From positions 1 through 48,307 of IMG/VR virus record IMGVR_UViG_3300021559_000056: a DNA stretch of 48,307 nt. The stretch is one strand, 5' to 3'. Below the pieces are notes generated by a model, which was not told where the DNA came from, searched no databases, and was given only the letters and a program-made list of their open reading frames with translations. Positions 1-48,307 of the stretch are shown here, one piece after another. Source of the stretch: a virus. Position 1 is the first letter of the stretch; every line of letters starts with the position of its first letter. The position numbers were made by a program, and so were the translations under genes.

Positions 1-74
1 TCATGGCGTTTCTGCATCTTGATTCGGAAGCGTTCGTGCCGCTCGATTTGAGCAAAGATACTTTCGCGCTTCAT
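1..74 (-). CDS. Small zinc-ribbon protein, left copy (5' part only, runs off window start)
   Basis: Starts at ATG 74 in an ATGA overlap with the stop of the gene before it. It reads MKRESIFAQIERHE and continues to the window edge. The same DNA occurs at 47645–47718, where the rest of the gene can be read: it ends at 47542 after a CxxC pair (CFQC), giving a 58-residue basic protein with half a zinc-ribbon. Here it is a separate gene; in the right-hand copy it is in frame with an upstream HNH gene. Function unknown; the name rests only on the cysteine pair. Confidence 0.6.
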   Translation of the reverse strand, partial: MKRESIFAQIERHERFRIKMQKRH

Positions 75-114
75 TTCGTGCCCTCCGTTTCGCGCGGGGC
101 CAGCGCAGCCCGCC
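1..114. repeat. Left half of terminal redundancy, unit 1 (equals 47645–47758)
   Basis: The first 114 bases of the window match 47645–47758 exactly; the two copies differ at the next base (115, t versus c) and are unrelated shortly after. The repeat covers the start of the small zinc-ribbon gene and the last codons of the gene before it. With the second repeat pair (647–757 and 48197–48307) it shows the window wraps round a circular map. Confidence 0.95.
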
Positions 115-379
115 TGTATCGTTCCGTTTCCGAGACCATCTGTTTTGGTTCCTCTCCAACCGCAACTGGAAGTTTGGTCAAGTCGATTCCGCGCGACTCA
201 GCCTCGGCAATCATTTCTGGTAGTTTGAAAGTTTTTATAATTCTCCACGGCATCGTCTCTCCTCCACCGAGCGCATTTGCCCAGAGCATCGCCGTGAAGC
301 ATTCGCTACAACGGATAGCGATAGCTTCTCTAATTTCGGTATCTGTTGGGCGAATCGTTTCTTCAAATAGAATACTCAT
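71..379 (-). CDS. Hypothetical protein, allele-specific gene i
   Basis: 102 residues from ATG 379, chosen because it overlaps the stop of gene h (ATGA) and follows GGGAAATCGA. The protein begins MSILFEETIRPTDTEIREA and contains a C-x(5–15)-type cysteine near residue 25 but no domain I recognise. Its last 14 residues (RAALAPRETEGTK) are encoded in the shared repeat, so they are present as DNA in the right-hand allele but there are read in another frame. The gene body exists only in the left allele. Role unknown; it could be an accessory early gene exchanged between phages. Confidence 0.6.
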   Translation of the reverse strand: MSILFEETIRPTDTEIREAIAIRCSECFTAMLWANALGGGETMPWRIIKTFKLPEMIAEAESRGIDLTKLPVAVGEEPKQMVSETERYRRAALAPRETEGTK

Positions 380-630
380 TCGATTTCCCTTTTCGCGCGT
401 CGCTCTAATGCCTTGACTAAAACCTTCCCCTGCGTCGGATATTGGGAATCGCAAAAATCCGTGAAATCCTCGCTGTTCTCCAGAGAGAACTGAGCCGCGA
501 GCCGCAACGATTCTTTCTCGTCAAAAGACCGGCTTCGCTGTTTCGCTCTAACGTTGCGTGTCACGCGGTCAAAGAACTGCAAGTCGTCAACGAGTGCGTG
601 CAAATGATTCGCGGATTTCTTCGTTCTCAC
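376..630 (-). CDS. Hypothetical protein, allele-specific gene h
   Basis: 84 residues from GTG 630, which overlaps the TGA of the preceding gene (GTGA) and has GAGGAGA about 8 bases upstream, inside the preceding gene's last codons. The product is charged (VRTKKSANHLHALVDDLQFF at the start), helical-looking, without cysteines clustered as zinc ligands and without a recognisable domain. It is present only in the left allele; the right allele has an HNH gene in its place. Confidence 0.6.
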   Translation of the reverse strand: MRTKKSANHLHALVDDLQFFDRVTRNVRAKQRSRSFDEKESLRLAAQFSLENSEDFTDFCDSQYPTQGKVLVKALERRAKREIE

Positions 631-1817
631 TTCTTCGTCTCCTCACGCACCTGTGGTGCAGCTAATGTGAAGCGGCCCTTGAGCGCACGGATTGCTTCGT
701 TAATTTCTACTGTGCCATATTTCTTCCTGAATTCGCGATGACCTTCTTCGCAGGGAGTATTCTTATCAAGCTCCCATTCGTCGTCGGCAATCTTCGCGCA
801 CGCCTCCACAATCTCATCCGCGTTCAATGGATTGGCCTGTGCAAATCCTGCCTCGAATTCCTTTACCCATTCCGCGGCTTCATCGCGCCAGTAGCAGTCG
901 ATTACATGGCCCGCATCGTGAGTATCGTAATCCGTCGCCTTGGACAGATGCGTGATGAATTCACACAAGTTTTCGTGATCGTGTCGAAACTTTAAAGGCG
1001 CGTTCAGTGGACTGGCCGCCGCGAGATTAGGCTGCCATGCCGTCGTGCGATGCTCTGGGTCAGGCGTTGATTGAATGGAATAGCTTCCACCCGGCAATAC
1101 TGTTTCGCCAGCTTCCTGCGCGACCCCGGCCAGCGCCGCGTTATAAAATCTAGCTGCAGCTCCGATGTACGAAATTCCTTTATTCTGAATATCGTGAAAC
1201 TCTCGCAACAGTTCAAGGAACTTGTCGAATTCCACGTGCGGCGGTGCAGCGGGCGCAGCCTTCTCTGCCGCGTCCGTGAACACTACATTGTGGGCTTCTC
1301 TACAAGAGCACTTTGAGCACTTCTTATAATCCAATCCCGGCTGGGTAATTCCCATTGATGTCCTACCCCACCCTTCATGGTCAATGAGTTTATGGCCGCA
1401 ACCGCACACCTGATAGCGTGGCGCAGGAGCCTTCTCTGCGACGGCCCGCGCCTGCAAACAGTTCGGGCAATCACACTGTTCTTCGTCAGCGTACTCAAAG
1501 CAATGACAGAAAACGAGTACCTGTCTGCCTGCCGCATTCTGACTGGTGACTTCGCGGCAACAGCCACACTCGCATGGCGGCGGCTCAGCGACGGAGGCGG
1601 CGAGGGCGGCCATTATTTCGTCCACGTTACTCATGAAAAAGTTTTGCAGGTCTGCTTGCAATCGAGTGAATCTATCGCGGTCCTTCCTATATTCGTGATA
1701 ACCGCTATAACTGTCAGACATCTTCATATTCTTGGAATCTTGCTCTTTCATCTTGGCATACTTCTCTTTTAGTTCGCGCAGCGCAGCTTCCAGCCGTTCC
1801 CGAGTGACCTCAGTCAT
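627..1817 (-). CDS. Cys-rich patchwork early protein (gene g)
   Basis: 396 residues from ATG 1817 in an ATGA overlap. The N-terminus (1–55) is a charged helical segment; residues about 80–175 hold several cysteine pairs (CECGCC, CHCF, CDCPNC, CGCGH, CSKCSC) that look like two or three zinc ribbons; the C-terminal half has helical blocks separated by short Ala/Pro linkers (AAPAAPP, AAASPLNAP, AQANPLNAD, LAAPQV). It reads like a mosaic of phage modules joined at short linkers. The final linker contains the GCACCTGTGGTGC repeat, where the right-hand allele has a 47-codon in-frame insertion. No function can be assigned; DNA or RNA binding is possible. Confidence 0.7.
   Translation of the reverse strand: MTEVTRERLEAALRELKEKYAKMKEQDSKNMKMSDSYSGYHEYRKDRDRFTRLQADLQNFFMSNVDEIMAALAASVAEPPPCECGCCREVTSQNAAGRQVLVFCHCFEYADEEQCDCPNCLQARAVAEKAPAPRYQVCGCGHKLIDHEGWGRTSMGITQPGLDYKKCSKCSCREAHNVVFTDAAEKAAPAAPPHVEFDKFLELLREFHDIQNKGISYIGAAARFYNAALAGVAQEAGETVLPGGSYSIQSTPDPEHRTTAWQPNLAAASPLNAPLKFRHDHENLCEFITHLSKATDYDTHDAGHVIDCYWRDEAAEWVKEFEAGFAQANPLNADEIVEACAKIADDEWELDKNTPCEEGHREFRKKYGTVEINEAIRALKGRFTLAAPQVREETKK
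647..659. repeat. GCACCTGTGGTGC palindromic linker motif, copy 1
   Basis: An imperfectly spaced dyad (GCACC-TGT-GGTGC) that encodes the Ala-Pro-Gln-Val linker of gene g on the minus strand. Further copies lie at 48056–48068 and 48197–48209. The bases on its left match the 48056 copy and the bases on its right match the 48197 copy, as expected for a product of recombination between those two. Confidence 0.85.
647..757. repeat. Right half of terminal redundancy, unit 1 (equals 48197–48307)
   Basis: These 111 bases are identical to the last 111 bases of the window and encode the C-terminal part of gene g up to its LAAPQV linker. The window ends inside the repeat. Together with the 1–114 repeat this brackets a stretch of about 530 bases here, replaced by about 440 different bases in the other copy. 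Confidence 0.95.
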
Positions 1818-2065
1818 TCAATTCTCCGATGCACAATTATCAGCCCTTGCTCTTCTGGCGTGCAGTCGCAACCATCAAACAGGATATGCCCATCTTCCAA
1901 AGCCCCGTTTTCATCGCAGGGCGCAACGTGCTGGCGGTTAACATCCAGCAGCAAGTCTTCGTCGGTTTGAAACACGCCCCAAAAATCAGAACGCAAATGT
2001 TTCTTCGGATGCTTGTGCCCGCAGTCAGGATAGTTACAGCATGGGCACCTTCTCTCAGCGTTCAT
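1814..2065 (-). CDS. Small Cys/His-rich protein
   Basis: 83 residues from ATG 2065, overlapping the previous stop. The N-terminus MNAERRCPCCNYPDCGHKH looks like a zinc-binding knuckle, and a second cysteine pair (CDC) lies near residue 67, so a split zinc ribbon is plausible. Translationally coupled to gene g downstream (ATGA). Function unknown. Confidence 0.65.
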   Translation of the reverse strand: MNAERRCPCCNYPDCGHKHPKKHLRSDFWGVFQTDEDLLLDVNRQHVAPCDENGALEDGHILFDGCDCTPEEQGLIIVHRRIE

Positions 2066-2334
2066 CGGGTTGCCTCCCGCGTTGCGAATCGAGCGGCTTC
2101 TTGTACCGCAGTTAGAACTGGACGGTCGAATAAATCCTCCGGCTTGGTTTCAATTGCCGCGAGAGCCTCAGCCAATTCGCGGAACAATCCGCAGGCTACC
2201 GCAACGCACCTGTTAGCCGTTCGCTCCGACCAACCAGAATCCATCAATGAGTTACTCTCTGCCAGAGAAGAATTGCCTTCGAATCGTCGCTTCCAATCTT
2301 CTAGGTCAAAAGTTTTAATAGTCGTGTCGCTCAC
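2062..2334 (-). CDS. Hypothetical early protein
   Basis: 90 residues from GTG 2334, preceded by GGGAGGCG. Begins VSDTTIKTFDLEDWKRRFEG; the rest is helical and acidic with two isolated cysteines. No domain recognised. GTGA and ATGA overlaps on both sides place it in the early operon. Confidence 0.6.
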   Translation of the reverse strand: MSDTTIKTFDLEDWKRRFEGNSSLAESNSLMDSGWSERTANRCVAVACGLFRELAEALAAIETKPEDLFDRPVLTAVQEAARFATREATR

Positions 2335-2402
2335 TTGCGCCTCCCTCGCTCCTCATTCGGCACCGCTGGCTTGCTTGGTTCGTTGCTCCGGGCGGCTGTC
2401 AC
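2331..2402 (-). CDS. Very small ORF (23 residues)
   Basis: GTG 2402 overlaps the previous stop and the TGA overlaps the next GTG, so it fits the coupling chain exactly. The product is short and basic. It may be a coupling peptide or a decayed gene; only the position supports it. Confidence 0.3.
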   Translation of the reverse strand: MTAARSNEPSKPAVPNEERGRRK

Positions 2403-2545
2403 GAGCACATTCCTTCGATGAAAGTCTCAACTTCGTCTTGGATGTGCTGCGCTAATTGCTCGCGGTTTTCTTCGATGTCCAAGTCGTCCCCTGCTAGAAA
2501 ATACTTCGCCAGTTCGTAACATTTCACGTCATAACCTTTTTGCAT
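2399..2545 (-). CDS. Small acidic hypothetical protein
   Basis: 48 residues from ATG 2545, preceded by a strong GGAGGAGACG site. Begins MQKGYDVKCYELAKYFLAG and is rich in Glu/Asp and predicted helical. A 15-codon ORF starting at ATG 2576 overlaps its start in another frame and is probably not a gene. Function unknown. Confidence 0.6.
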   Translation of the reverse strand: MQKGYDVKCYELAKYFLAGDDLDIEENREQLAQHIQDEVETFIEGMCS

Positions 2546-2572
2546 CGTCTCCTCCATTGCTCCGCTCGGTGC

Positions 2573-2659
2573 TCATGGCCTCCCCTTCTCTCTGAATCCC
2601 TGCCAAATCAAATAGCCGATGGCGACCAGTAAAACTATCAGCACGATTGCCTTGCTCAC
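2573..2659 (-). CDS. Single-span mini membrane protein (28 residues)
   Basis: GTG 2659 follows GGGGAGGCGGACGGC. Residues 4–19 (AIVLIVLLVAIGYLIW) form one strong transmembrane segment followed by a short basic tail. Such mini membrane peptides are common in phage early regions; the role is unknown. Confidence 0.5.
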   Translation of the reverse strand: MSKAIVLIVLLVAIGYLIWQGFREKGRP

Positions 2660-2673
2660 GCCGTCCGCCTCCC

Positions 2674-2844
2674 CTACGCTTTTTTAATCCCTATCCATAT
2701 CAGCGCTGCAATAACGGCGAAAAATGAGAATCCTTCAATCAACTCAAGCAATGTTTCCGGGCGACCAGAAAGTGCCCCAAAGCTGCAAAGCAGCGCAACA
2801 AAAGGCATAGCAACCAAGTCATAGTCGTCTAGTTTTATTCGCAC
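2674..2844 (-). CDS. Small membrane protein
   Basis: 56 residues from GTG 2844, preceded by GGGGAGGCGGAC. Two hydrophobic stretches (about residues 11–25 and 38–53) suggest a hairpin in the membrane, with a short basic C-terminal tail. The bases before this gene (GGGGAGGCGGACG) are repeated almost exactly before the next one. Function unknown; a second holin or superinfection-exclusion peptide are possibilities only. Confidence 0.55.
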   Translation of the reverse strand: MRIKLDDYDLVAMPFVALLCSFGALSGRPETLLELIEGFSFFAVIAALIWIGIKKA

Positions 2845-2870
2845 GTCCGCCTCCCCTTAGCCTGCCCGCC

Positions 2871-3221
2871 TCACCGATTCACGTTCAGCCACAGTCGCAC
2901 CGTTTCCTTTGCCTTGCCGCAGAGCACGTCCTGCGAACTGAAGCGAAATAAAATAAATCCCTCAATGATTGCGCGGTTATATTTGTCCATGTCGTCTTGC
3001 ATTCCTTTTCCACGCGCATGGCGTCCACTTGTCCAGATGCCGCCTTCGATCTCAAAGGCCAGTCGTGGTCGCCTCACTTCACGCTCTGCGAAATCCAGCA
3101 TCCATCGGCGGTCATCGCAGACACGCACCTCGCGCCGCACGAAAACATCCAGTTCTGCCATATGCTGCGGAAACAGCAAAACAGCCTCACTGGGCTTGCG
3201 CTTGCTTGCCTTTCTTTTCAC
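2871..3221 (-). CDS. PD-(D/E)XK-like nuclease (DUF559/VSR-like)
   Basis: 116 residues from GTG 3221; a start at the internal Met near residue 21 is an alternative. The core reads WMLDFAEREV then AFEIEGGIW, then GRHARGKGMQDDMDKYN, which matches the phage endonuclease family with D...E-x-E-GG...RH..G...D..KYN. Asp43 and Glu57/Glu59 would be the metal ligands. Family knowledge suggests a structure- or mismatch-related DNA endonuclease acting in replication, recombination or host DNA breakdown; the exact substrate cannot be read from sequence. Confidence 0.7.
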   Translation of the reverse strand: MKRKASKRKPSEAVLLFPQHMAELDVFVRREVRVCDDRRWMLDFAEREVRRPRLAFEIEGGIWTSGRHARGKGMQDDMDKYNRAIIEGFILFRFSSQDVLCGKAKETVRLWLNVNR

Positions 3222-3276
3222 CGCGAATGTCAGCCTTGACTCGCGCGATTATCTGCTCCACCTGTTCACGGCTCAT
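3187..3276 (-). CDS. Very small basic ORF (29 residues)
   Basis: ATG 3276 overlaps the TGA of the preceding ORF and is preceded by GGAAG. Reads MSREQVEQIIARVKADIRGE and then a Lys/Gln-rich tail: one amphipathic helix. It overlaps the start of the nuclease gene by about 35 bases in another frame. Plausible but unproven. Confidence 0.35.
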   Translation of the reverse strand: MSREQVEQIIARVKADIRGEKKGKQAQAQ

Positions 3277-3326
3277 ATCTTCCACAGCTTCCGGGAATTC
3301 TTGTCCGCTGTGCTACTTCGATTCAT
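3273..3326 (-). CDS. Tiny ORF (17 residues)
   Basis: ATG 3326 overlaps the stop of the gene before and its TGA overlaps the next ATG. Supported only by this perfect coupling; may simply keep ribosomes moving between neighbours. Confidence 0.2.
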   Translation of the reverse strand: MNRSSTADKNSRKLWKI

Positions 3327-3496
3327 GGCTTATCCTCGAAACTCACGACTATCTCGCTGTCTGGTACAAATTCATGCGGCCCTTCATGCCCGTCGAGCAA
3401 CATGCACGTCGCTGGGTTATTGAAAGCCTCTGCCCAAGCGTCACTGCCCCACTCCACTACTTCGCTATTGCCAATCCAGCAATGCGGAACTATCAC
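3323..3496 (-). CDS. Small hypothetical protein
   Basis: 57 residues from GTG 3496 (GTGA overlap, GGAGAGG just upstream). It begins MIVPHCWIGNSEVVEWGSD and contains the pattern CMLLDGHEGPHEF, which resembles the short Cys/His motif seen in small phage and actinobacterial proteins (C-x5-GHxGxH). Zinc binding is possible. A longer in-frame ORF upstream is a shadow of the neighbour. Confidence 0.6.
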   Translation of the reverse strand: MIVPHCWIGNSEVVEWGSDAWAEAFNNPATCMLLDGHEGPHEFVPDSEIVVSFEDKP

Positions 3497-3723
3497 TTTT
3501 CCTCTCCAACTCCGGGCGCTCGCCGGGCCGCCGCTTTGAACTCTTGCCGCAGAGTCTGCAAACAGTAGTCTCCGTCCGTCGCTCCATTGGCTATCAAATC
3601 CGCCAGCCATTCCGAGTCCAATATTTCGTAAATCTGCCGCAGCGTGAGAACCTTGTCGAGATTCTCTTTGCGCTTCTTCGGCACGTGGCCGAGAACGGGA
3701 AGCTGTGGGAACCTGGTGCTCAT
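3493..3723 (-). CDS. Hypothetical early protein
   Basis: 76 residues from ATG 3723, which overlaps the preceding stop. Begins MSTRFPQLPVLGHVPKKRKE; the middle (LTLRQIYEILDSEWLADLIA) is helical and could be a small helix-turn-helix, but I do not recognise a family. No strong ribosome site, so translation is probably coupled. Confidence 0.6.
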   Translation of the reverse strand: MSTRFPQLPVLGHVPKKRKENLDKVLTLRQIYEILDSEWLADLIANGATDGDYCLQTLRQEFKAAARRAPGVGEEK

Positions 3724-3878
3724 CTTCGCGCTTCGTAAGCGTGGGCACGGTGAATCGTTTGGTGCGCGTGACATTTGCAGCATTCTTCGATTATTTCTCC
3801 GCTGTGGAGCACGCTCCACATTGCCCCCTCGTACGAATGCCAACAATGCTGACAGTTTTCTACTTTTTCTTGTTTCAT
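3720..3878 (-). CDS. Small zinc-ribbon-like protein
   Basis: 52 residues from ATG 3878, overlapping the stop of the HNH gene and preceded by AGGGAGA. Two Cys/His clusters, CQHCWH near residues 9–14 and CCKCHAHQ near residues 34–41, look like a treble-clef or HNH-type metal site. It may have arisen as, or be a partner of, an HNH protein. Function unknown. Confidence 0.6.
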   Translation of the reverse strand: MKQEKVENCQHCWHSYEGAMWSVLHSGEIIEECCKCHAHQTIHRAHAYEARR

Positions 3879-4216
3879 TTTGTTCTCCCTGAGAATCTCG
3901 TCTGGACGTGCTCGCGTGTGTGGCAATCGCTCGTAAACCTTCCGCAACGCCACTCCGCGTTATGCAGGCAATCACAGCGACCTACGAGTCCACCTTGAAC
4001 GTGGTGCCATTCGCCAGCTTCCCAAGCGCAGAGGCGTCCGCATTTCCTGCAAAAGCCTCTGTCTCGATTGAAAACTCTCTGGCGCTGAACTACTTTGTCC
4101 TCTCCGAATAAGTACAAGTGAGCATCGCGGCTGACGAAGGAACGCTTTTCTAGCAGCAGGCCGTTATCCCGCAGCATCTTCGTAACCGCTTCGTCTTTCT
4201 GTGCGCCTCTAGGCAT
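3875..4216 (-). CDS. HNH endonuclease-like protein
   Basis: 113 residues. A CRKC pair at 56–59, the HH of the HNH core at 71–72 (GEWHHV) and a following cysteine cluster (CDC at 81–83, then CHTREH at 98–103) define an HNH/treble-clef nuclease. Such genes are frequent free-standing homing endonucleases in phages, cutting DNA at an unknown site; some act with terminase, but this one sits in the early region far from it. ATG 4216 lies directly after the previous stop. Confidence 0.75.
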   Translation of the reverse strand: MPRGAQKDEAVTKMLRDNGLLLEKRSFVSRDAHLYLFGEDKVVQRQRVFNRDRGFCRKCGRLCAWEAGEWHHVQGGLVGRCDCLHNAEWRCGRFTSDCHTREHVQTRFSGRTK

Positions 4217-4219
4217 CGC

Positions 4220-4375
4220 TCACCATTTCCAAATTCTCCCCTGCACCGCATTCAGAAACTCTAGCTGTTCCATAGTCCAAAATATTTCATCTGTCGGCCA
4301 TCCCAGATGCTCTTTCACCATCAATAGAGCTAGAAGTTCTCGAACTTCGTTTTTGGTGTCGCACTCGATTATCAT
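4220..4375 (-). CDS. Small hypothetical protein
   Basis: 51 residues from ATG 4375, preceded by AAGGAA. An upstream in-frame ATG at 4402 would add 9 residues. Begins MIIECDTKNEVRELLALLMV and contains a second helical block ending in Trp. It overlaps the tail of the preceding ORF by about 90 bases in another frame, which is unusual here. No family recognised. Confidence 0.55.
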   Translation of the reverse strand: MIIECDTKNEVRELLALLMVKEHLGWPTDEIFWTMEQLEFLNAVQGRIWKW

Positions 4376-4523
4376 TTCCTTCCAAGAGAATCCGTATCTC
4401 ATCGAGTTCCCGCTTCTGCCGTGCTAGTTCTATCCGCAGGTCGCGCTCCGTCAGCGTGCGTGGCAGGCCCTTGTCCCGAGCTATCTTGCCCAACAGTCGC
4501 ATCACGTTTCGCTCGGGCGTCAC
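4287..4523 (-). CDS. Hypothetical early protein with doubtful C-terminus
   Basis: 78 residues from GTG 4523 (GTGA overlap). Residues 1–50 (VTPERNVMRLLGKIARDKG at the start) look like a genuine helical protein. The last 30 residues are Ser/Arg-rich and overlap the next gene, as if the original stop were lost or a frameshift occurred. Function unknown. Confidence 0.5.
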   Translation of the reverse strand: MTPERNVMRLLGKIARDKGLPRTLTERDLRIELARQKRELDEIRILLEGNDNRVRHQKRSSRTSSSIDGERASGMADR

Positions 4524-4696
4524 GAAGTAGCCTTTCTTTCAAGCAGCTTCGTTCCATGATATTGCGCTCCATGAATGCAGTTCATCTGCTCGCCGGACAT
4601 GAACCAAGACCACACTTCTTGCGCCGCATCGCCTGTTTGGTATTCCACTGTGCCGTCCTCGTACTCAATCTCGATGCGAACGCATTTCCTGTCCAT
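4520..4696 (-). CDS. Small hypothetical protein
   Basis: 58 residues from ATG 4696, preceded by AAAGGAGGAAGTG, one of the best ribosome sites in the window. Begins MDRKCVRIEIEYEDGTVEY, a beta-strand-rich start, and contains a single Trp pair (VWSWF). No family recognised. Confidence 0.6.
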   Translation of the reverse strand: MDRKCVRIEIEYEDGTVEYQTGDAAQEVWSWFMSGEQMNCIHGAQYHGTKLLERKATS

Positions 4697-4812
4697 CACT
4701 TCCTCCTTTGAACTACCGGCCCCCGCTCTCGCTTAGTCAGTGGCCGCAAATCGCCTTCGTCGTACCAAACGTAGAACGTCAGGCCGATAGCTTTGAGTAG
4801 GCGTTTAGTCAC
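4696..4812 (-). CDS. Very small basic protein (38 residues)
   Basis: GTG 4812 overlaps the stop of the replication-initiator-like gene and its own stop precedes the next ATG, so it is translationally coupled. Reads VTKRLLKAIGLTFYVWYDEG and ends in a Lys/Arg-rich tail containing the next gene's ribosome site. Function unknown. Confidence 0.45.
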   Translation of the reverse strand: MTKRLLKAIGLTFYVWYDEGDLRPLTKRERGPVVQRRK

Positions 4813-5366
4813 CGGCGAACCTCTGGGCCAGTCCCGGCATGAATCGCCACCTGAATATCGTGCTCGCCGGAAACTCGCTTCATCATCGCAAGGAATTTTC
4901 TTTGCGCTTCTTTTTGTTCTTCAATGGAAAGGGAGGGGGACGCGTTCGGTTTGTGAACGCGCTTTCTCTTACCTTTCTCCTGACCTTTAAAGGACAGTTC
5001 GGGCGCACTGGGTTGCGCAGGTGGGGCGCATTCCATTGCGCAGGTACTTGCTTCAGATTGCGCAGGGGCAATCTTTGCCGTGCGCAAAGTTTGCGCCCCT
5101 ATCCATTGCTCCACTTGCGGAATTGAATACCTATTAGACCGGCCGCGAATCTCCGTCGTGCGGAGTTCTCCGTTGTTCTCAAGTGCCCTTAATGCGTACT
5201 GAACCTCACGGCGGGACAGTCGGCACTCAAGGCATATCATGTTGACGGACGGCCACGAATCACGGCCTTCACGATTGGCGTGCGATGCGATGGAAAGTAA
5301 AACGAGGCGGGAACCTAATCGGGCTTCTGACTTCTCTAATACCCAGGTAACGGCTTGCCAACTCAC
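4809..5366 (-). CDS. Replication-initiator-like helix-turn-helix protein
   Basis: 185 residues from GTG 5366, chosen because GAGGAGAG lies just upstream and the product then starts VSWQAVTWVLEKSEA, as in phage helix-turn-helix replication proteins. Residues about 5–70 form a winged helix (ASHANREGRDSWPSVNMIC, then the recognition-helix region CRLSRREVQYALRAL and a wing). A low-complexity linker and a basic segment follow. By family analogy it may bind the origin and load host replication proteins; no helicase or polymerase gene is present nearby. It has its own promoter and a structured leader. Confidence 0.65.
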   Translation of the reverse strand: MSWQAVTWVLEKSEARLGSRLVLLSIASHANREGRDSWPSVNMICLECRLSRREVQYALRALENNGELRTTEIRGRSNRYSIPQVEQWIGAQTLRTAKIAPAQSEASTCAMECAPPAQPSAPELSFKGQEKGKRKRVHKPNASPSLSIEEQKEAQRKFLAMMKRVSGEHDIQVAIHAGTGPEVRR

Positions 5367-5376
5367 CAAGGCTCTC

Positions 5377-5417
5377 CTCGCACGAGAGATGAGGCCGGAT
5401 AGTGCGAGTACCCGGCC
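5377..5417 (-). promoter_or_regulatory. Pseudoknot-capable 5' leader covering the ribosome site
   Basis: On the minus strand two perfect stems interlock: GGCCGG (5417–5412) pairs with CCGGCC (5398–5393), and CTCGCAC (5408–5402) pairs with GTGCGAG (5383–5377). The order 1-2-1'-2' is that of an H-type pseudoknot. The last arm shares three bases with the Shine-Dalgarno GAGGAGAG (5379–5372) of the HTH gene, so folding would hide it. Regulation by a protein or by folding is inferred, not shown. Confidence 0.55.
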
Positions 5418-5457
5418 CCCGTGACCAAAAGAAACTACGCTGTGTTCAGGCCATCTC

Positions 5458-5485
5458 ATAATACAACTCCCGAGTAAGAACGCAA
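5458..5485 (-). promoter_or_regulatory. Sigma70-like promoter for the HTH gene
   Basis: TTGCGT (5485–5480), 16-base spacer, TATTAT (5463–5458). The -10 matches 5 of 6 consensus bases. Transcription would start near 5451, giving an untranslated leader of about 85 bases that contains the pseudoknot. It lies in the 174-base gap between the methyltransferase and HTH genes, one of the few real gaps in the early region. Confidence 0.5.
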
Positions 5486-5540
5486 GCCCTTTTCTTGGTG
5501 TTGGGCGAAGTGGACTTTGCTCTCAAGCCCACAGCATTTG

Positions 5541-6173
5541 CTACTTTTGTGCTTCGTAAATGGCTGCCGTGCTGCCCCGCTCGCAGATTCTCTCGGCGTA
5601 ATCAGCTACGCAGTTGGCTAGTTCAGCAGGGATAACCGCGGCGTCGCTAGCGTTCTTGTATGGCTTAGAATTCCTTACTTCCCTGATATTTCCATGTTTC
5701 TTTGCTCGTGCATATTCACCACCAGCAAGCGTTATCAGTTTATTCCTGACTCGCGCAGGGATAAGTGGTGGAACAGCATTACCCCATAGGAAGTATGGTC
5801 CAGAATGGTGAACAGCTGCTCCTACGAATTGCTGCGCCGATCGAACATTCTCCATCACGTAAGGAACTCCCGATTGCTCAAAAATGCTCCGAGTGTGGTT
5901 GAAAAGTCGTATCCCCATTTCAGGGTACTTGGGTTTTGTAAAGAAGTGCTTCATTCCATGCACAGAAAATTCCTCACAGGGACTCGAAGCCCAGGCAAAA
6001 TGAAACCTCTTCACGTAATCGCTTGTTAGATTGAGAACATCCCAAATCCACAGTTCGCAGTTTGCCGGCGGTTCGCAATATTTCTTCAAGTCAACTCCTA
6101 CTACGGAATGTCCTCGCGCTCCGAACGCTCCACCGATTCCCCACTTCCCGCAGAATAGGTCAAGAACTCGCAC
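5541..6173 (-). CDS. C5-cytosine DNA methyltransferase
   Basis: 210 residues from GTG 6173, preceded by GAGGCGGTG. Motif I reads VLDLFCGKWGIGGAF near the N-terminus, motif IV SSPCEEFS at about residue 63 carries the catalytic cysteine, and motif VI MENV lies near residue 107, so this belongs to the Dcm/C5 family. At 210 residues it is about half the usual length and lacks an obvious large target-recognition region, as in short phage orphan methyltransferases. No restriction partner is adjacent. Likely role: modifying phage DNA against host restriction. Its last residues resemble the end of the upstream RMF-like gene. Confidence 0.85.
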   Translation of the reverse strand: MRVLDLFCGKWGIGGAFGARGHSVVGVDLKKYCEPPANCELWIWDVLNLTSDYVKRFHFAWASSPCEEFSVHGMKHFFTKPKYPEMGIRLFNHTRSIFEQSGVPYVMENVRSAQQFVGAAVHHSGPYFLWGNAVPPLIPARVRNKLITLAGGEYARAKKHGNIREVRNSKPYKNASDAAVIPAELANCVADYAERICERGSTAAIYEAQK

Positions 6174-6666
6174 GTTTCACCGCCTCGTAAGTCGCTGCGC
6201 TGCTGCCCGACCGCGTGGTTCCGCGTCCTACTTTCACCAGATGCCCGCTGCACTTCAGGTCTGACACCCTCGCAGAGCATGTCTGGTGCGCGATGCCCGT
6301 GCCGTCCTCGCACTGCTCGCACGTCGAGCCGGGGTGCTTCAGGAACCAGTTATAGATGAGCGAGGCTTGCAGCGTCTTGGCTAACGGCGTGGGATTGGCT
6401 GCCTCGGATTCTGGGTTGCCCTTGTGCCTTCGGGCGGTGATGTCGCGTTTCTTCGGCGTGAATAGGCGTTTTATTTTCTCCGCCTCACCCGCTGTCTTTC
6501 CGCGTTCCCATTCGTTTGTAAATTCGCGCGTAGAGAAAATTCTGAAATGGCAGTTAGTTTTGTTCGGCCCGTTAAGTCCGCAGTCGTGGCCCATGCGGTA
6601 TGCATATTGCAGCCAATCTTCGGTAGTTGTCGCAGGCTTGAAGCGCATATCGAGCTGAGTGGTCAC
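6160..6666 (-). CDS. RMF-like domain fused to winged helix
   Basis: 168 residues from GTG 6666 (GTGA overlap; GGAGCG upstream). Residues about 18–62 (YAYRMGHDCGLNGPNKTNCH, then a REF...EWERGKTAGE segment) match the ribosome modulation factor/CrpP-like pattern G-x-x-x-G-x-x-G-x-x-x-x-x-C...W..G. Residues about 100–165 look like a winged helix with a Cys pair (CEQCEDG) in the wing region. RMF in bacteria dimerises ribosomes; whether this phage protein acts on ribosomes or on DNA is open. It overlaps the methyltransferase by 14 bases. Confidence 0.6.
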   Translation of the reverse strand: MTTQLDMRFKPATTTEDWLQYAYRMGHDCGLNGPNKTNCHFRIFSTREFTNEWERGKTAGEAEKIKRLFTPKKRDITARRHKGNPESEAANPTPLAKTLQASLIYNWFLKHPGSTCEQCEDGTGIAHQTCSARVSDLKCSGHLVKVGRGTTRSGSSAATYEAVKRASS

Positions 6667-6809
6667 CGTACACGCTCCAACTTGCATCCACACAAGTGAC
6701 AGCGTTTTCTCTTCGGCTCGTAATACCAAGTATCAGAACAGCCTGTGCATTCCATCAAGTAGAACGTGAATCTGCCGCGCCGAACAATCAAGGCTTCTCG
6801 TACGCTCAT
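6663..6809 (-). CDS. Small zinc-ribbon protein
   Basis: 48 residues from ATG 6809, preceded by GAGGATACA. Cysteine pairs CTGC near residue 20 and CHLC near residue 36 form a complete CxxC...CxxC ribbon in a basic protein. The start region is a near copy of the one at 7181. Because of an eight-base C run at 6824–6831 the upstream gene is also in frame with it. Confidence 0.65.
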   Translation of the reverse strand: MSVREALIVRRGRFTFYLMECTGCSDTWYYEPKRKRCHLCGCKLERVR

Positions 6810-6837
6810 TGTATCCTCACCATCCCCCCCCACCGTC
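6804..6837. repeat. Duplicated start-site context, copy 1
   Basis: About 34 bases nearly identical to 7176–7208. Each copy holds the end of one gene, the ribosome site GAGGATACA and the ATGAGCG start of a zinc-ribbon gene. This copy has a run of eight C where the other has CCCTCCC, a one-base length difference. Confidence 0.8.
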
Positions 6838-7010
6838 CGAACCGCTTTCAAATCTTTCTGCGGCCACCACGTCCAAATTTCTCTGTACTCATACTTGGGA
6901 TAGCCTGACTTTGCCTTGATTGTGCGGCGCTCAGTTATTTGAAAAGTATGGTCGTAGCCTCTCGCCTGAACCCAATCTCCCGTCTTAAATTTCGGCGCTC
7001 GCGCAATCAT
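6806..7010 (-). CDS. Small hypothetical protein, probably frameshifted at a G8 run
   Basis: ATG 7010 starts MIARAPKFKTGDWVQARGYD, a beta-rich segment like small KOW/SH3-type phage proteins. As written, the frame runs on without a stop into the zinc-ribbon gene, ending at 6663 (115 residues). If the eight-G run (minus strand, 6831–6824) were seven, it would end at 6806 with VGGMVRIQ, parallel to VGGMARIQ at the end of the upstream neighbour. The end given here assumes that repair. Sequencing error, real fusion or phase variation are all possible. Confidence 0.5.
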
Positions 7011-7025
7011 TCTTGCCCCCAAAAC

Positions 7026-7181
7026 TTAACGCTTCCCCCCACCGCCCTTCTGTTTAAGTTTTGGCCCCACAGGTCCACCGCAGCGGCCGCACGGTTTACG
7101 CTCCGCAAGAGATGCTTCGCTGCGATAGCCTTTGAAAGTGCAGACCAAACACTTCACGCGATATTTCATGCGGTCGCTCAT
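7026..7181 (-). CDS. Small zinc-ribbon protein
   Basis: 51 residues from ATG 7181 (ATGA overlap, GAGGATACA ribosome site). Cysteine pairs CLVC and CGRC, about 20 residues apart, make a complete zinc ribbon, followed by a Gly/Lys-rich tail. Function unknown; nucleic-acid binding is plausible from the basic charge. Confidence 0.65.
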   Translation of the reverse strand: MSDRMKYRVKCLVCTFKGYRSEASLAERKPCGRCGGPVGPKLKQKGGGGKR

Positions 7182-7208
7182 TGTATCCTCGCCATCCCTC
7201 CCACTGTC
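7176..7208. repeat. Duplicated start-site context, copy 2
   Basis: Counterpart of 6804–6837. Here the sequence CCCTCCC keeps the upstream gene in a frame that stops at 7178, giving the usual ATGA overlap. Confidence 0.8.
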
Positions 7209-7423
7209 TTGACCTGCGGGGAAACCAGTTCGTAAATCCTTCTGCGCTGCTCGCACCGCGCGCAATAGTCGTGCATATCCGGCACCTCTGCCCTGCATGT
7301 CCGGCAGAACACCTTGGGCTTCATCTGCTGGATCAGAAACAGCTGCACCAGCTTCAGCAACTCCTCCAGCTGCGGAGGGAAGGTGTAGGTGAGGCGGTTT
7401 CGCCTTGTGATTCGTTGGGTCAT
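7178..7423 (-). CDS. Zinc-ribbon protein with hydrophobic helix
   Basis: 81 residues from ATG 7423; an in-frame ATG at 7519 would add 32 residues but gives a shadow-like sequence. It contains a Leu-rich helix (LEELLKLVQLFLIQQM) followed by CRTC...CARC, a zinc ribbon with the second pair about 13 residues later. Ends VKTVGGMARIQ. Function unknown. Confidence 0.6.
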   Translation of the reverse strand: MTQRITRRNRLTYTFPPQLEELLKLVQLFLIQQMKPKVFCRTCRAEVPDMHDYCARCEQRRRIYELVSPQVKTVGGMARIQ

Positions 7424-7476
7424 TTTCTCGGCACCGCAGAGAGCCGACGTTGAGTCCGTGTCGCTTTTAACGCCAT
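7420..7476 (-). CDS. Tiny basic ORF (18 residues)
   Basis: ATG 7476 follows GGAGAGCC and its TGA overlaps ATG 7423. Reads MALKATRTQRRLSAVPRK. It partly fills the otherwise unassigned stretch 7424–7554, where nothing else convincing is seen. Weak. Confidence 0.2.
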   Translation of the reverse strand: MALKATRTQRRLSAVPRK

Positions 7477-7554
7477 CGGCTCTCCACAAGTGCATCCAAC
7501 GCAGCGCAAGGGATTTCATTCGCTGCTAGCTTGCTCGTCAATCGTGCCGACGAG

Positions 7555-7872
7555 TCAAGATTCCACTTCCTCTGCTGCAAGAATCTTATCCAACTCCGTA
7601 TCTGCTAGCGCTTCGGCCCATGCGCGTTCCATCAGCGTCAGCATAAAAGCCTTGTTCCGCACCTTGCGGAAGATTCGGTCTTTGTGTCCCTCAAGCCTAG
7701 CGCACAAATCAGGGTCTCCGGTGACGAGCACGAATTTCTCTTTGCGCTTACCATTCTTGATTCTCTCTGCCTGCGAAACCGTCACGTCCTCGAAGAAGCA
7801 GTTGTGGTCGCCTTCACCCTTTACTTCGACATCGTGCTTGAGGCGCTCCAGCAACATGCGCTTAGTGGGCAT
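7555..7872 (-). CDS. Hypothetical early protein
   Basis: 105 residues from ATG 7872, overlapping the end of the preceding gene by 11 bases. Begins MPTKRMLLERLKHDVEVKGE and is charged and helical. The segment EKFVLVTGDPDLCARLEGHK might be a small alpha/beta fold. No family recognised. Confidence 0.6.
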   Translation of the reverse strand: MPTKRMLLERLKHDVEVKGEGDHNCFFEDVTVSQAERIKNGKRKEKFVLVTGDPDLCARLEGHKDRIFRKVRNKAFMLTLMERAWAEALADTELDKILAAEEVES

Positions 7873-8053
7873 AGGGCGTAAGCTCCGATTCGTAAGCGAA
7901 TCCCGAAAGGTAGTGCGCACCAACGAACTTGTAGGCGTAAATCATCCGCGAGTACGGTTGCAAACTAACAATCTCAACCTCGCGCGGCGCATCACCGCTG
8001 TTCTCCCGCACGAACATTAGCCGCTGCCCGACTTGGTACTTCGGCTCCGTCAC
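7862..8053 (-). CDS. Small hypothetical protein
   Basis: 63 residues from GTG 8053 (GTGA overlap). VTEPKYQVGQRLMFVREN followed by REVEIVSLQPYSRM suggests an all-beta SH3/KOW-like fold, similar in feel to the product at 7010. Function unknown. Confidence 0.6.
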   Translation of the reverse strand: MTEPKYQVGQRLMFVRENSGDAPREVEIVSLQPYSRMIYAYKFVGAHYLSGFAYESELTPYAH

Positions 8054-8982
8054 GCTGATTTCACCGTCAGGTCTTTCACGGTTATGCCTTTGTCGCGGCA
8101 AGTGTCGTACAGCTTCGGCAGAACATCGTGCCGGATGAGCCGATGATTCTCTTTACCCGGAATGGCGTTGGGAATCGCGCGCTTCGCTCCAATGGCTTGG
8201 AGAGAAGATAGCGGACCGGTAATTTCTACATCCTTGTCCGGGTAGCCAACGATGAAAATCACCTTTTGGGCGTCTATGCCAGAAGCGCTAGGGGCCGTTT
8301 TGCGGCGTTGCTGCGCTTCGGCCAACTTACGACGCCCGACTTCTTGCGCCGCTCCCGTAGACCCCCTTTCCGTCATTTCTTCGGCAGGTGTAGGCTCATA
8401 TCCAGCTAGGACAGGTACGAAGGCTAGGACGTTCCGCAGCGCCTTGGCGCACGCCCTGGTCTGAGCCATGCTCTTGAGCTGATACATGGGCTTCGATTTC
8501 CAGTTCTGCTCGTCCTTGAGGCACATCGCCTCGGCTCCTGATATTTCAAGTCCAGTATCGGTGCGAACAGCTACAGCTCGCGCCTCGAATCCCATGATGT
8601 CGCCATACTCAACGAGCGTAGTGGAAACCACCTTCGCTGCGATGCCGTAGAAGCGCCCGACCGTCTGCCAGTCCTCGAAGGTGAGGTAGGTCTTGCCGTT
8701 GAATCTGACCTTGTCGGGCTTCGATTCGATGACTTCCTGCAACGCCTTCGCAGCGCGCTGCGCCTCGGCCAGTACAATCCCAGGCTCCCGCGCCACATGC
8801 AAATCGGTTGTCTGCGCTAACGGAACTATTTCTGTTCGGACAGAGGATTCGACAACTTCCGCGTCCACATATTCCCGGTGATTTTCCTCTGTTCGTCCGC
8901 TGCCTGGAAGATGGCCCGGAGCGCCTCCGCTCCCTTGCATATCGCTTGCTGCGTTTCCGCTTCCTCGGTCTTTGTCATTCAC
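8050..8982 (-). CDS. Putative recombination/annealing-type early protein
   Basis: 310 residues from ATG 8982. After a Gly-rich N-terminus, residues about 80–205 hold KTYLTFEDWQTVGRFYGI and later KSMAQTRACAKALRNVLAF with AGYEPTPAEEM, a signature I associate with a phage and plasmid family sitting in single-strand annealing or DNA-metabolism loci (Erf/RecT-like neighbourhoods). The C-terminal 90 residues are a separate small domain. The assignment rests on these motifs and on the early position; no enzymatic residue is identified. Confidence 0.4.
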   Translation of the reverse strand: MNDKDRGSGNAASDMQGSGGAPGHLPGSGRTEENHREYVDAEVVESSVRTEIVPLAQTTDLHVAREPGIVLAEAQRAAKALQEVIESKPDKVRFNGKTYLTFEDWQTVGRFYGIAAKVVSTTLVEYGDIMGFEARAVAVRTDTGLEISGAEAMCLKDEQNWKSKPMYQLKSMAQTRACAKALRNVLAFVPVLAGYEPTPAEEMTERGSTGAAQEVGRRKLAEAQQRRKTAPSASGIDAQKVIFIVGYPDKDVEITGPLSSLQAIGAKRAIPNAIPGKENHRLIRHDVLPKLYDTCRDKGITVKDLTVKSA

Positions 8983-9214
8983 TTTGCTCCTCCAGTTGGT
9001 CTAGTAAATCTTCGATGGCTTCTTGCTCGGTTGCTCCATGCCCGTGGGCGCAGTTCGAAACGTAGCTTCCGCGTTCGTAGTCGTAATCCGCGTCATAGAT
9101 GTTGCTATCTATGGCGCTCCAGTCGAACCCGCGAAACGGAATCGGGGGATAATCGAAGCTCGTATGCAGGTCGATAACTTCGCGCGTCGCAAGCAAAGAG
9201 AGTGGGCGTGTCAT
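8975..9214 (-). CDS. Hypothetical acidic protein
   Basis: 79 residues from ATG 9214 (ATGA overlap; GAGGAGGAC ribosome site). Begins MTRPLSLLATREVIDLHTSF, has an aromatic/acidic middle (DSNIYDADYDYE) and ends with an acidic helix (EQEAIEDLLDQLEEQSE). The last part resembles the small phage proteins that end in ATEQEAIEDL; DNA-mimic behaviour is possible but unproven. Confidence 0.6.
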   Translation of the reverse strand: MTRPLSLLATREVIDLHTSFDYPPIPFRGFDWSAIDSNIYDADYDYERGSYVSNCAHGHGATEQEAIEDLLDQLEEQSE

Positions 9215-9357
9215 ACGTCCTCCTCGATGTCCGCTGGGTTCCGGCACCAGCAAGCGCAATATTCCTTTTCGCAGAAGTCGTGGTGCCGCTCGGCGCACAT
9301 CTCACAAATTTGTGGCGTGTTCTGGTCGCGCTGAATCAATTCGTCCTCGTAGGACAT
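9211..9357 (-). CDS. Small Cys-rich protein
   Basis: 48 residues from ATG 9357 (CGGAGGCGTC upstream). Cysteines in CEMC, FCEKEYCACWC give six potential ligands plus HH. Probably a compact zinc-binding peptide; function unknown. Confidence 0.6.
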   Translation of the reverse strand: MSYEDELIQRDQNTPQICEMCAERHHDFCEKEYCACWCRNPADIEEDV

Positions 9358-9509
9358 GACGCCTCCGGTAGTAGGTGCTCAGTCTCCTTCCACAAATCTG
9401 CCTCTGTGCGTTGCCGCAGCATCTCATCGAGGCAATCAAAGAATCCTTCCATGTAGCCTTCGGCGCGTGCATGGGCCAGTTGCGCTGCGAGTTCCTTTGC
9501 GTTGCTCAC
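9336..9509 (-). CDS. Small hypothetical protein
   Basis: 57 residues from GTG 9509 (GTGA overlap). Reads VSNAKELAAQLAHARAEGYM and continues as an amphipathic helical protein. It overlaps the next gene by 22 bases. No family recognised. Confidence 0.55.
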   Translation of the reverse strand: MSNAKELAAQLAHARAEGYMEGFFDCLDEMLRQRTEADLWKETEHLLPEASCPTRTN

Positions 9510-9931
9510 GGATTTTTACTCTCTATAGAACGGATGTAATCGAAGGCTTGCCTAGTAGTCTCAAATCTTTTACAGACGCCGTGATTAAAGGCACACCCTT
9601 GACTTTCGCCAGCCTGACCGCTGCCAACGACATCAGCAACCTGTACTCCATCGGAATCATAGAGCGCACAGTTAATACTTCCGCATCGCCAGTGATACCC
9701 TGAAATCTCTGGTGGATGCCAATAAGCGCTGCACCCCACCACCAGCGCAGCCAGAATCCCGAGTAAAACGAACAGCAGGCAAATCCCCGCCGTGCGCGCC
9801 GTCGCTTCCATGCGCCTGTCGTGCAGCGTTTCTCCCCAGCCATCGCAATATTTGCAGGCATAGTCGCCCGAGACTCCCTTGCAATTGGGGCACGGTTCGC
9901 GCCTGAGCACATTCTGTTTAACAGCTATCAC
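9506..9931 (-). CDS. DnaJ-like zinc knuckle plus transmembrane protein
   Basis: 141 residues from GTG 9931, with GGAGGAAGCC directly upstream. Residues 14–33 (CPNCKGVSGDYACKYCDGWG) copy one half of the DnaJ cysteine-rich repeat CxxCxGxG. A transmembrane helix follows at about 48–68 (ICLLFVLLGILAALVVG), then a Cys-containing outer domain of about 70 residues. It could tether a thiol/zinc knuckle at the inner membrane with the C-terminal half in the periplasm. Function unknown. Confidence 0.65.
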   Translation of the reverse strand: MIAVKQNVLRREPCPNCKGVSGDYACKYCDGWGETLHDRRMEATARTAGICLLFVLLGILAALVVGCSAYWHPPEISGYHWRCGSINCALYDSDGVQVADVVGSGQAGESQGCAFNHGVCKRFETTRQAFDYIRSIESKNP

Positions 9932-10041
9932 GGCTTCCTCCAGTCAACGCGCTTACATCGCGGGCACTGGACAGGTTCCTTCACTCTCGGAACCCATATT
10001 GCGCCACATTGATGGCACGTCTTTGCTGTCCACTGTTTCAT
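9928..10041 (-). CDS. Zinc-ribbon peptide, first gene of the early operon
   Basis: 37 residues from ATG 10041. Reads MKQWTAKTCHQCGAIWVPR and later CPRCKR: a complete CxxC...CxxC ribbon in a basic peptide. It starts only a few bases after the predicted transcription start, so its message is nearly leaderless. It ends in a GTGA overlap with the next gene. Confidence 0.65.
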   Translation of the reverse strand: MKQWTAKTCHQCGAIWVPRVKEPVQCPRCKRVDWRKP

Positions 10042-10050
10042 TTCTCGCGT

Positions 10051-10080
10051 AGTTTATTATTATTACCCTGAACTTGTCAA
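10051..10080 (-). promoter_or_regulatory. Early promoter with consensus -35
   Basis: TTGACA (10080–10075), a perfect -35, then an 18-base AT-rich spacer and TAAACT (10056–10051); TAATAA at 10059–10054 with a 15-base spacer is the alternative -10. Transcription would start near 10044–10047, just before ATG 10041. Confidence 0.65.
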
Positions 10081-10111
10081 GAAAATAATGCGTCTATTTT
10101 TGTTACCGGAT

Positions 10112-10126
10112 GGGTAGTTCCTACCC
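10112..10126. promoter_or_regulatory. GGGTAG dyad between operator and early promoter
   Basis: GGGTAG-TTC-CTACCC, a 6-bp-arm inverted repeat. A further GGGTAG at 10134–10139 can pair with the same CTACCC, and both belong to direct repeats GATGGGTAG (10109–10117 and 10131–10139). Likely a protein-binding site upstream of the early -35. Confidence 0.5.
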
Positions 10127-10159
10127 CGAAGATGGGTAGAAATGTTACATCTAGGAAGG

Positions 10160-10180
10160 TATGTAACAAAATGTTACATA
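10160..10180. promoter_or_regulatory. Operator-like 9-bp palindrome
   Basis: TATGTAACA-AAA-TGTTACATA is a perfect dyad with 9-bp arms. A third half-site, TGTTACAT, lies at 10143–10150. The spacing from the early -35 (80 to 100 bases upstream) suggests a regulator-binding cluster. No obvious repressor gene lies beside it. Confidence 0.65.
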
Positions 10181-10488
10181 GGTTTGGTAAGTGCCGTGCT
10201 ATCTTTCTTATAGGTTTTGAAGTAGAAGTGCCTCTCTCTTGGTGTTGAAGGTGGGTTGAAACAACTCAGAAGTCAACGGTGGTACGGGTTGGCAGGAAGT
10301 CCATCGAAGCGAATCTCTCTGAAAATTTCGCGCGACACAAATGTTCGCACAGGCAGCTTGGCCACCGAAATTAGGCCGAAGCGGTTTTCTCTCCGCTCCC
10401 GTTCTCCCAGGGTGCTGCCCATGCGAAGGTCGAAGGCAAGAGAGGCGGCGGGGAAGTGACCGCCCCTCGCCCCTACTGGAGGGAAACT
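10181..10488. other. Rest of control region; no confident gene
   Basis: About 300 bases between the operator cluster and the last late gene. A 67-codon plus-strand ORF (10256–10459, Arg/Ser-rich) and a 49-codon minus-strand ORF (10273–10422) are present but neither has a good ribosome site. A GC-rich imperfect inverted repeat just after the late gene (about 10440–10475) lacks a U-run and is not called a terminator. An origin could lie here; nothing in the sequence proves it. Confidence 0.4.
10273..10422 (-). CDS. Weak ORF in the control region
   Basis: 49 residues from ATG 10422, reading MGSTLGERERRENRFGLISV and then basic, strand-like sequence. No ribosome site. The frame is open upstream to the TAG of the preceding late gene, so it could only be reached by its own start or by stop readthrough. 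Confidence 0.2.
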   Translation of the reverse strand: MGSTLGERERRENRFGLISVAKLPVRTFVSREIFREIRFDGLPANPYHR

Positions 10489-10980
10489 CTACGAAATTTC
10501 GCTGATTGTGCCGCCAGTCGGCAGGTTAGACGCAACCGGCGCGACGATGGGCACGTTTAGCGGAGTAAGTTTCAGCGGCGTCGGGAAGTCCGGCCCGCTG
10601 ACCGTGCAGGCCAGATTCAGACTGCCGGGGCTGCCTGCCGGTGCGCTCCCCTGCAAGTCCGACGCTGGCGTGGATACCACGACTTTCGTCGGGTCGCCAC
10701 CGGGGTCTGCGGAAAGCACTGCGGACGGGTCATCTGACGCGAAGCTGATTTTGTCTGCGGCGGGCACAACGGAACCTGCCGGTGAAAAAGTGGCCTGAAA
10801 AACATCCGATGTTCCTGCTTGAATCTTTCCATCTGTTCGCGGCATTCCATTTTCTCCTAATTGAGTGATTGTGCCCCCGCTAGGGAGCGTAGTTTGGTGC
10901 TTGCCCGCCAGCACCCGCAGCCAGTAGGCAATCTCGTGTAGTACGTGGATGAGGCGGTGTTCAAACTCAGACAGCTGCAT
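10489..10980 (-). CDS. Ig-like virion-associated protein, possibly a gene fusion
   Basis: 163 residues from ATG 10980. Residues 1–35 form a helix (MQLSEFEHRLIHVLHEIAYW). Residues 46 onward (MPRTDGKIQAGTSDVFQATF) form a beta-rich, Ser/Thr/Pro-rich domain like those of phage decoration proteins. The second part has its own AGGAGAAAATGGA-ATG start at about position 10845, and both parts end in the same pattern (LPSGGTITQL and LPTGGTISEI). This suggests two genes joined in frame. Last gene of the late operon. Confidence 0.6.
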   Translation of the reverse strand: MQLSEFEHRLIHVLHEIAYWLRVLAGKHQTTLPSGGTITQLGENGMPRTDGKIQAGTSDVFQATFSPAGSVVPAADKISFASDDPSAVLSADPGGDPTKVVVSTPASDLQGSAPAGSPGSLNLACTVSGPDFPTPLKLTPLNVPIVAPVASNLPTGGTISEIS

Positions 10981-11155
10981 TGAGCCACTCCCTGAGCGCC
11001 GGAGTTACGATGTCGATGAGCTTTTGCGCTGTAATGGCCTTCGCTGCTGCGGTCGGAGAATTAATCAGGATGCTCTTGACGCCTTCCGTGCCAGCCGTAA
11101 TCCAGAGGCTCACCGTTCCATCCGTGCTGGTCAGCGTGATGGTCTTGTCAAACAT
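10967..11155 (-). CDS. Small hypothetical protein
   Basis: 62 residues from ATG 11155. Begins MFDKTITLTSTDGTVSLWIT, a beta-rich N-terminus, followed by an amphipathic helix. It overlaps both neighbours slightly. No family recognised. Confidence 0.6.
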   Translation of the reverse strand: MFDKTITLTSTDGTVSLWITAGTEGVKSILINSPTAAAKAITAQKLIDIVTPALREWLNAAV

Positions 11156-11429
11156 CCCTGCCCTCTCCGTCCGGGTCGATGGTTGCAGCCGTGTCCACCG
11201 TCGCGTTCATTACCGATGCAGCGGCTATAGCGACCACCTTGGGACTGCCGCTGTGAAAGAGCTTGTGGAACGCCCATGCGAACGCCTTGACGGCCTCAGG
11301 CCCTACGACGCTGAGTAGCGTCCCACCGACTTCCAGGGGAATGCTGGCTGGGGAAGGAATCGCCCCTAGCTGCTCGGCAATGGCTCCGACTTCCGCCACT
11401 ATCGCTTCGGCTTTGGATTCTCCGCTCAC
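11148..11429 (-). CDS. Hypothetical helical protein
   Basis: 93 residues from GTG 11429, which overlaps the lipoprotein stop (GTGA); a TTG at 11456 would add nine. Reads VSGESKAEAIVAEVGAIAEQ; an Ala/Val-rich middle (VVGPEAVKAFAWAFHKLF) may touch membrane. Placed after the lysis genes; function unknown. Confidence 0.55.
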   Translation of the reverse strand: MSGESKAEAIVAEVGAIAEQLGAIPSPASIPLEVGGTLLSVVGPEAVKAFAWAFHKLFHSGSPKVVAIAAASVMNATVDTAATIDPDGEGRDV

Positions 11430-11998
11430 TGCAACCCCGGTCCTAGAGTTCCACAATAACCAAGTTCAGCCAAGGCAACAACATCACTGCAATTCACAAT
11501 CCGCATTCGTGGTGTTCCCGAAAGTGTGACTGCTGCGGGCAGAACTTTGTCCCGAAGGTCTTGCAATTCCTCTGCGCTCGGAGCTGGCCCGACGACGGGA
11601 GTACTGAATGCGACCCAGATGTTCACAGCCGCGACAATTCCAGTGACGATTAGTTGTACGCGCGCTTGAGATTTTCCGCTCAGGACTCGCAACTGTGCTA
11701 GCTCGGCAGGACTCAGCAGCCCGCTAGCGAAGATAGTGAAACACGATTGCACGCGTCCCTTGGTGCCCATCACAGTCGGGACGGTCGAGATGCACTGCGC
11801 GAGCTGGTTATCGAGCGTCACGGCCAGTGCCGCGAATTGCGTGGCTGGCAACTGGTCTTGCGCGGGAAGGTCAGGAATCGTTACGCGGAAGGTGTCGATG
11901 ATGGCAGCGATAACACGCTGGGTTGTGGCAGCCGATTGTGCGTTGCATCCGGCAAAAAGTAGAACTACGAGGCCCACGGCGAGAAGTTTCTTTTTCAT
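11426..11998 (-). CDS. Putative lipoprotein after the endolysin
   Basis: 190 residues from ATG 11998, overlapping the endolysin stop (ATGA). MKKKLLAVGLVVLLFAGCNA is a textbook lipoprotein signal with lipobox LFAGC. The mature part is Ala/Val-rich and helical. A lipoprotein right after an endolysin could be the outer-membrane spanin partner, but at about 170 mature residues it is longer than usual o-spanins; an outer-membrane adhesin or immunity role is equally possible. Confidence 0.6.
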   Translation of the reverse strand: MKKKLLAVGLVVLLFAGCNAQSAATTQRVIAAIIDTFRVTIPDLPAQDQLPATQFAALAVTLDNQLAQCISTVPTVMGTKGRVQSCFTIFASGLLSPAELAQLRVLSGKSQARVQLIVTGIVAAVNIWVAFSTPVVGPAPSAEELQDLRDKVLPAAVTLSGTPRMRIVNCSDVVALAELGYCGTLGPGLQ

Positions 11999-12480
11999 GG
12001 TGCTCCTATTCCGCTGGCATTCCACACTGCGATAATATCCCCTTTCTGATAAATTGCACGAACATTGTCGTCCGGCGACACTGGAAAAACTCCCGTCAAC
12101 TGGCAGTGTGGCGTGTCTTTTTCTGCTCCGTGCCACTCGCTGCCGCTAACAAGTCCGAGAGACTCAGCGATAGAAACCAGTCTTGCCCATGCTGGGTGAG
12201 CCGTGTCCCAATCGGGGCTTCCGGGCGTAATGTCCTCAGGTACGAGGTCAACCGCAAGGCCATAGTTGTGCCAGGAATAGCCCCCTCTAGCATGTGTAAC
12301 AATTCTTCCAGGTGTTGTTCGTCCTTCGGCATAGAGTGCATCCTGTTCGGCCCATGTCCTGAGTCCCTGCGTCACCTGAACGTCCAGCTCCGGTGCCAGC
12401 GCATCCATCTGCCTGATTGCCGCTGCGAGCTTGGGATGCACCTCACTCAGCCGCTCAAGTGATATGGTACTCAGAGGCAT
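11995..12480 (-). CDS. Endolysin: M15-type L-Ala-D-Glu/D-Ala-D-Ala peptidase
   Basis: 161 residues from ATG 12480, preceded by GGGGAGAGGATT. The VanY/M15 zinc site is clear: YSWHNYGLAVDLV at 68–80 supplies His71 and Asp78, and HC at 125–126 supplies the third ligand, with WHG at 116–118. T5-type Lys endopeptidases share this architecture. It cuts the cell-wall peptide at the end of infection. No signal peptide, so it needs a holin; several candidates lie just upstream. Confidence 0.85.
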   Translation of the reverse strand: MPLSTISLERLSEVHPKLAAAIRQMDALAPELDVQVTQGLRTWAEQDALYAEGRTTPGRIVTHARGGYSWHNYGLAVDLVPEDITPGSPDWDTAHPAWARLVSIAESLGLVSGSEWHGAEKDTPHCQLTGVFPVSPDDNVRAIYQKGDIIAVWNASGIGAP

Positions 12481-13075
12481 AGTTGTTAATCCTCTCCCCG
12501 CTATTCCCCGCGAAGAAAGCCCAGATGAAGAATCCAACCACCAGCGTCGTGGGCACAAACGAATTCAGCCGCATCCACGTCTCCGGGTAGAAGGGATACC
12601 CAAGCGTCCATGCGTACTCCCAAGCGGCCAGCGATAGCCACAGAAGCGCCAGCGGTATTGACGCCCCGCGAACAATCGGAGCGAACACCGACAGGCAAAT
12701 CCCCAGGGCAAATATAGCGCAGCACTCCGCGAGCGAAACAGCCAGGTAGCTTGGGAGCGTTTGCATCTCAGAGGATAGACCGTTGATCGTGAAGGCGTAG
12801 AGCGCCACGGGAAGCGTCAGGCTGATTAGCAGCACGGCAATCCGCACCTGCCATACCACGATGCGCGAGCACTCCAGCACGTAGCCCGCCGAGGCCGCGA
12901 GAATCAGGAACGTGAAGATGCTAAACGTCGCTTCGTACAAGACTGTCTCCGGGTCGAGCGCAAACATGAACAGATAGCAAAACGTGTGCGCTGTGAAATA
13001 CGCTCTCAGCCACTTAGCTCTTGCCCGGCTCAGGTTCGCTAGGCTCGCCGTCAGCAATAGGAGTGATGGAAGCAA
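12455..13075 (-). CDS. Polytopic membrane protein
   Basis: Up to 206 residues, start uncertain: TTG 13075 is the longest, but the first 25 residues overlap the neighbour. About six hydrophobic helices (for example FTFLILAASAGYVL, IAVLLISLTLPVALYAF, TTLVVGFFIWAFFAG) span the length. It lies within the lysis block and overlaps the endolysin start by 26 bases. Far larger than typical holins; a large holin-like or host-envelope-modifying protein are both possible. Confidence 0.6.
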   Translation of the reverse strand: MLPSLLLLTASLANLSRARAKWLRAYFTAHTFCYLFMFALDPETVLYEATFSIFTFLILAASAGYVLECSRIVVWQVRIAVLLISLTLPVALYAFTINGLSSEMQTLPSYLAVSLAECCAIFALGICLSVFAPIVRGASIPLALLWLSLAAWEYAWTLGYPFYPETWMRLNSFVPTTLVVGFFIWAFFAGNSGERINNYASEYHIT

Positions 13076-13202
13076 TATACTTGGTTCCAGCTTGAAAATA
13101 TTGCGCTCCCTTCCCCGGAAACTTGAACAGCACTGTGTTCCCGAGAACTTGCAGGGCCTCGATTTCCCCTGCGAAACCTGGGGGATTTGGTTTTCCGCTC
13201 AT
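13014..13202 (-). CDS. Small beta-rich protein
   Basis: 62 residues from ATG 13202, with GGAGGCGTTAAT upstream. Begins MSGKPNPPGFAGEIEALQVL; an SH3-like beta segment then a Pro/Glu-rich tail. Its gene overlaps the start of the polytopic membrane protein. Function unknown. Confidence 0.6.
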   Translation of the reverse strand: MSGKPNPPGFAGEIEALQVLGNTVLFKFPGKGAQYFQAGTKYIASITPIADGEPSEPEPGKS

Positions 13203-13203
13203 A

Positions 13204-13434
13204 TTAACGCCTCCTGTAGTCGGCCCCATTTACAGTCTTGCCTGTAATGGCCGAAAATGCTTCGCGTAGCTTCTGCACGTCTATTTCATTCCTGCAACTG
13301 CGCTGGGCTGCGGCGTCCCACTCTTTAGATTTCCTGCCGATGTAAACAGCATTCACAATCAGCGTCAGCGCGACGTTCACGATAGCCGTTACCCCTGCAA
13401 TCGAAATCGTCGTCTGCCAGTCGGGAGCGACCAT
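13204..13434 (-). CDS. Holin-like single-span protein
   Basis: 76 residues from ATG 13434 (GAGGCGTG upstream); GTG 13437 is the alternative. One transmembrane helix near residues 10–30 (SIAGVTAIVNVALTLIVNAV), then a basic cytoplasmic tail. N-terminal helix plus charged tail is a class III holin-like or spanin-like layout. Confidence 0.55.
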   Translation of the reverse strand: MVAPDWQTTISIAGVTAIVNVALTLIVNAVYIGRKSKEWDAAAQRSCRNEIDVQKLREAFSAITGKTVNGADYRRR

Positions 13435-13479
13435 CACGCCTCACGTTTACGAGAGCGGCCCGCCACAGGCCACCTTTAA

Positions 13480-13644
13480 CTACCTGTGAATCACACTGAC
13501 CATCGGCCCAAGTCCCGTCAGCAGAAACGCTAGCAGGCCAGTCCAGAACATCATGCGACCGACTTCGACCAACTTGGGATTGGACGCCAGCGCGTACATT
13601 AGCAGGCCAATCACGCAAATCAGTAAACTCAAATAGATAAGCAT
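13480..13644 (-). CDS. Holin-like two-span protein
   Basis: 54 residues from ATG 13644, preceded by AAAGGAGAGAG. Two hydrophobic helices (LIYLSLLICVIGLLMYAL and FWTGLLAFLLTGLGPMV) with a short charged turn: a class II holin-like or small phage superinfection-type membrane protein. In-frame upstream residues overlap the neighbour and are not used. It is also like the DUF-type 2TM proteins seen next to phage endolysins. Confidence 0.6.
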   Translation of the reverse strand: MLIYLSLLICVIGLLMYALASNPKLVEVGRMMFWTGLLAFLLTGLGPMVSVIHR

Positions 13645-13658
13645 GTCACTCTCTCCTT

Positions 13659-14156
13659 TTACGGTTTCATCTTGAAATACAGTGCAGCAAGCGCCAGCAG
13701 GAACATGAGCAGCGAGAACAGTTTGTCCACGTTCCACTGGCTCTGTTGGCGTCCCTCGATACGCTGTCCTGCCGCACCCACGCCCTGATACTGGTTCAGT
13801 TCCAGCACGGCGATTCGTTTGTCTTGCGCCATCGCCTGTGCGCTCTGTTTCTCTAGCGCGAGCGCTACGTTGTTCGTGTTCGCTACCAGCAAAGCATCAA
13901 TGCGCCGCGCCTCCGCTGCCTTGGCGTCGGCCTCCGACCGCAGCCTCTCAGCGGCTATCTTGTCAGTGTAGTGCTCCGCTTGCTTTCGGAGGTCGTCTAT
14001 GCGCCTGTTCTCGGCTTGCCGTAAATCATCCTGTCTGGTAATCGCCGCCGCTACCAGGCTGAGCACGTTGGCGGTCGGGTCGATGAGCGGAATATTCTTC
14101 GCCGCTTCCTCCAGAACTCGCAAACGCGCATCAACGTCTGAGTTAATCTCCGTCAC
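13659..14156 (-). CDS. Coiled-coil protein with C-terminal membrane anchor
   Basis: 165 residues from GTG 14156 (GTGA overlap). Residues about 10–125 are a long charged coiled coil (heptads rich in Ala, Arg, Glu), and residues about 145–162 (LFSLLMFLLALAALYF) form one transmembrane segment. Tail-anchored coiled coils next to endolysins can be holin/pinholin-type or spanin-like proteins. Orientation is uncertain. Confidence 0.6.
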   Translation of the reverse strand: MTEINSDVDARLRVLEEAAKNIPLIDPTANVLSLVAAAITRQDDLRQAENRRIDDLRKQAEHYTDKIAAERLRSEADAKAAEARRIDALLVANTNNVALALEKQSAQAMAQDKRIAVLELNQYQGVGAAGQRIEGRQQSQWNVDKLFSLLMFLLALAALYFKMKP

Positions 14157-14653
14157 GGCTTCGGTGCCTCCGGCGCTTCCTTGGTAACGGAAACCGTCTG
14201 CTCAACCGTCACCGGCGCTCCCGTTGAATCCCTGCCAGTTTGTATCGTGTGTGATTCAGCCACAAGGACATTGGGAATGTTTTCCTTTAGCCAGTCGGGA
14301 GCAACCTTCGACGTGCCGAACCAGTCGAGCAGCGAATCTGCCAGATATCCGAGCGTGAACGACGCCATCGCACCTTGCGGGAACGCGAACGGAGCTTTCC
14401 ATTGCGTGAAGAAAGCGAGAATCGTATTCACGTCGTAATGCCGGTACAGGTAGAAAATAGGTGCCTCAATCGCCATGCGAATCAGCAGCACGTCCCAGTT
14501 GGCCTTTAGATATTCGTGGCGCGATTTGATTGGATTCGTTTTCGAGCGAATCGCTTGCGCCGAACGCTTGAGCACAAAGAGAAGCTGCCCCCCAAGAAAC
14601 GCGAGGTAGTAGAGCACGTCGCCCAACTGGTGCTGGTTTAGGGGTATGGTCAT
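14153..14653 (-). CDS. Membrane protein of the lysis block
   Basis: 166 residues from ATG 14653 (ATGA overlap). Hydrophobic segments near residues 10–28, 55–72 and 90–112, and a Ser/Thr/Val/Pro-rich C-terminal tail outside. First gene after the tail-protein block. Function unknown; a holin-related role is suggested only by position. Confidence 0.55.
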   Translation of the reverse strand: MTIPLNQHQLGDVLYYLAFLGGQLLFVLKRSAQAIRSKTNPIKSRHEYLKANWDVLLIRMAIEAPIFYLYRHYDVNTILAFFTQWKAPFAFPQGAMASFTLGYLADSLLDWFGTSKVAPDWLKENIPNVLVAESHTIQTGRDSTGAPVTVEQTVSVTKEAPEAPKP

Positions 14654-17600
14654 TGCACCTTTCCTGTAATCGTCTGTGCTGGCTGCGCCGGTATCGTGAT
14701 GGTTGCCGTAGTCGGAAAACTCCCTGTTGGGAATTTACTCCACTTGCACGTTGCATCATATACCCAATATCCGTCACCCGCTCCACAGTAAGTGACTACT
14801 CCGCAATGGACGGGGCAGACGTTGGGGTCAGTGTGCAGCGAGCCAGCGGGCACGTTGAAGGTGAAGCACTGAGCTATACATGGGGCTGGAGGTTTAGGAG
14901 CGACGGAGAACCATAGGCCCAAGCCACTCTTTAGGTTCTGCGCTCCGCTGAACATGGTTGTACCATTCCATATCCCAGATGCTTCGTTTCCACAGTTAAA
15001 CAACTGAAGCGGAATAGAGCATGCCGTTACTGCGATGACATCTTCGTTCCCATCGTATAGGTTATCGCTCTGCGTCTTGAATCCGAAGTTGGCATTTTGC
15101 CCGCCTACGAAATCGTGCGACCCCCAATGGACGTAGCCCGCCGATTGGAATATTCCGGTCGCCCCGAGCGTGTGAAGGAGATTGTTTGTAATTGTGTATT
15201 CCTCTTGCCCGCGTAGCTGCTGCGTTGCAAGGCAGGGAGAGTTCCCACCGCACCCTTTATTGCTCTGCGTTGAAACAGGCGTCTCGAATAGCACAAGCGG
15301 TTTCTGAAAATGCGTGGTCATAAATCCGTACTTGAGTAGCGATTGTGAGTCGAGGGCCGTGTCCATCAGCGAGCCTTGGTCGTAGGCCCAATCGCACCAC
15401 ACTTGAGCGGCGTCGAGCACAGGGCCGCGCGGAGGAGTCTGCCACGTGCCAAGATTATCCGCGCAACCGTAGGGGATGTCTGGGAACACGTTCGTAAATG
15501 TGCCCTTCCAGGTCTTGAAATACTGCGCCGCCATCTGCCCTTCCCAAGTGGTGGTGTCTGTGGCAAAAGTAGCGCCCGCATTTGGAGGCGCGAAGTCTCC
15601 ACCTGTCTGGCAGACGCCATGGCCGATGCTCTGGAAAGTTGCGCCACTTACTTTGATGTCTCCCAGCGTATTTGTGAATGCTGGAGCAGCGCCGGATATC
15701 CCTGCTACTGTGACGACTTGCCATGAACTGCTGGCGGTATCCTTGAACTCATCATAGACGTTGTAGGCGTGGCCTACCTGATAATCGGGTAGTGTGACGA
15801 TGCACATGCCTTCGCTGCCAGTCCATGCGTGGTGAGACGAACGGGCGTTTTCATCCAGGAGTCCGCTTCCCGTAGGCCAGCCGTTTGCGATGTAGTTCGC
15901 GTTGTACGTCGCACCCGTGTTGGAATTGGCTGAGAGCGTGATGGAGATTGCGCCCGTTGAATAGACGATTGAGCCTGTAGTGCCTATCCCTGGCCCAAGG
16001 CACGTGACTGTCGCTGTCCCAGTTACGGTGGTTTGGATTCCCGTACAAGTCCCAGGGCCTGTAAAGCTGCTCCCCGTGGTGCCCGCTGTCGTCACCTGTT
16101 CGATGTTTCCGTTTGAGTCCATGAATACGGAATTCAGCGGATAGCCCGTGCTTCCGTGGAATGGCCCAGCATTTTTCAGGTTCCCCGCGCCGTCATCTCC
16201 TGCGAATGGAGTTGGGCCGAGAATGCCAGCACCAGGCGTAATATAAATCATTACGGAGTACGGGCTGACAACCGTGCTTGCTAGGGTGTGATTGCAGAAT
16301 CGGCTAGACCCAGCGCCAGTGCAGAGTAATTCAGGAGTCCCAGAACTGCTCGCCAGCCATGAGAAAGTCCAGCCTATGCCGGTCCCGCTAGAGCCAAACG
16401 TGGTGTAGCTTGACCCCCACGCGGTGTTGAGCGCTCCGATGGTGCCATATTCCTTCGATAGGAAATCGGAGAGGGTACAAGGTGTCGTCAGCGAGCACGT
16501 TGCTGGAGGAGAAGCGGCGGGAGTTTTTGTGTAGATGAGTGGGTCGGGATAAATGAACGGAGGCTGCATCCCACCACCGTAGGGTTGCGAGGTACTCAAG
16601 GTCTGCACCGGAGAAGATACCGCTACCTTCCAAGCGTAATCGCAGTCGTTCACTTGCAGCGGAAGATAACTGTGGAACTGCCAACCAGCATTCGGCATTC
16701 CGTTGAAGTCGGTGTCCTCTCCGCTGTGACCGATAGTCCAAGGACTCTTGAACGCATTGATTGTTGGAGCGTCACTAAGCATGTAGGCTTGCTGAAAAGT
16801 CTGGAATCGCGGGTCGAAGAAATCTCCTACTGCATGGCTCGCGCCGCCGCAAGTCCAGTTGGAATCGTGCGGGACGCTGACGTTGTGCAATGGCTGAGAA
16901 ACATAGCCGTTCAAGTTGGCGCTGCTATAGAGGCCGGTCTGTACATCATTCCAGAAAGGAAGATGCTGATTAGTCGGACAGTTGCCGCTGGCCGTTGGCG
17001 AGTATCCGGTATCGGACAATGGCGCAATCCCATTGAAATTCAGCGAGACGAAACTGATTTGCTCCTCTCTAACCCCGGTACAGAACGTGCCGCCAAACTT
17101 CGCTTGAATCAGCGCCTCAAGGCCAGCCCCAGCACCGCAGCCTTGTCCATCCGATGCGCATCCGATAGCTTCAAGCCATTGCCAGTTGTCGAGCGGAGTC
17201 ACGAACTGCGGGCCAGTTCCGAATGGAGTCGTAATCGTCTGGATGTTGTAGCGGGCTGGGGCAATCAATCCGGCGCTAGCGCTAAGGTTCGACCCTGCCG
17301 CCGATGGTGCGGTAAGCGTGAAATTCGTGGTGTTGGGGCAACTGAGAATTTGCGCGCCACTGACCGTGCAATTCGTTGACGTGATGATACTCGCCCCGGC
17401 GCTGGTCGTGTTGTTGACGAACGCAGTGTTGAGCGCCGTGACGCCTGTACCAGAGATGTACATCGGCTCGTTCACAGCGAATAGGTATCCGCTGGCATTG
17501 TTTGCCACAACCGTCTGCGTGGTGCTTCCGCTGTTCTGCGTGATGGATACAATCGTGAGCGAGTGTGCGTGCGCGCTGCCGCGAACGACTGTATTGCCGC

Positions 17601-17700
17601 CGAACACATCGTTAGGATAATTGTAGGTCTGCGCGGAGCAGGGCAAGGCGCACAAAAGATAGATTGCCGCCACCGCCAATTTCAGGTACTTTCTAGGCAT
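14650..17700 (-). CDS. Secreted glycoside-hydrolase-like tail/depolymerase protein
   Basis: 1016 residues from ATG 17700. Residues 1–24 are a Sec signal ending PCSAQ. After a Thr/Asn-rich stretch, the stretch from about 180 to 960 has features of a TIM-barrel glycoside hydrolase (LSDFLSKEYGTIGALNTAWG is typical of GH42-like barrels; LVLFETP could be the nucleophile strand). It also holds inserted beta-rich repeats. It would cleave host surface or matrix polysaccharide. Which residues are catalytic and whether the protein is on the virion cannot be told. Its start shares the CATG with a plus-strand ORF. Confidence 0.55.
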   Translation of the reverse strand: MPRKYLKLAVAAIYLLCALPCSAQTYNYPNDVFGGNTVVRGSAHAHSLTIVSITQNSGSTTQTVVANNASGYLFAVNEPMYISGTGVTALNTAFVNNTTSAGASIITSTNCTVSGAQILSCPNTTNFTLTAPSAAGSNLSASAGLIAPARYNIQTITTPFGTGPQFVTPLDNWQWLEAIGCASDGQGCGAGAGLEALIQAKFGGTFCTGVREEQISFVSLNFNGIAPLSDTGYSPTASGNCPTNQHLPFWNDVQTGLYSSANLNGYVSQPLHNVSVPHDSNWTCGGASHAVGDFFDPRFQTFQQAYMLSDAPTINAFKSPWTIGHSGEDTDFNGMPNAGWQFHSYLPLQVNDCDYAWKVAVSSPVQTLSTSQPYGGGMQPPFIYPDPLIYTKTPAASPPATCSLTTPCTLSDFLSKEYGTIGALNTAWGSSYTTFGSSGTGIGWTFSWLASSSGTPELLCTGAGSSRFCNHTLASTVVSPYSVMIYITPGAGILGPTPFAGDDGAGNLKNAGPFHGSTGYPLNSVFMDSNGNIEQVTTAGTTGSSFTGPGTCTGIQTTVTGTATVTCLGPGIGTTGSIVYSTGAISITLSANSNTGATYNANYIANGWPTGSGLLDENARSSHHAWTGSEGMCIVTLPDYQVGHAYNVYDEFKDTASSSWQVVTVAGISGAAPAFTNTLGDIKVSGATFQSIGHGVCQTGGDFAPPNAGATFATDTTTWEGQMAAQYFKTWKGTFTNVFPDIPYGCADNLGTWQTPPRGPVLDAAQVWCDWAYDQGSLMDTALDSQSLLKYGFMTTHFQKPLVLFETPVSTQSNKGCGGNSPCLATQQLRGQEEYTITNNLLHTLGATGIFQSAGYVHWGSHDFVGGQNANFGFKTQSDNLYDGNEDVIAVTACSIPLQLFNCGNEASGIWNGTTMFSGAQNLKSGLGLWFSVAPKPPAPCIAQCFTFNVPAGSLHTDPNVCPVHCGVVTYCGAGDGYWVYDATCKWSKFPTGSFPTTATITIPAQPAQTITGKVQ

Positions 17701-17848
17701 GGAACCTACCTTTCATCCTGACGCACCAAACCACGAGGAAATCGCTCATCTTCGCAACCTTCTTTCACGCCTTGACTCTGGCGATGCTTCCATAAAGTTC
17801 AGCCGCGAGTTTCTCTCCGCCAAGATTACAGAATTAGAGCGCATCTAG
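17699..17848 (+). CDS. Small plus-strand protein (only convincing gene on this strand)
   Basis: 49 residues, MEPTFHPDAPNHEEIAHLRN at the start, then a charged amphipathic helix to the end. It fills the only gap between two giant minus-strand genes: its ATG shares a CATG with the start of the 14650–17700 gene and its TAG shares a CTAG with the stop of the 17845–20127 gene. Composition is gene-like and the minus-strand alternative (32 codons) is poor. There is no strong ribosome site or promoter visible. An antisense or regulatory peptide is possible. Confidence 0.45.
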   Translation: MEPTFHPDAPNHEEIAHLRNLLSRLDSGDASIKFSREFLSAKITELERI

Positions 17849-20127
17849 TTTGTCGTCACCTGTTCCAAAGTTATGCTGATGTCGTAAGTCGGCGTGTTGG
17901 CAATCGCCGTGGAGTATTGGATGTTCGTGCCGCTCTTGGCGCGGAATGGAAACGCCAATTGTCCGAAGCTGCCCGAACCTAGCGCAGTACAGGTTGCCGC
18001 CGAAGTTAGTGACTGGCTCTGTGCTTGGTTGCTGGGGTCAGTCCACGAAATCGTTGGGTTCACGGTCGCCGCTGCGGATGAGTTATCGCAATTTACCGAT
18101 ACGTTTACCCTGTATCCAGCGTTCGCGTCAGGAGTGAAAAGCGTAGTCGCCGTAATCGCGGCCACTTGAGATGTCTTGGTGACGTTCGCTACCGTGAGAG
18201 GCTTGAGGATTGTTCCCGTTCCGCTATCGCTGAAACGGTTCGTCACGCTGACGAAGTTCATTTGACCAATCTTGGTATTGTTGACGTTCGAGCCGATGTT
18301 CACGCCGGTCGCGAATCCCTGGCATGTCGCGCCGTCCGCAATACTGTGGTTGGTCGAAGATGAGCCTGTGCCGCCTGTGTTCGTGAACTTGATACAGGCT
18401 CCCGTGCTGCCCTGCCCGATTATCTTCACGCCAGAACCGATTTGGTAGCGGTCACAAATGGAAGATGCAAATGAGCAGGTGAAATCTATACCGTCTGCCG
18501 TGCTCGACGGCGGCATCCAGGCTACGATGTCATCAAGAATGTTATCCGATGAAATGTTGCTCGTATTATCTACCTGAAATAACATGCATGGCTGGTTGGT
18601 TGCCCAACCACCAGTGGAATTCAGAACTGTCTTGCTGCCTCCTGGCCCACCGCAAGTTATGTGGCTGAACGTGTTCCCATGGTCGTCCAAAGAAATAAAC
18701 GGAGGGCCAATATTGTTAAGCCCAGACCTAAAAGTTAAATCGTGGTAGTTCTTTCCGACGCCGTTGCTTACCGACATCATGGATTTCCCAGAATGATTCC
18801 CTCCTGGACCGCCATCGAAGAATTCAATCGGCCCAACATTGCAGTAATCACATGCCAAGAGGGTGAGGTGACTGGACCCACTGGAGCCGGTTATCCACTG
18901 AACATTCCCGCTAAAGTCACCGGATTCTATATTGGCGTTCCCATCGACTAGGAAGCAGCCTCCTACGGCGGCACAGGTTACACCAATCCATTTGACCCGC
19001 GTGGCCGCAAGGGCCAAGCTGTTGTTCAAAACATAAAGACCATACTTCCCATCTGCGTTGATGATGTAATCCCCTCCAATAACGCCAGGGTCGTCAATCT
19101 GGTTGTGCGTCGATGGAGTCTGGTTGTCTACGACGACGATGTGCTCGTTCGAGAATGGGTCTTTAGAATTAATAACTCGATGGCCTGTACCACCGCTAAA
19201 ATTTATCCAGCCAGCGCCGCCATTCGTCGCTGTTGAGGACAAGCTGTTTATCGTGAGGTTCTGTACGGTTACGTAGTTAACCGGATGCAGTGGGTCGGTG
19301 TTTAGCCACACGCCCATCGTTCCCGTTGAAGGCATCTCTGCCGAGCAACCAATCACTGTGAAGTTGTTAGCGCCGGTGGTCAGAAACCACATATCCGTTG
19401 AGGCGGTGGTCTGCTGAATCGTGACGCCCGGTGGACACTCGATGGTGACGTTGGGAACGGTGACGTTCTTTGCCGCTGTTTCTGTATCGCTAGCCGTGAT
19501 GAGATATTTAGTATTGGCTACCAGCGTGAGTGCCGCTATTGACCCGGCTCCGCCATTCACCACGCACAGGTCAGTTGTGCCTCCAAACGTCGTGCTGTTC
19601 ACTTGAAACTGTGAGCTGCAAACTGCCCCGCCTGGGTTCGCACCTCCGCCTCCGCCTGTGCTGCTCCCGTAGAAGAATCCATTGACCCAAACATTCGCAA
19701 GAGCGCCAGCGGTGGTGGAGGTCGCCGATAGGAAGCCAATAACCCACGTGCCGTTTGCGGGCGCAGCCGCTTGAGCATGGCATCTAGGCCCAGACACCGT
19801 GGTCGTGCTGTTAATGACAAAGAATTCTCCCGCAGATGATTGGTTGCTGTCCATGATGCATTGTGCTTGCCCGTTCGTCGCTAATCCGACCAGCCCGCTC
19901 GTTCCGCAGTTGTTCATGCAGATAAACGTCGGTATGGTAGTGTCGCCCGTGCCAGCATTTATGGCCGTGTTCGTCGCCGCAATCACTTTCGCTGGGGCGT
20001 TGAGCGTCGTGCCGGTAGAGCCATCGTTTTGCAGCGGCCTCGACGGCGCACCGAACTCAATCTCTTGCGCTGCGGCAGGAAGGCCGAACGCTGCTATGAG
20101 GGCTAGAGTCAGAATAAGTTTTCGCAT
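17845..20127 (-). CDS. Secreted beta-helix tail/depolymerase-type protein
   Basis: 760 residues from ATG 20127 (AGGAAAACG upstream); the longer in-frame start at 20172 overlaps the neighbour and would bury the signal. Residues 1–21 are a Sec signal ending PAAAQ. After a Gly-rich linker near residue 160, residues about 200–640 have the Asn/Gly-rich short strands of a right-handed parallel beta-helix. A beta-sandwich C-terminal domain follows. Tailspikes and pectate-lyase-like enzymes use this fold to cut polysaccharide. Substrate unknown. Confidence 0.55.
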   Translation of the reverse strand: MRKLILTLALIAAFGLPAAAQEIEFGAPSRPLQNDGSTGTTLNAPAKVIAATNTAINAGTGDTTIPTFICMNNCGTSGLVGLATNGQAQCIMDSNQSSAGEFFVINSTTTVSGPRCHAQAAAPANGTWVIGFLSATSTTAGALANVWVNGFFYGSSTGGGGGANPGGAVCSSQFQVNSTTFGGTTDLCVVNGGAGSIAALTLVANTKYLITASDTETAAKNVTVPNVTIECPPGVTIQQTTASTDMWFLTTGANNFTVIGCSAEMPSTGTMGVWLNTDPLHPVNYVTVQNLTINSLSSTATNGGAGWINFSGGTGHRVINSKDPFSNEHIVVVDNQTPSTHNQIDDPGVIGGDYIINADGKYGLYVLNNSLALAATRVKWIGVTCAAVGGCFLVDGNANIESGDFSGNVQWITGSSGSSHLTLLACDYCNVGPIEFFDGGPGGNHSGKSMMSVSNGVGKNYHDLTFRSGLNNIGPPFISLDDHGNTFSHITCGGPGGSKTVLNSTGGWATNQPCMLFQVDNTSNISSDNILDDIVAWMPPSSTADGIDFTCSFASSICDRYQIGSGVKIIGQGSTGACIKFTNTGGTGSSSTNHSIADGATCQGFATGVNIGSNVNNTKIGQMNFVSVTNRFSDSGTGTILKPLTVANVTKTSQVAAITATTLFTPDANAGYRVNVSVNCDNSSAAATVNPTISWTDPSNQAQSQSLTSAATCTALGSGSFGQLAFPFRAKSGTNIQYSTAIANTPTYDISITLEQVTTN

Positions 20128-20146
20128 CGTTTTCCTATTGGCTCCT

Positions 20147-23113
20147 CTATTGAATGACAATCTGCCCGGCAAACGCCACTGAGAATGTCACGACTACGTT
20201 GCCAGAGTTGTCTATCGTCACGCTTGCTGGCCTAACTTGGTTGTGCGGATTGGCCGAGTCGTAGACGGTCACGTTGAAAAAGGTTGCGCCTAGCCCATGC
20301 GTGGCGGCTGGCACGCTCAGGGATGTTGTGCTCGTAAAACTGGCTGTGTACCTAACAGGTAGACTGGAATTATCTGCGAGCCAGTTGCCGGAGTTTGAAG
20401 GGTCAACGTGAATCCGGTAGCAAGCCCCTGAGATGACGGCCAATGTGGACGCAGCGGCAGTGTTGCCGGATTGGATTGTATTCGTAGTCGGTGCAATAGA
20501 ATCGGTCTGCGGAGAATCGTTGCAATATGAGTAGACGAAATTAGGATTGCTGAGAGTCGTAGGCGTAGGTAAGGTCTGCGTTATCGAGATGCCCGACGAG
20601 TGCAAGTGCGTTATCACCGTCGCGTTGTCCGCGAACCCAACCAAGTCTGAGGCGACTGCTGCGCGCCCGCCTAGCCCCACTTGGTTGATGGTCTTGTTGA
20701 CCGCAGCGTTTGCCGTGACGACGTATTCCGGTATCCACTGACCGTTCGTAACTGGCGGTGCGTTGCCGCAAATGATATTCGTGGTACCGGAAGCACAATA
20801 AACTGGGTCAGACCATTGTGATGCGTTGTTGACCGTTGACCCGCCGCCACCTGTCAGGCAGTTCACTCCCGCGCTCGTCAGCCCGGACATTTGCCCCGAT
20901 ACGAGATTGAAGTACACGCGGCAGAAGTTTGTCGCTGGATTAGGCGGCGGAGAGGATTGGCCGATAAAGTCGATGCTAAACGGCGTTACCCTGTGTGCAT
21001 TGACCAGCGGATTCGTGTAGCTCCCATTCCCGCCCCACGGAGAGGGATTCGCGCCGGTGTCGAGGTAGCTTGAAGCGGGCGCTGAGATTGTCCAGCCATT
21101 TTGCGTATTGAAAAAGTTAGAGCCTGTGGTCTGCCGCTGCAAGCAATAGGAAGTGTTCGCCACGGCACCGGCAATCGGAGTCCACGTCAGGTTGACGGCG
21201 TTGTTGCCGCCGCCCACCACGATTCCGGTAGCGGTGATGGCCGGTGCTGAGGCTGTCGCTATCGTGCTGCAATTCCCGGTTGTGTCCGCGCGGATGGAAT
21301 AGAAATAGGTTCCGGGAGCGAGTGAGCCGCCCGTTGTGGCTGACCCGGCGAAGTTCGATGGCGGCGCTGCTGCTGCGAACGAGAAGTCCAGAGCCTCGCG
21401 CACCGATTGTTGAATGTTGGCCGTGTAGCCAGCGTCGATTCCGTTGGCGAACAGTATCCCGTTGATAGGGTCGCCAGCGAGCGAGCGTTGCGCGTTGCCC
21501 GATGCGGTTATGCCCCAGCCGGAAGCAGGAGCCAACCCCTGAGTGAAAAGGTCGGTGCTCAAACGCCGTGGCACGCCAGTTGCTCCTCGCGGGTCGTCGC
21601 CGCCCGTGAATACAATCGTGTCGTTCCCATTTATGTTGTTGACGACTGCGCCGCCAACGGGCAGGCCGTTGCCGTCCACGACTGCGATTGTGCCTCCGAA
21701 ACTTGAGCCGATAACCGTGGCGCTCTGTAAGGTGCCGCCATTCATCCTGATCTGCACGCCAGAGCTGCCGTTCCCAGCGTAAGAATTGCGAATGAGGATG
21801 TCGCGCCCAACGCAGCCAGCCATGTTTGAATTGAACGATAGAACCGCTTGTCCTGTGCCAATCGCGTCGGCGTCAATCAAGTGGTCAATCAGTATGTCGG
21901 TGAAGCCGCCCGTGAGCGCCAGATTGCAAGCGTTCCCGGTATCATTGCTCACGGTTACGAAGTCCGAGCCGCTCGGTGCAGCCTCGCGCGTGATGTTGCG
22001 GAAGTACAGGCTCCCGGCTATTTGCGTGTTCTGGCGGATGGTCGAGTGAAACTGGCTGCAAGTGAGGACGAGGTTCTCGAACGTGTCGTCGTAGGTGCCG
22101 CTCCCCAGATTGTCGGCGGGCAGCAGAATGTCGTGACCCGTGTTGCCGCTCGCGCAACTTCCCGTGCCGCCCTCAAGCCACTTGAACCAAAAGCTCGTCG
22201 TCAGCAGCGTGGCGTTATCGGTGTAAGTAGTGCCGCTGCCCGTGAAGCCGGTTGTCTGCGTCGAGAGGACTACGTTGCGAAGGGTAATGTTGTTATTGTT
22301 GCGCGACGCTACGGCTTGGTTGTAGCCGCCGATGCTCAGGTTCTCAAGCGTGATTCCGTTGTTCGGATTGGCCGACGTGTTGTAGGCCGCCCCAAAGCCA
22401 AACACCGGGCCAGCCGATGGGTTAGCGCCCAGCGTGGCAACTTGAATGACTGTCTGCGGAGCCATGCCGAACTGGTCTCCGCCATTGGCAATCTGCCCGC
22501 CGCCACGGAACGTGATGCCGCCGCATGGGATGTTGAACACCGGAGCGATAGAGCCGCTGCCGCCCTGAGCTTGCGTGACGCTGAATCCACTTGTGCCGGT
22601 CGCAGGCAGGTAGATGATGCCGCCGCCCGTGGGTGCGCTTGTGCAGACAGCGTTGATGGCTGCTTGAATGGCTGCGGTCGCGTCGCCGCCAGCGGTAGGT
22701 GCGTTGTAAGGTTGAGCTGTAACGTCCACGAACGGACGTGGGCCGGTAATGGACAAACTAAATGGGATACTCAATAGGGTTGGGGACGTAACGCTATCGA
22801 CTACCACACAGTTTCCACCGCTACACGCGGTAGTAAATGCAGTGAACAAATTGTTGCTGAATTGGACGGCGTTTCCAGGGGATGCCGGGTTCCCGCTTCC
22901 CCCTCCGCCCCCCGTAGCTTCTGGATTCCAAACGCTGAGAGCCGAACACTTGTATTCCACTACGGGGTTCTGGTCGATGGCAACGTAATAATCTCCCGGC
23001 GCGCAAACTGTTGGACGAGCCGCAAGCAATCCTTCGGTGATGCGCCCGGTCACCGAAGTCTGGGCCTTTGCCAGCGGAGCGCAGAACAGGATCAGGACTA
23101 AGACACGTTTCAT
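20147..23113 (-). CDS. Secreted pectate-lyase-fold tail/depolymerase protein
   Basis: 988 residues from ATG 23113. MKRVLVLILFCAPLAKAQ is a Sec signal. Residues about 125–175 (VDVTAQPYNAPTAGGDATAA, then AAINAVC and GGGIIYLPATG) are the typical entry of a pectate-lyase-3/phage tailspike beta-helix, continued with Asn-rich coils to about 470. A fibronectin-like stretch near 600–690 and a C-terminal module ending FAGQIVIQ follow. Likely polysaccharide lyase or hydrolase. Confidence 0.6.
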   Translation of the reverse strand: MKRVLVLILFCAPLAKAQTSVTGRITEGLLAARPTVCAPGDYYVAIDQNPVVEYKCSALSVWNPEATGGGGGSGNPASPGNAVQFSNNLFTAFTTACSGGNCVVVDSVTSPTLLSIPFSLSITGPRPFVDVTAQPYNAPTAGGDATAAIQAAINAVCTSAPTGGGIIYLPATGTSGFSVTQAQGGSGSIAPVFNIPCGGITFRGGGQIANGGDQFGMAPQTVIQVATLGANPSAGPVFGFGAAYNTSANPNNGITLENLSIGGYNQAVASRNNNNITLRNVVLSTQTTGFTGSGTTYTDNATLLTTSFWFKWLEGGTGSCASGNTGHDILLPADNLGSGTYDDTFENLVLTCSQFHSTIRQNTQIAGSLYFRNITREAAPSGSDFVTVSNDTGNACNLALTGGFTDILIDHLIDADAIGTGQAVLSFNSNMAGCVGRDILIRNSYAGNGSSGVQIRMNGGTLQSATVIGSSFGGTIAVVDGNGLPVGGAVVNNINGNDTIVFTGGDDPRGATGVPRRLSTDLFTQGLAPASGWGITASGNAQRSLAGDPINGILFANGIDAGYTANIQQSVREALDFSFAAAAPPSNFAGSATTGGSLAPGTYFYSIRADTTGNCSTIATASAPAITATGIVVGGGNNAVNLTWTPIAGAVANTSYCLQRQTTGSNFFNTQNGWTISAPASSYLDTGANPSPWGGNGSYTNPLVNAHRVTPFSIDFIGQSSPPPNPATNFCRVYFNLVSGQMSGLTSAGVNCLTGGGGSTVNNASQWSDPVYCASGTTNIICGNAPPVTNGQWIPEYVVTANAAVNKTINQVGLGGRAAVASDLVGFADNATVITHLHSSGISITQTLPTPTTLSNPNFVYSYCNDSPQTDSIAPTTNTIQSGNTAAASTLAVISGACYRIHVDPSNSGNWLADNSSLPVRYTASFTSTTSLSVPAATHGLGATFFNVTVYDSANPHNQVRPASVTIDNSGNVVVTFSVAFAGQIVIQ

Positions 23114-23114
23114 C

Positions 23115-25418
23115 TTATTGCAGACTCGCCTTCCACGTGCAGCCGCCCGTAGCCGAACTGAGCGATACGGGGATAACGTCCAGTCTCACAACGGGGTTGT
23201 TTGTCGCAGCCGAAACGGGTGCGGTGAATGTCGCTCCGCCATTGATTGTCTCGCCGCTGTTTTGCGGTGTGATTGTCCATGCGCTAGTGCTCTCGATTCT
23301 GCGGAAGATGGTCTGTCTGCCGAGGCAGGTCTGGAGCGTGTGCGTGCAGGTGGTGCATTGCGTGAGGCGCGCGTAAGCGTCAACGTCTAGTTCCTGCGCG
23401 GTGACTGCTGTTCCGAATACCGTTCCAGCGCCAAGTCCGGTTGTGTCGGTGAAGAAAGTTACCGTTGTCCCCGTCGAGCCGTTGACGTGCCAGCACTGGA
23501 GCGCCCCTGCCGTGGTGGGCGAATTGTAGCCAGCAGGAGTTACGCCAGCGACCGTGATGCAGGAGCCAACCGGGAAGACGTTTGCGGCGAATGTCAGCGT
23601 GACTGTGTTACCCGACTCACTTGCCGCCGTTATGGTGTTCGGGGCAGTCGCCGTGACGCCGTAAGTGTTCGCGGTCGCCCATGTGGTGTTGCCGTAGAAG
23701 GCATTGATTCCCCGCTGCCCCATGAACGAAATGTTGTTCCAATAACTGCCAGAGGTCGGGTGAATGTGGTCGCCTTGAAATCCAGTTCCAACATCGGCGT
23801 TGTCCGCGCCTATTAGTGCATCCATTGCTACGTCGTTCAGCCCGTCAAACGCCGTAGTCCAGTTCTGACGGATGAGCGGATTCAGCACATCCTTACGCGT
23901 CGAATCGTTTACGCCGCGAGAAAGCATGGTTGCCACGATTGTCTTGAATCCACAGAGTCGGGCCTGGGCCGAAATGGATGCGAGGTTATTGTAGGTTTGA
24001 ACGGCACTCTTGGCATCAAGCTCAAGGTCATTCGTACCGGCCCAAATGTGTACGAAATTCTTTCCGGCGAACGGCTTGAAATATGGGCAGGTGTTGAGTG
24101 GGACTGATCCGCGAATGTTCTCAGCTGACTGGTTCGGATAGGCATTACCAGTAACGTCGGGCGTGTTGAACGCACCTGAGAACGTAATCATGCGCGGCCA
24201 CGGAAATATCGCGCCAAATCCTTCGGTGATTGAATCTCCTAGAAATAGACCTTCATCCAGTAGGTTGATGGCGTTGACCGTACCATTGTCGGTGTTTCCA
24301 AAGACGGTCGAGACGCCCTTCGATGCCACGTAACTAGTGAGTATGTTGTGGACGGCGAGGACTTCCGATGCCGCAGGCACGCGATTCCAGAATATGACGG
24401 CGTAGACCTTGCCGAACATATAGGTAGTGTTCGTCATGCCACTGCCAGCAGCGGTACCGCAAATCTGATAGGCTCCGGTGGTCTGCTTCGCAGCAGTATT
24501 GCCGCAAGCCCCATTCGGTGAGCCGATGCCATTCTGGCAATCGGTAACAAACTTCCCGTTCACATACAGCACATCCGTAGCGGCTGGTACCAGTGCTAGG
24601 CTCCCCGCCCCATTAAAGGAAGATGAGGCGAGCGATGTGTAGGCGTTGTTTCCCGCAGCGCGGATTCCCATGCCGCCACCCATTGCCGCCGTGATGCCCC
24701 CGTAACGATTCGAGAGCATCATGTCGATATTACCGCCCGTCGCTCCGTTTCCATTCCCTGCAATGAACGCCATGTCGGTCGCGGATGTGCTGAAATCAGA
24801 GGAAACCGCGCCCCAAGCCATCATCGCGAGTGCCGGATTAGCGCCGTTTGAGTTGAGTGCTGCGGGAAGGATTACCGCTCCGTTCTGCGTGCAGTTCAGT
24901 CCACCGGTGACGGCGATTACCGTTGGAGCGGTGCCGACTGTCCCTGTGGCATTGCCTACGCCGCCCGTCGAGAAGTCGGTCAGGCTTGCAGCGGTATCCG
25001 TCGCGGGGATGAGGTACATGCCGATGATGCCGGAAGATGCGGCATTCAACTGAGCAGCGATGGAAGTTACGGAATTGGGATTGCCGCTTCCCCCGAGCGG
25101 TGAAGCATTCAGTGCGGCGGTTATATCTTGCAAAACTCCGGTTGGCTGCACATTCGTTTGCAGACAGCTCGCTCCCGTGGAATTGCAAACCCGAATTACC
25201 GACACGGAACCTTGAACCAAATTAGTAATCGTCAAGTTTCCGTTCGGGTCTAGAAAATAAGACGTGTGATTGACAGCTCCCCCGTTTGGAGCAATCGCCA
25301 TTACCTCCACTGTTCCATTGGCGTACCCGACTCCCATCACCATGCGAACCTGCGAAGTCGTCTGTGCTTGGGCGACGGAAGCTATTAGCGCGAGCAATGC
25401 AATCCAAAGTGTTTTCAT
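23115..25418 (-). CDS. Secreted SGNH/GDSL hydrolase with LamG-like domain
   Basis: 767 residues from ATG 25418; AGGAG lies four bases upstream, and a longer frame to 25715 overlaps the upstream gene. MKTLWIALLALIASVAQAQ is a Sec signal. Residues about 150–370 look like a ConA/LamG jelly roll (YMFGKVYAVIFWNR). The SGNH esterase follows: GDSIT near residue 391 with the nucleophile Ser, AGTND near 459, and DHIH near 549 with the Asp-x-x-His pair. It would remove acetyl or acyl groups from host polysaccharide. Beta-rich C-terminal part. Confidence 0.75.
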   Translation of the reverse strand: MKTLWIALLALIASVAQAQTTSQVRMVMGVGYANGTVEVMAIAPNGGAVNHTSYFLDPNGNLTITNLVQGSVSVIRVCNSTGASCLQTNVQPTGVLQDITAALNASPLGGSGNPNSVTSIAAQLNAASSGIIGMYLIPATDTAASLTDFSTGGVGNATGTVGTAPTVIAVTGGLNCTQNGAVILPAALNSNGANPALAMMAWGAVSSDFSTSATDMAFIAGNGNGATGGNIDMMLSNRYGGITAAMGGGMGIRAAGNNAYTSLASSSFNGAGSLALVPAATDVLYVNGKFVTDCQNGIGSPNGACGNTAAKQTTGAYQICGTAAGSGMTNTTYMFGKVYAVIFWNRVPAASEVLAVHNILTSYVASKGVSTVFGNTDNGTVNAINLLDEGLFLGDSITEGFGAIFPWPRMITFSGAFNTPDVTGNAYPNQSAENIRGSVPLNTCPYFKPFAGKNFVHIWAGTNDLELDAKSAVQTYNNLASISAQARLCGFKTIVATMLSRGVNDSTRKDVLNPLIRQNWTTAFDGLNDVAMDALIGADNADVGTGFQGDHIHPTSGSYWNNISFMGQRGINAFYGNTTWATANTYGVTATAPNTITAASESGNTVTLTFAANVFPVGSCITVAGVTPAGYNSPTTAGALQCWHVNGSTGTTVTFFTDTTGLGAGTVFGTAVTAQELDVDAYARLTQCTTCTHTLQTCLGRQTIFRRIESTSAWTITPQNSGETINGGATFTAPVSAATNNPVVRLDVIPVSLSSATGGCTWKASLQ

Positions 25419-25426
25419 CATGCTCC

Positions 25427-26143
25427 TCATGGGTGGCCGACCTGCAAGGCGGTGATCTGGTACGTCTTTGTCGCCACAGGCAAACCTAAATAGGTCAGCA
25501 AAAGCTGTGTCGTGGTAGTCGTGTACTCGATGTCTGAGAATTGCCCTGTCCCGTTCGTCATCTTCGGTAGGGAAAGCGGTGCAAGCAGCCACGCTCCGTC
25601 GTGAAACGTCAGCGTAATAGTCGGGTTCGATGATGGCGTTGTTCCCGCCGTAACGAGCAACTGAAACATCGTATCCGTTCCGACGATTGCCGTCAGTGTC
25701 GCTCCCGTTCCCCAACCGGAAAATGCGAAGTCGCCAATCACAAGCGGACTTCCCAGTACGGCTTGAATCCGGTTGATGTTTCCCGGCTGCGTCATAACCG
25801 GAGGCAAGATGACGCTCTGCGCTACCGCCGTATTCAGATTGAAGTTCGTTCCGTTGATGAGGAACAGCACCGTCCCGACTTCGTTCTTGTTCGAGTCGCG
25901 GAAGGTGACAAGGTACAAAGTATTCGCAGGATCGATGTTGTCATTGCCCCAAAGATTCGTGCTGACATTTCCATTCTCATCCGCCTGCACGGTCTGCGTT
26001 AGTGCCGGGAAGATGCCTGTCCCGATAACGCGCGGCACGGTGCCTACCCCTAGATTGGTCAGCGTGAACACCACGCTCCCAAAAGTCGCGCTGCCGCCTA
26101 GCAATGTGCGAAGGCTTCCCGTTACCAAGCACGGAGTCGGCAT
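25427..26143 (-). CDS. Tail-associated protein
   Basis: 238 residues from ATG 26143. Begins MPTPCLVTGSLRTLLGGSAT; beta-rich throughout (VVFTLTNLGVGTVPRVIG, NTLYLVTFRDSNKNEVGTVL). The fold resembles carbohydrate-binding or tail-fibre connector domains that sit just before spike genes. No signal peptide, unlike the four following genes. It may anchor one of them to the virion. Confidence 0.5.
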   Translation of the reverse strand: MPTPCLVTGSLRTLLGGSATFGSVVFTLTNLGVGTVPRVIGTGIFPALTQTVQADENGNVSTNLWGNDNIDPANTLYLVTFRDSNKNEVGTVLFLINGTNFNLNTAVAQSVILPPVMTQPGNINRIQAVLGSPLVIGDFAFSGWGTGATLTAIVGTDTMFQLLVTAGTTPSSNPTITLTFHDGAWLLAPLSLPKMTNGTGQFSDIEYTTTTTQLLLTYLGLPVATKTYQITALQVGHP

Positions 26144-26668
26144 CTACCTGAACACCCTTGGATTCAGAATCCCCGGAACACCACCGCCTATTCCTGCTCC
26201 ACCGCCTACGCCCGATTGATTCACTGGAACCTGCGAGATAGGGTTAGTCGTTGTGGTTGCGGCTGCTTTACCTGGCGCTGGCAACGAAACAGGCCCACGC
26301 GCGCTAGGGCTTGAAGCGATGGCCTGCACCCAGTAGAAGCGTGTAATCGTATCGGTAATGTTGGGCCTCAAGATGGAATTTGACAGTCCGCCAATGTTTG
26401 CAGGGACGGTCTGGAACGGAACGCCTGCCGGTGGAGTCTTCGTGTTCGTCTCGAATACCGCGTAACTGACCGCTCCCGGCACTTCGTTCCACACCACCTG
26501 CACCGAATTCGGCTGGCTCACGGTCGTAACAATTGGTGCTGCGAGAGGAGTCAATGGGGCTTGCAACTGATAGAGTGTCGTCATCACCCACGAGAGAAAC
26601 CGCTGCGTCTCCGAACCTAGAGCGGAGTCGTTCGGTACGTTGTTCCACGGTCGTAGCGGCCCAGGCAT
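26144..26668 (-). CDS. Fibronectin-type-III-like tail protein
   Basis: 174 residues from ATG 26668. Residues about 45–130 (PNSVQVVWNEVPGAVSYAVF, then TRFYWVQAIASSPSARGPVS) follow the fibronectin-III strand pattern with the core Trp and Tyr. A Gly-rich tail (GVGGGAGIGGGVPG) follows. Abuts both neighbours by one base. Probably part of the tail or spike complex. Confidence 0.6.
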   Translation of the reverse strand: MPGPLRPWNNVPNDSALGSETQRFLSWVMTTLYQLQAPLTPLAAPIVTTVSQPNSVQVVWNEVPGAVSYAVFETNTKTPPAGVPFQTVPANIGGLSNSILRPNITDTITRFYWVQAIASSPSARGPVSLPAPGKAAATTTTNPISQVPVNQSGVGGGAGIGGGVPGILNPRVFR

Positions 26669-27201
26669 TAGTTCTCAATCCTCCGCAGGACGTACACCTT
26701 GTCCATGTCGAGTCGATTGCCATTGCGTACCAATGCTTCTGGTTTGCGCTCGCGTATCCATCTGAGCGTCTGTTCATCTGCCACGAATGCTCCACAGTTC
26801 ACATTGAGCAGTTTGTCGTATGCTTTGTTCCATCGTTTCTCGAAGCTGGTGAGCGAGTCGCCTTCCTTCACTGGAATGTCCGGGTTGCGCTGCCACTTCC
26901 GCATCACGTTCGTCAGGATGCCGTCGAGGTCTTTCATTAGCCGCCCATGCCACTTGCCTACATTGAAGCGCCGGAACTGGTAGTCCTTCACGAGCGGCAC
27001 CTTGAGTTCTTCTGCGACAATCGTTCCCGCAAACTCATCGAGGTCGGAGCAATAGACTTCCGTTACGCCCCTGTCCTTGAGTTGCTGGCACATAGCCTGC
27101 AATTTCTTGCGGCCTTCGCGGTCTACAGGCAGATGCCTCCATCCTTTCGCGCGCTCTCGTCGGTCAAGTCTGTCTAGCGGGATTGGAAGTAGGTAGAGCA
27201 T
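26668..27201 (-). CDS. Histidine-phosphatase-fold protein, catalytic histidines missing
   Basis: 177 residues. GWRHLPVDREGRKKLQAMCQ, then TEVYCSDLDEFAGTIVAEEL and FRRFNVGKWHG at 76–86, follow the phosphoglycerate-mutase-like family (SDL..A.QTA, RE..FG.WEG). The N-terminal RHG that carries the phosphorylated histidine is replaced by PIPLDRL, and the second catalytic His of the family is not seen near FVADEQ. It is therefore probably not a normal phosphatase; it may be a structural or regulatory derivative. Its place among virion genes is unusual. Confidence 0.6.
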   Translation of the reverse strand: MLYLLPIPLDRLDRRERAKGWRHLPVDREGRKKLQAMCQQLKDRGVTEVYCSDLDEFAGTIVAEELKVPLVKDYQFRRFNVGKWHGRLMKDLDGILTNVMRKWQRNPDIPVKEGDSLTSFEKRWNKAYDKLLNVNCGAFVADEQTLRWIRERKPEALVRNGNRLDMDKVYVLRRIEN

Positions 27202-28887
27202 CTATTTGTTCCCTCCTGCTTGCGCTCTCTTGATTGCAACCTTACTGGCCGGAATATCCGGCATATCTCCGCCCGCCCCAGTAATTCCTTCGATGACGCT
27301 CGGCGAACGGAGAAAGCGCGATACGCCTTGACGAACCGCAGCCATCTTCGGAGAGACGGCGGCAATCACGAAGTCTCTGCGGGTCGGCTTCGACATATTC
27401 AGGACGTTCTCTCCTAGAGCATGATTCTTGATTTCCCTGTCCAGAAAGTCCAAGGTTCCCGGTGGAACCAAATCGGAATACCTCTGCAAAATATTCATCA
27501 CCTGCACCGCAGACTTGCCGACGAATGGATGTGTGATGTCCACAGCGTTCTCGCCTTCGAGGGTATCTTTTAGCGGGGAGCGCTTGAAGTCGTTCACGTA
27601 GTTCTTGTACTTTGATAAGCCGTCCATCCAGTCGGAAACTACTCCGTGGCCTTCCATCGTCTTTCGCTGGAAGTCTCGCAAGGCCGCATAGGAATCTGCC
27701 GCCGCTTTTCCGATAGCCCCTTTGTTATCGAGGCTTCCTAGTGTGCGCCCCAAGTCGGAAACGTCTTGATTCAATTCGGCCATTGTTATTCTGGAAGTCG
27801 GTGCCTGCCCTTCCATCCGCTGAATTTCTTCTGGTGTGAAAACTCCCTGCGCCTTCGCTCGTTGAAAGGCCCGAAAGTCATTGGGGTCTGAAAGGTCGTA
27901 GTGCCTTCCTCCTACGGTTGGCCCGGTCGAACGCTTTACGTCTTTCACATCCGACATCTCGGATAGCTTCTTAAGAGCTGGCGGCAATGTCGGGTCGTTC
28001 TTTAGAACATCACTCACCTTGTCCTTCACAAGACTGCTGATTTCTCCGCGCGAAGCGAATCCTTCCGGGTGCGCGTTGTCTACCACCGCGATTGGTTTTG
28101 CCATTGCCTCTTGCGCTTGATCGTGAGCCAGTTCGCTAATTTTCCTGACGATGGGCTGCACCTTTTCCGTGGCCGACTTGTGAAGAAATGTCTTGAGGTT
28201 CGCAGCACTCTGGCCGACTCCTCCTACTTCCTGCACGGCCTGACCTGTGGATGTAGAAGAAAATGATTTCTTACCAGTCACAACATCGGCACCGCTCTTG
28301 AGGGTTTTTAGAATCTTGCCGCCCGCTTCCATCGTGGCAAGTTGTGCTGTTGGCCCTCCGATGTCACCTTCCCCGGCGCTTCTCATCCACTGACCAATTC
28401 CCGGCCCGATAAGCGGGATATGGGACAAGTCCTTCTGAGTTTTACCTTCGCTGAAATTCCCCTTCTGTAACTGTGCCTCGCCGTATGCTTTCTGTTCTGC
28501 GGCTGGGTTGGTGACGTACTTCGCCAGCAAGGAATCCGGCCCTTGTAAAATAGGCTTGGTCGGGTTGAGCAAATCACCCAGCATTCCGATGCCGCCCTTC
28601 GCGGTCTGCAATGCGTTGCTCGCCATGTTCCCCGGCGTGAATCCGGCCATCGACATCTGCGGAGTAACCTGAGTCGTCGGTGTCGCTACCGGCAATCTGT
28701 CTTGCAGCGAACTGGCGAACGGAGTGTTCGACGGCCCCGGCCCAAACGATGGCCCATTGGTTGATTGCTTCGCACGGAATCCATCCACCTTCTGGCGAAT
28801 GACATCGGGAGACAAGTTCTCTCCGAGAAGATGGAGCGTCGTTCCATCTTTCAATTGCACCGGAGTGTAGCCCTGCTCTTGCGGCAT
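27202..28887 (-). CDS. Internal virion/ejection-type protein
   Basis: 561 residues from ATG 28887 (preceded by the previous gene's last codons). Begins MPQEQGYTPVQLKDGTTLHL and has long helical, Ala/Lys/Glu-rich stretches from 150 to 480 with few aromatic residues, like the large internal proteins of podoviruses that enter the cell with the DNA. Follows two low-complexity Gln/Gly-rich genes, as ejection-protein sets do. No lysozyme motif is visible. Confidence 0.55.
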   Translation of the reverse strand: MPQEQGYTPVQLKDGTTLHLLGENLSPDVIRQKVDGFRAKQSTNGPSFGPGPSNTPFASSLQDRLPVATPTTQVTPQMSMAGFTPGNMASNALQTAKGGIGMLGDLLNPTKPILQGPDSLLAKYVTNPAAEQKAYGEAQLQKGNFSEGKTQKDLSHIPLIGPGIGQWMRSAGEGDIGGPTAQLATMEAGGKILKTLKSGADVVTGKKSFSSTSTGQAVQEVGGVGQSAANLKTFLHKSATEKVQPIVRKISELAHDQAQEAMAKPIAVVDNAHPEGFASRGEISSLVKDKVSDVLKNDPTLPPALKKLSEMSDVKDVKRSTGPTVGGRHYDLSDPNDFRAFQRAKAQGVFTPEEIQRMEGQAPTSRITMAELNQDVSDLGRTLGSLDNKGAIGKAAADSYAALRDFQRKTMEGHGVVSDWMDGLSKYKNYVNDFKRSPLKDTLEGENAVDITHPFVGKSAVQVMNILQRYSDLVPPGTLDFLDREIKNHALGENVLNMSKPTRRDFVIAAVSPKMAAVRQGVSRFLRSPSVIEGITGAGGDMPDIPASKVAIKRAQAGGNK

Positions 28888-29936
28888 TAGAAGTCCCGGC
28901 CCTCGACTAAGACTTTCCCTTTAGGCTTAGGCGCTGCTCCGCCCTTGGCGCGCGCCTTGTTTTCGGTTGTTGGCAACGGCGGTTGTCCTGTTGGAGGCGC
29001 TGACCCTGCTCCGCCAGTCGGCGCTCCGACGCCGGGAACTCCCGCGCCCTGTCCTTGTTGAATCAGCGATTGCCCTGAATCCACGCTGCCGATAGCGTTC
29101 TGGAACCAGTGCTCAAGGCCGGTGCCTTGAACTTTCTGCATGATTTCAGCGGCCCCGATGGTTCCCTTTTGCGAGAGTGCCGTCTTGAGAATGTCCTGAG
29201 CGCCCTGCTTGAAGAAGTTCGAGGATTCCAGGGCTTCAGCCTTGAGGCTTTGGCTCTGCTCGAAGAGGTCTTTCTTCTGTTCGATGCTCTGCTGGAATTG
29301 CGATGCCTGATTGAGCATCTTCTGCAAAGCCACTTGATAGTTTCCTTGGCCGAGGTCTTTTTCCCAGTCGCTCTTGGCCTTCATAATCGCGTTGCGCTGA
29401 TTCCCAAGTTCTTCGTAAGCCCTCACCTTTTCCTTCTGGGTTTGCGCCTGTTCTTCTGCGGTCTTGGCGCGTTCCTCCATCGTGTTCGCCTTCTGCTGCG
29501 CTACGCCGCCCATCTGTTCGCGCCATGCCTGAGTCGAGGCAATGTTCGCCATCGTCTCCGCTTTCTTCGCGGCTAGTTGCTGAGATTCCATTTGCTGGTC
29601 GCTACGCATCATCCCGTAGCCCATGCCCTGAAGTCCGCCGCCTAGCCCCTGAAGAATTCTTTGCAGAATCGGATGCGCGGAGTTCGGCGGCACGGCCTGC
29701 GGTGCTTGCGGAATCGTTTGGCTCATCGGGTTCGACATCTGCTGCATCGCCATCTGGAGCATGGGACTTGAACCCATGCCCCCACCGCCCTGTGGTTGTG
29801 CTTGCGGTACACCGGGCATCTGTGGCATCCCGCCCTGTGGCGATTGAGGCATTACCTGCTGAGGAGGAATCTGCTGCTGATTCTGAGGCTGCTGCCCCAT
29901 CGCCAGAAGCGCAGCCATGAGTCCGCTGGTATTCAT
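28887..29936 (-). CDS. Gln/Met-rich coiled-coil virion protein
   Basis: 349 residues. Residues 1–90 are extremely rich in Gln, Met, Pro and Gly; residues about 120–250 form a coiled coil (AKKAETMANIASTQAW, EERAKTAEEQAQTQKEK); the tail is Gly/Pro/Lys-rich. Probably an ejection or tail-core component. Overlaps its neighbours by single bases. Confidence 0.55.
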   Translation of the reverse strand: MNTSGLMAALLAMGQQPQNQQQIPPQQVMPQSPQGGMPQMPGVPQAQPQGGGGMGSSPMLQMAMQQMSNPMSQTIPQAPQAVPPNSAHPILQRILQGLGGGLQGMGYGMMRSDQQMESQQLAAKKAETMANIASTQAWREQMGGVAQQKANTMEERAKTAEEQAQTQKEKVRAYEELGNQRNAIMKAKSDWEKDLGQGNYQVALQKMLNQASQFQQSIEQKKDLFEQSQSLKAEALESSNFFKQGAQDILKTALSQKGTIGAAEIMQKVQGTGLEHWFQNAIGSVDSGQSLIQQGQGAGVPGVGAPTGGAGSAPPTGQPPLPTTENKARAKGGAAPKPKGKVLVEGRDF

Positions 29937-30610
29937 TAGCCTGTGCCTCCAACGGACGGCGGGTTAATTCCAAAGCTAGTCGCGCTTGGCCCACCACCGG
30001 GCAGTGAACCAATCGGTGTGCCTGTCACTCCGTTGCCGCCGAAATTGATTCCGGCAAGCGCGTTCCCCGCCCCGGCAATCGCACCCGGCAATCCGCTCGG
30101 AGGCATGGCTCCGATATTCGATGTCGCAGGCTGCCCAGGCTTGAGGTTCGAGAACACATTTTGTAGCCCGTTTGCAGCCTGGAACTTGATTTGTTCGTTG
30201 TTCAAAAGGTTCTGCAAATAGCTCGATGACGCATTGTTCGCTGCGCTTGCACCTAGCCCGCCGAGAGCCGACGCCATCGTCCCACTAGGCCCAAACCCAA
30301 GTCCCGCGCCCTGCAGTTGTCCCCTGAGCATCCCGGCCTGATTGTTGTACTGTTGCGAATTCTGCTGTGCCGTCGCCGCCTGAATATTCTTCAGGAACGG
30401 AGAGCCTGACTGCATGTAGGGAGAAAAGAAATTCTGTAGCTGCGTTGCGTCCCCCATGAACTGCGGGAACATCTGCTTCATCTGGTCGAGTTCTTGCTGG
30501 AGTAGCTGTTTCTCGACGTGCGGCATCCCTGGAGGGCCGCCCAGCAATCCACCCAGTAGACTTCCACCACCCGCAAGCAATCCCGCAGTGAGTCCTCCGC
30601 CAATCGGCAT
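29936..30610 (-). CDS. Gly/Ala-rich virion protein
   Basis: 224 residues. The first 30 residues are a Gly/Leu-rich hydrophobic stretch (GGGLTAGLLAGGGSLLGGLL) that could insert into membrane, followed by a Gln-rich helix and Gly/Ala/Asn-rich sequence. Small hydrophobic ejection proteins of podoviruses look like this. Inferred only from composition and position. Confidence 0.5.
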   Translation of the reverse strand: MPIGGGLTAGLLAGGGSLLGGLLGGPPGMPHVEKQLLQQELDQMKQMFPQFMGDATQLQNFFSPYMQSGSPFLKNIQAATAQQNSQQYNNQAGMLRGQLQGAGLGFGPSGTMASALGGLGASAANNASSSYLQNLLNNEQIKFQAANGLQNVFSNLKPGQPATSNIGAMPPSGLPGAIAGAGNALAGINFGGNGVTGTPIGSLPGGGPSATSFGINPPSVGGTG

Positions 30611-30975
30611 CAGAGTTCCTTTATCTGAACGATTTGTTCTTTAATCGGCTTCTTGCTTCCGTACTTCTTGAACAGTTCGCGCTCGAATTCCGTGTTCGGG
30701 ATGGCGAAGTAAACCGGGATACCGTCGCTTTTCAATTCGTTCTCCAGAGCCATCCGCAAGTCGTAGGTGTATCCCTTCTTTCTAAATTCAGGAGAGATGT
30801 ACGAACCCGCCGCGTGGCAAGCTGCTTGCGCCGCCGCAAATCCTATAATCTTTCCATCGTCATCACGAAGCACGGCAGCCACCGCAACGCCCGGTATTAG
30901 AATGTTATTCCCGATGGAGACACCAAAGTCGCTCACTTCCTTAATCGCTTCGCCTTTGGCAATTTCGATTTTCAT
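30610..30975 (-). CDS. GNAT-like acetyltransferase
   Basis: 121 residues from ATG 30975 (ATGA overlap). The strand NNILIPGVAVAAVLRDDDGK, followed by GFAAAQAA and SPEFRKKGYTYDLRMALENE, fits GNAT motif A, where RKKGY.. would be the acetyl-CoA pyrophosphate loop (Q/RxxGxG/A in degenerate form). Phage virion regions often hold such a small GNAT between ejection genes. Substrate unknown. Confidence 0.6.
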   Translation of the reverse strand: MKIEIAKGEAIKEVSDFGVSIGNNILIPGVAVAAVLRDDDGKIIGFAAAQAACHAAGSYISPEFRKKGYTYDLRMALENELKSDGIPVYFAIPNTEFERELFKKYGSKKPIKEQIVQIKEL

Positions 30976-31541
30976 CCGAACATACTCATTCCGCCGCCGA
31001 ATGTCTGCCGCATTGCGTCGCCGATATTCGGAAGTTGCGACACACCGCCCATCCCGCTAAAAAGGTTGGGAGTCTGCGGCTTTGCTTGGGAAGTCTGTTG
31101 CTGCTGATAGGCGAACGTGGGATTCGCCGCGAGCGCCGCTTGCAGGTACGTCTGCGGCAATCCCGGTATCTGCGCGTTGCCTCCGCCCGTCATCTGTGTT
31201 CCAGCCATATCCGTTAGGTTCCCGAGTGGATTGAAACTCAATCCCCCTTGCGGTCTTTGAAACAGTCCACCTTGGCTTGTGGCAAGGTTCTGCATGTAGC
31301 TGGGATCGAAGCCAGAACTTTGGTTCGAGTTGATGACTTGGTTCTGACTGGTTCCCATTGTCGGCCATCCCATCGGACTTCCCGGTGTCGGCCCACCTTG
31401 CCCCGTTCCGCCCTGCACCACTGGAGGTGGCGTCGGCTGCTGGAAAACGTGGTTGCCAACAGGAGGGGCGTTGATGGTTCCAGTGCCTCCCGATGGAGGC
31501 CCAGGCCTTGGTGGATTGATGTACAGACCGTTTCCGGGCAT
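30972..31541 (-). CDS. Pro/Gly/Gln-rich virion protein
   Basis: 189 residues from ATG 31541. Low-complexity sequence (PPRPGPPSGGTGT, QGGTGQGGPTPGSP) with Phe and Met near the C-terminus. Resembles the first of the Gly/Gln-rich proteins that follow the nozzle gene in podoviruses. Function inferred from position. Confidence 0.5.
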   Translation of the reverse strand: MPGNGLYINPPRPGPPSGGTGTINAPPVGNHVFQQPTPPPVVQGGTGQGGPTPGSPMGWPTMGTSQNQVINSNQSSGFDPSYMQNLATSQGGLFQRPQGGLSFNPLGNLTDMAGTQMTGGGNAQIPGLPQTYLQAALAANPTFAYQQQQTSQAKPQTPNLFSGMGGVSQLPNIGDAMRQTFGGGMSMFG

Positions 31542-31543
31542 CG

Positions 31544-34306
31544 CTATCTCGCGGCCATCGCCGTATAGCTGACTTGCGCCGAACGAAACTCCCAGAACCC
31601 CGGAAGCGTCGGCAAGAATGTCTGAATCTGAAAACGCCTTCCGATAAGCGGCTTGAATCCCGCGAACCTGAATACCGCAGGAGAATTCTCAAGCCCGATG
31701 ATAAACGAAGTCGAGTCCGTTCCCGGTATGAGCAAAGTCGTTTGAGCCGAGACGCCCAGCACCGTCGTATCGTCGTCGTAACCGAGCACTCCGAACTTCC
31801 ATCCCTGGCTCGCTAGATTCTTCGGTAGCTGGTTCGTGTTCCAGCGAATCCACCCGATACGCCGCATGAGTTCCGGTGAGTCGTTACCAAGAGCGTGGAG
31901 TGTGTTGAAGTTCTGCACCGACTGCTCTGCTCCGATGGTAAAGTAAGCGGGCTGCGCCAGGGTCACTTGAAATGGCGTCCAGTCTGTCTCGGTGATTACA
32001 TCGAGGTCGCCAGCCAGCGTGTGGTACGTCTTGGTCACGTCCGGCGTCACTTCCACCGCTTCGCATGGCACGTCGTATGGATACCATGTCGGCTGGTTCG
32101 TCGCCATGTCGAAAGTAAAGAAACTGGGCTGCCCGTTTGAGGTCAGCAGGTCAATGTCCAAGATGAGTTTCTTATTGTTGAATGTGCTCGCGCCCGTCGA
32201 GATGTTGAGTTCCACCCACGAGCGGTCGCCGTTCTTGTAGTACTTCATTTTGGCGAATGGCAGGCGATTGGCGGTGTTGAGGATGTCCTGAATCGGCCTG
32301 CCGATATTCTTCGGCGCGTAGTTGTCTGTGAACAGCCACACTTGCCGGTCAGAAGAAAACCAGATAGTTCCCAGTGAAGTGACAACCACCGCATAGGGCG
32401 AAGCGCACCCTATCTGATAGGGAAGTCTTGAGACCGTGGCCCCAAGCTGCACGTCGGTCGATACCGTGTTGTCCGATAGAAGTCCCGTCACCTTGAACAT
32501 ATCCTGCTTGTCAGACCAGATGATGAGTCCTGTCGGGAGAATCGCCATGCCGTTCAAGGACGCATCGCCTACTGGCAGGGTGTATTGGTTGAGCGGCGCG
32601 AAGCTGTCCCACGGCAAGCCGACACTGGTGTTCTGCGAGTTCGAGTAGAAGAAACTTTGTTTGGCGGCAGGAACGCCGTAGACCAAAAGGCTCGAACTGT
32701 AGAGTTGCACGAATGTCCCGATAGGCGGAGGGATGTTGTAAATCTGCTCAATTTCGGAGGTGAATTCTCCGTTCGGCGGCTCGGAATTGTCGTTGTCGGT
32801 GAAGGAAAGCCCAGCCGATACAAGGTCGGTTGCTGAAGGAACAAACACGTTTCTCTGGATGCGGAAGTAGACCGACCCGCCATCTGACGTGGCATAAAGC
32901 CGGATGTGCGTTGCCTGCTCATCAAAGATTTGATACTGAGCATTCGTCTGCGTTGAAATGGCAGGGTTGACTAGCGTGAGGATTCCAGCCCCAACATTCA
33001 CCGATACGATGCGCCCCGCGTCGCCAATCCCCGTCAGCCATAGGTGCCGATTCACCCATGCGGCGGAGGCCGTGGCCCCGTTCACCTGCACGGTATTCAC
33101 GCCGATGTTAGTCGAGACCGTTCCTGCCTCGATGAACTGGATGGTATTGAGCGCGTTCGTCTCGGGGATGAATGGAGAAACCGGCGAAGGCGCACCGACC
33201 GAAGCGACGTTTGCATTCTCCCAGGCAATCGCGTAGCTGCGCCCTACCGCCTTGGTAATGGTTCCGTTGCCTGCCCCGATGACCGTGATGGTCGCCTGCA
33301 CGTTGCGAATCGTCCATGAAGAAGTAGCGTTGCTGTTGGTGTAGGCGATGAACTGGAAACCAAAACCAGCCGCATTGATGTCGGTCGTGAGCCACGGCAC
33401 TCCCCACAAGTCATTTGAGCCGCCGAAGAAGGAAGGCCCGCCGACGTTCCTTTTAAAATTGCGCGCCGTTCCTACGGGAACCCCGGCCTTGAGCAACTGT
33501 ACGGTTAGCTGCGTGGTGTCAAAAATAGGAGGAGCGGTTCCGCCACCACTCTCTACGAAACTGAATTGAATGCCGATAATGGAGCTTCCAGCGGGGACGG
33601 CAAACCCGAAGGTCGTTGCATTAAGTGGATTGGAAGTGCTGTTCACGCCAGTCAACGCAACGGTCGCATTCGAGACGGCGGACGTAACATTGCTCGGATT
33701 GGACCACGGCGTGCCGCTTCCCGCTCCCGATGTTCCTGTTCCAGCCGTGTTTGGGCCAATCATCGTTGTCGCTAGTTGCGGCGCGGAGTCCGGGGTATCG
33801 AGGCCCCAATTCTCGGAAATCAAAAGCCCTGCTCCACGCAGCCGCCGCTTGACTTGCCCGTTCATTCCGAAGACTAGCCCACCGATTCCAACGCGAGACC
33901 AAGGCCCTGTGAATGTCGGTGAGGATGTCAAGTTGAGAACATTGTCGTTGATGATCGTCGCGGCATAGCTTCCGTTCACGTTGAAACTCCAGATGGTTTG
34001 CCCGATGTCTCCGAGCAAAATATCCTGCGGAGTCGCGTCACGGAACGAGAATAGAGAACTGAATCTGGCTCCCTGTGGAACGTACCCGACAGTGCTTGGA
34101 TTTACGACTGGCGCAAACCTCGCACGCCTTATCGTTCCAAACTGTCCCGAGTAAACATTTGAGGATTGCGCCCACATCTGCGGCGAGAGAAGTTCCGGCG
34201 AGCTGTAGCCATTGTATCCCCCGTTTAGCGAGCCGAGCGTATCGAGCTTTGGCCCGGTTGCCTGCTGTGTCTCTTGAAAGTCTTCCGGCCTTTTACGCAG
34301 CGCCAT
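31544..34306 (-). CDS. Large tail nozzle/hub-like protein
   Basis: 920 residues from ATG 34306. Beta-rich throughout with repeated motifs such as ILLGDIGQTIWSFNVNGSYA and LGTIWFSSDRQVWLFTDNYA, like the propeller-like nozzle proteins of podovirus tails. It follows the adaptor-like gene directly, as tail tube B follows tail tube A. Structural role highly likely; detailed homology unproven. Confidence 0.65.
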   Translation of the reverse strand: MALRKRPEDFQETQQATGPKLDTLGSLNGGYNGYSSPELLSPQMWAQSSNVYSGQFGTIRRARFAPVVNPSTVGYVPQGARFSSLFSFRDATPQDILLGDIGQTIWSFNVNGSYAATIINDNVLNLTSSPTFTGPWSRVGIGGLVFGMNGQVKRRLRGAGLLISENWGLDTPDSAPQLATTMIGPNTAGTGTSGAGSGTPWSNPSNVTSAVSNATVALTGVNSTSNPLNATTFGFAVPAGSSIIGIQFSFVESGGGTAPPIFDTTQLTVQLLKAGVPVGTARNFKRNVGGPSFFGGSNDLWGVPWLTTDINAAGFGFQFIAYTNSNATSSWTIRNVQATITVIGAGNGTITKAVGRSYAIAWENANVASVGAPSPVSPFIPETNALNTIQFIEAGTVSTNIGVNTVQVNGATASAAWVNRHLWLTGIGDAGRIVSVNVGAGILTLVNPAISTQTNAQYQIFDEQATHIRLYATSDGGSVYFRIQRNVFVPSATDLVSAGLSFTDNDNSEPPNGEFTSEIEQIYNIPPPIGTFVQLYSSSLLVYGVPAAKQSFFYSNSQNTSVGLPWDSFAPLNQYTLPVGDASLNGMAILPTGLIIWSDKQDMFKVTGLLSDNTVSTDVQLGATVSRLPYQIGCASPYAVVVTSLGTIWFSSDRQVWLFTDNYAPKNIGRPIQDILNTANRLPFAKMKYYKNGDRSWVELNISTGASTFNNKKLILDIDLLTSNGQPSFFTFDMATNQPTWYPYDVPCEAVEVTPDVTKTYHTLAGDLDVITETDWTPFQVTLAQPAYFTIGAEQSVQNFNTLHALGNDSPELMRRIGWIRWNTNQLPKNLASQGWKFGVLGYDDDTTVLGVSAQTTLLIPGTDSTSFIIGLENSPAVFRFAGFKPLIGRRFQIQTFLPTLPGFWEFRSAQVSYTAMAAR

Positions 34307-35295
34307 TAGCGAGTCACCGTTGGCGACGCAGTGGTTCTAACAAGCCCAAATGGGAACTTCCCTCTTCGTGGAGGTTCTTGCTTCTGCCTGGTCTGAATCG
34401 AGTCCCGCATGGCGTCGAGTTCCGTCTTGGCTAGGGCGACCCAATGCATAAAGCGCGAGTCGTTCGCCGGAGTGCTCATAAAGTTCCGCGTGGCGATAGT
34501 CGAGATGACGTTGTGGTGCCCTTCTGGAATATCAGGAACCGATGCTAGAACGTATGGACTTGCTGCTGGCGGAGGCGGACTAGGTGCGTTGAACAGCGTA
34601 GCCGAAGTGTCCGATGAAATTTGCTGCACCCGGTAAGTCTGCGCCTGGAATGGATTGAGGTTCTGATTCTGCCCCGAGAAAACGAATTCCATCCCGACAT
34701 CGGTATCGCCGTCCACGCCTGGGAGTGAACCTTGGTAATCTCCGCCAACCATCTGCGTGAAGTTCGTGCCCGTGCCAGTGACAACTTTTCCGGTCATCGC
34801 TACCTGGCCGTTCGTCAGCATAACGAGCGGCATGAACACGAAGTTGTAGACAACGCGGAACTGCGTCCCTGCTGGTACTGGCCGAGCGAACTTTATGAAT
34901 CCCTTGCCGTAAAGCGTATAAAGGTATGGGGCAGTGGCCGAAATGGGTTGCGTTGAGTCCTGCGTCAGCGCCAGTACGTCGGGGGAATTCCAGTCACGCG
35001 GATTGGCCGGAACGAAGTTCGTGTCATTCGGCTGTTTGACTTGGATGCGAGTGATTTGGAAATAACGGATGGAAACAGAAGAACTCAGGTTGCCATTGGC
35101 GTTGTACAGGAAGTCGAAAGTGTCGGAAGAATTTACGACGGTAACAGTCTGCTGCTCGGTGAAATAGCTATCCTCAAGCTGCGTGATATAATCCCACGCT
35201 TCTTTGTACGCAGCATTGACCTCATCGAGTATCTCGCTAGGGTCATACCCAGAAATACGCCGAGACACGCGAGCGACAAGCGAGGAAGCATTCAT
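34306..35295 (-). CDS. Head–tail adaptor-like protein
   Basis: 329 residues from ATG 35295. The N-terminus MNASSLVARVSRRISGYDPS, then EVNAAYKEAWDYITQLEDSY, is a helical hairpin seen in adaptor/tail-tube-A-like proteins, followed by a beta domain and a C-terminal helical part. Adjacent to the nozzle-like gene (shared ATGA). Would sit under the portal. Confidence 0.65.
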   Translation of the reverse strand: MNASSLVARVSRRISGYDPSEILDEVNAAYKEAWDYITQLEDSYFTEQQTVTVVNSSDTFDFLYNANGNLSSSVSIRYFQITRIQVKQPNDTNFVPANPRDWNSPDVLALTQDSTQPISATAPYLYTLYGKGFIKFARPVPAGTQFRVVYNFVFMPLVMLTNGQVAMTGKVVTGTGTNFTQMVGGDYQGSLPGVDGDTDVGMEFVFSGQNQNLNPFQAQTYRVQQISSDTSATLFNAPSPPPPAASPYVLASVPDIPEGHHNVISTIATRNFMSTPANDSRFMHWVALAKTELDAMRDSIQTRQKQEPPRRGKFPFGLVRTTASPTVTR

Positions 35296-35307
35296 TCATT
35301 CTCCCCA

Positions 35308-35913
35308 CTACGTTCCTTTCGGGCCGGGTGCGGTCAACCTTGCCAATTCTTGCTGTACGAGCAAGGCAATCAATTCCGGGTTCGGCTCTTGAATAATGAC
35401 CTTGGTTTCCGGCCCTTGAATCGGCTGCGAACTCACGCCGAAGTCCGGCACCTTCTTGCCCAGAATCTTGTAGCACTCTTCCTCGTAGGGCGTAGGAGTA
35501 GCGCGGCCTCCGGGCTGTCCGAGTGAGAACAACCTAGCCTGGTGCTCGAACCGCTTGATGAAGAGTTCCCGGAACTTGAGGTTCGTGTCTTCCGAGTCTT
35601 TCTCGATTTCCGCTTTCTGCGCCGGCGTGATTCTGTCCAGATCGGCGCAGCGCACGCCGCGCAACCGGAACTGCCCGGTAATGCGCTCCGCCACCTGTTT
35701 GCAGGTGACGGTGGTTTCCTTGGCGTCTCCGGCCGCGTCAATCCAGTTGTTGTGATAGGTGATGCGCCAGAGCAAACCGTCGCCATCTTCTCCGAGAAGA
35801 GGCGTCCATTCATGGGCCTTTAGGACAACCTGCACGCCGAGTCCTTGCAGGTAGTCAACCCAGCCGTCATCGCTCCGCTTCGGAAATGCCTCAGCCGTGT
35901 AGAGTGCCCACAT
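35308..35913 (-). CDS. Hypothetical virion-region protein
   Basis: 201 residues from ATG 35913. Begins MWALYTAEAFPKRSDDGWVD; middle is charged and helical; C-terminus is Pro/Gln/Glu-rich. No domain recognised. Position between head-completion and tail genes suggests a morphogenesis role. Confidence 0.6.
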   Translation of the reverse strand: MWALYTAEAFPKRSDDGWVDYLQGLGVQVVLKAHEWTPLLGEDGDGLLWRITYHNNWIDAAGDAKETTVTCKQVAERITGQFRLRGVRCADLDRITPAQKAEIEKDSEDTNLKFRELFIKRFEHQARLFSLGQPGGRATPTPYEEECYKILGKKVPDFGVSSQPIQGPETKVIIQEPNPELIALLVQQELARLTAPGPKGT

Positions 35914-36332
35914 TAGCGCTTACCTCCGAAATCAAACTTGGATACGTCGGCTGCGGCGGGTTGAATTGCACCGCGCCTTTCCGCCTTGGCAAGGCGGCGG
36001 TCAGGATGCGTGATGGCTAGGATTGATTTGCGCCGGGGCGTGACGGCTTTTCGACGTTCCGGCCCCTTGTAGGCCACTGATTCCTTGGCAGGTGGGACGT
36101 AGGAGCCGAGAACCAGTTCGTTGCTCGTCTCCGAATGGCCGTCCTGTCCTGTGACGCGCACGCTGTACTTGGCCTTGAGGTCTTCCGGCTTCGGGTTAAC
36201 GATGGTGTAGCTCTTGTCCTGCGAGCCGCCCAGGTATTCACCGTCCCTCATCCACTGGTAGCGAAACACTCCCTTGATGTCGGTAGTGACGCCCAGAGTG
36301 TTCGCGCTTGCAAATGCGAGTGTAGTTGCCAT
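35913..36332 (-). CDS. Ig-like decoration-type protein
   Basis: 139 residues from ATG 36332. Residues about 20–80 (GVFRYQWMRDGEYLGGSQDK, then YSVRVTGQDGHSETSNELVL) form an Ig-like sandwich with the Trp and Tyr-x-V pattern. A long basic tail (RRKAVTPRRKSILAITHPDR) follows, which may touch DNA or the capsid. Confidence 0.6.
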   Translation of the reverse strand: MATTLAFASANTLGVTTDIKGVFRYQWMRDGEYLGGSQDKSYTIVNPKPEDLKAKYSVRVTGQDGHSETSNELVLGSYVPPAKESVAYKGPERRKAVTPRRKSILAITHPDRRLAKAERRGAIQPAAADVSKFDFGGKR

Positions 36333-36703
36333 TAGTTCTCCTCGAATGCGCTGTCGTAATTCGCTGCATAACGCCGGGAATATCCCAGCGTGGTTTTTTC
36401 CGTGTGCATCATGGCGCGTACCGCGCGGTCGGCAGCCTCATCGTAAGCGTCGGCCTGCGACCGCTCATGCTCGCGCTTGTAGTTCCGGCGCGAACTGGCA
36501 TAGAACTCAACGAACTGGTCAGGCGTCGAAGTCTCGCGGTTGCCAGCCGCAAGGATTTTTACGTCCTCTTCGGTGATTCCAGGATTCTCAGTCGTGCGTG
36601 CCACGTACTCCGCGCCCGTCACGTCCTTGCCCACGATGTCGAGCTTCCCATCGGGGCGAGGCTTGGTTTCTAGATTCCACGACTTCGGCAAGTCCGGCAT
36701 CAA
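36332..36703 (-). CDS. Hypothetical protein of head region
   Basis: 123 residues from ATG 36703. Begins MMPDLPKSWNLETKPRPDGK; a small beta segment then a charged helical C-terminus. Overlaps both neighbours by one or a few bases. No family recognised. Confidence 0.6.
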   Translation of the reverse strand: MMPDLPKSWNLETKPRPDGKLDIVGKDVTGAEYVARTTENPGITEEDVKILAAGNRETSTPDQFVEFYASSRRNYKREHERSQADAYDEAADRAVRAMMHTEKTTLGYSRRYAANYDSAFEEN

Positions 36704-36939
36704 GCGACCTGATAAATTCCGGGCAGTGGTGCCTCGGCTGCGGCGAAATCGAAGTTCGTGATCGTGCCAGCGGCGGCGGCGAGTGCCGTCGAGAGCGCCG
36801 CGTTCTGCGCAGCCGTCAGTTCCATGTCCACAAGCAAAGTCTGGTTCGGCAGCGTGCCGGTCAAAACCTGTAAGCGTGCCGCACCGGACGAACTGACAAG
36901 GTTCGTTACTACCAGTCTGGTTGCAACCAAGGTCGCCAT
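36700..36939 (-). CDS. Small hypothetical head-region protein
   Basis: 79 residues from ATG 36939. Begins MATLVATRLVVTNLVSSSGA: short beta strands and an Ala-rich helix. Could be a minor capsid or decoration protein; nothing specific is recognised. Confidence 0.55.
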   Translation of the reverse strand: MATLVATRLVVTNLVSSSGAARLQVLTGTLPNQTLLVDMELTAAQNAALSTALAAAAGTITNFDFAAAEAPLPGIYQVA

Positions 36940-36948
36940 GTTTTCTCC

Positions 36949-37383
36949 TTAACCGATTCGTGCGTATACGTCGAATCCTGTTCCCGTTCCGAGCGTTACA
37001 GTCGTGAAGTTGAGCCGCAGCAGCCCCGAACCGCCCATCCCCGAGATGTCAATCGCTAGTGGCGCTAGCAGGCTTAGGCCGGAATAAGGAGAAAGCGTCG
37101 CCGGGGTTGCCACCACGAGCTTATTGAAAATACCAAAAGGCGATTGCCCGTTTGGTGCCTGTTGCGGAAACATTGAAACTTCCAGCTGAAACGAAATAGC
37201 CGTCACCGTCCCGCCGATTGGAACGGCCTGAAGAACCAGAATCCCGCGATAGATGGAATCCTGCGGAGGAAGCCCGAAGGTTCCCATCGCTCCGGTCGTG
37301 TTGATGGCCCCAGCAGCGGCGGAGTAGAGCGCTTCGTCTACGCCAAGGCGCAGGGACTTGAACGGGATTGGGGCGTTTGCCAT
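36949..37383 (-). CDS. Beta-rich head-region protein
   Basis: 144 residues from ATG 37383, preceded by gene end and a weak ribosome site. Begins MANAPIPFKSLRLGVDEALY and is beta-rich with few charges. It resembles the small proteins following capsid genes that bind between capsomers, but no family can be named. Confidence 0.6.
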   Translation of the reverse strand: MANAPIPFKSLRLGVDEALYSAAAGAINTTGAMGTFGLPPQDSIYRGILVLQAVPIGGTVTAISFQLEVSMFPQQAPNGQSPFGIFNKLVVATPATLSPYSGLSLLAPLAIDISGMGGSGLLRLNFTTVTLGTGTGFDVYARIG

Positions 37384-37386
37384 CGG

Positions 37387-37740
37387 CTAATGTCCAAACG
37401 CAATGAGCGCGGTTTTGAAAGTTGCAGCAGTTGCCGCTCCCGCCACTTCCGTTCCGGTAGCAAGGAATAGGCGCATGTTCCCAGTAACCGCGTCGATGGC
37501 CGCATAGCCTCCCACCGCTGCGCCAGTGTTCGATTCATCCGCCCAAACGCCGACCGGGTTCGGCGGAGGAGCCTGCAACTGGAAATCGGAGGTCGAGGCG
37601 AAAGCGGTCAAGTCGAACATCGAAGGCGTCAGCGGATAGCCTCCGGTGGGATAATTACTATCCCCCTGGGTCAAAATAATGGACATGAACTCAGTCGTGC
37701 CCCATGCCCACTTGTACATCCTGGTAATCGTCAGAGCCAT
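37387..37740 (-). CDS. Beta-rich head-region protein
   Basis: 117 residues from ATG 37740 with GGAGACCCG upstream. Begins MALTITRMYKWAWGTTEFMS; strand-rich. Possibly related in fold to its downstream neighbour. Role unknown. Confidence 0.6.
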   Translation of the reverse strand: MALTITRMYKWAWGTTEFMSIILTQGDSNYPTGGYPLTPSMFDLTAFASTSDFQLQAPPPNPVGVWADESNTGAAVGGYAAIDAVTGNMRLFLATGTEVAGAATAATFKTALIAFGH

Positions 37741-37749
37741 CGGGTCTCC

Positions 37750-37914
37750 TTACTTGCCGTTTTCCGGGTCGTACTCGACGTTCTTTCCGCCCTTCACTGG
37801 CCCGTTGATTTTGTTCGAGAACGACTTTGAAAGGTCGGTAAGCGCTTCGCTCACTACCCCGGAGTCTCCGTTGTCCTTGTCCGGCACTTCGCCGTAGATT
37901 TCTTTCTTCGACAT
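37750..37914 (-). CDS. Small charged protein, paralogue 2
   Basis: 54 residues from ATG 37914, preceded by GGAGGGCAGC. Begins MSKKEIYGEVPDKDNGDSGV. The start MxKKxIYG is shared with the gene before it, so the two are probably tandem relatives. Hydrophilic, acidic and Gly-rich; function unknown. Confidence 0.55.
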   Translation of the reverse strand: MSKKEIYGEVPDKDNGDSGVVSEALTDLSKSFSNKINGPVKGGKNVEYDPENGK

Positions 37915-37923
37915 GCTGCCCTC

Positions 37924-38100
37924 CTATGGTTTCGCCTGCCCAAGTTTTCCTGTTACGTCGCTCGAAGAAGACGTGCCTTTGCCTTCCGGCTTGTCCGCTT
38001 CGTAGGTGATGCCCTTCGATTTCATAAGGCGCAAAGCAACGTCTGCTGTTTCCTTTGCGCCCCCGTCCGGGTCACATCCGTAAATGTCCTTCTTTGCCAT
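37924..38100 (-). CDS. Small charged protein, paralogue 1
   Basis: 58 residues from ATG 38100. Begins MAKKDIYGCDPDGGAKETAD. Directly after the capsid gene; shares its N-terminal motif with the next gene. Tail is Lys/Ser/Gly-rich. May be a minor capsid-associated peptide. Confidence 0.55.
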   Translation of the reverse strand: MAKKDIYGCDPDGGAKETADVALRLMKSKGITYEADKPEGKGTSSSSDVTGKLGQAKP

Positions 38101-38111
38101 CCGCGTAACTC

Positions 38112-39440
38112 CTAGTAGCCGCCCTGGACGCCCGATGCCGGAACGTTCAAACCTGTAATCACAGCGTTTGCGTTCGGGAATCGGCAGCCGAGGTTCCCCC
38201 GGAATTCAAGGTATGCCTCGAAAATATCGGCATATCCGCCTGTGGTTGTCGGGATGCGGTTGAGAATCGAGCCAGTGCGGTCGTCAAAGCTCAGTTTCCG
38301 CGCCGTGGTCTTGAGCATCGAGTCCTTGTTGATGAAGTACAAAGTATCGCGCGGGGCGTCGGTGTCGATGACCCACGGGATGCCTTCCCACTCGAATGCG
38401 GTGAAACCCAAGTCCATCTTCATGGCGGTGCCGTTGAACTGCTTCATCGTCCAGCCCATTTCGGCGTAGGCGTGAAGTTGTGCGCCATGCGACCAGATGC
38501 GGAGTTTCGAGAGGTCTACTGCGCCGCGCGCCTGCTGAATCAGCCAGATCGGGCGGCGCAGATGGTCGCGCGTGAGCGGCGGGGTTCCAGTAAGCGGAAT
38601 GACGTTCGCGTTGTATTGCGGGTTGTTGACGCGGTTGATGTTCTGGAAGTTCGTGGCGAATGTGCCGTTGTCCACGATGACCTTTAGTCCGGCCATTACC
38701 TTGTTGAACGAATCCGCCGAACCTGCACCGGAACCAGCCGCCGAAACGATAGCGTCGCCGACTGCCGTCGCCGTGGCCGATGATGCGGGGTTCATGGTCA
38801 GGGTTACCGCGCCGCCAGCCTGGGCGTTCGTGATGGTGCCAGCCGCGCCAAGCGTGTTGTTGACTTGCAGGATTTGCGCCGAGAACTTTACCGGCGCGAC
38901 TGTCCCTGTATAGACGTTGATGAATTGGCCGGGTCGGAGGTAGCGCGCGCCGTCGCCCGAACCCGTCACGTCCAGCGTCCAGGTCGCCACGGTCGAAGGC
39001 GTGACGATGGCCCCGACTTTCCCGATGATGCCCGTTCCGTCGAGGAAGCTGTAGGCGTTGAGTTCCTTGATGGCCTGCACCACACCGTTGCGGACGTTGA
39101 CCGACAGCGACTTCGCGTAGTTCGTCGCGTCTCCGCCGCCGCCCGCATCGAGCGCCGCACCCGTCCAGCGGATAGGCTTCACGTAGGAGTAGAACCCTAC
39201 GATGGCGCGGTTGAACTTTTCGGCATCTCCGGTCGGCAGGTTGCCGCCATCGGCGTACCACATATGCACGCCGTTCGGTGCCATATGCACGGGGATTTCA
39301 AGGCCACGGTTAGAAATCATCGTGCCATCGCCCTCGAACACATCGTTCCAGAGCACGGCGGCGGTATTGAACTGCTTTTCAATTCTGGGGTTGAAGACGT
39401 TTTTGAAGATTGGGTCTGCTGCTGAAAGGTCGAATGCCAT
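38112..39440 (-). CDS. Major capsid protein
   Basis: 442 residues from ATG 39440. Located after the portal and the scaffold-like gene, with the length and composition of an HK97-fold capsid protein: N-arm (ADPIFKNVFNPRIEKQFNTA), a Gly-rich loop (DAGGGGDATNYAKSLSVNV), and the C-terminal segment YLEFRGNLGCRFPNANAVIT. No protease gene is visible nearby, so the scaffold may be removed without cleavage or by an unrecognised enzyme. Confidence 0.8.
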   Translation of the reverse strand: MAFDLSAADPIFKNVFNPRIEKQFNTAAVLWNDVFEGDGTMISNRGLEIPVHMAPNGVHMWYADGGNLPTGDAEKFNRAIVGFYSYVKPIRWTGAALDAGGGGDATNYAKSLSVNVRNGVVQAIKELNAYSFLDGTGIIGKVGAIVTPSTVATWTLDVTGSGDGARYLRPGQFINVYTGTVAPVKFSAQILQVNNTLGAAGTITNAQAGGAVTLTMNPASSATATAVGDAIVSAAGSGAGSADSFNKVMAGLKVIVDNGTFATNFQNINRVNNPQYNANVIPLTGTPPLTRDHLRRPIWLIQQARGAVDLSKLRIWSHGAQLHAYAEMGWTMKQFNGTAMKMDLGFTAFEWEGIPWVIDTDAPRDTLYFINKDSMLKTTARKLSFDDRTGSILNRIPTTTGGYADIFEAYLEFRGNLGCRFPNANAVITGLNVPASGVQGGY

Positions 39441-39465
39441 TTGGCACCCCTACGGGTGCCGCTGC

Positions 39466-40383
39466 TTACTTACGGGCCACGGCTGCGTTTACTTCACCTG
39501 TGGAAATGTTCCCCCAAATTGGGTCTTCCTGTCTATCGGATGCCACAGGAGTTCCACCAGCAGGTTCGGCAGCGGGGATGATTTGCTTCGTCCCGTTTTT
39601 CTCAATGTCTTCGCGCTTGGTGCGCTCTGAATTCGCAGCGGCTTTGGTTTCAGCAGACGCCTTTTTCATCGCTTCGGCGTAGTATTTCGGCACGTCCACG
39701 TAGACGCCTTTAGCCACGCGGCTGCGCGCGGCCTCGTCCTTCCAGATGAGTTCCTGAGCTTTCAAGCGAATATAATCTTTGTCTTTCTCAGACGTTCCTT
39801 CTGGAAGTTTGTCGGCCAGCCGGTCAAGGGAGCTGTTGAATCCCGTGGTGATTTTTTCTTGGGCCTTCGACTGGTCTTCCATTTGGAAACGCTGCATGAG
39901 GCTATTGAGGGTTTGCTTGATGCTCGCTAGCTCGGAATCGTTCTGCGAAGGTGCCGAACCGGGAGTCCTGCTCGTACTCCCCGGCTGCGCTGTGCCGTTT
40001 TTCACTTCTTCGGGCAACTGATACCACCAACGGTTGGAGAATCGCTCCAACAATTCAGCGTGCAATTTAGGGTCTGTCCTCTGGATTTGGTCCATGAACA
40101 AGTCTGGGTTCGTGCGAAGTATCTGGTCGAGATTCGCAAGCGATTGCTTCGCCTCGATGAATTCTCGAGCGTTCTGAGGCGTGATACCCAGTTCACTAAA
40201 CTGCCGCAGTGATTCAGCGTCCGCTTCGGTGAATTGAGGAATTTCTACTTTCGCAGGTTCGGCAGGGGGAGTTACTTGCGCCGGAACTGCGGGAGTGGCT
40301 TCTGGCGTGGCCTGCGATTCAGCGGGCTTCGCAGGTGTTGCAGGAGCCAATTCCTCCCAACTTACGTTTGCAGGTGATGCCAT
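39466..40383 (-). CDS. Scaffolding-like protein
   Basis: 305 residues from ATG 40383. Pro/Ala-rich N-terminus (about 1–50), then charged helices with coiled-coil pattern and a Lys-rich C-terminal third. Between portal and capsid, as scaffold genes are. Pelham-like protease residues are not seen. Confidence 0.65.
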   Translation of the reverse strand: MASPANVSWEELAPATPAKPAESQATPEATPAVPAQVTPPAEPAKVEIPQFTEADAESLRQFSELGITPQNAREFIEAKQSLANLDQILRTNPDLFMDQIQRTDPKLHAELLERFSNRWWYQLPEEVKNGTAQPGSTSRTPGSAPSQNDSELASIKQTLNSLMQRFQMEDQSKAQEKITTGFNSSLDRLADKLPEGTSEKDKDYIRLKAQELIWKDEAARSRVAKGVYVDVPKYYAEAMKKASAETKAAANSERTKREDIEKNGTKQIIPAAEPAGGTPVASDRQEDPIWGNISTGEVNAAVARK

Positions 40384-40426
40384 ACGAAGGGAATGTAAGC
40401 GCTATCTTCTGGCGTGTCAAGCGCGA

Positions 40427-42814
40427 TTATGGATTTCTGCGGCGTTGCTGCGCGGAGTGGGACTGTCCTTGCTTTCCGACATGGTGCTGGTTCCCTCCCG
40501 AGGGTTGCGACTGGTGTGGCTTCGCAGCTTGACCTTTAACTCCCCGGTCGTGTCGGAACTGCGGATTGTTGTTCGGATTCTCCGCGCCCTGCTGCGGTTG
40601 GCCGTTCTGCTGTTGAGTTCCCGGCCCGACTTCCTGGGCGTGTCCCTGCATCGCCGATTCCATCGCCATTGAGTTCGACTGGTTCCCGACGTGCAATAGC
40701 GCGTGGTCGTAAATCGTAGCCTGCGTCTGCGGCGGGAGCGTGGCCCATTCATCGGAATTCATGTACTTCTGCAACACTCCGAGATGCACCATGTCGTTGT
40801 CACGGATGAGTTGCGGCTGAATCTGCTGGCCCGATTGTTTCATCGACTCGATTTCTTTCCACTGGCTCTTGACCTGCGGCGCAGTCTCGTCAAGTTCTTC
40901 GGGCAACTGGTAGAGTTCGAGAACTTTGTTCTTCACCACCTGCGGCAACTGCGGATTGAAAGCCCCGATGGCGATCGCCTGATTGAACGATTGCTGCTGG
41001 AGCGGGTCAAGCGGAATGATGCGGGCCTTCACGCGCACGCTGTCCATCTTAATCATCTCGCCGCGCAGTTTCTTGAATTGCCACTGCCTGTCCATGCCCA
41101 TCGTGACTTGCACGCGCTCGTCCACCCAGTTCTCCGAATCAATCTTGAGCATCTGCATGGCCCAGGTTTCGTTCGCTTCCTTGTACATGAGTTGCAGCGG
41201 GCCAAGCGTCTGCTGGTTCTGGGTAATGGCCTGTTGCTGGCCGCCCATCGTATTGATTCCTTCTTCGTGCATCCCGATAGAGGAAGGCGAAACGCCGGAG
41301 TGGAACTGCATATTCTGTTTGATGGTCTCGCGCTGACGCCACACATCGGTAGAAAGTTGCCCTCCCGGAAACCACTTTGCCGCCTGGTCGATTGGTTTCC
41401 CTCCAAGATTCTTGAGGGCAATCATAATTCCGGCATCGTTTAGCGTGAGATTTGAGTCCATGCGCTGCTTGTCGTACATCATTACCGGCATGGAGTTGAA
41501 GTCGATATGCCGCAGAATCATGCGGTCGATTTCATCGAGCTTCAGTTGCTCGGGCACAAGGTCGTCGTCTCCATCGGCCCAGAATCTTCCCGGCACGTGG
41601 ATGTGTTTGAACTGCACCCAGTGGTCATCGAGGGATTCTGAGCGGCTCGTTAGTAAGCAATCGTCGGCAATCTCCGCATACATCCCCTCCGTGAATTCCG
41701 CTTTTAGTTCCTTGTCGAAAGCGTACTGGGCCTGACGCAGCCAGCCCTGAATCAGCGGAACTTTTGCGGGCGCTACGGCGCGTTCGTACCAGGCGGCGTA
41801 TTGTGTAGGGTCGCTGGGTAGGTCGGGAATTGCTTGCTGGTACATGATCCCGATGTCCTCAGATGCTTCAACAGTGTCTCCTGGCATTTTATCTGCGCCA
41901 AAGTCGGCTTTGGGGTATTGAGCTGCCAGTGCCACCTTATCAACCATTCGGACTCGGAGCAGCCCCGGCGCGTGCCACAAGTCCTTAGCCGACGAGCGGA
42001 CGTAGACTTCGAACGGGCCGACAACTTCCGACATCTCTTGGCCGCGCGGGAACCTGGTTTGCCCTTTGACTTGCGGGAGCATTCCTTTCTGCGCGGGGAT
42101 GTTGAGCGGCTGCTGGTCGGGGTTTTCCTGCGGGCCGCAGTTCGGGCAGACATGATTCTCTCCTTGCCCGGACGCACCGCAAACCGGGCAATACCACTGG
42201 GCCTGCTCTAGGTCTACTTCGACATCCTCGTAAACAGGGACGGTGACGAATCCGTATCGCGGGTCAGTAGCGTAGTAACTGTACCGAAACGAGTTCCCGA
42301 ATATCCGAAGATTGATAGCTTCACAAGCTCGCATCCCGTCGTATCCGACGTTTTCCTTATTGATTTCAAGCGCTGCGCGTGCCGCCTCAGCAACCGCTTG
42401 AGACTCGGGGTCAGGAGAGCTTGGCTGCGAAATGAATTCCGGCGCGGTCTGCACATAGAGGGCGGCTCCGTAACGAATGTAGCTGCGGTAATCATTCGAG
42501 GGGAACGCATACTCGCTGGCGTTCTGGAGAAGCGCGTTGATGTCGATGTCGGAGACAATGTTGAGATCGTGGTAGCCCATAAAAAGAAGGATGTTGCGGA
42601 ACCACTTGCGGTGGAACTGAAGTTTCTCGTACTGAAGTTCGTAGTAGTGGCGCTTCATCAGCCATTTGATTCTTTCTTGCTTGGATAGCTCAACTGGATA
42701 CTCGGGCAGGACAGGCCGGGGTTTGCTGGTGGCAACGTCGCGCGTGGGCTTCTTCGCGCCCTTGAACATATCGCGGAGATTCGATGCGACGCCGGAGATG
42801 AGTCCTTCAGCCAT
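40427..42814 (-). CDS. Portal protein with inserted zinc ribbon
   Basis: 795 residues from ATG 42814 (shared TAATG with the gene before). Gene order, length and the helical N-terminal region (ELSKQERIKWLMKRHYYELQ) identify a large podovirus-type portal. Near residues 205–232 lies a zinc ribbon (CPVCGASG...CPNCG) inserted into the body. The last 100 residues are Gln/Gly/Pro-rich with several His. The portal forms the ring through which DNA is packaged and ejected. Confidence 0.75.
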   Translation of the reverse strand: MAEGLISGVASNLRDMFKGAKKPTRDVATSKPRPVLPEYPVELSKQERIKWLMKRHYYELQYEKLQFHRKWFRNILLFMGYHDLNIVSDIDINALLQNASEYAFPSNDYRSYIRYGAALYVQTAPEFISQPSSPDPESQAVAEAARAALEINKENVGYDGMRACEAINLRIFGNSFRYSYYATDPRYGFVTVPVYEDVEVDLEQAQWYCPVCGASGQGENHVCPNCGPQENPDQQPLNIPAQKGMLPQVKGQTRFPRGQEMSEVVGPFEVYVRSSAKDLWHAPGLLRVRMVDKVALAAQYPKADFGADKMPGDTVEASEDIGIMYQQAIPDLPSDPTQYAAWYERAVAPAKVPLIQGWLRQAQYAFDKELKAEFTEGMYAEIADDCLLTSRSESLDDHWVQFKHIHVPGRFWADGDDDLVPEQLKLDEIDRMILRHIDFNSMPVMMYDKQRMDSNLTLNDAGIMIALKNLGGKPIDQAAKWFPGGQLSTDVWRQRETIKQNMQFHSGVSPSSIGMHEEGINTMGGQQQAITQNQQTLGPLQLMYKEANETWAMQMLKIDSENWVDERVQVTMGMDRQWQFKKLRGEMIKMDSVRVKARIIPLDPLQQQSFNQAIAIGAFNPQLPQVVKNKVLELYQLPEELDETAPQVKSQWKEIESMKQSGQQIQPQLIRDNDMVHLGVLQKYMNSDEWATLPPQTQATIYDHALLHVGNQSNSMAMESAMQGHAQEVGPGTQQQNGQPQQGAENPNNNPQFRHDRGVKGQAAKPHQSQPSGGNQHHVGKQGQSHSAQQRRRNP

Positions 42815-43065
42815 TACCTGATTTCAATATCGCTTTGCGGCACCCGAAAATGCACCGCGCCTGCTTGCGCGAGGAGTTGCGCTTTGGACTTCACTTCCTT
42901 CGTCACCGTTGATGGCTCTGCATTAGTAGAAGTTTCTTCAGTCAACGGCTCATAGCCTGCCTTGCTCATCAGCCGGTCAAGCAGAGCCGTTACCGTCTTT
43001 TGGTGCTGCCACTCGCGCGTTAGTAGCGTCGCGCAGAGCACGAGCAATAGGAGCCATGTTTGCAA
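42814..43065 (-). CDS. Single-span membrane protein, overlapping gene
   Basis: 83 residues from TTG 43065, chosen because GGGAGGAAATCC lies right upstream. Residues 2–16 (QTWLLLLVLCATLLT) are one transmembrane segment; the rest is charged and polar. Its first 30 codons lie inside the preceding gene in another frame. Function unknown; an early-late regulator or exclusion peptide would be guesses. Confidence 0.5.
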   Translation of the reverse strand: MQTWLLLLVLCATLLTREWQHQKTVTALLDRLMSKAGYEPLTEETSTNAEPSTVTKEVKSKAQLLAQAGAVHFRVPQSDIEIR

Positions 43066-43150
43066 GGATTTCCTCCCGCGTGAATTCTTCCCACTGGTCC
43101 TGCTGGCCGAACTTTCCGGGTGCTTCGAGTGGAATTTCTGGTTTAGGCAT
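42977..43150 (-). CDS. Small charged hypothetical protein
   Basis: 57 residues from ATG 43150. Reads MPKPEIPLEAPGKFGQQDQW and then a charged helix. Its last third overlaps the transmembrane gene in another frame. No family recognised. Confidence 0.55.
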   Translation of the reverse strand: MPKPEIPLEAPGKFGQQDQWEEFTREEILANMAPIARALRDATNARVAAPKDGNGSA

Positions 43151-43331
43151 GGTGAGCCTTGCACTGCTTGCGCCCACGGTCGAACTCGGTCAGTTCTTCC
43201 CGAGGCACAACCTGTCCGCACTTCTCGCAGCGCCCCATCTGCCAGCTATAGAATTCGCGCAGCGGAATCTTCGGTACGTTGCGAAGTTCTTCCGCTTCCA
43301 TTTGAATCTGTTTTACCAGCGCGTCGGTCAT
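43143..43331 (-). CDS. Small zinc-ribbon-like protein
   Basis: 62 residues from ATG 43331. Contains CEKC near residue 35 and CKAHH at the end, a Cys/His set that could hold one zinc. Overlaps the end of the upstream ORF by about 85 bases in another frame. Function unknown. Confidence 0.6.
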   Translation of the reverse strand: MTDALVKQIQMEAEELRNVPKIPLREFYSWQMGRCEKCGQVVPREELTEFDRGRKQCKAHHA

Positions 43332-43440
43332 AACCGTCTATCCACTCCCGGACTTTCTGCGTGACTTCATCGCTAAGTTCGTCCCTGCGTATTACTTCTC
43401 CGCATCGCAATCGGCGAACGACTTCATCGAAGTCAATCAC
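43246..43440 (-). CDS. Small hypothetical protein with doubtful C-terminus
   Basis: 64 residues from GTG 43440 (GTGA overlap). Residues 1–38 (VIDFDEVVRRLRCGEVIRRD and onward) look gene-like and helical; the remainder is Ser/Arg-rich and overlaps the next gene. As with the ORF at 4287, the true end may have been lost. Function unknown. Confidence 0.5.
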   Translation of the reverse strand: MIDFDEVVRRLRCGEVIRRDELSDEVTQKVREWIDGYDRRAGKTDSNGSGRTSQRTEDSAARIL

Positions 43441-43577
43441 TTGGCCTTCATGGAAATCTTCGCTTTGACTTTGGCCTTCACGTCCACACCTTTCTTGCCC
43501 TTCTGCTTGGCGGAGAATTTCTGCGCGTGCTGCATCAGCGGTTTCAAAATAGCGCCCATCGAGGAAAGGTTAGCCAT
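43437..43577 (-). CDS. Small basic protein
   Basis: 46 residues from ATG 43577. Begins MANLSSMGAILKPLMQHAQK, then a strongly Lys-rich tail (KQKGKKGVDVKAKVKAKIS). Overlaps the preceding stop. May bind DNA or the terminase complex; unproven. Confidence 0.55.
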   Translation of the reverse strand: MANLSSMGAILKPLMQHAQKFSAKQKGKKGVDVKAKVKAKISMKAK

Positions 43578-44187
43578 TCTTTAACTCCGTTTGGGCGGTG
43601 CGCCAATCGACTTCATCGTCGTCGCCCCATGCCGTGCAGTTATCGCCAGCGGCTACCATCTTCTGCAAAACTCTGCAAAACCCTGTAGCTGATTCCCATT
43701 TTGGTTTCATGCTTTCAGTGATGTAGTGGTCGCAGTCGTCACCACCTGAAACGCCACCACAATTTGCCCCTCCGTAATCTTGCCCCACTTCGGGGGCGTT
43801 AATCCACACAAGGTCAAGATAATCGGGGTCGTCGTGTGCGAAGTATTTTCCTTCACTTGGCTCTCCGAAATCGTGCATTCCGCAGCATGGCCAGTACTCT
43901 ATCGCTTTCCCATCTTCTTTGCCACGTGTGAATTTTTTGACGAGCACTTCCGGGCCGATGCGCTTACACGTCATCGCCTTCGGATTCATAGTCATGCAGT
44001 TGTAGCAGGAGGAAGGTTGGTCGTGCATGGACTCGGCGGTGACGAATAGAACTTGTCCTGGCTGAAGGATTGGTACGCCGTGAAAATCGGGCTGCGAGAA
44101 AACGCGGCGCATGGCGTTGATTTTAGGAACTTGCGCTTCGCTGTATAAGGGGAATCCGCCACGCTCGACTTCGAGGTCTCGGCTCAT
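43570..44187 (-). CDS. Cys-rich protein after terminase
   Basis: 205 residues from ATG 44187 (overlaps terminase stop). Contains many cysteines (CYNCMT, CK, CC, CGG, CDH, CR, CTAW), enough for two or three metal sites, and an acidic C-terminus. Acts presumably with packaging or head genes by position. No family recognised. Confidence 0.6.
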   Translation of the reverse strand: MSRDLEVERGGFPLYSEAQVPKINAMRRVFSQPDFHGVPILQPGQVLFVTAESMHDQPSSCYNCMTMNPKAMTCKRIGPEVLVKKFTRGKEDGKAIEYWPCCGMHDFGEPSEGKYFAHDDPDYLDLVWINAPEVGQDYGGANCGGVSGGDDCDHYITESMKPKWESATGFCRVLQKMVAAGDNCTAWGDDDEVDWRTAQTELKNG

Positions 44188-45719
44188 CTTCGCGGCAACG
44201 ATAACATACGATTGCGCGTGCGGAAAGGAGAACGTACAAAGGGACTCTGTTTCTGCTTTTCTTCGTCCTGCTTGTGAATCGCGGCGCGGTGCCAGTAAAG
44301 TCTGGAATGCGGGGTCAGTTCCTTCGACTCGTAATTCTTCGGGAGCAAAAGGCGCGCCGGTTCGGGCCGGAACGTGTGGACCGCATACCTATCCGAATCG
44401 GGTGAGTGCGAGCAGGCGTGGTCGGGTTCTTCGGTAAACTCATCCTGCCGGTTCTTCGCCCATTTGTAGGACTGATACTCGCGAATCGAGTTCACGCACT
44501 TCGAGGAAAAGTACATGCGCGGGCCGGGGTACACCGGGTCCGTTTTGCCCATCGACTTGAAGAAGTGCGGAACCTTTTCGCTCGGGTGCAGGTACGACTG
44601 CATCTTGAAGATTCCGGGCTTCACTTCCTTGATGGCCGGGGTGCCGCCAATCTCAAATTCTCCAAGTTCCAGGGCTGCCTGCTGGTTCTCATAGTCGTAG
44701 GCGAGGCCGTCGAGCGTGCGGCCTTCCATGATGCGGTGATATTCCGCTGCGATGTCGGCCACTAGAATCCCCGCCTGATAAATTTCATCGAACTTGAAGA
44801 GAATTCCCGTCTGGGGCATGACGGCCCAGAACCCGATGGCCCAGGGATCAACGCCGCCGATGTCGATACCCACAATCACCGGCCAATCAAGAGGAGGACT
44901 CCAATCCGCCTCTTCCCAGACGTGCATATCTACGGAGAAATCCTTGTAAATCTGGTCTCCAAACTCGGCAAAAGACCCTCTAATGAAGCGCTCGGACCAG
45001 TCAGCCGGGTAATTGTCGAGCATGTTCTGGATATAGTCAGGCGGAAGGTTTTTGGCGTTGTCGGTCGTCGCCACCGTTAGCCCTATGTTCTTTTTCCACG
45101 ATTCCTTGCGCTTGGGATTGAAAAACATGTCCCAATTCCAGTCCTGCCCGTTGGGATTGAGTAGCAAACGACCGAAATGAGCGAGCGGGTCGGTCTGTCG
45201 GCGCAACCGGCCAATCAAAGTCAGGAAAGTTCCCTTCTGGGTTTCTTCCGACTGGTCTACCAGGAAGCTCGTCAGGTTCATCGAGCGGATATGGCCCTTT
45301 ACGTCGGCATCGGCAATGTCCAGGTGCTTGAACCAAGTCACCGAACCATTCTTCCAGATGAGTTTACCCTTCGTTTCAACCCAGTCCTCAACCCAGACGC
45401 GCGGCGCAAGGCTCAGAAACGTGCTTCTGGTAGTCGTCTCAAGGGCTGGCCGGTTAAGTCTTCCTACGAGGTGTTCTGAACGGGGAATTCGGTTCGCCAG
45501 CAGGACACTCCAAACGCATCCAGTCACGCTTTTCGACGCGCCGAACCCGCCCGATAGTGCTGCGAGCTTGGCGTCCGAGTAAAGGAACGCCTTCTGGATG
45601 CTCATGTCGATGGCAGGGCAGGCTTGAATGCGGTGCAGGGCTAAGTTGAGGTCAAGTTCTCCCGGTACGACACCCTCAACGACTTCGAGCTTCTCACCGC
45701 AGAGGGTGCAGGGAGGCAT
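44184..45719 (-). CDS. terL: Terminase large subunit
   Basis: 511 residues from ATG 45719. Begins MPPCTLCGEKLE with a short CxxC. Walker A is GGFGASKS at 57–64, the Walker B-like strand SFLVDQSEE lies near 150, and the nuclease centre has GIDIGGVDP near 284, YDYEN further on and HSPDSDRY near 440. It pumps DNA through the portal and cuts concatemers at the end. The direction of transcription places it first among head genes, as in most tailed phages. Confidence 0.9.
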   Translation of the reverse strand: MPPCTLCGEKLEVVEGVVPGELDLNLALHRIQACPAIDMSIQKAFLYSDAKLAALSGGFGASKSVTGCVWSVLLANRIPRSEHLVGRLNRPALETTTRSTFLSLAPRVWVEDWVETKGKLIWKNGSVTWFKHLDIADADVKGHIRSMNLTSFLVDQSEETQKGTFLTLIGRLRRQTDPLAHFGRLLLNPNGQDWNWDMFFNPKRKESWKKNIGLTVATTDNAKNLPPDYIQNMLDNYPADWSERFIRGSFAEFGDQIYKDFSVDMHVWEEADWSPPLDWPVIVGIDIGGVDPWAIGFWAVMPQTGILFKFDEIYQAGILVADIAAEYHRIMEGRTLDGLAYDYENQQAALELGEFEIGGTPAIKEVKPGIFKMQSYLHPSEKVPHFFKSMGKTDPVYPGPRMYFSSKCVNSIREYQSYKWAKNRQDEFTEEPDHACSHSPDSDRYAVHTFRPEPARLLLPKNYESKELTPHSRLYWHRAAIHKQDEEKQKQSPFVRSPFRTRNRMLSLPRR

Positions 45720-45720
45720 T

Positions 45721-45858
45721 TCAGATGTATTTCTTCGTCGGCCACGCCAGTATCCCGAGCACAATCACGAACACCAAGAACACCGATGCCTCATGGAATA
45801 GAAAAACAGCCATTGCCAGCACCGCCGCCATGAATAGCACTGCCAGAAGTCTACCCAT
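45721..45858 (-). CDS. Mini membrane protein upstream of terminase
   Basis: 45 residues from ATG 45858 with CGGGAGAATTTGA upstream. Two hydrophobic segments (LLAVLFMAAVLAMAVFLF and VFLVFVIVLGILAW) form a membrane hairpin with a short basic tail. It overlaps the end of the ORF before. Function unknown; could be a holin-like or superinfection peptide. Confidence 0.5.
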   Translation of the reverse strand: MGRLLAVLFMAAVLAMAVFLFHEASVFLVFVIVLGILAWPTKKYI

Positions 45859-46726
45859 TCAAATTCTCCCGTATCACCTCAAACACCGCTGCCGTCTTCT
45901 TGTTCTTCCGGTTCCGCCACGCCAGAGTCGTCGCGTTCTGCAACTCCCCCCTGCACCTGTCGCACCTCAACTGCTTCCAGTTCCGCTTCTGAAATATCTC
46001 CCCGCACTCCGCCCGCCCCTGCTCCTCGTACTTCCACCCCTCACACTTTCCGACCGTACTTCGCGGTGTACTGCCGGAGCGCGTCCCGGATAAGCTCCGA
46101 GACTGGGTTCGCTTTGTCCGCGAGCGCGCAGAACTCTTTCCACTCGTCGGCTGCAACTCTGAAGCAGATGCGAATGCTGCTCTGTCCTGCCTTGATTCTT
46201 CGGAACACCCACCACCATCCTGTGAGACGGACTGAAACGAAGTGTCGCACACTTCCTTGGAATTGCAAGGAAAATCTATGGGGTGAGGTGTATCAGTTAA
46301 GACGGCGGGCCGGATTTCGGCTGCTTCCCCTGCCGTGGGGTCTGGGCCTGGCAGAACAGCAAGTGCAGTGTTATCTGACGGCTGCCGATAATCAACAATA
46401 TGTTGCTCGGAAACTCCATCTCTAATAGCGACAGCAACTTGCGCATTGACAGGTAGGCCAGTCAGGGCCAGTGTTATGTTGCTAGGCAGATGCTTGGAGT
46501 CAGCCAACAACGCCCGTTTCTTCTCTTCCTTAGCCTCATCCTTCCAATAGCTTACGACATATTCCTGAAATACACGGTGAGCGGCGATGCGTGTGCTTTC
46601 ATCTTTGGCGTCGGTCGTAAGCTTAACCAAATGGTTCAGTGAACGTCGATACTTACGAAGGGCTTCCGTTTCAATCAACTCTAGCTTATTAGCACGGGAA
46701 GCGAGGTTGAGAGGAGTTCTGGGCAT
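45851..46726 (-). CDS. Putative small-terminase-position ORF with nested gene
   Basis: 291 codons from ATG 46726. Residues about 1–85 (LASRANKLELIETEALRKYR and onward) look like a genuine helical domain; the last 60 residues hold a CECG/CDRC-type Cys set (AECGE, CDRCRGE) and look real as well. The middle (about 165–230) is Ser/Arg-rich and has the look of an out-of-frame shadow; in it lies the RHH gene in another frame. It precedes terminase, where TerS is expected. It may be one gene or a fusion of two. Confidence 0.45.
   Translation of the reverse strand: MPRTPLNLASRANKLELIETEALRKYRRSLNHLVKLTTDAKDESTRIAAHRVFQEYVVSYWKDEAKEEKKRALLADSKHLPSNITLALTGLPVNAQVAVAIRDGVSEQHIVDYRQPSDNTALAVLPGPDPTAGEAAEIRPAVLTDTPHPIDFPCNSKEVCDTSFQSVSQDGGGCSEESRQDRAAFASASELQPTSGKSSARSRTKRTQSRSLSGTRSGSTPRSTVGKCEGWKYEEQGRAECGEIFQKRNWKQLRCDRCRGELQNATTLAWRNRKNKKTAAVFEVIRENLNG
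46041..46208 (-). CDS. Ribbon-helix-helix DNA-binding protein
   Basis: 55 residues from GTG 46208 (ACAGGATGGTGG upstream). VFRRIKAGQSSIRICFRVAA is the start; IRICFRV is the beta strand, and the helices continue DEWKEFCALADK and PVSELIRDALRQYT, which fit the CopG/MetJ-type RHH pattern. It is encoded entirely inside the 291-codon ORF in another frame. An RHH could be a transcription regulator or a small terminase-like DNA recogniser. Confidence 0.6.
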   Translation of the reverse strand: MFRRIKAGQSSIRICFRVAADEWKEFCALADKANPVSELIRDALRQYTAKYGRKV

Positions 46727-46853
46727 GGCACGGCGTTACGGTGCTGGATTTAATCTCTGATGCTTAGAATGGGCATTGTGGCGAATGGCGGTATTTGATT
46801 CTGTAGGACGGCGATGAAGGTCGGATTGAAACTCCAACTGCATTGTTCAAAGG

Positions 46854-46882
46854 AAGATAAGCTAGTTAATGCAGGATTGCAA
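46854..46882 (-). promoter_or_regulatory. Late promoter candidate
   Basis: TTGCAA (46882–46877), 17-base spacer, TATCTT (46859–46854), each matching four of six consensus bases. It lies in the roughly 240-base gap (46727–46968) upstream of the packaging genes. No other promoter-like sequence was seen in this gap. Confidence 0.4.
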
Positions 46883-46913
46883 GCTATTTCGTGCGGACTC
46901 GCCACGCCCTCCG

Positions 46914-46931
46914 CTTGCGCCAGCACGCAAG
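46914..46931 (-). terminator. Possible weak terminator hairpin
   Basis: CTTGCG-TGCTGG-CGCAAG forms a 6-bp stem after the small signal-peptide ORF and before the late promoter, where the early transcript would be expected to end. There is no U-run, so intrinsic termination is doubtful. Confidence 0.25.
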
Positions 46932-46968
46932 CCAGTAGAGAGTCGGGGAATCAAGTATTGGCGATTTC

Positions 46969-47043
46969 CTAAACGTGTGCCGTCTGCGCTCCCGCACTCC
47001 CGCAGCACGCTCCCAGCAGCAAACACAAAAGAGTGAGTTTCAT
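46969..47043 (-). CDS. Orphan signal peptide ORF (24 residues)
   Basis: ATG 47043 overlaps the stop of the gene before. Reads MKLTLLCLLLGACCGSAGAQ then TAHV and stop: a complete signal sequence with almost no mature part. The start context GCGCCC-ATG-AAACT is shared with the gene at 47387. It may be a relic of a deleted secreted protein or a membrane peptide. Likely last gene of the early operon. Confidence 0.35.
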   Translation of the reverse strand: MKLTLLCLLLGACCGSAGAQTAHV

Positions 47044-47387
47044 GGGCGCACCTCGCAAAGCTTTTTATCTAGCACGCGCATCTCTACCGCGTCCATTGCG
47101 GCAAGGTCTGTTTCAAATTCTTCGCTCATTCCAAAATCCGTGACCCCATGCACCCAATCATTACGACCCATATTTGCATAGCCCCACCAACTTTCCCCGA
47201 TGCCTTCAACGCGGCCAACGATTAAACCGCTTGAATTACAAACGATGTCAAATTCCGGATAACTGCCGATGCTCTTATCCGCCCAGTGTGCATAGCTCAT
47301 GTGAGAGGCAGGGCGCGGAAACTTCAGGTCATGGTCAGCGCAAGCCCCACAGCACAGCAAGCAGATCGCTAGGGCCAAAAGTTTCAT
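47040..47387 (-). CDS. Putative secreted/lipoprotein of early operon
   Basis: 115 residues from ATG 47387. MKLLALAICLLCCGACADHD is a signal with possible lipobox (CCGAC). The mature part holds two Cys and a Trp-rich segment (ESWWGYANMGRNDWVHGV). An early secreted phage protein may alter the envelope or block superinfection; unproven. Confidence 0.55.
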   Translation of the reverse strand: MKLLALAICLLCCGACADHDLKFPRPASHMSYAHWADKSIGSYPEFDIVCNSSGLIVGRVEGIGESWWGYANMGRNDWVHGVTDFGMSEEFETDLAAMDAVEMRVLDKKLCEVRP

Positions 47388-47545
47388 GGGCGCTCCTTGT
47401 GTTGCGTCGTAGGGACATTCTTACCCGCGAGAGGCCCTCTGTATATACGGCACGGCTGCCCGATGCCAGCCCCGCACTTCGGGCATGGATTCGCTCGCAT
47501 TAGAGAACGCTTGACTGCTTGTTCTTGTTTGGTGAGGCCGTTCAT
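47384..47545 (-). CDS. Small zinc-finger protein
   Basis: 53 residues from ATG 47545, with GGAGGAAGGACG upstream and an ATGA overlap. Contains CPKCGAGIGQPCR, the short zinc-finger pattern CPxCGAxxGxPC found in phages and actinobacteria. Nucleic-acid binding is plausible; role unknown. Confidence 0.65.
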   Translation of the reverse strand: MNGLTKQEQAVKRSLMRANPCPKCGAGIGQPCRIYRGPLAGKNVPTTQHKERP

Positions 47546-48036
47546 CGTCCTTCCTCCGTTTCGCGCGCCCGCCGCTCACGTCCGATTTCTATCCGGCATT
47601 GAAAGCAGGTTTTCGGTCGCCACCTACCGCTCGCGATGTGTTTATCATGGCGTTTCTGCATCTTGATTCGGAAGCGTTCGTGCCGCTCGATTTGAGCAAA
47701 GATACTTTCGCGCTTCATTTCGTGCCCTCCGTTTCGCGCGGGGCCAGCGCAGCCCGCCCGGCAAACAATATCTTCAGCAAGATGACAGGAGCGGCACAAC
47801 CAAACAACCTCGAACCTTTTGGAGTAGTCTTTGTGGTGAGCTTCCGGCTTGCAGACAAGTCCGCATTTCGTGCAATGGTCGGGACGAAACATCCCGCGAT
47901 AACGTATTGCTTTGTATATCGCACGGCGCGCCCTATGCGCTTCACGGTTTCTTACTTTCTCATTCCTGCGATGAATCGCTATTCTTTCAGCGTTAGACTT
48001 CCTCCAAGCTCGGTTGTATTCCGTTGTGTTCATCAC
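47542..48036 (-). CDS. HNH endonuclease, fused in frame to zinc-ribbon gene (right allele)
   Basis: 164 residues from GTG 48036 (ATG 48033 is next to it). CTKCG at 55–59, HHKDY at 67–71 and CRSCH at 81–85 are the HNH/treble-clef core of small phage HNH proteins. After residue 90 the frame passes through the shared repeat in a frame different from the left allele and enters the zinc-ribbon gene at its Met (position 47718, residue 107). Either a fusion protein or two products are made. Homing endonuclease activity is expected from the family. Confidence 0.7.
   Translation of the reverse strand: MMNTTEYNRAWRKSNAERIAIHRRNEKVRNREAHRARRAIYKAIRYRGMFRPDHCTKCGLVCKPEAHHKDYSKRFEVVWLCRSCHLAEDIVCRAGCAGPARNGGHEMKRESIFAQIERHERFRIKMQKRHDKHIASGRWRPKTCFQCRIEIGRERRARETEEGR
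47645..47758. repeat. Left half of terminal redundancy, unit 2 (equals 1–114)
   Basis: Exact copy of positions 1–114. Left of it (47542–47644) lies the rest of the small zinc-ribbon gene that is cut off at the window start. Right of it the sequence changes to the HNH cassette. Confidence 0.95.
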
Positions 48037-48307
48037 GGTTTAGAACTCTCCTCACGCACCTGTGGTGCAGCCCGCTCTGGTAAGCGCATTCTAGTTCGCA
48101 CGAACTCGATAATCTCCTCTCCCTCTTGATTCGTAAACTCCATGCCAATCATTGACTCAACTGCGCGCCGCACGATGTTCTGCGTTCGTATCTTGGGCAC
48201 CTGTGGTGCAGCTAATGTGAAGCGGCCCTTGAGCGCACGGATTGCTTCGTTAATTTCTACTGTGCCATATTTCTTCCTGAATTCGCGATGACCTTCTTCG
48301 CAGGGAG
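48033..48307 (-). CDS. Gene g, right allele (3' part only, longer C-terminus)
   Basis: The window ends inside the gene. In frame it reads PCEEGHREFRKKYGTVEINE and continues as in the left copy up to LAAPQV, then has 47 extra codons (PKIRTQNIVRRAVESMIGME and onward) before a second AAPQV and the end REESSKP. The added segment is a charged helix-loop, flanked by the 13-base repeat. This is the longer allele of the gene at 627–1817. Confidence 0.75.
   Translation of the reverse strand, partial: PCEEGHREFRKKYGTVEINEAIRALKGRFTLAAPQVPKIRTQNIVRRAVESMIGMEFTNQEGEEIIEFVRTRMRLPERAAPQVREESSKP
48056..48068. repeat. GCACCTGTGGTGC motif, copy 2
   Basis: Second copy of the linker dyad. The 25 bases 48047–48071 match 638–662 exactly, including the GAGGAG ribosome site for the next gene. 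It lies 141 bases (47 codons) from copy 3. Confidence 0.85.
48197..48209. repeat. GCACCTGTGGTGC motif, copy 3
   Basis: Third copy. Its right flank matches the bases right of copy 1 (to 757). Copies 2 and 3 are direct repeats bounding the 141-base insert. Confidence 0.85.
48197..48307. repeat. Right half of terminal redundancy, unit 2 (equals 647–757)
   Basis: Exact copy of positions 647–757, running to the last base of the window. Reading on from 48307 to 758 closes the circle. Confidence 0.95.

Follow-up and report, generated by a model that had tools for sequence, protein, structure and literature searches.

A modular accessory gene locus of a phage, apparently reshuffled at short conserved linkers, with an HNH endonuclease gene in one of its states

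Background

Conserved boundary sequences at the junctions of phage modules are an old idea, cited in PMC3029335 and debated in PMC3945230; according to PMC3029335, such sequences are missing from most mosaic joints. The locus described here comes from a viral contig of 48,307 nucleotides (hereafter the window, which is the complete IMG/VR record IMGVR_UViG_3300021559_000056) and resembles this model in that short conserved sequences at module edges could let homologous recombination swap cassettes. It differs in that the seams are dense, lie mostly within one gene, and recur in a phage whose DNA shows no similarity to the window elsewhere.

Several other described systems show partial likeness. 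In lambda and Stx phages, the mosaic Ea22 proteins combine shared segments with unrelated C-terminal domains, and their variants have a 16-aa segment in common (PMC10834534). The protein discussed here is likewise an early accessory phage protein with a mosaic of shared and unrelated segments, but no sequence relationship to Ea22 was found (the Ead/Ea22 Pfam models do not match the gene of the window or those of the contigs L005 and L015, introduced below), and unrelated modules accompany at least five recurring linkers. Domain mosaicism, in which fragments common to otherwise unrelated phage proteins reflect recent exchange, was surveyed by pair comparisons in which the aligned fragments had a minimum length of 50 aa (PMC10684548). 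The shared fragments in the present case, in contrast, are coding linkers of only about 7–17 aa. In T4-type mobile regulatory cassettes (promoter/stem-loop), repeated short elements between small genes promote shuffling; the linkers are repeated short elements too, but they are protein-coding, and no hairpin is consistently present in them. Homing endonucleases have been described at the edges of segments exchanged between phages (PMC10448857), and at this locus a nuclease gene is located inside an exchanged segment, adjoining its border; however, other states of the locus contain no nuclease gene, and the activity of the HNH protein is predicted. Finally, strain differences between variant phages produce bubbles in assembly graphs, where contigs follow one arm or stop (PMC10563150), in contrast to the window, in which both arms are retained in one contig. 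Thus, bubbles from variant phages are ordinary and boundary-sequence mosaicism is already known; what is new is its linker-dense, within-gene form.

Two cassettes at the ends of one contig

Positions 1–114 and 47645–47758 of the window (shared flank D1) are 100% identical, and so are positions 647–757 and 48197–48307 (shared flank D2, the second copy of which is the contig end). These two pairs are the only repeats longer than 100 bp in the window, and identity of 114 and 111 bases by chance is out of the question. Both repeats had been reported in a preceding sequence-only reading and were recovered without a mismatch, and the unit lengths given there, 47,644 bp (1–47644) and 47,550 bp (758–48307), are correct. 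The flanks, cassettes, linkers and borders described in this work, as well as the modular gene, the HNH open reading frame (ORF) and the terminase gene, are all on the minus strand. D1 consists of linker C6 (113–82 in the first copy, 47726–47757 in the second) and 81 bp of a neighbouring 58-aa gene; D2 contains the greater part of linker C5 plus 71 bp of the modular gene. On either side, each cassette is therefore joined to flank that lies outside the linker (81 bp past C6 and 71 bp past C5), which indicates that linker sharing alone did not make the joins.

The two contig ends have no direct match to each other; both stop about 110 nt beyond the point where the two alternative arms converge, so that on either side of the arms the end sequences overlap with the interior of the contig. 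In the relative L005, sequence collinear with the window extends from 39084–46408 through the contig-end join to 3275–2662 and contains a single copy of the locus, i.e. the ends of the window adjoin in a relative. The proposal that the contig passes a single time round a circular or permuted genome, entering by one bubble arm and leaving by the other, is thus strongly supported, and by implication cassettes A and B would coexist in one sample. One point against the best explanation is that the end overlaps are unequal (114 compared to 111 nt): a simple de Bruijn bubble is expected to leave overlaps of the same size, a single word length, on either side.

Cassette A (115–646, 532 bp) encompasses the C-terminal tail of the modular gene (REETKK and the stop codon), an 84-aa gene (376–630) and a 127-aa gene (71–454), the last residues of which are encoded by linker C6. 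Residues 34–116 of the 127-aa protein match a protein of the 595-kb uncultured phage LR756511 with 36% identity, and the match ends approximately where C6 starts. An AlphaFold model of this protein was unusable (mean pLDDT 40).

Cassette B (47759–48196, 438 bp) comprises a 47-codon module that extends the modular gene, a copy of the C5 core, and an HNH domain. No local alignment between A and B scores above shuffled controls (score 23, with shuffled sequences reaching 30). The earlier statement that the DNA between the repeats differs completely is nevertheless not quite correct: inside B lies an extra copy of the left-hand border linker, where 48047–48071 is identical to 638–662 at 25/25 positions, in addition to the copy at 48197. 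In this state the modular gene, the 3' end of which is located at 48033–48305 (AAPQVPKIRTQ followed, further on, by ERAAPQVREESSKP and the stop codon), has gained a 141-bp module that ends in the second C5 core copy.

The HNH endonuclease ORF of cassette B (47542–48036) encodes 164 aa, with the HNH domain in residues 1–92 and C6 from residue 93 onwards. The Pfam HNH model does not match the cassette B protein. However, residues 5–86 match PHROG 2340, “endonuclease”, with an E-value of 7.9e-16, and the ORF is 40% identical to a protein of E. coli phage mEp013 in an alignment that covers the HNH domain; the presence of an HNH gene in only one of the two states, which had been claimed from the sequence, is upheld by these two matches. 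The ORF has no stop codon of its own and reads in frame across linker C6 into the downstream 58-aa gene. At this joint the HNH gene is out of phase with the usual reading frame of C6, which indicates that the frame is not always kept. The conserved part of the HNH protein, like that of the 127-aa protein, ends at about the start of C6, as if the natural ends of both proteins had been replaced by the linker. Relatives of the HNH fusion were sought in viral contigs and none was found. In L005, a different HNH gene (L005:150-908) weakly matches the Pfam HNH model as well as a guided IscB model, the latter in the HNH region only; in connection with this gene, short stretches of DNA near 3514–3531 and 4696–4719 of the window are common with L005.

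The modular gene and its linkers

The modular accessory gene (627–1817) encodes a Cys-rich, zinc-ribbon-like protein of 396 aa in which short linkers alternate with unrelated modules. The protein belongs to no Pfam or NCBIfam family and has no convincing PHROG match, and a PADLOC search for known anti-phage defence proteins produced no match. The gene was not found in bacterial genomes or GenBank phages, nor were the exact D2 flank and the 396-aa gene found in other viral contigs.

Linker C1 (1774–1817, MTEVTRERLEAALRE) is the start of the gene, followed by C2 (1418–1453, ARAVAEKAPAP) and C3 (1109–1141, AALAGVAQEA). C2 is identical in L015 at 36/36 positions, and C3 at 30/30 in L015 and 29/29 in L005; in a scan of IMG/VR the C3 core occurs in L005, L015 and L034 only. 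C4 is split in the window into a first half (999–1019, AASPLNA, 21/21 in both L015 and L005) and a second half (805–837, NPLNADEIV). In L015 the linker is one piece, with the halves overlapping, and in the window a module separates them, with TGAACGCG at both edges. In two state changes a piece of a linker is duplicated at the edge of the module (C5 in cassette B and C4 in the window).

The border of all cassettes is linker C5 (636–686, GCGCTCAAGGGCCGCTTCACATTAGCTGCACCACAGGTGCGTGAGGAGACG, translated as ALKGRFTLAAPQVREET), which is identical at 51/51 positions to L015:3273-3323 and at 41/41 to L005:2530-2570. Linker C6 (GCGGGCTGCGCTGGCCCCGCGCGAAACGGAGG) combines the end of one gene with the ribosome-binding site of the next and recurs in L005:2669-2701 and L015:3422-3453. 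A second border of this gene-end/ribosome-binding-site type (47548–47577, RRARETEEGR and the stop codon) is 94% identical over 36 bp to L005:2995-3030, and a further C6-like copy is located at L005:2816-2837. The coding phase of linkers C2, C3, C4 and C5 is unchanged between the window and L015 despite differing module lengths, and for C3–C5 it is kept in L005 as well.

Several candidate features were rejected. Folding energies of the linkers as potential hairpins (attC-like or stem-loop) mostly track GC content, and only C2 stands out; a C2-type internal duplication in the 396-aa gene is not above codon-shuffled controls. Additional IMG/VR matches to the 16-bp C6 core (L013-L014 and L016-L033) and to the 17-bp C5 core (L035 and L036) have unrelated contexts and were taken as chance, as was specifically the C6-core match in L028, where the border peptide is out of the frame of the gene.

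Relatives and linker sharing

A search started with the terminase large subunit (44184–45764; PHROG 2, E-value 2.2e-21) identifies three relatives, L005 (99%), L006 (100%) and a 40% relative, L007. L006 is 99.7% identical to the window across 23 kb but ends before the locus. L005, which comes from another sample, is 98.3–98.5% identical over the packaging/head region and contains, between the same two linkers C5 and C6, a third cassette of 98 bp, so that these linkers flank three different, unrelated cassettes. Across the accessory zone L005 and the window have 332 of 3,084 bp in common, in blocks of 21–75 bp, compared with 97.7% and 98.3% identity in the blocks on either side; shared short blocks number 10 at the locus, compared with 0 or 1 in each of 21 stretches of the same phage that served as controls. 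The cassette site is therefore a single slot of a broader mosaic zone.

Scanning for the border cores revealed L015, a part of a 43.5 kb contig (whole record G004), and L034, the same phage from another sample. Those structural proteins of this phage that match the window at all are about 20–33% identical. At the DNA level, BLAST comparison of G004 with the window yields matches at the accessory locus only, namely linkers of 25–51 bp with 93–100% identity: C1 (44 bp, 95.5%), C2 (36 bp, 100%), C3 (30 bp, 100%), C4 (33 bp, 94%), C5 (51 bp, 100%), C6 (32 bp, 97%) and one further match of 30 bp (93%). The DNA between the linkers consists of unrelated, frame-preserving modules. In contrast to these modules, the third cassette is 99.4% identical between L015 and L005 over 171 bp including the linkers, and given that the two phages are otherwise unlike, it has moved between such phages recently. 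The L034 contig, 100% identical to that of L015 for 20 kb, breaks off a single base before C6 is complete (L034:1-31), which suggests that sequences branch there in a further sample.

These comparisons modify the notion of a polymorphic site with two alleles. The two arms are present in the window, but a third cassette occupies the same borders in two other phages, the borders themselves are linkers common with an unrelated phage, and the cassette is a single slot of a longer locus.

Mechanism and alternative explanations

The best reading of these observations is a modular accessory gene locus that is reshuffled at conserved linkers and contains an HNH gene in one state. Taken together, a circular genome entered via cassette A and left via cassette B, a variable slot between C5 and C6, and modules exchanged by recombination in the linkers is an explanation that can be held with good confidence. 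Under this scheme the slot would be part of an accessory locus in which linkers alternate with exchangeable modules, and homologous recombination between co-infecting genomes, crossing over in the linkers, would substitute, add or remove modules; the conserved coding phase of the linkers within the modular gene would keep most products in frame. That exchange proceeds by recombination at the linkers is suggested by the arrangement of the sequences. Rad52-like phage recombinases tolerate divergence sufficiently (PMC3945230). The early genes searched include no recognisable phage recombinase gene, so that the enzyme could be that of the host or an unrecognised one. The HNH nuclease may aid the spread of cassette B, in line with the location of nuclease genes at exchange borders (PMC10448857). 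Apart from the window, the linkers are present in L005 and the L015/L034 phage only, and this counts against the best explanation, as do the lack of a recognised recombinase gene and the out-of-phase HNH joint of cassette B.

The form of the deposited contig, whose ends lack a direct mutual match, is what would be expected of a true duplication, i.e. a linear genome with the locus at both ends and copies diverged in the middle. This explanation is very improbable: L005 runs straight across the join with a single copy of the locus, replication keeps direct terminal repeats identical whereas the middle parts here are unrelated, and ends about 110 nt past the divergence points fit an assembly limit better than biology. 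It also appears quite unlikely that the contig is a chimeric assembly in which a cassette from another phage was joined at shared linkers. Since the linkers occur in an unrelated phage, mis-joins are possible in principle, but the flanks of 81 bp on the C6 side and 71 bp on the C5 side are 100% identical and are absent from that phage, and a different cassette derived from a close strain would still represent a real allele.

Two further explanations concern the origin of the pattern itself. An HNH homing endonuclease could drive the polymorphism by cutting HNH-less alleles, into which B would then be copied, with the linkers serving as mere homology arms; this would account for an HNH domain in one state only and agrees with the nuclease genes documented at phage exchange borders (PMC10448857). 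It is nevertheless doubtful, given that the state seen in L005 and L015 and the module changes at C2–C3, C3–C4 and C4–C5 involve no HNH gene at the locus, so that HNH cannot explain the general pattern, and that the HNH ORF has no normal end. Selection might, alternatively, have preserved the linker peptides as functional motifs of an old shared gene while the modules merely diverged, as would be compatible with coding, in-frame linkers. This is scarcely credible in view of linker DNA that is 93–100% identical, silent sites included, in phages with structural proteins about 20–33% identical, and of a C5–C6 module that is nearly identical in L005 and L015 when the other modules are unrelated; near-identical linkers and C5–C6 module in unlike phages call for recent exchange, and no relatives came to light in which these linker peptides are kept while their silent sites are saturated. 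The stronger version of linker recombination, in which the linkers are dedicated exchange sites and the combination of constant linkers with variable modules is a diversity generator that acts by combinatorial reshuffling within and between phage species, is an unlikely extension.

The reshuffling of modules at linkers bears on the old dispute over the origin of phage mosaicism, which is ascribed either to recombination at short boundaries that genomes share or to random joining (PMC3945230, PMC3029335). Here the boundaries are plain, repeated and present also in a phage that is otherwise unrelated, and one exchange seems to have been caught inside a population. The named sequences C1–C6, together with a slot that has at least three states, provide material for testing this question.

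Other genes of the window

The head and packaging genes (38112–45764) are distant from those of GenBank phages (the best terminase match is ~25% identical), which places the phage in a group that is poorly described. A search for the host via the major head protein in bacterial genomes gave no match, and no tRNA genes were found. A DNA methyltransferase-like ORF (5541–6173, PHROG 363) matches only a part of the family profile. A 28-nt repeat (93% identity) at 6803–6830 and 7175–7202 resembles a ribosome-binding site with a start codon in front of two neighbouring genes. In a lipoprotein-like gene (47040–47387), 29 bp of signal-peptide DNA (47347–47375) are common with L005:3314-3342 (96.6% identity), and the mature proteins look unrelated, so that this gene seems to contain another within-gene mosaic joint.

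Follow-up and report, generated by a model that had tools for sequence, protein, structure and literature searches.

The leader of the replication-initiator gene studied here most probably functions as a cis-acting RNA element that gates translation (we put this at about 80%), in which two adjacent hairpins carry mutually complementary loops and occlude the ribosome site. The element has a defined two-hairpin structure that is preserved by compensatory changes on the gene strand, lies at a constant position at the Shine-Dalgarno, and occurs in front of both replication initiators and endonucleases. It belongs to a structured RNA family without an Rfam match, strongly supported by covariation, and links replication initiators to homing endonucleases, gene classes for which no shared control is known.

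The initiator gene and the anatomy of its leader

The window, that is, the whole stretch of DNA analysed, is the IMG/VR virus record IMGVR_UViG_3300021559_000056 (48,307 nt). Its ends share identical blocks (1–114 = 47645–47758 and 647–757 = 48197–48307), while the middle of the two end regions (1–757 and 47645–48307) differs, as though a circular genome, or one that is circularly permuted, had been closed over a variable region. The gene following the leader on the minus strand encodes a lambda O-like initiator, as indicated by the O-like profiles (PHROG phrog_1032, 3e-15; phrog_391, 2e-13), the HTH_36 domain (Pfam, 1.6e-9), and the in-gene repeats with a 22–23-bp period. These iteron-like repeats recall lambda O origins, and in-gene repeats of different sequence also appear to be present in two relatives (L001 and L002). 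Since relatives at 58–60% identity align with a conserved N-terminus, MSWQAVTWVLE, the start was assigned to GTG 5366 and not to ATG 5459. The extended initiator from ATG 5459 was disfavoured by the MSWQ/MSVQ starts of the relatives and by the stop codon located immediately 5′ of the initiator start in contig L054. The features are as follows:

5458–5485, minus strand: putative promoter, −35 TTGCGT (5485–5480), 16-nt spacer, −10 TATTAT (5463–5458)
5409–5417, minus strand: H1 5′ arm GGCCGGGTA, 9-bp helix, two-sided changes in 6 of 9 pairs
5402–5408, minus strand: H1 loop CTCGCAC, contributing the first arm of S2 (the loop-loop/pseudoknot helix), 100% of cells paired
5393–5401, minus strand: H1 3′ arm TATCCGGCC, pairs with the H1 5′ arm, covariation
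5389–5392, minus strand: linker TCAT, 1–8 nt in relatives, unconserved
5384–5388, minus strand: H2 5′ arm CTCTC, two-sided changes in all five H2 pairs
5377–5383, minus strand: H2 loop GTGCGAG, second arm of S2, covariation
5374–5379, minus strand: Shine-Dalgarno GAGGAG, lying partly in loop 2 and partly in the 3′ arm of H2, 7 nt before GTG 5366
5372–5376, minus strand: H2 3′ arm GAGAG, covariation
4809–5366, minus strand: lambda O-like replication initiator, GTG start, 185 aa, HTH_36
5012–5066, no strand assigned: iteron-like repeats TTGCGCAGG, 22–23-bp spacing within the initiator gene, possible origin

An earlier note on this DNA had described two interlocking perfect stems of 6 and 7 bp in the order 1-2-1′-2′, the last arm overlapping the ribosome site, and this description proved exact on the minus strand. 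Stem 1 is formed by GGCCGG (5417–5412) with CCGGCC (5398–5393) and stem 2 by CTCGCAC (5408–5402) with GTGCGAG (5383–5377), whose second arm overlaps the Shine-Dalgarno at 5379–5374 (anti-SD duplex of −8.9 kcal/mol). The two helices, both of which covary, and loops of 3, 3, and 9 nt make up an H-type pseudoknot. Two points had been overlooked: stem 1 reaches 9 bp with one G-U pair (5417–5409/5401–5393), whereby the loop of the extended stem (H1) is exactly the 7-nt stem-2 arm, and a second hairpin, H2, is formed by CTCTC/GAGAG (5388–5384/5376–5372), its whole loop being the other stem-2 arm. The full element (5417–5372, minus strand) thus comprises the adjoining hairpins H1 and H2, with stems of 9 and 5 bp, each closed by a 7-nt loop that is complementary to the other over its full length, in the order GGCCGGGTA(CTCGCAC)TATCCGGCC, TCAT linker, CTCTC(GTGCGAG)GAGAG, CCTTG, and GTG. 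It is present in a single copy in the window.

Such an arrangement rarely occurs by chance. When the 100-nt leader was dinucleotide-shuffled 2000 times, a 6/7-bp H-type pseudoknot of the same geometry turned up twice; the complete two-hairpin element was found in 1 of 20,000 shuffled leaders and in none of 60 shuffled windows. A sequence-free descriptor (two adjacent hairpins with equal, fully complementary loops of 6–7 nt) run over 1.65 Mb detected, besides opposite-strand mirror images, the element and just two unrelated GC-rich chance matches.

The −10/−35 pair proposed in front of the leader is also present on the minus strand, though its 8 of 12 consensus matches are at chance level when taken alone, as each strand has about four pairs of this quality per kb; as standalone evidence it was rejected, being useful only alongside the relatives. 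In 11 of 23 members, a near-consensus promoter (10–12 of 12 matches) ends 16–64 nt upstream of H1, consequently the element is an ordinary 5′ leader. Since the weak promoter-like site of the window occupies the same position as the strong promoters of the relatives, a transcript start near 5451 is plausible, if only that, from the sequence.

A leader family shared by initiator and endonuclease genes

Leaders of O-like relatives were scanned for the same geometry, which yielded contigs L047, L053, and L054, where entirely different letters follow the same plan at the same position, and a descriptor scan added L043. A pattern was then derived from the consensus of the first members with the variable loop bases left free. 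It gave 37 matches in viral contigs, while a slightly stricter version gave at least 118 in bacterial and archaeal genomes (one genome per species). The matches were judged by a free-loop criterion, namely that the four or five variable loop bases are the exact reverse complement of the bases just before GGAG. This pairing was found in 24 of the 37 viral matches (18 of 30 unique sequences) versus 0 of 118 among the bacterial and archaeal matches listed. One of the 18 unique positives (L089), in which the loop pairs and H2 is missing, is doubtful and may be a chance match; four model matches without loop pairing (L292, L293, L295, and L296) were rejected as chance.

The family was also recovered by a model, R2, built from eight endonuclease-type leaders, the window and all initiator leaders having been left out of training. 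R2 recovered six initiator-type leaders or relatives (E 1e-9 to 4e-4), and in the window the element ranked first with 26.7 bits (E 1.8e-4), the next match scoring 10.9 bits. The members found here amount to about 28 different sequences from about 25 phage contigs, all confirmed ones being metagenomic contigs. Searching the window and 12 member loci against Rfam 15 at gathering scores gave no match to the element, nor did relaxed searches at E up to 10 (four loci) or up to 5 (nine loci); elsewhere in those loci the searches picked up nothing beyond tRNA, a single group I intron, and chance matches. The intron lies in L101 (7265–7476, 59.5 bits), about 1.3 kb before the second element copy of that contig. 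No description of this element was found in the literature searched, which lay largely outside subscription papers. The leader element, therefore, apparently belongs to an undescribed family lacking an Rfam counterpart.

The genes following the element fall into two main classes. O-like initiators are found in the window, L047, L053, L054, L071, and L076 (six cases), while the endonucleases include Endonuclease_7 (L072), MUG113 (L077), HNH (L078 and L081), endonuclease VII-like (L100 and L103), and GIY-YIG or NUMOD3 proteins (L101, L284, L286, L287, and L294). Some downstream genes gave no significant family match, and 5 of the 22 aligned members (L043, L080, L079, L093, and L098) have no clearly assigned gene directly downstream, which was counted against the interpretation. 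In two of these, L043 (1202–880, minus strand) and L080 (6341–6490), what follows the element is a stretch of 82% identity in which no clear start of an ORF is seen (CCTCGACTCC..CCAATCGAGG) and which, judged by its sequence, may be either the remnant of a gene or a non-coding RNA of greater length. Where a gene could be identified, the element lies directly at its Shine-Dalgarno. Start codons are mostly GTG or TTG in the initiator group and ATG in most endonuclease members; homology to initiators in L047 starts with an ACG codon (1498), 8 nt past the final base of S2. Proteins of the phage records AF396866 (Mx8 p19) and PQ885450, whose annotation is replication initiation protein or DnaD-like helicase loader, match the MUG113 (GIY-YIG-like) endonuclease of L077, which, as far as protein similarity can tell, is a second link of initiators with homing-type domains.

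Several phages carry more than one copy. The 109-kb phage G046 has five, each before an endonuclease-type ORF and each with a different loop; three of the ORFs gave significant endonuclease family matches, while one MUG113 and one HNH-like ORF were recognized only by eye. Other phages have two or three copies. That the loops differ among copies within one genome argues for pairing in cis. In four G046 leaders (L283, L284, L285, and L286), an extra hairpin (e.g. CTCAGG..CCTGAG) followed by a CTAGAGT-like sequence is located about 30 nt upstream of H1, and such a hairpin is present in several endonuclease leaders.

Close DNA relatives of the initiator leader were not found in the viral contigs or phage records searched, a search that may have missed records very similar to the window. 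Named phages whose initiators or endonucleases are related, Mx8, Pam5, and cyanophage PP among them, lacked the element at the loci examined. Most initiator homologues at 36–60% identity also lack it, which was counted against the best explanation. The structural relative G005 carries a different replication gene, and L040, a near-identical contig, seems to stop short of the leader.

Compensatory changes and the selected strand

For the covariation analysis, 22 members were aligned by structure with the linkers removed (alignment A4). Most of them had been chosen by pairing, thus the following counts lean towards structure, while the free-loop test is independent of this choice: 98.9% of the 454 pair cells (three helices, 22 sequences) are paired, and two-sided compensatory changes were found in 17 of 21 pairs, amounting to 113 cells against a shuffle mean of 33.4. 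Slid-alignment controls gave 45–57% pairing. S2 is paired in every cell, with two-sided changes in six of its seven pairs. The compensating changes in related phages that were to be expected if the two interlocking stems are real were accordingly found in both of them. In L289, a side hairpin interrupts H1 and the lower stem re-forms. On the gene strand, 21 G-U pairs were counted versus a single A-C, which indicated that selection acts on the sense RNA.

Conserved positions all fall within the three helices, and the linker varies both in length (1–8 nt) and in sequence. At the upper end of H1, GGUG/CAC is conserved beyond what pairing alone needs; part of this conservation was imposed by the search pattern, and among the members found without it GGUG/CAC occurs in five of seven, the window and L101 being compensated exceptions. 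The window departs from the family consensus with compensation at two sites (GUG/CAC to GUA/UAU and CC/GG to CU/AG).

Proposed translation control, rival readings, and known systems

The fold suggests how the ribosome site could be hidden. Loop 2 of the family ends in the Shine-Dalgarno GG, which would pair with the conserved CC in loop 1, and the AGG that follows, supplied by the 3′ arm of H2, would pair with CCU in the 5′ arm of that hairpin; the ribosome site may thus be taken up by H2 or by an H-type pseudoknot with loop 1. A single molecule probably does not contain H1, H2, and the complete S2 at the same time, because the linker is only 1–8 nt; this exclusivity is suggested by A-form geometry, in which such a linker should not be able to close stacked helices of 9, 7, and 5 bp. 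The leader would thus switch between H1+H2 and H1+S2. While H1 is stable (−12 to −20 kcal/mol), H2 (about 0 to −7 kcal/mol) and the S2 stacks (−9 to −15 kcal/mol before the pseudoknot penalty) are of the same order and compete. As regards a possible RNA thermometer, in which melting at growth temperatures would release the Shine-Dalgarno, H2 is weak, but S2 and H1 are stable. Translation gating is proposed because part of the Shine-Dalgarno would be masked in either state: translation would be kept low or conditional, and the replication starter or DNA-cutting enzyme would be made late or sparingly. The fold may be opened by a shared factor from the phage or the host, or simply by access of the ribosome. 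Since its conservation exceeds the pairing need, GGUG/CAC suggests a protein or ribosome contact and is the likeliest candidate recognition site. The conserved unpaired pocket of metabolite riboswitches was not found, and the lack of any conserved unpaired position argues against a small-molecule pocket, although one within paired positions would be compatible with the data. Considerably more tentative, and in our view rather doubtful, is the proposal that one common trans-acting phage or host factor reads GGUG/CAC and jointly unlocks initiators and homing endonucleases, which would form a translation-level phage regulon.

The pseudoknot could, alternatively, be activating: H2 alone would mask the site (OFF), while pseudoknot formation by the H1 loop would dissolve H2, free AGG(G), and possibly recruit 30S/S1 (ON), as has been put forward for timP and tisB. 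The conservation of both H2 and S2, their probable exclusivity given the short linkers, the unpaired AGG(G) in the S2 state, and the precedent of timP (PMC11228461) are in line with this reading; however, S2 itself pairs the Shine-Dalgarno GG in nearly every member, and in timP the pseudoknot is formed with a partner other than the Shine-Dalgarno, the latter being located in a stem-loop of its own, SL4 (PMC11228461). We therefore regard an activating role as unlikely.

The earlier note had suggested that RNA folding gates translation of the initiator, perhaps through the initiator protein itself. The first part stood, the occluding fold being strongly supported by the compensatory changes, but the second found no support. 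Binding of the initiator to its own leader RNA would have a precedent in T4 gp32 (PMC3014915) and agrees with the element preceding six initiator genes, but unrelated endonuclease genes carry the same element, five copies occur in one phage, and most initiator homologues are devoid of it, which makes autoregulation very improbable. Just as little probability was given to a DNA-level role, that is, to operator, recombination, or origin sites: inverted repeats of 9–12 bp around a 6–7-bp spacer resemble such sites and the initiator gene contains iteron-like repeats, but the G-U to A-C ratio of 21:1 on the gene strand and the fixed position at the Shine-Dalgarno downstream of promoters speak against it. 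Least credible of all is that the leader merely contains chance hairpins in GC-rich sequence or codes for a 31-residue extension of the initiator from ATG 5459, for although the frame is open back to 5525 and this ATG has a usable Shine-Dalgarno (−6.9 kcal/mol), the former is contradicted by the covariation, the shuffles, and the difference in loop pairing between viral and bacterial/archaeal matches (the latter among the matches listed), and the latter by the stop codon in L054 and the MSWQ/MSVQ starts.

The preferred reading, an occluding leader with two competing folds, has partial parallels. In the IncI-alpha plasmid ColIb-P9, pairing of a loop with downstream sequence controls translation of the replication initiator gene repZ, and the switch is set by an antisense RNA and leader-peptide translation; loop-to-downstream pairing and the type of gene controlled are common to both systems. 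The toxin mRNAs timP (Salmonella) and tisB require a pseudoknot for translation, which is the ON state in timP (PMC11228461, PMC7708055), and they share with our element alternative leader folds and a loop-based pseudoknot controlling initiation, although the timP pseudoknot does not itself contain the Shine-Dalgarno (PMC11228461). Complementary loops containing the ribosome site represent a small, testable design for bistable translation control. Gene 32 of T4, T2, and RB69 has an autoregulatory pseudoknot about 67 nt upstream that binds the gene's own product (PMC3014915); it is likewise an H-type pseudoknot in a phage replication-gene leader, whereas here a pseudoknot arm overlaps the Shine-Dalgarno and the element is common to unrelated genes. 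T4-type homing endonuclease genes (I-TevI/II/III, segB, and Aeh1 mobE) have ribosome-site-sequestering hairpins, which are described as single and as present only on transcripts from upstream promoters, since the late promoter excludes the structure (PMC2988022, PMC3014915). The endonuclease members of the family are similar in that RNA structure pairs the endonuclease Shine-Dalgarno, while in the window it precedes an initiator gene. Unlike the T4-type leaders, the present ones have a pair of hairpins whose loops are complementary throughout, belong to a covarying family, and also occur before replication initiators; furthermore, a late promoter omitting part of the structure was not seen, as promoter-like sites end 16–64 nt upstream of H1, so every transcript would carry the element. 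With this family, the long-standing problem of how mobile endonucleases are kept silent in phages becomes directly testable beyond T4.

Follow-up and report, generated by a model that had tools for sequence, protein, structure and literature searches.

Tail spikes of tailed phages are usually regarded as cytoplasmic products that are attached to the particle before lysis. The locus described here resembles those of known tail spikes and depolymerases in its position behind an adaptor gene in the tail locus, in its combination of a constant N-terminal module, a swappable body and shared C-terminal domains, and in the presence of an SGNH esterase domain. In contrast to described tail spikes, which have no signal peptides and are both produced and mounted on the particle in the cytoplasm, its proteins carry predicted Sec signals and many cysteines. 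The closest exported protein with a tailspike fold is WceF of Pantoea stewartii (PMC7949094), which acts on exopolysaccharide and has a trimeric, tailspike-like beta-helix. This enzyme is encoded on a bacterial chromosome and carries a Tat signal, whereas the genes considered here belong to the tail operon of a phage and their products bear predicted Sec signals. Phage proteins that use the host Sec system during infection are known from the Sec-exported and SAR endolysins (PMC6116005). Those endolysins serve lysis, and their SAR segments are released without being cut, whereas the present proteins are spike-like and have predicted cleavage sites. Genes acting on polysaccharides also occur in soil phages (PMC6786970), but those of the present locus form a tail-locus cassette that combines spike domains with export signals. 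A search of one open-access library returned no precedent for signal peptides on tail spikes across a phage lineage, a result that does not by itself prove their absence.

The analysed stretch of DNA (the window; IMGVR_UViG_3300021559_000056, 48.3 kb) belongs to an uncultivated, tailed soil phage whose capsid, portal and terminase are encoded on the minus strand. Four large, consecutive open reading frames on this strand were confirmed, with starts at 25418, 23113, 20127 and 17700. They encode an SGNH protein of 767 aa (23115-25418; ATG codons at 25418, 25421 or 25430 in one frame) and three proteins named here by their start positions, the 23113 protein (20147-23113, 988 aa), the 20127 protein (17845-20127, 760 aa) and the 17700 protein (14650-17700, 1016 aa). 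The set overlaps both the upstream adaptor gene and the downstream gene, and one gap of about 145 bases separates 17845 from 17700. Due to this tight packing with their neighbors, the four genes are placed in a late operon, and like the genes of tail spikes they belong to a tail locus. The adaptor (25427-26143, minus strand) is signal-less and consists of a conserved N-domain and a spike C-domain, without the central body of the long spikes found in the relatives G016 and L031. Upstream of it, a further signal-less tail-cluster protein (26144-26668, minus strand) is conserved in the clade and shows a weak match to a major tail protein (phrog_7440, E=3e-4).

Each of the four proteins is predicted to start with a Sec signal. 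On the minus strand, the signals span 25365-25418 in the SGNH protein (MKTLWIALLALIASVAQA, followed by QTT), 23063-23113 in the 23113 protein (MKRVLVLILFCAPLAKA, followed by QTS), 20068-20127 in the 20127 protein (MRKLILTLALIAAFGLPAAA, followed by QEI) and 17632-17700 in the 17700 protein (MPRKYLKLAVAAIYLLCALPCSA, followed by QTY). All four share the features of Sec export and signal peptidase I cleavage, with a positive n-region, a long uncharged hydrophobic core of 8-15 residues, and a small-x-small site (A-x-A) that is followed by Q and shows no lipobox. The signals were called by a home-made strict n/h/c-region rule with a shuffle control, i.e. a rule-based prediction rather than SignalP. 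All four window proteins pass this rule, compared with 0.2-0.45% of draws for composition-matched shuffles of the same proteins. Elsewhere in the window, with tail zones for signal counts delimited after inspection, 2 of 40 coding-strand ORFs pass, both of them lipoprotein-like (within 11426-12136 and at 47040-47387). An earlier reading made from the sequence only had described clear signals ending in AQ on four consecutive genes and had proposed signal-peptide prediction as a check; its description holds for every one of the four, and the rule-based form of the check was passed throughout.

The start of the 20127 gene is preceded by a GGAG/AGGA-type ribosome site, and in the 23113 protein the signal and about 45 of the next residues are kept in the relative G3 (41-48% identity). 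Wrong start codons were rejected as a source of the signals, since signals and bodies share one reading frame and ribosome sites precede several of the starts. Contaminating host DNA was rejected as well, because a second contig carries an identical SGNH gene and other phages have a locus of this type. None of the four signals contains the RR of a twin-arginine (Tat) signal. They also differ from SAR segments, which are weakly hydrophobic, uncleaved and belong to lysis enzymes: their cores are strongly hydrophobic and have A-x-A sites, and Pfam and PHROGs searches gave no muralytic family match for the four proteins. From their signals, we infer that the four proteins would be translocated and cleaved.

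To place the locus within its lineage, related phages were identified with the capsid protein and the adaptor (25427-26143) as queries, yielding about ten relatives that are mutually non-independent. Six of them, with capsids about 75-83% identical (G3, G9, L027, L029, L030 and partly G7), carry tail-locus signals. In these phages, the genes after the adaptor begin with signals, and most of the bodies are unrelated to those of the window. Signals are also present in a more distant phage (phage B, capsid identity 51%), including one inside the head-tail gene cluster. The sequence of phage B is joined into the record IMGVR_UViG_3300020579_000009 (L029 / L068-L070; 78,747 bases), which contains two sets of capsid, portal and terminase genes and looks like two related phages joined during assembly.

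The deposited uncultured podovirus MW202554, with a capsid only 22% identical, carries signals on UOF78508, UOF78515, an unannotated ORF and UOF78518. UOF78518 matches a tail-collar fiber family (phrog_9116, E=3e-35), and a strong ribosome site precedes its start. It is the weakest member of the signal set, because its n-region lacks both K and R and does not pass the strict rule. The unannotated ORF (L071 14810-15403) encodes a signal-bearing protein of 197 aa and is flanked by two annotated genes that also have signals. In the available DNA of G016 and L031, the adaptor is not followed by any signal-bearing spike gene, the L031 stretch being short and ending soon after. In capsid relatives that infect the Gram-positive Arthrobacter and Microbacterium, the genes close to that of the capsid include esterases, hydrolases and glycoside hydrolases, all without signals. 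Signals are likewise absent from the tail proteins of a cyanophage and of Microbacterium phage Brahms that match the MW202554 collar. As judged from these comparisons, tail-locus export signals are a trait of the lineage.

Behind its signal, the SGNH protein contains a predicted SGNH/GDSL esterase domain (PF13472, residues 392-556, minus strand). The match (E=3e-6, 28.3 bits) lies below the curated cut-off of 32.9, and the catalytic blocks GDS, GxND and DxxH are present as the motifs GDSIT, GTND and DHIHPT, which together support the esterase label given in the earlier reading. The 23113 and 20127 proteins are spike-like, with a putative beta-helix suggested by sequence pattern. The C-terminus of the 23113 protein (residues 930-987) shows a weak match to a virion structural protein (phrog_10468, E=0.0021). 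AlphaFold predictions from single sequences without homologues reached a pLDDT of 36 for the 20127 protein and 31 for the 17700 protein. The 17700 protein, previously described as glycoside-hydrolase-like, found no sequence match in Pfam, PHROG, NCBIfam or the PDB, and this label is thus unconfirmed. A direct search returned no relatives of the 23113, 20127 and 17700 proteins among viral contigs; the 23113 and 17700 proteins have none among phages, and the 17700 protein none among plasmids. The SGNH protein is likewise without phage relatives, save for a near-identical contig. Esterase, depolymerase and other enzyme activities of the four proteins are considered putative.

The relation of the signal-bearing proteins to tail spikes becomes apparent from the adaptors and C-terminal domains. 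G016 and L031 each have a long, signal-less adaptor (641 and 631 aa) that includes a spike-like body. The window, G3, G7, G9, L029 and L030 combine a short adaptor (219-271 aa) with signal-bearing spikes, and the short adaptor of the window and G3 corresponds to both ends of the long spike minus its middle. This swap is a tendency rather than a strict rule, because L027 carries a long signal-less spike and signal-bearing proteins side by side. The C-terminal domain of the signal-less G016 spike recurs at the C-terminus of signal-bearing proteins of G9 (42% identity, E=4e-12), L030 (E=4e-9), L029 (E=3e-8) and phage B (E=6e-9). In the window, residues 652-756 of the 20127 protein (17860-18174, minus strand) form a second C-terminal domain, which is shared with the signal-less adaptors of L029 and L030, with a profile search value of E=2e-7 versus 0.54 for the best decoy. 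Between L029 and L030, the signal and the first 38 codons are identical at the nucleotide level while the whole proteins are 44% identical, indicating that the N-terminal module is kept and the bodies are swapped. Based on domain sharing with signal-less spikes, the 20127 protein and the relatives' proteins are predicted to be built like tail spikes; for the 23113 protein, such sharing is limited to the weak phrog_10468 match, and none was seen for the SGNH and 17700 proteins. A further case of near-identity was observed between L030 (10720-13456) and L069 (7286-9962), where a spike C-terminal domain and the next gene of 142 aa appear nearly identical and the capsids differ by about half, which suggests a recent exchange of this module between lineages.

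The mature signal-bearing proteins contain 2.34% cysteine, compared with 0.61% in signal-less structural proteins of the same phages, the comparison sets being hand-picked. The enrichment gave a Fisher p=1e-25, an optimistic value as the test takes residues as independent, a per-protein rank test of 7e-7, and 0.003 for the window alone. Cysteine counts of the four window proteins are 28, 20, 18 and 14, all even, with the 28 of the 17700 protein located after its signal. In several relatives, a cysteine pair spaced 8-10 residues apart is found in the domain behind the signal. Cysteine-poor exceptions among the signal-bearing proteins are the unannotated MW202554 protein (L071 14810), which has none, and a protein of L029 (13333) with 0.45%.

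Glutamine occupies the +1 position in 15 of 20 signals, as determined by a site caller blind to +1; on one Acidobacteriota plasmid, the same caller found it in 9 of 19. Frequent Q at +1 has been described as typical of Bacteroidetes, with fractions below 20% in Chlamydiae and Spirochaetes (PMC5837995). This context suggests a host with such a secretome, e.g. from the Acidobacteriota or Bacteroidota. Export would presumably be of the Gram-negative type. A scan of genome contigs with the capsid alignment gave no match, and tRNA scans returned no hits.

Building on the signals, their recurrence in the lineage, the spike-type domain sharing, the high cysteine content and the frequent pairing of short adaptors with signal-bearing spikes, we propose that these tail-spike-type proteins would be exported via host Sec late in infection. 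Host signal peptidase I would cleave the signal, so that the mature protein starts with glutamine. In the periplasm, these cysteine-rich spikes would then fold, probably with disulfide formation. Particle assembly would take place in the cytoplasm, with the short signal-less adaptor and without a central spike body. Once lysis breaks the membranes, the periplasmic spike pool would meet these particles and dock, so that the docked spikes may act as their esterase and polysaccharide-binding or -cutting heads. Sec export itself appears highly likely, and is well supported because the signals are canonical and lineage-wide, their cleavage context is host-like, and the mature proteins are rich in cysteine. 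Given export, docking onto virions is reasonably probable. For export, cleavage, periplasmic and probably disulfide-assisted folding, and docking on virions at lysis taken jointly, we see an even chance. That virions are completed in two compartments, from cytoplasmic stub-adaptor particles and secreted, disulfide-bonded enzyme spikes that dock at lysis only, is a more tentative proposal, with a probability somewhat below even.

The main rival explanation involves the same Sec export, but the products would be no part of the virion. They would be enzymes acting in solution or at the cell surface, where they loosen exopolysaccharide either ahead of lysis or following it. The signals, the SGNH domain and the occurrence of several different bodies in one cassette would suit such a secreted enzyme set, and active glycoside hydrolases are known from soil viruses (PMC6786970). 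However, spike-type C-domains and constant N-terminal modules are shared within the lineage, and a stub adaptor replaces the long virion-type spike in most signal-bearing genomes. The domain architecture favors virion spikes matured outside the cytoplasm, and free enzymes are considered less likely, albeit as the strongest competitor. For the earlier proposal of a secreted polysaccharide-degrading set, this means that the export part agrees with the canonical, lineage-wide signals and the cysteines, while the free-enzyme part fits the domain architecture less well.

The same reading had also raised the acquisition of host exoenzymes and a virion-anchoring role of the hydrophobic N-terminus. 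If the cassette had been captured from the host secretome, signals included, and still encoded host-type exoenzymes, the resemblance of the signal context to that of the Acidobacteriota plasmid and the lack of further phage relatives for the SGNH and 17700 proteins would be in line with it. The 20127 protein and the relatives' proteins, however, bear C-domains of the phage lineage that are also found in signal-less spikes or adaptors of sister phages, and one scan of genome contigs with the signal-plus-N-domain alignment found no cellular homologue of this module. Host capture is therefore less supported overall and improbable for the set as a whole, yet it is a possible origin of the SGNH and 17700 proteins. 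An anchor that is never removed and holds the protein in the membrane or virion is the least probable of these explanations. The strong hydrophobicity of the segments speaks for it, but an anchor has no need of the small-x-small site followed by Q that nearly all of them possess, and the cysteine enrichment of the portion behind the signal argues against it.

If maturation of spikes outside the cytoplasm holds true for the whole lineage, virion assembly would gain a second compartment, and spikes could make use of disulfides. Predictors that discard signal-bearing proteins as bacterial would then miss receptor-binding proteins. Some carbohydrate enzymes of soil viruses may likewise be exported spikes, for which the label 'auxiliary metabolic gene' may be wrong.

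Additional genes were observed in the window. Within the tail gene cluster, 26668-27201 encodes a clade-conserved protein of the histidine-phosphatase superfamily (PF00300, E=6e-14). Two small genes at 11426-11998 and 47040-47387 carry lipoprotein-like signals (MKKKLLAVGLVVLLFAGC and MKLLALAICLLCCGAC), consistent with a diderm host. After the spike genes, a coiled-coil protein with a hydrophobic C-terminal segment (13659-14156) is kept in G7 (64%) and phage B (59%), and is possibly a lysis or tail-accessory protein.
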